Source: a virus | Virus record (IMG/VR): IMGVR_UViG_3300030060_005855 | Location: 1-22,513 of that record | Strand: one strand, 5' to 3' | Length of the DNA stretch: 22,513 bases | In this document: positions 1-22,513 of the stretch, piece after piece | Numbering within the stretch: position 1 is the stretch's first letter | Layout: the number at the start of each line of letters is the position of its first letter | The notes under the pieces: model-generated | Databases searched by the model: none | Told to the model about the DNA's origin: nothing | Seen by the model: the letters and a program-made list of their open reading frames with translations, nothing else | Program-made: the position numbers and the translations under genes

Positions 1-1550
1 GTCATGTAAGGGTTTTTGTAAACTGTGTATCTAGAATTAATTGCACCAATCTTTTGAACACCCATTGCGTATTTGTTCTGATCTCCTGGAGAGTCAGCTG
101 CAAATCCTGGGATTGATTCTAAGATTGTAGATACTTTTGGAGATACTACCATAAAGTTAGCACCACCTCTTAAAGTTTTCTGGTGAATTAAGTTAGAAAC
201 TTTCTGTAATTTAACACCTAAAGTTTGGAACCAAGACATTTTAGTGTAGTATACACCTAAATTGTTTTGAGTTGATGTGTGAGTAATTGCTGTAGTACCA
301 CCTGTAGTGTTATTAGAGCTTACAGATACATCTTGTGCAACTTTAGCACTCCATCCTTCAATTGTATCAGCGTTTCTGATTAACATATCTAAGATTTCAA
401 GATCAATTTCCATTGAAATGTACTCACTTAAGATTGAAGTTAATTCTGCTTCAGCGTCAATTGAGTGGTAAGCATTTAAATCTTGAGCGAACTCAGGAGT
501 CCATTGTGCTTTCAATTTACGTGTTTTAGCAGCAACTGTGTCAGATCTTAACTGAACATTGATTTCAGGAATGTCTAATGAAGAGTTAGTATATCCTTGA
601 GATACTGTTGTGTTAGCTGAAGAATCCTCAAAGTCACCTCTATCATTTAGGTTATCTGGTCCTTTTTGGTATTCAACCGTAATTTTACCATAGTTAACTG
701 GGTCTGTTCCAGCACCATGTCTAACTACGAATTCGATATCACCACCATTAATTCTTGTGAATTGTGGGAAGAATTCATCGATGTGACCATTTTCATCAGA
801 GATTTTAAATGCTCTAATTCCTTCTAAATCAAAGTCAACTAAAGATGATGTTGCAACTAATACTGTTGTAATTGTATCAGCTGTTGCGTCTCCTGGGTTA
901 CCAAATGGGAATCCAGCACCCGCTAAACTAACTGAAGCTGAAAATTCAGTATCACCACCTAAAATTCCTAAAAGTGCTGCTGATCCAGTAGCATAATCAG
1001 TTAAACCATCAGTATTGTGGTTAGCGTGACCTGCTGTTGAATCAAGTCCTGCGATTACAGATTGAGTTGTATGCATTGAGTAACCGTACTCACCTGCACC
1101 GTATAAACCTTTGTTAAACGCACCGTCAGTTCTCTTAAGATCTGAAGTAGCACCATAAAGTGATTCATTAGCTGCGTTAGTAGTTCCAGCTGAACCATAT
1201 TGGAAGTCAAGGTAGAAAATTAAACCTGCTGGTAAGTTCATTGGTTGAACTGATACTAGGTCTTTTGCTACGATTTCTCCGAATACTCTTCGTACTAGTG
1301 GAAGAGCAACACCTGCCCACGCTTCAGAATTACCTGTACTAATTGAAGTACCTGTACCTGTAGTGGTAGCTTCGTTTACAAGCTGCTTAGCTTGATTTTC
1401 TAACAACATTGACATGTTGTTTTTTTCTGTAGAAGATTCAATTCCTTCCAAAAGTCCTGATTTATCCCATTTGCTAGCTAATTTTCCAGCTTGCTCCTGT
1501 AGAACTTGGTAAGGGCTTGCACCTTCTAATAAATTGTTTACATTGTCCAT
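1..1550 (-). CDS. 23: Major capsid protein, T4 gp23-like (C-terminus cut off by window edge)
   Basis: Main shell protein of the head. I translated it by hand from the ATG at 1550: 516 codons with no stop to the window edge. The T4-type signatures are clear. Residues 88-115 carry RVFGEIVAKDLVSVQPMNLP, like the RRVF...VQPMNGP block of T4 gp23. Residues 327-385 carry DIPEINVQL, KTRKLKAQWTPEFAQDL and the AEAELTSILSEYISMEI block. The first ~60 residues are helical and charged and end LVNE|ATTTG, close to where T4 gp23 is cut by gp21 (after E65), so an N-terminal propeptide is likely (inference). A long Gly/Ala/Ser/Thr-rich stretch at about 170-325 makes the protein longer than T4 gp23 at the same point. 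About 60-70 residues should be missing. It follows the scaffold gene by 20 bases, with A-rich sequence and no Shine-Dalgarno before the ATG. Confidence 0.95.
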   Translation of the reverse strand, partial: MDNVNNLLEGASPYQVLQEQAGKLASKWDKSGLLEGIESSTEKNNMSMLLENQAKQLVNEATTTGTGTSISTGNSEAWAGVALPLVRRVFGEIVAKDLVSVQPMNLPAGLIFYLDFQYGSAGTTNAANESLYGATSDLKRTDGAFNKGLYGAGEYGYSMHTTQSVIAGLDSTAGHANHNTDGLTDYATGSAALLGILGGDTEFSASVSLAGAGFPFGNPGDATADTITTVLVATSSLVDFDLEGIRAFKISDENGHIDEFFPQFTRINGGDIEFVVRHGAGTDPVNYGKITVEYQKGPDNLNDRGDFEDSSANTTVSQGYTNSSLDIPEINVQLRSDTVAAKTRKLKAQWTPEFAQDLNAYHSIDAEAELTSILSEYISMEIDLEILDMLIRNADTIEGWSAKVAQDVSVSSNNTTGGTTAITHTSTQNNLGVYYTKMSWFQTLGVKLQKVSNLIHQKTLRGGANFMVVSPKVSTILESIPGFAADSPGDQNKYAMGVQKIGAINSRYTVYKNPYM

Positions 1551-1570
1551 TTTGTAAAAATTTTTTTAAG

Positions 1571-2914
1571 TTATTGATTAATTTTAATGTTCGCTAGTTT
1601 TTGCATTCTAGTTACCATATCATTCGATTCGTTAAGAACTGGTTTCTTTGGAGCTGTAGATGTTCCTGCAGCTTTAGAAGCCATTCCTAATCCCTCTCTG
1701 ATTGATTTTTTAGGAGTTGTTTTTTTACCTTTTGAGATAACAAACGTGTCCTTAATTGTTTCGTAAATTAACTTAGCTTCTTTAATGTTTTCTGCATTGT
1801 CTAAAGTTTCAACTACACGTAGTTTTTGTGCTTCAGTCAAATTATTAGCTTTAAAGATTCTGTTAACGTACAACAATTTAGAATTTAATAGATTAACTTC
1901 GTTAAGTTCACTAGTAACTGCTTCAAGAGCTGCTTTAGTTTCCTCAAGTTCTTGACCCATAGTTTCTTCTTGCATTCTTTTGGCATCAGCTGCTGCTTTA
2001 CCTATTGATTGTAATTTTTCTAGGGCCTTAGCTACTCTTGGATATTTTTTCTTGAAATCTGGATCATCAGCGGCCATTTCTATTTTTGTTAAACCACCTG
2101 CTGCTGCAATTAAACCTGTAACTCCTGCTGCTACTGTGAGAGGGTCTACTTCATTAATTGCTTCTGATTCTTCCATATATGATTCTTTCATATCCTCATC
2201 AGCTTCGTCTTTCTTTTCATCTAAATTGTTAATTTCTTCAAGAAGAGAATCTAAATCAAACTCTTGGTCTTCCGCTATTCTATCAGCTGTATATCCTGCG
2301 TAATTTGCATCTTCAGCTTTATAGATTGGGCGACCCATTTCATCTAATTCTTCTTTCTTCTTACCTTCTTTCATGTCTTCGTCAGCTTCGTCTTTGCCTT
2401 CTTTTTTCATGTCTTCGTCAGCATCTTTGCCTTCTTTCATGTCTTCATCAGCGTCTTTCATTTTGCCTTCTTTCATGTCTTCATCAGCATCTTTACCTTC
2501 TTTCATGTCTTCGTCAGCTTCGTCTTTGCCTTCTTTTTTCATGTCTTTGTCTTCGTCTTTCCCTTCTTCTAATTCTAGTTCTGCAAGAATTTCTTCCAAA
2601 TCAATTTCCTCATCTAGGTTAGATTCTTTCATGTCCTCATCAGCGTCCTCATCATATGCCATTTCTTTCATATCTTCGTCTGCTTCATCTTCATCGTACA
2701 TCATCTCATCCATTTTATCTTTTTCATCTTCCATGTATGCCTCGTCCATGTCTTCGTCATACTCTTCGTTTAGATCTTCAGATAATTTGGCTGACAACAT
2801 AGATTGAAGTTTCGGTGTAAAAGCTTCTTCTAGTGCGGCCTTTGCATTTGCAAGAGCAACTTCACGAACAGCTTTAGCGTCAGCGATAGCCTCTTTTAAA
2901 ATGTCTTTTGCCAT
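1571..2914 (-). CDS. 22: Prohead core/scaffold protein, T4 gp22-like
   Basis: Internal scaffold of the prohead, expected to be degraded by the gp21 protease during maturation. Its place between the protease and gp23 matches T4 order. Residues 1-50 are a helical Ala/Lys/Glu-rich head. Residues 50-245 are extremely acidic, with at least eight copies of [DE]ADEDMKE. Residues 320-395 form a helical segment (NLLNSKLLYVNRIFKANNLT and following) that I recognise from T4-like gp22 proteins, and the tail is MQKLANIKINQ. An unusual hydrophobic stretch (TVAAGVTGLIAAAGGL, 260-275) lies between the acidic and helical parts. At 447 residues it is much longer than T4 gp22 (about 270), mostly because of the acidic region. 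No Shine-Dalgarno is present; an A-rich tract precedes the ATG. Function is certain by position and moderately certain by sequence. Confidence 0.86.
   Translation of the reverse strand: MAKDILKEAIADAKAVREVALANAKAALEEAFTPKLQSMLSAKLSEDLNEEYDEDMDEAYMEDEKDKMDEMMYDEDEADEDMKEMAYDEDADEDMKESNLDEEIDLEEILAELELEEGKDEDKDMKKEGKDEADEDMKEGKDADEDMKEGKMKDADEDMKEGKDADEDMKKEGKDEADEDMKEGKKKEELDEMGRPIYKAEDANYAGYTADRIAEDQEFDLDSLLEEINNLDEKKDEADEDMKESYMEESEAINEVDPLTVAAGVTGLIAAAGGLTKIEMAADDPDFKKKYPRVAKALEKLQSIGKAAADAKRMQEETMGQELEETKAALEAVTSELNEVNLLNSKLLYVNRIFKANNLTEAQKLRVVETLDNAENIKEAKLIYETIKDTFVISKGKKTTPKKSIREGLGMASKAAGTSTAPKKPVLNESNDMVTRMQKLANIKINQ
2354..2569 (-). repeat. Tandem 30-36 bp repeats inside the scaffold gene
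   Basis: The plus strand repeats variants of CTTTCATGTCTTCATCAGC, most densely between 2365 and 2550. In the protein this is [DE]ADEDMKE(G/KEG)K at residues 133-184, with further copies near residues 79, 91 and 237. Units alternate 30, 33 and 36 bases and stay in frame, so copy-number change would lengthen or shorten the acidic arm without breaking the gene. It is coding and not a CRISPR, because there are no unique spacers. Confidence 0.85.
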
Positions 2915-2965
2915 TTTTTTTTAGTTTTTTCTCTTTCGAGTCTCGTTAATAAATTGTACGGGAAA

Positions 2966-3043
2966 TAAGGTTATTGGGAACCTTAATAGGGTTTATACTA
3001 ATCAGGGACGGCTTATTAGGAAGTCCGTATGTTCTAAACATAC
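2966..3043 (-). promoter_or_regulatory. Leader of scaffold gene with three hairpins
   Basis: The gap between the terminator at 3066-3090 and the scaffold start holds three inverted repeats. Read on the minus strand they are GTATGTT-TAG-AACATAC (3043-3027), ACGG-A-CTT-CCTAAT-AAG-CCGT (3028-3008, one bulged base) and TAAGGTT-CCCAAT-AACCTTA (2985-2966). The last two both have 7-bp stems and a CCYAAT hexaloop. They would sit in the 5' untranslated RNA of the scaffold/capsid transcript. Regulatory function is inference. No clear promoter could be assigned; AT-rich TTTTTATATATGTATG at about 3037-3052 (minus strand) is the best candidate. Confidence 0.5.
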
Positions 3044-3065
3044 ATATATAAAAAGAAGGGAAACC

Positions 3066-3090
3066 AAAAAAGGCGCCATAAGGCGCCTTT
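3066..3090 (-). terminator. Intrinsic terminator after membrane-protein gene
   Basis: On the minus strand, AAAGGCGCC-TTAT-GGCGCC followed by TTTTTT then GG. The GC-rich core is 6 bp, extended to 9 bp by A-T pairs that use part of the T-tract, with a 4-base loop. It lies about 20 bases past the stop of the 75-residue membrane protein gene and separates it from the scaffold/capsid transcript. Confidence 0.88.
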
Positions 3091-3111
3091 CCTGAGTTAT
3101 TTAATTAAAAA

Positions 3112-3339
3112 TTACTTTTTGTCCGTAAAGAATGAAGCTACAAGAATTAATACTACTAATCCTACGAAACCACCTTCTCCAAATCCATTTACTAATGAAG
3201 TTAGATTAGCGATTACATCCATTCCATAAACTGAACTACCTGTTAAAACGTACCAAAGGATAGTTACAGGAATAAAAGCCATAAATAGCTTACCTAAACC
3301 ACCTAAAAATCCGCTAACTAATGAAAATACTTTTTCCAT
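3112..3339 (-). CDS. Small membrane protein, two predicted transmembrane segments
   Basis: A 75-residue hydrophobic protein. Segment one is about residues 17-34 (LFMAFIPVTILWYVLTG) and segment two about 57-71 (GFVGLVVLILVASFF), with a Gly-rich stretch between and a charged TDKK end. There is no cleavable signal peptide. I do not recognise a family. It shares a transcript with the outer-membrane protein upstream (25-base gap) and is followed at once by a terminator, so the two form a small unit inserted between protease and scaffold genes. Size and topology would fit a holin-like or inner-membrane partner protein, but a more holin-like protein is present at 11949-12341. The AT-rich context before the ATG lacks a Shine-Dalgarno. 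Confidence 0.75.
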   Translation of the reverse strand: MEKVFSLVSGFLGGLGKLFMAFIPVTILWYVLTGSSVYGMDVIANLTSLVNGFGEGGFVGLVVLILVASFFTDKK

Positions 3340-3364
3340 GATTGTTGATTTTTAAAGTTAATAA

Positions 3365-3775
3365 TTAAAATTTAAGACCTACACCTAATTGTAAATTAGT
3401 TGTCTTAGCCGTTGCGTCATAAACCACTTTTGGATCTACAAATACGCCTTTGTGAAACGTAAACATTTTACCGACACCATAACTTAAGTTATCAGTGTTT
3501 AAACCTGTAGTTGAAACATACGCAAAGTATCCTTTCCAGAAGTATCTTGCGTGTAAATCAACAGCCATATCAGCAGTAGAGTCAGCTTGTGAAACATTCA
3601 TACCTACCATTAGGTCTTCTGTTAAACCATATCCTACTGTTGGGCTTACGGACCACTCAGTCCATGCTTTGTTAGTGATGTCACCAGTACCAACATACCA
3701 GTCACCTTTTTCCTGTGCGTTTACTCCAGCAACTGTAAGCAGTCCTAAAGCTAAACTTAAAATCAATTTTTTCAT
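3365..3775 (-). CDS. Secreted outer-membrane beta-barrel-like protein
   Basis: A 136-residue protein with a textbook signal peptide: MKKLILSLALGLLTVAGVNA, with signal peptidase I cleavage expected after A20 before QEKG. The mature ~116 residues alternate polar and hydrophobic residues in strand-like blocks (WSVSPTVGYGLTEDLMVGMNV, DLHARYFWKGYFAYVSTTGL, TNLQLGVGLKF) and end in Phe, the classic C-terminal signal read by the BAM machinery. This resembles small OmpA/OmpW-type barrels of Bacteroidota; the NAQ cleavage context is typical of that phylum. 116 residues is short for an eight-strand barrel, so it may have fewer strands or oligomerise. It lies inside the head operon but is not an expected head protein. 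Blocking the phage receptor, helping exit, or altering the host surface are possible roles (inference). Confidence 0.72.
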   Translation of the reverse strand: MKKLILSLALGLLTVAGVNAQEKGDWYVGTGDITNKAWTEWSVSPTVGYGLTEDLMVGMNVSQADSTADMAVDLHARYFWKGYFAYVSTTGLNTDNLSYGVGKMFTFHKGVFVDPKVVYDATAKTTNLQLGVGLKF

Positions 3776-3919
3776 AATTTTTGTTTTAGTTAATATTCGG
3801 GTTAATTGAACGAAAGGAAGTAGGAAAAACTCCCTTTGTGTTATGATATATTTTTAGTCTCTCATAATATCTTGAGCATTATTGTAACCTTTATTGTTTG
3901 TGATACATATAACAAAATT

Positions 3920-3977
3920 TTGGCTCAGCCAAGTTTTTTATGGGAAATTTTACATTAATGAACATTTAATTGTTCAT
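3920..3977 (-). promoter_or_regulatory. Two inverted repeats in leader of outer-membrane protein gene
   Basis: The 206-base gap between the protease stop (3982) and the next start (3775) has no convincing ORF. It contains ATGAACA-TTTAAT-TGTTCAT (3958-3977, perfect 7-bp stem, 6-base loop) directly after the protease stop, and TTGGC-TCA-GCCAA (3920-3932). Neither is followed by a good T-tract on the minus strand; the second is followed by TTTTTT on the plus strand, where no gene needs termination. They may end or process the upstream transcript, or be leader structures. A promoter for the outer-membrane protein gene probably lies in this gap, but I see no consensus match. Confidence 0.4.
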
Positions 3978-3981
3978 GACT

Positions 3982-4608
3982 TTAACACTCACACATACCT
4001 GTATTGTCACAAATAATGTCGCGGATTATGTTATTTACGTTTGTATATTTATATTCTGATACTGAACTGGCTATGCCTTCTTGTAATTCTTGGATTGCTC
4101 TTCCAGCTGGTTTCATAAATGCACCGTGTGTTGAAGGTGTTGATACAAAGTCAAAACATAATAATTCAAAGTCATCTTGTACTTCTACAGTGCCATTGCC
4201 ACTTTCCTGAACAGAACCCATTCCACGAGAACTAATACCCACAGTAATTCCATTTCTGAATAATTCTTTAAGTATATTACCTGCTGGAGTAGATAATATT
4301 TCAACTTCGCCATATACGTCATCGCCAACCATTTTTACTTTAATAACATTATGTGATACATTTTGTAGATTAATTACAGAAGATTCTGGGTGATCTAACT
4401 CGCCTAATGCTCTTCTTTCTCTTACAGGACCATCAACATATTTTCTAATTTCTCTTTCTAAAATTTCTTTAGGATAAACTCTACCATTTTGGTTTTTAGC
4501 TTCTGCTCTCTGTATTACACCTTTAACTACTAAAGATCTATTTTCTTTAATAGAAGTTTCCACTAATTGTTTATCTACATTAAATGGTCTATATTCTGTT
4601 AGTAACAT
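3982..4608 (-). CDS. 21: Prohead maturation protease, T4 gp21-like
   Basis: Serine protease of the herpesvirus/T4 assemblin type that digests the prohead core and trims gp23 before DNA packaging. Catalytic His is in GELDHP (H73) and catalytic Ser in VGISSRGMGSV (S126 or S127); the later FDFVSTPST segment (about 152-160) corresponds to the usual third conserved block. GRVYPKEILEREI near residue 42 is a common N-terminal motif of this family. At 208 residues it is close to T4 gp21 (212). The C-terminus ends CDNTGMCEC, an unusual Cys-rich tail. It starts 2 bases after the preceding small gene, so translation is probably coupled. It lies upstream of gp22/gp23 as in T4, but separated from them by the outer-membrane and membrane protein pair. 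Confidence 0.93.
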   Translation of the reverse strand: MLLTEYRPFNVDKQLVETSIKENRSLVVKGVIQRAEAKNQNGRVYPKEILEREIRKYVDGPVRERRALGELDHPESSVINLQNVSHNVIKVKMVGDDVYGEVEILSTPAGNILKELFRNGITVGISSRGMGSVQESGNGTVEVQDDFELLCFDFVSTPSTHGAFMKPAGRAIQELQEGIASSVSEYKYTNVNNIIRDIICDNTGMCEC

Positions 4609-4610
4609 AA

Positions 4611-4877
4611 TTAATCGTCTTTTCGTTTTTTCTTAAATGCATAGGGTGTGGCATATCCTTCACCTGCCCCTGCTTGAAATGAAGCACCTGTACCTGTTGT
4701 ACTAGTTTCATCTAAATCTTCTTCTACTTTATATAATATTTTATGACCATCTATTTCGATTTTTCCATCTTTATGTAATTTTTCCATATCAGACTTAGAA
4801 AGACTAAGAGTAGAACCCTCACCTTCTTTTAAACGTTGTTTAGATTGCCAATCGTGTATGTTAAATTTTTTACTCAT
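4611..4877 (-). CDS. Small head-region protein with possible protease-cleavage tag (gp67/gp68 position)
   Basis: An 88-residue charged protein. Residues 21-50 contain LSLSKSDMEKLHKDGKIEID, which looks like a small folded alpha/beta unit. Residues 52-70 read EEDLDETSTTGTGASFQAG, followed by GYATPYAFKKKRKDD. The LDE|TSTTGTGAS part closely resembles the likely propeptide junction of this phage's gp23 (VNE|ATTTGTGTS), so it may be a substrate of gp21 (inference). Position between portal and protease matches the small core proteins gp67/gp68 of T4, but sequence homology to those is not evident to me. It overlaps the upstream gene by 8 bases and ends 2 bases before the protease gene. Confidence 0.72.
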   Translation of the reverse strand: MSKKFNIHDWQSKQRLKEGEGSTLSLSKSDMEKLHKDGKIEIDGHKILYKVEEDLDETSTTGTGASFQAGAGEGYATPYAFKKKRKDD

Positions 4878-5205
4878 AATTTTTTCTAGCGTGTGTTCTA
4901 AATCTATTAAATAAATCTTTTAATTCCTCGGATAAATTATATAATACTATGTCATCGGGATTATCTTCTGATAATTTTTTAAAATCAATTGTTTCTGCTT
5001 CTAAATCTTCTACCATTCTTTTTATAGAACGTTTATATACTACTTTAGATCTTATTGCTCCTGTTTCGGGGTCTGCAGGTTCATCTACAAAATAAAAATC
5101 TTTTTCTTTACTTTTACCTTTATTTCCTCTAGCAGGATCTCTATCTTTTTTTATTTCACTAAAAGCAGATTCTTTTATATTATATATGTCAATAAGATTA
5201 ACCAT
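4870..5205 (-). CDS. Small head-region protein of unknown function
   Basis: A 111-residue, highly charged protein. The N-terminal half is polar with DRDPARGNKGKSKEKDFYFV, and the C-terminal half is probably helical (SIKRMVEDLEAETIDFKKL, LSEELKDLFNRFRTHARKN). I recognise no catalytic motif and no membrane segment. It overlaps both neighbours by 8 bases (281-residue gene upstream, 88-residue gene downstream), indicating translational coupling in the portal-to-protease block. Size and position suggest a prohead core or portal-associated protein comparable in place to T4 gp67/gp68; this is inference from gene order only. Confidence 0.68.
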   Translation of the reverse strand: MVNLIDIYNIKESAFSEIKKDRDPARGNKGKSKEKDFYFVDEPADPETGAIRSKVVYKRSIKRMVEDLEAETIDFKKLSEDNPDDIVLYNLSEELKDLFNRFRTHARKNYE

Positions 5206-6043
5206 GTATAGCTTTTAGCTCATTTACTAATTCATAATAATTAAGTAAGTTAATAACACTATCATCACGTACAGATGAGTTTTTACTTAAAGGTTTAATC
5301 ATTAATTTTGCTTCATTTAATTTAACAGCTATTGCTTTATCCTCAACTTTTTTAGAGTATCTAGTTAAAAATTGTTTAACTGCTTTTACTTCCTGGTTCA
5401 TATAAGACTTAAGAGCCGGACTATTACTTACATTATTAACATATTCTTTTAATAATGTTTTTTGATTTTCTTCTAAACTACTATATTTGTTATTAAATTT
5501 TTCAAGTAAAACTTTATAAGTAAGTAATCTTGTATCTTTATCTTGTTTATTATAATTTTCTAAAACAACATCTTTTTTAGATTTGCTTTGTTTTTTATTT
5601 GTAATGTGTTCTAAAAGGGTTACTTTAGAATTAACTATTGATAAAGCTGTAGCCTCTTTATTTTCTAATAAATTAAAAATAGAGGCCATTATTTTATAAT
5701 CTGTGATTTTTGCTTTAAAAAAATCATTCACATTATATGTGTCTTTAATTTCTTTAATTAAATTATATTTCTCTCTTCTTAACTGGCTTTTATTAAGTTT
5801 TTTATGGGCATCCAATAAAGTTTCAATTAACATAGTTGCCTGGCTATCTTTATTATATTTTTGGGTAGCTAAAGTATGATATATTTTGTACTCCTTTAAT
5901 AGTTCTGTTTTAGAACTAAAATGTTTTTTTAAAAAGGATAAAGATTTTGACTGATTACCTGTAATGGTGTCAGAAGTTAATTGTCTGGTTAAAAGCTCAA
6001 ATAAAATCCCAGTATTTTTGTACTTAGAATGTTTTACTTTCAT
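5198..6043 (-). CDS. Helical protein between portal and protease, unknown function
   Basis: A 281-residue, strongly basic, mostly helical protein rich in Lys, Leu and Asn. The start MKVKHSKYKNTGILFELLTRQL is distinctive and I have an impression of it from other marine T4-like phages, without a known function. There is no membrane segment, signal peptide or recognised catalytic motif. It is the first gene after the portal (39-base AT-rich gap) and overlaps the next gene by 8 bases. Candidate roles are prohead core or portal-binding assembly factor (inference). Codon use is very AT-rich: 5461-5520 has 10 G/C in 60 bases. Confidence 0.75.
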   Translation of the reverse strand: MKVKHSKYKNTGILFELLTRQLTSDTITGNQSKSLSFLKKHFSSKTELLKEYKIYHTLATQKYNKDSQATMLIETLLDAHKKLNKSQLRREKYNLIKEIKDTYNVNDFFKAKITDYKIMASIFNLLENKEATALSIVNSKVTLLEHITNKKQSKSKKDVVLENYNKQDKDTRLLTYKVLLEKFNNKYSSLEENQKTLLKEYVNNVSNSPALKSYMNQEVKAVKQFLTRYSKKVEDKAIAVKLNEAKLMIKPLSKNSSVRDDSVINLLNYYELVNELKAIHG

Positions 6044-6082
6044 TTTGTGTAAATTCGAATTTATCTATATATAAATATAGGA

Positions 6083-7930
6083 TTATTTCTGAGACTTAAT
6101 ATTTTTTTCCGATAAAAGTCCATTTTCATTTTCTTCACTTAAAATTTGTTTTTTATTTCGTATTTTTTGTAAAGATTTTTTTAAATTCTGTGCTTCAAAA
6201 GTAGGAATCCTACTATTATCTGCTGATTTTTCTATTTTATTTGGTGCTAATCCTTTTTTACCTAATGGATCTCTACTAAGATTACCCTTATCAGAACCAT
6301 AATTTTGAGGTTTTTCTACTGGACGCCCTGGACTTTTTTCATCATATCCCGTTGGTATTTGAGCGGGTCCTACTGCTTTATCTCTTTTATTACCATATAA
6401 TGAAGCTAAATCATGTGGAGTACCATATGACATACCTGATTCTACTGGATCATTTCCTTCGTTTTCTAATTGTGATAATCTAAACTTAGCCATAGCATCT
6501 TCAATCATAGCTTCTTTTTGTTCATTATATTGATCAGGAGATAACCCAAATACGTTTTCATAAACCCAATCTTTTGAAAATAAACCTTTCTCCAACATAT
6601 CACCCGCTACTGTTGATTTTGCTGTGTATAATTCTACTTTTTCTTGTTCATAAATAATTGATGGTGTAGTTAATTCTAATTTAAAATCAACTAAATCTTT
6701 ATCTTCAAACCCTTGTGAGTATAAATGTACTAATGCTATTTTAGTTAATTCTGATTCTACAATTCTTTGAACACGTTCTACTGTTCGAGCAAAACGGATA
6801 TCCATACCTGCTAATGTTGATTTTCCTTCTACCCCCTCTTCATAGCCTAAAAATGGTTTAGGTATTTTAAGGGCAGCCATCATTTTATTTTTTAAATATT
6901 CAATGTCTTGAGTACCATCATAATCCAATCCTTTTGTAGTTTCAATACGAGTTGCACTATCATTACCTCTAACTGGTATGTAGAAATCTTCAGTAATGTT
7001 TTGCATATTATATTTTAGATTGTAGTCACCTGTTGTTTGATCTATATAAGGTGTTTTTTTCATTTTATTAACAGTTTCACCCATAAACTGTTCTACTTGG
7101 TCTGGTGGTATAGCTCCTACATTAATATAAAATGTTCTTTTTTCTGGAGCTCTCATTATACGATGTATTAACATAGCATCCTCCATTAACATTAATTGTT
7201 TAAATACTTTACGAGATGGTTCAAGATATGATCTACCATAAGGAAGATAATTAGAATCCGTAAGTAGTCTAAAATGTGCTATTTCATAGTTTTCTAATGT
7301 AAATTGATCTCGTCTAATTGTGTTAGTTGCACCCGAAGCTAAACCATTTGGGTCCATAGTAAATCTAACATAAGATGGGTTTTCAGGATCTGTTCCCTCT
7401 TCTCTTACTACCTCATAAACAGATAAAGGAAGGACGTTATATACCCCAAATTTTTCTGAAACTTCCATTTTTAAGTAAAAGTCTCCATACTTACACATAT
7501 TTCTAATCCATGTAGATAAATTAAATTCAATATTTAAAACATCATAAAATAAATTATGTAATACTTTTCTTACATTTTCATCTGATGAATTAATATTTAA
7601 AACATCTCCATATTCATTTCTATTAGTAGTTTCATCAGAGATAATATCTAGTGCTGCTGCTATAATAGGGTCATGATCCATAGCTTCATAATCACTATAA
7701 AGCTGTAGTCTCATTGACTGATAATTAAGAGTTGGGTTATACTGTAAAGATGATCCTACAGGTTTATGTAAACGTGTAAATCTATCATATAATGAATTTG
7801 TAGCTAGGTTTCCATATTTTTGGATCCTACCTGTATCCATAATTTTTAATTGTTTTCCACCAACGTTACGAATAATAACATCGTTTGAAAATAATCTTCT
7901 TAATCTGGTAAATAAACTAGTGTCTGCCAT
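6083..7930 (-). CDS. 20: Portal protein, T4 gp20-like
   Basis: Dodecameric portal that nucleates prohead assembly and is the channel for DNA packaging and ejection. The 615-residue sequence has the T4 gp20 layout: an N-terminal block LNYQSMRLQLYSDYEAMDHD and PIIAAALDIISDETT (about residues 67-105), a central FYIPVRG segment near residue 310, and the conserved IPKPFLGYEEGVEGKSTLAG block with FARTVERVQRIVE (about 355-390). It is longer than T4 gp20 (524) because of a disordered Pro/Gly/Lys-rich C-terminal tail after about residue 500. It follows the terminase gene by 22 bases. In T4, the sheath and tube genes 18 and 19 lie between 17 and 20; here they are absent. Confidence 0.93.
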   Translation of the reverse strand: MADTSLFTRLRRLFSNDVIIRNVGGKQLKIMDTGRIQKYGNLATNSLYDRFTRLHKPVGSSLQYNPTLNYQSMRLQLYSDYEAMDHDPIIAAALDIISDETTNRNEYGDVLNINSSDENVRKVLHNLFYDVLNIEFNLSTWIRNMCKYGDFYLKMEVSEKFGVYNVLPLSVYEVVREEGTDPENPSYVRFTMDPNGLASGATNTIRRDQFTLENYEIAHFRLLTDSNYLPYGRSYLEPSRKVFKQLMLMEDAMLIHRIMRAPEKRTFYINVGAIPPDQVEQFMGETVNKMKKTPYIDQTTGDYNLKYNMQNITEDFYIPVRGNDSATRIETTKGLDYDGTQDIEYLKNKMMAALKIPKPFLGYEEGVEGKSTLAGMDIRFARTVERVQRIVESELTKIALVHLYSQGFEDKDLVDFKLELTTPSIIYEQEKVELYTAKSTVAGDMLEKGLFSKDWVYENVFGLSPDQYNEQKEAMIEDAMAKFRLSQLENEGNDPVESGMSYGTPHDLASLYGNKRDKAVGPAQIPTGYDEKSPGRPVEKPQNYGSDKGNLSRDPLGKKGLAPNKIEKSADNSRIPTFEAQNLKKSLQKIRNKKQILSEENENGLLSEKNIKSQK

Positions 7931-7952
7931 TTATATTGTTTTTTAATACATA

Positions 7953-9542
7953 TTAAAGAAGCCAAGTTAAATCTTGTTGTCCATGTTCTCCTAAATCCTG
8001 AGTCCAACCTGCATCTTTTTTATTTACCCCTCCAGTGTAAATTATAGGGGCACTTTTTGAGAAATTTTTTAGTGCTGCTTTTGTTATATCAATTCCTTGT
8101 TGTGCAAATTTAAGTGCTGTATCTCTAACATAACATGCTGTTGCTAAAGACATTACTAAATCATCATTATATCCTGTTTGTGCTTCTGCTCTTCCATTTT
8201 TCCAAATAAAAGTTCTCATTTCTTCTAATGTTCTTTTTCCTTGAATTAATATTGATTTTTCTCTTAAATAAGCATCTAATTTTCCTATAGTTAAGGGTCT
8301 TGTTTTCATCGACATTGTAAAACCAGGAACCATTTTAGATGTATCTGTTATATCATACCCCTTAGCTAAAAATGCGTCTGCACTCGTTGCTGCGTCTCCT
8401 TTAGGAGAATAATATAAATTACTATATCCCTTATCTATTACTACTTGAATAGTATTCCAACCTATATTAGCATTTTCAATGACAAGTAGAGCGTTATTAA
8501 ATTCAGTAGCTATAGAAACTAACATATGTCCAAATTCTTTTGTACCTATTTGACCTTTAAACTCACCAATTTGTTTACATTCTTCAATGTCTACAATATG
8601 AAAAGCAGAATAATCTAAAGAATCACCTCTGGCTACATCGGCTGTAATCATATATTGTCTTGTATAATCTGGATATTCCCAAATATGTAATCCTCCTTCT
8701 ATACCTCTTCTTTCTATAGGTTCACATATATTAGTGGATTCAATAAAATTCATTAATTCAGATTCAAATACGACATTACCTGAGGTAGTAAAATCACAAT
8801 CACATTCTTGTGCCGCCATTCTTGGACCTAATTCATCATCTTGTTGTTGTCTCCAAGCTTCATTTCTTTCAGGATGTACTGTCCATGGTAATCTAATAGG
8901 TACAAACCCATTACTTCCTTCTTCTGCTTTAATCCACATTCTGTGGAAGAAGTTACCTGTTCCGTTTGGTGTAGAAAGTACAATTGCTTTACCTCCCGTT
9001 GATAGAGTTTGTTGTGATGAACCCCAAATTTCTTCTATTCTATTTTCTTCAATAAAGGCAGCCTCATCAATAATTAGTAGGGAAATTGCTTCTGATCTAC
9101 CAGCATCACTTGCTGCTGATACTGCTTTAATTTGAGAACCATTTTTTAGTCGTAATGCTAATTTATTTTTTTCAGTAAAACCAATTTGTAACCAAGAAGG
9201 TAAATTATCATACATAAATTTAACTTTTGTTACTAGATTTTTAGCTGTATCTTGCTTTGTTGCAACAACTAATATAGATTTATCTTTTTGGAATATCATC
9301 ATCCATAAAGAAATACCTGCAGATAAAGTTGAAATACCTAACTGTCTAGATTTTAAAATAATATTTCTATCATTTTTTTGTAGTAAATTTAGCGTACCTT
9401 CCTGAAAAGGATATAAATTAAATTGTACACGGCCCCTTGTTGGATGTTGAATCCAACAGTATTTTTTCATAAAGTATACAGGATCCTTAGCACATTTAAT
9501 GTACTCCTGTTTTATTATTTGTTTTATGTTTTGTTGAGCCAT
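7953..9542 (-). CDS. 17: Terminase large subunit, T4 gp17-like
   Basis: DNA-packaging motor ATPase and headful nuclease. ATPase motifs: Walker A-like KSRQLGIST (64-72), Walker B LLIIDE (155-160) and coupling motif STPNG (190-194). RNase H-like nuclease acidic residues: D302 in TADVARGD, E356 in VIENANIG and D460/D461 in GYNDDLVMSLA. The N-terminal FMKKYCWIQHPTRGRVQF (24-41) is typical of T4-like terminases. The 529-residue length is shorter than T4 gp17 (610) but usual for marine relatives. No small terminase gene is evident upstream; the preceding gene is a P-loop kinase 8 bases away. Start context is AT-rich without Shine-Dalgarno. Confidence 0.95.
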   Translation of the reverse strand: MAQQNIKQIIKQEYIKCAKDPVYFMKKYCWIQHPTRGRVQFNLYPFQEGTLNLLQKNDRNIILKSRQLGISTLSAGISLWMMIFQKDKSILVVATKQDTAKNLVTKVKFMYDNLPSWLQIGFTEKNKLALRLKNGSQIKAVSAASDAGRSEAISLLIIDEAAFIEENRIEEIWGSSQQTLSTGGKAIVLSTPNGTGNFFHRMWIKAEEGSNGFVPIRLPWTVHPERNEAWRQQQDDELGPRMAAQECDCDFTTSGNVVFESELMNFIESTNICEPIERRGIEGGLHIWEYPDYTRQYMITADVARGDSLDYSAFHIVDIEECKQIGEFKGQIGTKEFGHMLVSIATEFNNALLVIENANIGWNTIQVVIDKGYSNLYYSPKGDAATSADAFLAKGYDITDTSKMVPGFTMSMKTRPLTIGKLDAYLREKSILIQGKRTLEEMRTFIWKNGRAEAQTGYNDDLVMSLATACYVRDTALKFAQQGIDITKAALKNFSKSAPIIYTGGVNKKDAGWTQDLGEHGQQDLTWLL

Positions 9543-9550
9543 ATTATATG

Positions 9551-10087
9551 TTATACATATAAATCTATTGTTGATTTAATTTGTTTTATACGTTCTTCAG
9601 TAGTTCCTGAAATTGTAACTACTTTACCAGGCATTAATCTATGCATTCCTAATATAGAAGATATTTTTTCATGAATAGCTAATCTGTAGTCTTTATCTGT
9701 TTCTCTAACCCCATTATCTTCAATGGGAATAGAAAGATCATCTATATGGAATATAATATCATATTCTTTTATAAGATGCCATAAAACCCCACTTATATGT
9801 TGTTTTTCAGCTTTACTCATTGATGTAGATAATTCACTAAAAGCCATAACATCAATAACCGTTCTATCTGTTATTATATTTTCTTGCATTAATTCAGCTG
9901 CTCTTTCAGAAGCAAAAACTAATTGTCCCTTTAATGTACTATCTGTGTTTAAAGGTATTCCTAAATTCATTAGATGTTTAGAACGCTCTGTTCTAAAATG
10001 GTAATCCTTAAATTCAGGTAATTTTTTTAATGCATTTACTAGTGTAGTTTTTCCTACACTCATTGTTCCACAAAATCCTATTCTCAT
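9551..10087 (-). CDS. P-loop nucleotide kinase-like ATPase (AAA_28/NadR-like)
   Basis: A 178-residue single-domain P-loop protein. Walker A is GTMSVGKTT (7-15) at the very N-terminus; IITDRTVIDVMAF (71-83) matches the DR-containing block of small kinases of the NadR/Ttd14-like group; DIIFHIDDLSIPIEDNGVR (about 109-127) is the strand followed by the lid-like loop typical of this group. It probably phosphorylates a small molecule such as a nucleoside, nucleotide or nicotinamide riboside, but the substrate cannot be read from sequence. It sits just upstream of the terminase gene (8-base gap) and 3 bases after the preceding small gene. It could also be a regulatory ATPase. Confidence 0.75.
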   Translation of the reverse strand: MRIGFCGTMSVGKTTLVNALKKLPEFKDYHFRTERSKHLMNLGIPLNTDSTLKGQLVFASERAAELMQENIITDRTVIDVMAFSELSTSMSKAEKQHISGVLWHLIKEYDIIFHIDDLSIPIEDNGVRETDKDYRLAIHEKISSILGMHRLMPGKVVTISGTTEERIKQIKSTIDLYV

Positions 10088-10090
10088 ATA

Positions 10091-10396
10091 TTAATGTCTT
10101 GCTGTTCCTTTATGTGCAGGATTTTTATACCAAGGTAATCCCTCTTTACCCTTTATTATTTCATTCCATACTTCATAATCATATTCAATACCATTTAAAT
10201 AATATTCTTTTCTTCTTTGTTTTTTATTAATTAAAGCGGGACCTTCTTCACTATGAAATACTGCTTTATGCCCGTAATCTAAAACTTTTACTGTTGTTTT
10301 AGTGCCATCTTCTTCAATTTTATAACAGTTTCTTGCTTTACATTTTGGATTAATCCATTTTCTAATGTTTTGTAATTCTTCTTTTGTTGGTTTCAT
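10091..10396 (-). CDS. Small protein with a single HSEEGPA/YYLNG motif unit
   Basis: A 101-residue hydrophilic protein. Residues 44-75 read AVFHSEEGPALI ... KEYYLNGIEYDYEVW, which matches one unit of the DGPA-...-W/Y-YLNG repeats found in many phage and giant-virus proteins (MORN-like strand pairs). The C-terminus is LPWYKNPAHKGTARH. No catalytic motif is visible. It lies between the FAD dehydrogenase and the kinase with gaps of 3 bases on each side, so the three are co-transcribed. Function unknown. Confidence 0.7.
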   Translation of the reverse strand: MKPTKEELQNIRKWINPKCKARNCYKIEEDGTKTTVKVLDYGHKAVFHSEEGPALINKKQRRKEYYLNGIEYDYEVWNEIIKGKEGLPWYKNPAHKGTARH

Positions 10397-10399
10397 ATT

Positions 10400-11728
10400 T
10401 TAAAAAATTGAGTGTTCATGATAATCAGGATATTCTTCTTTTACTTTTAATAACGCTTCAGCAACATATGTACCTTGAGCTCCTGATACTGTTATACCTC
10501 TTGCTGATAATGCATCACCTACAAAATATATGTCAGGGAACCTAGTAAGACTTAAATCTTTATAATTAACTAAAGGTTCAGGTGATAAGTATTTTACTTC
10601 AGGCATATAAATACCCCAATCTTTCCCTAATGTAGGAAATACTGTTTCCATATCTTCAATAAATTCATGAATATATGAAGCATAATCTCCAATAGCTTCC
10701 CATAAAGGATCCATACTATTTACAACATGTGTTTTTACATAATCACCTTCTGATGTTTTTGAGGGTACTCTGTGTGATGGTGAGTAAAACATTCCTACAC
10801 CTTCATGTTGTAATTTTTCTACTGCTGCTCTTGACCAGTCAAATGGTTTATCTATACCTCTAATTTCCATTAAAATACCAAAATTAGTCATATCATTTCT
10901 GTACGATGGGTCTTTTTTAGCATGACCATTATAACTTATATCCCCATAAGTGTGTTCAGCAGCTACATAAGCAGCATTATTATTAGTACAAAATGATCTT
11001 AATGATACACCTTTATCATCATATTTTCTATATAATTTAAAATCATAAGACACATCAATTAATTTTTGAAAGTGTTTTTGTGGTGCTTCAAAACGTACTC
11101 CAATTTGTACTGATTTAGGTTCTGTAGGTAAACTATACTTTTCTGCTAATTGTTTACCAAAATCAATTCCTGATTTACCTACTCCAAAAATAAGTTTATG
11201 ATAGGAATGGTGTTTATCTTTATTACAAAATACTAACTTTTTATAAAAATTAATATCAGTAACCTTAGTTTCCCAATGGAATTCAACACCATTATCTACT
11301 AAATAGTTGTACCAATTTTTACCTATTTCATGTAAGTAATCTGTACCTACATGCCATACTGGGAATAATCTTAAGCCAAAATAGGGTTTGATAAAGTCAG
11401 GTTCTGCCACTGGGTTAGAACATTGTACTTCTTCTGGTTTAGGGTGGAATCTTTTAAAATTAGTAATTACTTGATCCATTAACTCCATTGCCTTTTCGTC
11501 TCCACAGTATTTAGACAACTGACCACCTATTGAAGTGTGGTAAGTTAATTTACCATCAGACCAACCACCTGCACCTAACATACCTGTCATTACTTCTTCA
11601 GGTAATCTATCATATGGATTTTTACCCATATCAATGATAGTAATTTTTCCCTTAAAATTATTGTCTACTAATTTTGTTGCTGCATTAATACCCGCAACCC
11701 CCGCTCCTACAATTACTACTTTTGTCAT
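10400..11728 (-). CDS. FAD-dependent dehydrogenase (COG2509-like)
   Basis: A 442-residue flavoprotein. The N-terminal Rossmann motif VVIVGAGVAGINAA (4-17) binds FAD; GAGGWSDGKLTYHTSIGG (52-69) matches the GGAGxxSDGKL...GG block characteristic of COG2509 dehydrogenases; the C-terminal IYFVGDALSARGITVSGAQG (400-419) is the usual second FAD contact. Substrate is unknown even for cellular relatives. It is somewhat shorter than cellular COG2509 proteins (about 500 residues). It is the first gene after the terminator at 11756-11790, with only 27 bases between T-tract and ATG, so its promoter must overlap the terminator region or it depends on read-through. As a redox enzyme in a late gene block it is an auxiliary metabolic gene candidate. 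Confidence 0.84.
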   Translation of the reverse strand: MTKVVIVGAGVAGINAATKLVDNNFKGKITIIDMGKNPYDRLPEEVMTGMLGAGGWSDGKLTYHTSIGGQLSKYCGDEKAMELMDQVITNFKRFHPKPEEVQCSNPVAEPDFIKPYFGLRLFPVWHVGTDYLHEIGKNWYNYLVDNGVEFHWETKVTDINFYKKLVFCNKDKHHSYHKLIFGVGKSGIDFGKQLAEKYSLPTEPKSVQIGVRFEAPQKHFQKLIDVSYDFKLYRKYDDKGVSLRSFCTNNNAAYVAAEHTYGDISYNGHAKKDPSYRNDMTNFGILMEIRGIDKPFDWSRAAVEKLQHEGVGMFYSPSHRVPSKTSEGDYVKTHVVNSMDPLWEAIGDYASYIHEFIEDMETVFPTLGKDWGIYMPEVKYLSPEPLVNYKDLSLTRFPDIYFVGDALSARGITVSGAQGTYVAEALLKVKEEYPDYHEHSIF

Positions 11729-11755
11729 TTTTAATTTTATTTTTAGTTAATGTAT

Positions 11756-11790
11756 AAAAAAAAGTGACCCAATCCAAATGATTGGGCCAC
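11756..11790 (-). terminator. Strong intrinsic terminator after holin/Cys-rich ORF
   Basis: On the minus strand, GTGGCCCAATC-ATTTG-GATTGGGTCAC followed by eight T. The stem is 11 bp with one G-T pair and the loop is 5 bases. It lies about 50 bases past the stop of the Cys-rich micro-ORF and ends the transcript carrying the holin-like gene. A weaker GTCCG/CGGAC hairpin (about 11815-11833) precedes it. Confidence 0.92.
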
Positions 11791-11842
11791 AGCTCCTTAA
11801 TGTTTTTTTAAATCGTCCGGCTATGAATCGGACTAAATGTTT

Positions 11843-11947
11843 TTAGCAATTACAATTACAATCGCATTTTAGTTTTGAACCACACCATCCTAAACATAGA
11901 TTTCTAAATGATAGTGCATATATTAAATCGCAAATAAATTTTTTCAT
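11843..11947 (-). CDS. Cys-rich 34-residue micro-ORF
   Basis: Short ORF found by reading the gap between the holin-like gene and the terminator. The product is MKKFICDLIYALSFRNLCLG followed by WCGSKLKCDCNCNC: 34 residues with 7 Cys (6, 18, 22, 28, 30, 32, 34). The ATG is one base after the upstream TAA (TAAAATG), a junction also seen at 15090, and is preceded by an A-rich tract like the other starts, which argues that it is translated. The N-terminus is Lys-Lys plus hydrophobic residues, weakly signal- or anchor-like. The CDCNCNC tail comes from repeated TGYRAT hexamers. No family is recognised. Metal binding or disulfide-linked lysis accessory are guesses. It may be missed by automatic gene callers because of its size. 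Confidence 0.55.
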   Translation of the reverse strand: MKKFICDLIYALSFRNLCLGWCGSKLKCDCNCNC

Positions 11948-11948
11948 T

Positions 11949-12341
11949 TTATTTTTTTCTTTTTTCAAATGAACGACCACCAAAATAAGCACCAATCACT
12001 GTGATTAATACAAGTTGAAGTAAATCTGTCCATTTTTGTTCAACATTAAATTCTATAGTTCCTGCATCAATAAATATCATTAAAACTGTGCAGACAACTA
12101 GAAAGATTAATACTAATGGTCTTACATTTTTACTTAACCAGGAATCACTATTCATATCTGATTTCCAACGATCAGTTATGTTAGCTTCCATTTTTGTTTC
12201 ATAATCCGAAACTAGTTCTTGGATTTTTTGTTCTGCTGCTAGTTTTTCTTCTTTAGATGTATGTAGGCTATCTATAACTCCTCCTACATTTTTAACGAGT
12301 TCTCCAGCTCCACCAGAGAATATTTTTCCTATTATACTCAT
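11949..12341 (-). CDS. Holin-like membrane protein (GTA_holin_3TM-like)
   Basis: A 130-residue protein. Residues 1-70 are amphipathic and soluble (VGGVIDSLHTSKEEKLAAEQ, a pattern I associate with GTA-type holins). Transmembrane segment one is about 75-92 (PLVLIFLVVCTVLMIFI) and segment two about 104-121 (WTDLLQLVLITVIGAYFG), ending in the basic tail RSFEKRKK. RP before the first segment and GAYFGGRSFEK after the last are typical of the family. It probably forms inner-membrane lesions for lysis. No endolysin is recognisable next to it, though the adjacent upstream gene encodes an HExxH protein. It lies in the transcript ended by the terminator at 11756-11790. Confidence 0.75.
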   Translation of the reverse strand: MSIIGKIFSGGAGELVKNVGGVIDSLHTSKEEKLAAEQKIQELVSDYETKMEANITDRWKSDMNSDSWLSKNVRPLVLIFLVVCTVLMIFIDAGTIEFNVEQKWTDLLQLVLITVIGAYFGGRSFEKRKK

Positions 12342-12354
12342 AACGTTTTATTTT

Positions 12355-12732
12355 TTATTCATATTTAAAATTATCTTCAAAGTCTCTAAGTAATAAATTG
12401 CCTTTTAAATAAGCTTCCATTTCCATTTTTCTCATATGATCATCATCTTGTGCATATTTTGGGTTTGAGGCATCCCCCATTTTTAAATCACCCCTTTCAT
12501 TTTGTACGTGATGTATTAATTCATGACAATAAGACCTTAGTATATCTTTGGGATGTCTATTTGTTGTGTAAACTACTATTGTTTGTGTGTCTGGTTGGTA
12601 AAAGGCAGTTCTACCAAAAAGCATGTCTGCATTTTCCTCATCTTTACGTAAGATAAGTTTAGGCGCTTGTTGAATATCGTATTTTTCTTTAGCGTCTTGA
12701 TATAAATCCTTAAATGCTTGTTTAAAATCCAT
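12355..12732 (-). CDS. HExxH zinc metallopeptidase-like protein
   Basis: A 125-residue protein with SYCHELIHHVQN (67-78), giving H70-E71-x-x-H74, followed by KMEMEAYLKGN where E104 or E106 could be the third zinc ligand, as in gluzincin-type peptidases. The preceding QTIVVYTTNRHPKDILRS block resembles the strand and helix before the active site of minimal metallopeptidases. Substrate is unknown: virion protein processing, host protein cleavage or peptidoglycan peptide cleavage are all possible, the last because the next gene is holin-like (inference). The ATG shares one base with the TAA of the upstream gene (TAATG), so translation is coupled. Confidence 0.78.
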   Translation of the reverse strand: MDFKQAFKDLYQDAKEKYDIQQAPKLILRKDEENADMLFGRTAFYQPDTQTIVVYTTNRHPKDILRSYCHELIHHVQNERGDLKMGDASNPKYAQDDDHMRKMEMEAYLKGNLLLRDFEDNFKYE

Positions 12733-13187
12733 TATGCTTCTGGTTCTTCTGCTGGTTCTTCAGGTTCTGGTTCTGTGGCTGCTCCTCCTCCAGCATCTGT
12801 TTCTCCACCTTCATCTCCTGTTGTTTCTCCTGTATCCTCATCTCCTGTGCTGGGGATAGGTTTAGTTAATAGTCTGTTTAGTTCCTTAATTGCTTCAGCA
12901 TTTTCTTCTCTATCCATTAAAAAATAAGATTTGGATCCTATTTTAACTACAATAGATCTTTCTTCAATATATAAATCAAAGTCTTGACCATTATGTAAAA
13001 ATATTTTGTAAGAGGGAGGTATTGTATTTGCTGCTTTTACATTATTAACATATCTAATAAGAGGCCTTAATTTAAGATCATTAACTAGAGAATTTCTAAT
13101 TTCCACAGGTAAGGGATATTTCCTCATACCTAATTCCTCAGATATTTTTTTAACTTCTTTTTTTATATATTCTCTAAGTAGTTTCAT
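12732..13187 (-). CDS. Protein with N-terminal helix and acidic, low-complexity tail, unknown function
   Basis: A 151-residue protein. Residues 1-19 (MKLLREYIKKEVKKISEEL) form a basic amphipathic helix ending in ISE|E, similar to the N-termini of the 533- and 89-residue proteins nearby. Residues 25-108 look like a compact alpha/beta domain (KIFLHNGQDFDLYIEERSIV, KIGSKSYFLMDREE). Residues 110-151 are low complexity, Gly/Glu/Asp/Thr/Pro-rich and strongly acidic (TEPEPEEPAEEPEA at the end). No family is recognised. It ends in a TAATG overlap with the metallopeptidase gene, so they may act together. Being packaged in the head is a possibility raised by the N-terminal helix (inference). Confidence 0.75.
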   Translation of the reverse strand: MKLLREYIKKEVKKISEELGMRKYPLPVEIRNSLVNDLKLRPLIRYVNNVKAANTIPPSYKIFLHNGQDFDLYIEERSIVVKIGSKSYFLMDREENAEAIKELNRLLTKPIPSTGDEDTGETTGDEGGETDAGGGAATEPEPEEPAEEPEA

Positions 13188-13189
13188 GG

Positions 13190-13483
13190 TTATGCCTGAG
13201 ATTTATAAGCTAAAACTCCACCAGCTGCTAATTTGAAAGAATATATTGGAGCAGTTATTTCACCTCCAGAACCTGATACAATAAACGAACTTGTAATGTC
13301 ATTACTAGGACCTATTACTGTGCTATCTCCTATGTTAAATCTTCCAATAGTCATATGTGAAAATTGAGCAAACGATGTTCCTTCCGCAGAGTCTCCTCCA
13401 AAAGTTATTGGTTGAAGTTTAACAAAACTTCCTGTGTATTCTCCCGTGTCTACTATTAATTCTACTTTTTCAATTCTATCCAT
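13190..13483 (-). CDS. Small beta-rich protein, probably virion-associated
   Basis: A 97-residue protein with no charged helix, rich in Gly, Ser, Thr and Ile: MDRIEKVELIVDTGEYTGSF, FAQFSHMTIGRFNIGDSTVI, IYSFKLAAGGVLAYKSQA. The pattern suggests a small beta-sandwich. A phage structural role such as decoration or tail-associated protein is plausible from composition, but I do not recognise a family and would not assign one. It is 2 bases upstream of the next gene and 5 bases after the 533-residue gene, inside the same transcript. Start context is AAAAAATAAATACT before the ATG. Confidence 0.7.
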   Translation of the reverse strand: MDRIEKVELIVDTGEYTGSFVKLQPITFGGDSAEGTSFAQFSHMTIGRFNIGDSTVIGPSNDITSSFIVSGSGGEITAPIYSFKLAAGGVLAYKSQA

Positions 13484-13488
13484 AGTAT

Positions 13489-15090
13489 TTATTTTTTCTT
13501 TTGTTTATTAATTGCTTTTGATACTGCTTTACGTCTATTAGCTAAATATTTATCCGTTTTATCAACATCACCATCATTATCTATATCATCATCTTCTTTT
13601 CCTACAGGATCAAGTTTTTCATTTGTTATTCCCGATGCTAATTGTTTTTCTTCTTCCATTCCATATCCCTCTTCTGGATTATTTACCATTTTAGTAGCTG
13701 AGTTTCTGTATTCTTTTTCACTCATTTCTAGTTCTAATTTCATTTTTTTCAAACCTTCATATTGTTTTCTTGCTTTACCTACGAAAGTTTCTGGAATTTG
13801 TGTTCCTCTTTTAGCATATTCCTGGACAACTTCTTCATCTGTCATCCCTTCATCAAACATTTCAAAGAATTTTTTCATAGCACCTTCCATAAGAGTAGCT
13901 CTTTTTTTATATTTGTCTATATGCTCCATAAGATTATCTTGAGATCTTACCATTTCATAATCTAAGTAATGATAAACAGCAGACATCATACTAGATGCTT
14001 TTGTTAATTTAGCTTGAACCCATGATGGTAATTGTGCTCCATCATCCAGCATCATAGATAACTTATCTACATATGTTTTCATTTTATACATTTGTGATTT
14101 TGCCATTCTACCCTCTCTATCAAAATCCATATCATCTTCCTCTAAAGCTCCTTTTTCACCGTCTGCTTTTTTCTTTCTTAAATTAGCTACTTTTACTTCT
14201 GCGTCTGCTTTCATTTGTGTTGCTTTTTGAACTTCATCCTCAGCTTTTGATATATCGTCCGTGATGTCCTCTCTAATATTATTTTTCATATCGTTTCCGA
14301 ATTTATTCATTGCTAATGCTTGTTTCATTGTAATATTTTTTAAACTTTCTGGAAAAGGTATTCCATATCTTGATTTAAAGAAATTTTTCCAAAATTCTGG
14401 TGTTTGAACTGGATTTTTAGCTCCATTCACCATATCAAATACTTTTTTAATTCTTGGAGCCATTTCTTTTGGAGCCATGTCCATTTTAACTCCTGTTCTA
14501 AATAGTGGTGATTCCATTACTCTTTTTCCTAAGTTACCCTGTTCATCAAACTTATTTAAATCTCTTATATAAGCATCAGTATCAACAATATATTCACCTA
14601 AATCTTCTTCTTTTTCAGTGTCCTTATTTTTTGTAATACTTAATATTGTAAATTTGGGGTTTCTAAAGTCATCATAATTACTATTATAATGTTGTGTTTG
14701 GTAAATAAAATACTCGTCTTCTAAGCCTTTTGTTTCATGATACTGCATATGAACAAAAGTATTATTATAAGCAGATTGTTCAGTCCAGTCAGCGTGTTGT
14801 TTTACTCTAGCTTGAAATGCTTTATTACTTCTGGAAGCCATACCATTAGGAAATAAATCTTCTACTTCCTTTTGTTGGAACATATCGCCTGGTTTTTCTT
14901 TTTTAGGATATCTTCCTGACTGACCATAATCAGTAAATTCTTTTAAGTCTTCATCTTCCATTACGCCTGGTAAACCACTTAAATTTCTTCTTTGACGAGG
15001 ACTAGCTCCATAAGTGTCATGCACACCGTAGAATTTTCTTTTTTCAGCTACGGTTTCTTTAACTAATTTTATGATGTCTCTTTTTTTCAT
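13489..15090 (-). CDS. Large coiled-coil protein with EF-hand/dockerin-like loop
   Basis: A 533-residue hydrophilic protein. N-terminal MKKRDIIKLVKETVAEKR is a basic amphipathic helix ending VAE. Residues about 85-185 look alpha/beta (VHMQYHETKGLEDEYFIYQT). Residues about 270-312 are coiled coil (DISKAEDEVQKATQMKADAE), and 325-470 are helical and Met/Lys/Glu-rich. Near the C-terminus DIDNDGDVDKTD (502-513) fits a calcium-binding EF-hand/dockerin loop (D at 1, 3, 5, 12; G at 6), followed by a basic tail. The loop plus YLANRRKAVSKAI tail is something I have seen in several marine phage proteins of unknown role. Candidate internal or structural protein. It starts one base after the stop of the upstream 89-residue gene (TAAAATG). 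Confidence 0.78.
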   Translation of the reverse strand: MKKRDIIKLVKETVAEKRKFYGVHDTYGASPRQRRNLSGLPGVMEDEDLKEFTDYGQSGRYPKKEKPGDMFQQKEVEDLFPNGMASRSNKAFQARVKQHADWTEQSAYNNTFVHMQYHETKGLEDEYFIYQTQHYNSNYDDFRNPKFTILSITKNKDTEKEEDLGEYIVDTDAYIRDLNKFDEQGNLGKRVMESPLFRTGVKMDMAPKEMAPRIKKVFDMVNGAKNPVQTPEFWKNFFKSRYGIPFPESLKNITMKQALAMNKFGNDMKNNIREDITDDISKAEDEVQKATQMKADAEVKVANLRKKKADGEKGALEEDDMDFDREGRMAKSQMYKMKTYVDKLSMMLDDGAQLPSWVQAKLTKASSMMSAVYHYLDYEMVRSQDNLMEHIDKYKKRATLMEGAMKKFFEMFDEGMTDEEVVQEYAKRGTQIPETFVGKARKQYEGLKKMKLELEMSEKEYRNSATKMVNNPEEGYGMEEEKQLASGITNEKLDPVGKEDDDIDNDGDVDKTDKYLANRRKAVSKAINKQKKK

Positions 15091-15091
15091 T

Positions 15092-15361
15092 TTATTTTAT
15101 TTCAAACATACCACCTCTTGGATCTCTGTTAGGGTAAACTCTATTTGCTGGTTCTTTTCTATAATGACCACCTTCAGCACCTCCATATGGAGCTCCTTTT
15201 TTGGTATAATTTTCTATTTCATCTTCTTCATCAACAAAAGGCCTAGGAGAAGTAATTCTATTACCATCACCCCCTTTACCACCAGGAAAACCGCTAGCTC
15301 CAGTGCCCGTGTATTCTTTTATGGTATTTCTAATCAATTCTCTAAGTTCTTTTTTTGTCAT
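15092..15361 (-). CDS. Small Gly-rich protein with N-terminal helix and TGTGAS tag
   Basis: An 89-residue protein. Residues 1-16 (MTKKELRELIRNTIKE) form an amphipathic helix, followed at once by YTGTGASGFPGGKGG and then a disordered Gly/Pro/charged region (GAPYGGAEGGHYRKEPANRV). The helix plus TGTGAS arrangement resembles the possible gp21 cleavage junction in gp23 and in the 88-residue head protein, so IKE|Y could be a processing site (inference). No catalytic motif. It overlaps the zinc-ribbon gene by 20 bases and its TAA is one base before the next ATG. Confidence 0.7.
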   Translation of the reverse strand: MTKKELRELIRNTIKEYTGTGASGFPGGKGGDGNRITSPRPFVDEEDEIENYTKKGAPYGGAEGGHYRKEPANRVYPNRDPRGGMFEIK

Positions 15362-15929
15362 CTAATTCTTTTTTCAAATGTTCACGACGTGTTTTTGAAG
15401 CTTCTTTTACTTGTTTAGTAAGTTCTGCTTTATTAACACCTCCTACCCATCTTTCAATAACACCATCTTCTGAAACATATCCAGAATTTGAAGTGTTTAT
15501 TGCGTCTAATAAATATGACTCTATTTCATCTACTATATCAAGTGAGTTTTTAGCTTCAAGTTTTTTTATGTAAGCATCATATTTACCTCTAATCTTTAAT
15601 TTATGTTCAAATTCTACAACACAATCATGACATTTTTTATGTACTTTATAATTAAATTTATCTAATTGTCCTTTCATTACTTTACCACAATTTGGGCAAC
15701 ATAATGGGGTAAATACTTCTTTTTTAATTGTATCTAATTTAGAAATAGTTTGTTTTATACCATTTTTTATTGTCCATGTTTTTCTTCCTTCAGTCCAAAC
15801 ATCTCCTTCTTTATAATCTTTTTTAGTTTTATTATAACCAATTTGGGTACCTGTCGAAGCATTAGAATTGCCCGTAAGTAAATTACGGGCTCTATTAACA
15901 TCTTTTCTTTTAAATTCCTTTTTTAACAT
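15342..15929 (-). CDS. Zinc-ribbon protein of unknown function
   Basis: A 195-residue protein. A CCPNC ... CHDC zinc ribbon uses C78 and C81 (PLCCPNCGKVM) and C100 and C103 (VHKKCHDCVVEFEHKL). Before it lies EGDVWTEGRKTWTIKNGIKQ (41-60), a short block I have seen with this zinc ribbon in other T4-like marine phages. The C-terminal 90 residues are helical and charged (KYDAYIKKLEAKN, KQVKEASKTRREHLKKELDD). Possible roles are nucleic-acid or protein binding; no enzyme motif is present. The 20-base overlap with the next gene suggests coupling. Confidence 0.75.
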   Translation of the reverse strand: MLKKEFKRKDVNRARNLLTGNSNASTGTQIGYNKTKKDYKEGDVWTEGRKTWTIKNGIKQTISKLDTIKKEVFTPLCCPNCGKVMKGQLDKFNYKVHKKCHDCVVEFEHKLKIRGKYDAYIKKLEAKNSLDIVDEIESYLLDAINTSNSGYVSEDGVIERWVGGVNKAELTKQVKEASKTRREHLKKELDDKKRT

Positions 15930-15934
15930 AACTT

Positions 15935-16618
15935 TTAACTTACATCAAAGAAATCATCATGGTCAGCTACGATTCCTTTATTTTTTAATATCATTACTAT
16001 TTTATCTAATGTACCCTCATCATATCTTCTAGGTACTGTTTCTTGAATTCCTAAACTTTGTAACCATTTTGTTGCTTCATCAGCTGATCTAATTTTTTCT
16101 CTCCATTGCACATTTGCTGTAGCAGGTACATCATATAAATAAACTCCGTAAAACATACCTCCTTGTTCAGTGTATGTAAAATTAGCTCCTTTTACTGTAA
16201 AACCATACATTTCTTCTTCATTTAAATATCCTAATTCATTAGCTATTTCTCTTACATTAGTAGTTGTTTTAAGGGTTTTAGCTAAATTAAGTGCCTTTAA
16301 ATATTTTTTATTTTTTTCACTTGGATTTTTCATTTTCTTTATCTTTGAAATAGCTTTATTTATTTTAGATAAAGGAATTTTTTCTCCATCTTTAATTTTT
16401 AATCTTTTTCTAACAGTACCCTGTTTTAGGTTACCACGTTTTTTGCCCTTAGCAGCCATTTTTTCGTAAGTGTCACCCTCTTCCATTTTACCCATCATGT
16501 CTCTAACATAAGCTGCTTTAGGATCATCTGGTAATCTGTCTATCATACCTTTTTGAAGTAAAGCCATATAATATAATTTAGCTTTTTGATCTAATGATAA
16601 GTTTTTTATTCTGTCCAT
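15935..16618 (-). CDS. Basic protein of unknown function, possibly nucleic-acid binding
   Basis: A 227-residue protein in two parts. Residues 1-120 are helical and very basic (AAKGKKRGNLKQGTVRKRLK, SKINKAISKIKKMKNPSEKN), resembling DNA-binding or disordered packing segments. Residues 125-227 look alpha/beta (MYGFTVKGANFTYTEQGGMF, GVYLYDVPATANVQWREKIR) and end DHDDFFDVS. No known catalytic motif was seen. It starts 3 bases after the stop of the 73-residue gene, and 5 bases separate it from the zinc-ribbon gene. Start context is an A-rich AAAAAATAAAAA. Confidence 0.72.
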   Translation of the reverse strand: MDRIKNLSLDQKAKLYYMALLQKGMIDRLPDDPKAAYVRDMMGKMEEGDTYEKMAAKGKKRGNLKQGTVRKRLKIKDGEKIPLSKINKAISKIKKMKNPSEKNKKYLKALNLAKTLKTTTNVREIANELGYLNEEEMYGFTVKGANFTYTEQGGMFYGVYLYDVPATANVQWREKIRSADEATKWLQSLGIQETVPRRYDEGTLDKIVMILKNKGIVADHDDFFDVS

Positions 16619-16621
16619 TTT

Positions 16622-16843
16622 TTATTTTTTATAAGGAAACATCTTATTTAACTTGTCTTTACGTTTATTGCAGCCACAATCTTTACCTACAGCTTTAGAA
16701 ACCACATCTACAGCTTTTTTTATTCCTGTAGCTCTAGTAAATTTTTCTACTGTATCTCCTAGTCCTTTACTTTGGTGACTAGGTAATCCTGTTGCGTCTG
16801 AAAATCCTATTGGTCTTCCGTATTTATCATAAACTTTTGCCAT
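16622..16843 (-). CDS. Small protein with CGCNKRK motif, unknown function
   Basis: A 73-residue basic protein. Residues 1-25 are polar (MAKVYDKYGRPIGFSDATGL), 30-52 are probably helical (DTVEKFTRATGIKKAVDVVS), and the end is GKDCGCNKRKDKLNKMFPYK. The CGCxKRK...LNK.FPY tail is one I have met in other Bacteroidota phage proteins, always without known function. Two Cys separated by one residue could bind metal in a multimer. It lies between the 1238-residue gene (20-base gap) and the 227-residue gene in one transcript. Confidence 0.72.
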   Translation of the reverse strand: MAKVYDKYGRPIGFSDATGLPSHQSKGLGDTVEKFTRATGIKKAVDVVSKAVGKDCGCNKRKDKLNKMFPYKK

Positions 16844-16863
16844 AATATTTATTTTTTATTCCA

Positions 16864-19800
16864 TTAAAAATCTGAAGCTAATCCCCCTAATATAAATTTT
16901 CCAGTTATTTTAAAAGGAACATTAGCTATGCTATTGTCTCTTATTACTACTCCCTCATGATTTTCAACTGATCCCATAGGTGAATCTAATACTTTAAGTA
17001 CTTCATCTCCTAATTTTTCAGTTGCAAGATAGGTTACAAATCCTTGTATTGCTTTTTCTTTATCTTCATATTTTTCAAACAATCCATCAACATTATCTCC
17101 ATTGAGAATTGCAAGATAAACTTGTTTAGAAACAGCACCTACTTTTTTTCTATTTATCGTACTACTATCTTGTTTATATCCTACATTCATAAATATAAAA
17201 TCAGTTTCAGGGATGTTACTTAATGTATTTAACCATTGTCCCAATGATTTTGTTTCTGAATTTTCACCTGCGTTTACTGTATAATTTTTAGAGAGTGCAG
17301 CGTTAAAATTAGGTTTTTTAGTCATTTTTGTAGGTACAGATCCATAAACTTCATATCCTCTTTTTTTAGCAATTGGTTCTAAATTTTTAAGTAAAGAATC
17401 TAAAGCATTTTTATCATAAGATATTTCTGATGATATTCTTTTAGTTAACATTTTTCGTTTACCCTGTACTTCTTTGCTTTCTATTTTATTTAAACCATGA
17501 ATTGCTATAAAATTAGAACCATAATCTTGCACGTTAGTTTTTCCACTAACATATTCCATATTAAAAAGTATGTTTGGATTATCATATGCTCCTAATTTTT
17601 TAAGATCATTTTCTAATTCAGGTAAAGCTTCATTAAACATATCTAATACTTCTCCCCCCACTTTTACCATTCCGTGACCGTCTCCAAATCTACTTAATAA
17701 ATCATCTTTTGTAATACCTTTTATATCAAGTTCTTTTTTAGAACCTCTATCCATTACAAACTGTTTTTTACCATCCAAATCTACTAATCTGATAGAACTA
17801 TTTACTCCGTCTATTTTTACTGCTCCTGGATTTTTATCTAAAGAATCTGCTGATTTTTTAAAAACATCTAATAATTGTTTACCATTATTTACATTTGGTA
17901 AATTGAAGGGATGAGCCATATGACCTGCTGCTCCTCCTTCCGTTAATAATATTTCATTTATTATTTCTTTCCACCAATTTTTAGTAAGTGCTGCTTCTTT
18001 TCTCATTCGTTTTGTTTTTCTTTTAGATGCTTCTTTACGTTTTTTAATATATTCAAATCCTGATCTTAATTTAGCTTTCTTTTTAGGATCTTTAGTCCTA
18101 CTTAAAGCTGCTCTTACTCTTTGATGTATTAAATTAATAATTTGTGATTTACGAGCATGAGATTTAGCTTTAAATGATTTTTTACTTAAAGTGTCTACTA
18201 TATCTTGTCTAGTTGAAAATTTTACTTTAACTGTATCTGATGGGTCTTCATCTGTGTATAATCTTCTTCCCGATCCTTTTGGTTTTTTACCCGTTCCTTT
18301 TTTAGGATCACCCTCATTAATGTTTTTTCTTGATTTTCTTACTAAACCCCATTTAGGTAATTTTTTACCTTTATATTCACCATCCATTTGAAAGTTTCTA
18401 ACAGTATATTTTTTACCATCTTTATCTTCTAAGGATAATTTATATCTATTTACTCCTTCTCTACTATTTTTAATTACTTTAAGTTGTATTGATTTTTCTA
18501 ATTTTTTACCCCCTAAAGGAAAACCCTTTGGGGCTCTTAAAACATCGCCTGGAAGTATTTGTCCTTTGTAATTTGATAAGTCTATTCCTATTTCTTCTAA
18601 ATAACCTCTTTTTTTGGCTTGTTTAGGACTATTTGTAAAAGTATCACTTGCTTGATATCTTACTTTTTGTACTTGATCTGCTTTATATGGAGGATACATT
18701 CCTTCTTTTTTCGCTAATTTAGTTGCAGTAGCTAATTTTACTGATTTCCAATCTTTACCATAACGTTTTTTAAATTCTTTATCTGGTAAATCTTGAGCTA
18801 TTCTTTCTCTATCTTTAAGTTCTCCTTTTGTAAGCTTTCTTTCTAAATCTAATTGAGGGTTTGAAGTTTGAAAATCTTTTTTTCTCATTACTGTTTTAGC
18901 AATTGCTTTATTAGCTTGATTTACAAAAGGTATATTAAGATTTGTTCTATTATCTGTTGCTACTACTTCTTTATATGTTTTTAAAAATTCAATAAATGCT
19001 TTTTTATTTTTAGATAAACGTTTAAAAAACCCAATCAATTCAGCACTTGAAATTTCTTTATCATTACGAGGATCATTTAATCTATCAAAAAAGTGATTAG
19101 TAAATTCTATATCAATGGGATCCAATTTATTATCTGCATAATTTTCTACGGAATCTAAATCTGCAGATGACATTTCTTCATAGTATTTTCTTGTAAGAGT
19201 ACCCTTTACATAATCAGGTACTTTATAACCTCCACCACCATAGTTGTTTCCCCTCATTTTAGACATATCCTTTTTTAAACGTTTCATGTTTTTAGCATGT
19301 TTAGCTTTTTCTTGTTTAGTCATCATACCCATCATCATTTCACTAACTGCTGCTGGGTCTTCTACTTTTAATATTATGTCAGGATATTTATCTTTTAAAC
19401 TTGCTACTGCTACTCTATTTTCTTCTGAGTCATCTATAAAATAAATTGTTTGGTAACCTTTTTTAATATGGTTTTCTATCCAATTAGCTTTATCTATACC
19501 TCTTACTTTACCATCTACCTGCATTCCTAAAGGAACTACATAAGCATCTAGTCCTAAATCTTTTTTTAGATATCTTGTTACAGGATGTCCTATAGAACGA
19601 GCAGTTAGTATAGTTGTTTTTATATCAGGTCTACTAAGTGAATTTTTTAATTTACTTACAACTTTACTGTTTACAATAGCATTATTTATTTGTTTTTCAA
19701 ATTCTCCAAAATCATAAGTAATATCTAAATGACCTAATCTTGTTTCTAATTCTTTACTTTTTTCTGGAAATTCAGTAGATGCTATATCTAATTCTTGAAA

Positions 19801-20580
19801 AAAATCAGGATCGTTAGGACTAGTAATAACTGTTCTTATATTTGCTTTTACCTTAGCTATTGTATCATCAAAATCATAAACATGTAAAACTTTACCTTTT
19901 TCAAATTGAGCATCTTCATACATTCCTCCGAAACCCATTCCCCCACCAGTATATAATCCTCCTCTTTTATATCTGTAAGCTCTAGGAATATCATCTTTAG
20001 GACCAGGGACACTACTCCTCATATAATCTAAAACTTTATCTTCTGGATTATATAAATCTTCATCTAAACCTGTTACTGTATCCCAAGCCTGTTCTTTTTG
20101 TTCGTTTGATAAATGATCAGGTAAATAATATTGGAAATTTGCTTTATCATTATCTTTAATAAAACCTCTCATTTGTGTACCTGATACGCCTCCCGCTTGT
20201 GGAGGTACTAATTTAGTCTCAAATTTAATTCCTCTAGGTTCAGCAAACTTAGGTATATTAGCAAAACGTTTATCACTAATATCTTTTTCACCCATTCCCA
20301 AAAATACTGTGGACCCTTCAGGGGCATCTTGTTCTACAAAATCATAAACATCTCTTACTGGAGAAACTCCTGCTGGTCTTACTTCTAATCCTGAGTCATT
20401 TTGTATGTAAATTTTCCATAATTTAAGGGACATTTCTTGTGTAATGCCATCTCTTTCTTTTGGGCCTACAAAGATTATAGTTTTATCCGCACCTGTGTTT
20501 GCAGATAACCATTTAGCCATATTATAATGACCGGCATGAGGGGGTTTGAATCCTCCTGGTAAAAGTGCGATTTTTGACAT
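16864..20580 (-). CDS. 1238-residue fusion: HxGH nucleotidyltransferase + HAD phosphatase + ligase-like domain
   Basis: Largest gene in the window. Residues 1-150: HIGH-superfamily nucleotidyltransferase, with GGFKPPHAGHYNMAKWL (HxGH at 15-18) and VSGTQMRG (132-139, the usual [IS]SxTxxR block). Residues 228-410: HAD-type phosphatase, with YDFDDT (235-240), TILTAR (323-328) and YFIDDSEEN (380-388). Residues 490-550: HFFDRLNDPRNDKEISSAEL to NLNIPF, perhaps a RelE-like fold. Residues 740-865: very basic, probably disordered. Residues 870-890: WWKEIINEILLTEGGAAGHMAH. Residues 920-1238: ligase/nucleotidyltransferase-like, with KIDGVN (922-927, motif I), MEYVSG (1008-1013), EGVVIRD (1209-1215) and FKITGKF (1223-1229, motif V). 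The C-terminal part resembles phage family DUF6267 from memory. The N-terminal domain could make a CDP-, NMN- or FAD-type product, and the last domain could join nucleic-acid ends, but neither is proven. A basic linker and an LLTE|GG site make proteolytic maturation possible. Confidence 0.82.
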   Translation of the reverse strand: MSKIALLPGGFKPPHAGHYNMAKWLSANTGADKTIIFVGPKERDGITQEMSLKLWKIYIQNDSGLEVRPAGVSPVRDVYDFVEQDAPEGSTVFLGMGEKDISDKRFANIPKFAEPRGIKFETKLVPPQAGGVSGTQMRGFIKDNDKANFQYYLPDHLSNEQKEQAWDTVTGLDEDLYNPEDKVLDYMRSSVPGPKDDIPRAYRYKRGGLYTGGGMGFGGMYEDAQFEKGKVLHVYDFDDTIAKVKANIRTVITSPNDPDFFQELDIASTEFPEKSKELETRLGHLDITYDFGEFEKQINNAIVNSKVVSKLKNSLSRPDIKTTILTARSIGHPVTRYLKKDLGLDAYVVPLGMQVDGKVRGIDKANWIENHIKKGYQTIYFIDDSEENRVAVASLKDKYPDIILKVEDPAAVSEMMMGMMTKQEKAKHAKNMKRLKKDMSKMRGNNYGGGGYKVPDYVKGTLTRKYYEEMSSADLDSVENYADNKLDPIDIEFTNHFFDRLNDPRNDKEISSAELIGFFKRLSKNKKAFIEFLKTYKEVVATDNRTNLNIPFVNQANKAIAKTVMRKKDFQTSNPQLDLERKLTKGELKDRERIAQDLPDKEFKKRYGKDWKSVKLATATKLAKKEGMYPPYKADQVQKVRYQASDTFTNSPKQAKKRGYLEEIGIDLSNYKGQILPGDVLRAPKGFPLGGKKLEKSIQLKVIKNSREGVNRYKLSLEDKDGKKYTVRNFQMDGEYKGKKLPKWGLVRKSRKNINEGDPKKGTGKKPKGSGRRLYTDEDPSDTVKVKFSTRQDIVDTLSKKSFKAKSHARKSQIINLIHQRVRAALSRTKDPKKKAKLRSGFEYIKKRKEASKRKTKRMRKEAALTKNWWKEIINEILLTEGGAAGHMAHPFNLPNVNNGKQLLDVFKKSADSLDKNPGAVKIDGVNSSIRLVDLDGKKQFVMDRGSKKELDIKGITKDDLLSRFGDGHGMVKVGGEVLDMFNEALPELENDLKKLGAYDNPNILFNMEYVSGKTNVQDYGSNFIAIHGLNKIESKEVQGKRKMLTKRISSEISYDKNALDSLLKNLEPIAKKRGYEVYGSVPTKMTKKPNFNAALSKNYTVNAGENSETKSLGQWLNTLSNIPETDFIFMNVGYKQDSSTINRKKVGAVSKQVYLAILNGDNVDGLFEKYEDKEKAIQGFVTYLATEKLGDEVLKVLDSPMGSVENHEGVVIRDNSIANVPFKITGKFILGGLASDF

Positions 20581-20611
20581 TAATTGTACAATTTATTATA
20601 AATATGACCCC

Positions 20612-21535
20612 TTATGACAAGGCTAGCCTTTTTTTCATTAATGTGGAAGTTGTAAGCTTTGTTGCATCATGGAGTAATTTTGTAAATTCTTTAAAACCCA
20701 ATTCAGATGGATCTTTATCCCCCATTTCTATAAGATAAACTTTTTTTCCATAGGATAGAAATGTTTCTGCATGTTTAAAGGCATCTTTGAGAGCATCTTC
20801 ATCTAAAGCAAGATATATTTTTTCTACATTACTTTCAATAATCTTTTTCATTAATGTAGTAGATATTTTTTTACCAAATAGAGGAATTGCATTACGTTTA
20901 ATTGCCATAGCATCAAACGCACCTTCACAAAGAATAATAGGAAGATCCCAATTTATATACATTTCAAAACCAATTATGTCCTTGGTACTGGAAGCCAATT
21001 TATGTTTAATATATGCGTTTTTATCAAACGATCTACCTACATAATAGTTTAAAAAACCGTCTTTATCATATGAGGGAATTACAACCATATTTCTTAATTC
21101 TCCCTGTTCACAATAATGTAAATCATATTTAACTACGTCCTGGAGTGTGATTCCTCTTTGATTTAAATAATGTAGTGCGTGTTTCGATAATATTGCTGAA
21201 GAAGATATTATTGGCGTTACTCCTTGAGGTAAATGCAAAGAACCCGTAGGTATTTTACTAGTTATTTGTTTTTTAAAACTATACTGAGAGTCGATTTCTT
21301 TTAAAAGTTCGTATGCTTTTTGTGGTGCTTTTATTTGTTTTAATAATTTAAAAGCACGATGTCCCTTATAACCACAAACCCAACACTGAAATTTTTGTGT
21401 TAATAAATTTAATGTAAGTTTTTTCTTATGGTGATTACAAGAAGGACAAGTAAATACAGCTTCTTCACCTCCACGAGCTGGCTTACTTCTTCCTAAAACT
21501 GATTCTAATAACTTTTTTAATAAATCTTCTTTCAT
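20612..21535 (-). CDS. DnaG/gp61-type primase (zinc-binding and TOPRIM)
   Basis: Makes RNA primers for lagging-strand synthesis with the replicative helicase. A four-Cys zinc site sits at C30, C33, C51 and C54 (TCPSCNHHKKK, FQCWVCGYKG). The TOPRIM core is at about 197-280: ILCEGAFDAMA with E204 and D208, LALDEDA with D245/D247, and GDKDPSE with D273/D275. The middle (about 110-190) has VVIPSYDKDGFLNYYVGRSF, the usual primase linker-to-core block. At 307 residues it is close to T4 gp61 (342) and much shorter than bacterial DnaG, with no helicase-interaction domain apparent. The ATG overlaps the TGA of the upstream GIY-YIG gene (ATGA). No helicase gene is in the window. Confidence 0.85.
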   Translation of the reverse strand: MKEDLLKKLLESVLGRSKPARGGEEAVFTCPSCNHHKKKLTLNLLTQKFQCWVCGYKGHRAFKLLKQIKAPQKAYELLKEIDSQYSFKKQITSKIPTGSLHLPQGVTPIISSSAILSKHALHYLNQRGITLQDVVKYDLHYCEQGELRNMVVIPSYDKDGFLNYYVGRSFDKNAYIKHKLASSTKDIIGFEMYINWDLPIILCEGAFDAMAIKRNAIPLFGKKISTTLMKKIIESNVEKIYLALDEDALKDAFKHAETFLSYGKKVYLIEMGDKDPSELGFKEFTKLLHDATKLTTSTLMKKRLALS

Positions 21536-21960
21536 CTAAAGTCTCTATCATAAAACTTACCTAATATATTATCATTAATATACTTTTTATCTTCTAATAC
21601 TTCAAATATAAACTGGTATTTACATTCTAAATATGTAAGTTCTTTTTTATGAAAAGCCACTTGTAAAATTTTTCTTTCTAAATCTTCTTTATTTGCTTCC
21701 TTAATAAAAATATGAGAACCATAGTAAGTTTTCCAATCACTTTCTTTTTGTATTTGTTTATATACAGGAGGACGACCCTTACCTTCCCAAAGTGCTTTTT
21801 CTTTTTTACCTAATTTTTTCTTTAAATTATAAATTAAAGATTTTTTACCAATGTATTTTTTGTTTGTAGGTAAATGAGTTGTTTGATAAATAAAACCAAA
21901 TGCCTTTTTAGGAAGGTCAGAAATTTCATTAATTTCTTTTTCTTTATATAACCATTTCAT
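21532..21960 (-). CDS. GIY-YIG-type nuclease-like protein
   Basis: A 142-residue protein. GFIYQTTHLPTNKKYIGKK (22-40) fits the GIY...YIG core, with the expected spacing. SDWKTYYGS (74-82) and LTYLECKYQF (108-117, E112 as the likely catalytic Glu) match a stand-alone phage GIY-YIG group. Stand-alone proteins of this type are common in T4-like phages; some GIY-YIG proteins (T4 Seg) are mobile, others act in DNA processing. No disrupted gene or intron is seen here, so homing is not supported. It overlaps the primase ATG by 4 bases, so the two are co-translated. Confidence 0.78.
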   Translation of the reverse strand: MKWLYKEKEINEISDLPKKAFGFIYQTTHLPTNKKYIGKKSLIYNLKKKLGKKEKALWEGKGRPPVYKQIQKESDWKTYYGSHIFIKEANKEDLERKILQVAFHKKELTYLECKYQFIFEVLEDKKYINDNILGKFYDRDFR

Positions 21961-21973
21961 AAATTAAATACTA

Positions 21974-22513
21974 TTAAGACCAAATAGCTCCTCTAACATA
22001 GTTTATAGTCATAGTATGAGTTGCACCTTCACCCGTTTCATTATATAAACATAGTCTTAAATTAGAATCATTAGGTATATTACTTGTAACTGTTGTATTT
22101 AATGTTAAGTCTGCTCTTTTTGCTCCTGTTGCTCTTATAGAATTATAAAATTTTAAACTTGTACCATCCCAATAAATACCTAAATTTAATATGTCTGCAT
22201 CTGTATCATATAGTAAATTTGTATCTAAAGAGGAAGAAATGGTTCCTGCACCATTTTTACAAGCAGCATAAGCAACACCATCTTGATTGTGTACTGCTTT
22301 AACAAATCCTACTTTATCTTTACCTGCTGCTGCAGCTACTAAATGCCATGAATCTGTAGTTATTGCTTCTTCAGCTACTCCAAAGAAAAATTCACAAGCA
22401 TCGTGATCTTCACATTTAAATTCTGCTTCTACCCACCACTGAGTATGTGGTTTACATGTAAATCCAGTGGCTTTAGTTGATAATTCTGTTTGATGTCCAT
22501 CAGAACCACCTGT
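21974..22513 (-). CDS. Probable virion structural protein, beta-sandwich-like (N-terminus outside window)
   Basis: Read by hand from the window edge to TAA at 21976-21974: 179 residues, open through the edge. Composition is Thr/Ala/Asn/Gly-rich with alternating strands: HTQWWVEAEFKCEDHDACEF, FFGVAEEAITTDSWHLVAAA, LNLGIYWDGTSLKFYNSIRA and a final MTINYVRGAIWS. The pattern of a Trp-rich strand, a long acidic loop, and a late IYWDGTSLKFY resembles lectin/concanavalin-like or capsid-decoration domains of phage structural proteins; fold and role are inference. Four Cys are present. No Shine-Dalgarno question arises because the start is outside. The stop is 13 bases before the GIY-YIG ATG. Confidence 0.72.
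   Translation of the reverse strand, partial: TGGSDGHQTELSTKATGFTCKPHTQWWVEAEFKCEDHDACEFFFGVAEEAITTDSWHLVAAAAGKDKVGFVKAVHNQDGVAYAACKNGAGTISSSLDTNLLYDTDADILNLGIYWDGTSLKFYNSIRATGAKRADLTLNTTVTSNIPNDSNLRLCLYNETGEGATHTMTINYVRGAIWS

Follow-up and report, generated by a model that had tools for sequence, protein, structure and literature searches.

The analyzed window is a stretch of viral DNA of 22,513 nucleotides. One of its open reading frames, at positions 16864-20580 on the minus strand, starts with ATG and encodes 1238 amino acids (aa) with no internal stops; it is also a single open frame in the parent virus record of 28,606 bases. Its neighborhood is a T4-like head gene cluster (gp23, scaffold, gp21, portal, and terminase), and a primase gene is located directly upstream. 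The preliminary description had treated this frame as one gene and named an assembly error as the danger to that view. An assembly join was rejected because dozens of independent contigs keep the gene uninterrupted in one frame. The features at the locus are as follows.

20596..20606, minus strand: CATATTTATAA, conserved element located some 20-30 nt 5' of the start codon
20059..20580, minus strand: nucleotidyltransferase with a predicted NMNAT/NadD/CoaD fold, aa 1-174, ending in GLDE-174 (AF2, VIA, Foldseek, motifs)
19915..20058, minus strand: disordered spacer cassette (DLYNPEDK...GGMYE-222), aa 175-222 (pLDDT about 30-45)
19339..19914, minus strand: predicted HAD-superfamily phosphatase cassette, aa 223-414, ending in VSE-414 (motifs, pLDDT)
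19177..19338, minus strand: basic helical spacer cassette (MMMGMMTKQEKAKH...LTRKYYE-468), aa 415-468 (net charge +10)
18781..19176, minus strand: HFFDR cassette, weakly RegB-like (PF10715), aa 469-600, 3' border approximate
18313..18780, minus strand: basic module, aa 601-756, ending in INE-756 (net charge +23, pLDDT low in part)
17995..18312, minus strand: strongly basic module, aa 757-862 (34% K+R, net charge +25)
17938..17994, minus strand: CTS-like peptide AALTKNWWKEIINEILLTE, aa 863-881, disordered, preceding the ligase-like domain and ending at a predicted cut site
16867..17937, minus strand: predicted RNA/DNA-ligase-type (covalent nucleotidyltransferase) domain, aa 882-1238 (AF2, VIA, motifs)
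3982..4608, minus strand: gp21-type prohead protease (PF03420 Peptidase_S77 in Pfam, E 7.6e-28)

Of 53 distinct relatives, practically all have the upstream element, as ATAT[TG]TAT, before the gene. Its count over the whole window was not above chance, and neither was that of TATAAATA. CATATTTATAA is a possible late promoter.

The motifs previously listed for this protein (HAGH, DFDDT, IDDS, HFFDR, KIDG, EGVVIRD, and FKITGKF) were all found at the positions given for them. They are beyond chance because their key residues are invariant or near-invariant among relatives. The domain calls built on them, namely an NMNAT/NadD-like fold, HAD motifs, and a ligase-type C-terminus, hold as well. A search of the whole protein sequence against PDB gave nothing useful. 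The N-terminal domain contains the motifs HxGH (HAGH, 15-18) and SGTQMR (133-138). Among 72 instances of this domain, H18 is invariant and H15 is conserved in 90%, and R138 of SGTxxR is invariant wherever it is aligned. The AF2 model has pLDDT >90 across residues 1-170. Its best VIA match is NadD (Z 15.6, 2.2 A over 150 residues), with the NadD and CoaD structures tied within 1 Z, and the fold was also matched by Foldseek (E 1.8e-6). The PF01467 score of 17.5 bits is below the cut-off of 21. The predicted fold together with the HxGH and SxTxxR motifs supports the assignment of aa 1-174 to the NadD/CoaD-type nucleotidyltransferases. Matches to this domain filled the VIA list of the 862-residue model, so that list reveals little about the HAD and other modules.

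In the HAD cassette (AF2 pLDDT about 90), DFDDT is located at 236-240 and IDDS at 382-385. No substitution occurs at D236, D238, T240, T326, R328, K364, D383, D384, or N388 among up to 27 HAD instances. PF00702 and DUF2608 were weakly matched by members of the cassette, and no match was found for its sequence profile in PDB. The HAD assignment of aa 223-414 is supported by the DxDxT, T/S (TAR), K, and DD sequence motifs, invariant in 26-27 instances. The following cassette, with HFFDR at 496-500, was found in 14 relatives, including the Flavobacterium immuto, Melnitz, and phiM12 phages. By terminase, the immuto phages are the nearest isolates, and part of their modules are encoded as separate genes. 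The HFFDR cassette matches PF10715 (T4 RegB) at E 0.001-0.003 and 18-19 bits, below the curated cut-off of 27, and its AF2 model is mostly helical and of low confidence; the likeness to RegB is weak.

The spacers and basic modules behave as separate units. The spacer at aa 175-222 is kept, relocated, or missing, depending on the relative, and the one at aa 415-468 travels as one unit. The basic modules 601-756 and 757-862 stand in reversed order in ten relatives (L077-L083, L096, L102, and L104). The second of them contains confident helices at 785-862 in the AF2 model and, judging by its composition, probably binds nucleic acid or the DNA core. The profile search with the E module matched only chance chains.

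The C-terminal domain (AF2 pLDDT 87.4, pTM 0.84) carries the ligase-type motifs K922-x-D-G (KIDG, 922-925), E1009 (motif III), E1209-G (EGVVIRD, 1209-1215), and K1224 (FKITGKF, 1223-1229). In 43 ligase-like domains, K922, D924, G925, and E1009 are invariant. The top VIA rows are T4 Rnl1 (Z 8.6/8.3/8.2), followed nearly exclusively by RNA and DNA ligases. The domain resembles T4 RNA ligase 1 and covalent nucleotidyltransferases in fold and in how motifs I, III, IV, and V are ordered; it differs in that its profile had no sequence-level match in PDB, and the structural match is modest (Z 8.6 over 175 residues). Predicted fold and motifs support a nucleotidyltransferase of the RNA/DNA-ligase superfamily, for which strand joining is a putative activity. 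A resemblance of this C-terminus to DUF6267 had also been suggested. Plain DUF6267 assignment was rejected, as no match to the Pfam model (PF19782) was found at E 0.1; hhalign gave a probability of 84-88% over only the first 100-130 columns. The suggestion survives in another form: genuine DUF6267 (E about 1e-105) occupies the position of this domain in relatives.

A likeness to Pnkp and other end-repair enzymes had been proposed as well. As a functional guess it is still alive because the HAD domain has a weak likeness to T4 polynucleotide kinase/phosphatase and T4 RNA ligase 1 is the nearest match of the C-terminus. The former match (Foldseek E 2.1e-4) is weak and comes from a multi-domain alignment with an rmsd of 20.6. 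The gene could encode a multifunctional enzyme of nucleic-acid end repair or nucleotide metabolism that acts uncut inside infected cells, comparable to a Pnkp/RNA-ligase fusion. Catalytic residues are kept in the nucleotidyltransferase, HAD, and ligase domains, as such an enzyme would require. Across about 60 related contigs, the first domain is the nucleotidyltransferase, and the last or nearly last is a ligase-like domain, either of the window type or true DUF6267. The domain orders NMNAT-lig1, lig1-NMNAT (L157-L159), and NMNAT-DUF6267 were found; a DUF6267-NMNAT order is apparent, judged solely from the phrog_455 profile layout. Fusion of the two domains in either order would suit a multifunctional enzyme, as would the finding that L115, L118, and L129 encode HAD in its own gene close by. 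Against it, the HAD domain is missing or relocated in many relatives, superoxide dismutase and cupredoxin are found among the cassettes and have no role in a repair pathway, and the linkers are disordered with protease-type sites at the junctions. An uncut enzyme of this kind is thus unlikely. Middle modules are lost, duplicated, or reordered among relatives, which could not be seen from the one sequence described earlier: the architecture varies, with exchangeable cassettes in the middle and constant ends.

The borders of these cassettes share a sequence motif. Breakpoints were initially taken as all ungapped alignment ends, and the motif was found at 212 of 500 sites versus 121.6 expected. 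Since every small indel adds breakpoints, this test was noisy, and junctions identified from rearrangements were used in its place. Hydrophobic-x-Glu lies within 10 residues (<=10) of 32 of the 38 distinct junctions, versus 13.9+-2.9 at random positions (maximum of 24 in 2000 draws). With another ordering, it was found at 30 of 37 distinct junctions (13.8+-2.9 expected) and, within <=3 residues, at 21 (5.4+-2.0 expected). No enrichment was found at junctions for hydrophobic-x-Asp (16 versus 16.5 expected) or polar-x-Glu (23 versus 22.9 expected). The predicted junctions sit in low-confidence linkers of the AF2 model. The same short motif is also present within folded domains, so cutting at every site is impossible.

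The motif corresponds to the one recognized by gp21, the prohead protease of T4, which cleaves Alt at ITE-6 and LTE-619 (PMC5694885). The gp23 of this phage carries QLVNE/A in its N-terminal region (here and below, a slash marks the site). From this correspondence we infer cleavage at the junctions, and the gp21-type protease of the window is the proposed cutter. The clearest site precedes the ligase-like domain, where Glu closes the site in 62 of 63 distinct contexts, P3 is L, I, or V in all, and P2 is variable. The peptide before it (AF2 pLDDT <50) ends exactly at E881, a residue near which a cut had already been considered. It resembles the capsid-targeting sequence (CTS) of T4. FSKNWW..E is found upstream of both ligase types, the window's and DUF6267, in relatives. 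In the window protein, which opens with the nucleotidyltransferase, this segment is internal; in L157-L159 the same ligase begins MKTFKQYYNTILNE/GG, which makes the CTS-like peptide N-terminal there.

The junctions could also be a relic of cassette joining, either former gene starts (MNE/MKE, MSE/MYE) or recombination sites, in a chain injected intact. For N4, packaging of the virion RNA polymerase without processing is noted in PMC5512222, and several junctions do start with Met (MYE, MSE, MNE, MKE). Many others lack it (GLDE, INE, VSE, LLTE), the window encodes a prohead protease, and a fixed Glu after a free residue points to selection acting on a protein site. We regard packaging of an uncut chain as rather improbable.

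Distantly related enzymes have been detected by others in virions, by mass spectrometry. The nucleotidyltransferases of cyanophages S-SM1 (T4-GC190; PMC3037559), S-SCSM1 (PMC9602691), and S-CREM2 (PMC10665884, whose authors note possible co-purification) were found there. Those of S-SM1 and Syn9 begin MKKFSAFL[NS]E/AE. In S-SM1, the gene adjoins DUF6267 and is six genes away from primase gp61. These cytidylyltransferase/NMNAT proteins (T4-GC190, phrog_395, phrog_455) share with the window family the nucleotidyltransferase fold, an adjacent DUF6267, and a nearby gp61. They are separate genes with no cassette bay, and their similarity to the window domain is distant and at the profile level only (BLASTP E 0.064; hhalign probability 75%). 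They have an N-terminal CTS and virion detection, whereas a role as head cargo is predicted from sequence for the window family. The polyprotein could instead be an early or middle protein that is not packaged, with the head genes incidentally near; its gene directly follows the primase gene, outside the capsid operon. However, the order primase-polyprotein-head has a parallel in the virion-detected cyanophage enzyme, whose gene lies near gp61, and the CTS-like peptide and protease-type junctions also argue against this, which leaves it very improbable.

Between the two functions originally offered, repair enzyme or packaged polyprotein, the second is strongly favored by the junction motif, the CTS-like peptide, and the distant virion-detected cyanophage enzymes; the two are mutually compatible. 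The product of the gene is probably a head-cargo polyprotein, diced by gp21, of a T4-like aquatic phage. Packaging, cleavage, and injection are suggested by the CTS-like and protease-site features and by the distant relatives. One precursor chain of 140 kDa would be made first, and the helix-forming CTS-like peptide (FSKNWWKEIINEILLTE, with the cut following it) would aid its uptake into the prohead core. The gp21-type protease would then cleave after Glu at hydrophobic-x-Glu sites, predicted as GLDE-174, MYE-222, VSE-414, YYE-468, INE-756, and LLTE-881. The products would be a NadD-like nucleotidyltransferase, a HAD phosphatase, the HFFDR protein, basic DNA-core proteins, and a ligase, which would stay in the head and be injected alongside the DNA, active at once. 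Their substrates and biological role are a matter of guesswork: most plausibly, the HAD phosphatase and ligase would heal and seal nucleic-acid ends, and the nucleotidyltransferase would perform adenylate/NAD chemistry. The middle would be a cassette bay refitted by related phages at protease sites. More tentatively, we propose the full scheme of a one-gene bay with constant nucleotidyltransferase and ligase ends, exchange at protease sites, inserts freed and injected, and the constant pair serving as an NAD/adenylate and RNA-sealing kit against early host defence.

Such an arrangement would have parallels in further known systems. T4 internal head proteins and Alt share with the window family, as judged from its sequence, the [LI]xE cleavage logic, a CTS-like peptide, basic proteins, and enzymatic cargo. 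The known T4 CTSs are N-terminal, and T4 cargo proteins are encoded by single-domain genes, whereas the window family has many cargoes in one chain and an internal CTS-like element. Polyvalent proteins of phages and conjugative elements combine unrelated enzymatic domains in varied architectures and are thought to be delivered with DNA (Iyer et al., 2017, PMC5512222). The window family likewise joins at least two unrelated effector domains in varied architectures. For polyvalent proteins, processing was proposed to be mediated by built-in zincin-like metallopeptidases or a C-terminal assemblin-like peptidase of the same chain, an embedded peptidase being a common but not universal theme (PMC5512222). 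In contrast, the junctions of the window family fit a separate gp21 protease; no peptidase domain was recognised in its chain by Pfam, a type of profile search that can miss one. Cytidylyltransferase, NMN, and superoxide are unmentioned in the text of PMC5512222.

These observations suggest a rule by which T4-like phages may gain or swap DNA-delivered proteins, namely placing a domain between a pair of prohead-protease sites. If this is true, junction motifs could predict head cargo from sequence, and the DUF6267, ligase-type domains, and basic modules of marine phages would be candidate injected enzymes. The rule also offers a testable answer for the recurrent nucleotidyltransferases in cyanophage virions.

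The polyprotein gene occupies 16864-20580 (-) of the window as an intact ORF of 1238 aa, and all motifs named in the preliminary description were found in it and are conserved among its relatives. The parent of the window is a virus record of 28.6 kb. Minus-strand genes form a T4-like head cluster in the order primase, polyprotein gene, several small ORFs in a row, terminase, portal, prohead protease gp21, scaffold, and gp23. The isolates with the nearest terminases are Flavobacterium immuto phages, at 59% identity, followed by Microcystis phage Mel-JY01 at 52%. An ATAT[TG]TAT element, which may be a late promoter, is located ~20-30 nt 5' of the polyprotein start codon (window 20596-20606) and kept in essentially all of 53 related genes. 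The scaffold-like ORF (1571-2914, (-)) is very acidic, with a net charge of -62 and repeated DEADEDMKEGK units.

In total, 79 loci related to this gene were found in an IMG/VR scan, and their modules were located by HMM mapping. In the main family, the nucleotidyltransferase leads and the ligase-type domain is last or nearly so; between them lie zero to several modules, varying in order, some duplicated or missing. The shortest forms (loci L040, L051, and L072; 628-645 aa) contain little beyond these two ends. The polyprotein of another relative, L033:1431-5660, has cargo that is unusual in a phage head protein: a complete superoxide dismutase of the Fe/Mn type and a cupredoxin of the plastocyanin/azurin type, with a GNAT domain at the C-terminus; the inserts of locus L094 include a DUF192 module. 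The GTVRKRLKIKDGEKIP module, an internal cassette in many relatives, is found in the window in a separate 227-aa ORF (15935-16618, (-)). The last domain of the relatives is either the ligase-type domain of the window or Pfam DUF6267. Freshwater relatives fuse another nucleotidyltransferase subtype to the window's kind of ligase-type domain, and loci L157-L159 have the reversed fusion order. The layout of phrog_455 suggests a putative DUF6267-nucleotidyltransferase fusion in cyanophages; DUF6267 is a gene of its own in the examined records of S-SM1, Syn9, and MED4-213.

The predicted model of residues 1-862 is multi-domain (pLDDT 73, pTM 0.39); the domains at 1-170, 228-412, and 785-862 are modelled confidently, and the stretches joining them are disordered. 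The first domain is matched equally well by NadD (Z 15.6) and CoaD (Z 15.2), in agreement with the nucleotidyltransferase proposed earlier for the N-terminus. The proposed HAD phosphatase also holds: all four motif groups are invariant in relatives, Pfam support is weak, and in structure it showed a single resemblance, with T4 polynucleotide kinase/phosphatase as the match (E 2.1e-4, rmsd 20.6). The HFFDR module weakly resembles RegB, and its predicted model does not discriminate. The AlphaFold2 model of the C-terminal 374 residues has pLDDT 87.4 and pTM 0.84, the first 21 residues being disordered. A Foldseek search of the PDB gave no significant match (best E 0.16). VIA re-alignment placed T4 RNA ligase 1 on top (Z 8.6, 3.8 A, 175 residues), and a Z near 8 by itself could reflect a common arrangement. 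The rows below are almost all RNA and DNA ligases, and the KxDG, Glu, EG, and Lys motifs are invariant; because of this uniformity and these motifs, the modelled C-terminus is best read as a ligase-type nucleotidyltransferase, as its ligase-like motifs had indicated.

Junctions were defined as two blocks adjoining in one protein and far apart or reordered in a relative, and were reduced to distinct contexts before counting. Hydrophobic-x-Glu was found within 10 residues of the junction in 32 of 38 contexts (random 13.9+-2.9; maximum of 2000 draws, 24); shifted windows gave 8 to 22, so positions near junctions are not wholly motif-free. In a rerun with 37 contexts, the motif was found in 30 (expected 13.8+-2.9), and within 3 residues in 21 (expected 5.4+-2.0). 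The controls hydrophobic-x-Asp (16; 16.5 expected) and polar-x-Glu (23; 22.9 expected) showed no excess, and hydrophobic-x-Arg was slightly raised (15 vs 8.5+-2.5). At the site preceding the ligase-type domain, 62 of 63 distinct contexts have Glu; P3 is L, I, or V in every case, and P2 is highly variable. The sole Glu-less context, LLLCGG, comes after a homing-endonuclease-like insertion in locus L120 (3585-6056), located at a GGAA stretch beside the predicted cleavage site.

The peptide preceding the ligase-type domain, NWWKEIINEILLTE|GG (| marks a putative cut), is patterned like a capsid-targeting sequence (CTS). In L157-L159, this domain begins with MKTFKQYYNTILNE|GG at the protein N-terminus, close to the T4 sequence MKTYQEFIAE. 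The window encodes a gp21 homologue, and its gp23 contains QLVNE|A at the position of the T4 gp23 cut. T4 gp21 cleaves C-terminal to Glu, and mass spectrometry placed the cuts in Alt at ITE-6 and LTE-619 (PMC5694885); the first ten residues of a CTS suffice for packaging (reviewed in PMC9026906). Since T4 gp21 cuts after Glu, a gp21 homologue is present, and the peptides are CTS-like, the junction motif is read as a prohead-protease site. Judging by sequence, three further window ORFs with CTS-like N-terminal peptides may also be head cargo:

12732-13187, (-), N-terminal peptide MKLLREYIKKEV
13489-15090, (-), N-terminal peptide MKKRDIIKLVKETVAE
15092-15361, (-), N-terminal peptide MTKKELRELIRNTIKE

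The ORF at 13489-15090 has at its C-terminus DIDNDGDVDKTDKYLANRR, a dockerin/EF-hand-like loop common to several phage protein families, including the cytidyltransferase family phrog_764. A small protein at 12355-12732 (-) has a zincin-type HELIHH motif and weak matches to metallopeptidase families, among them MPTase-PolyVal (E 0.075). An AAA_28 P-loop protein (E 2.3e-12) adjoins a pyridine-nucleotide oxidoreductase (9551-10087 and 10400-11728, (-)). The AAA_28 family includes the NadR kinase domain, and this pair is possibly a second NAD-related element.

Virions of cyanophage S-SM1 contain the cytidylyltransferase T4-GC190 (Sullivan et al., PMC3037559). This protein, ADO97160, begins with MKKFSAFLNE|AERS, and its gene adjoins a DUF6267 gene, with gp61 close by. 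NMNAT-like proteins were detected in virions of S-SCSM1 (PMC9602691) and S-CREM2, where the authors warn of co-purification (PMC10665884). These nucleotidyltransferases are only distantly related to that of the window, so their detection backs packaging by analogy and deep homology. The analysis shows the modular architecture, the motif specificity of the junctions, and the predicted folds; from these we infer packaging, cleavage, and injection of the polyprotein: most likely, the precursor would enter the prohead core, gp21 would cleave it at the junctions, and the released parts would remain with the DNA and then be injected.

CTS-bearing head cargo and virion NMNATs are already known, as are polyvalent proteins (PMC5512222). 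The open-licence literature searched yielded no account of a polyprotein in T4-like phages with exchangeable cassettes bounded by prohead-protease-type sites, an absence that is weak evidence. The constant pairing of nucleotidyltransferase and ligase-type domain suggests linked adenylate chemistry, and the simplest guess is that this pair and the HAD phosphatase would form an end-healing and sealing kit. Because cassettes such as superoxide dismutase occur, the cargo of the family is mixed.
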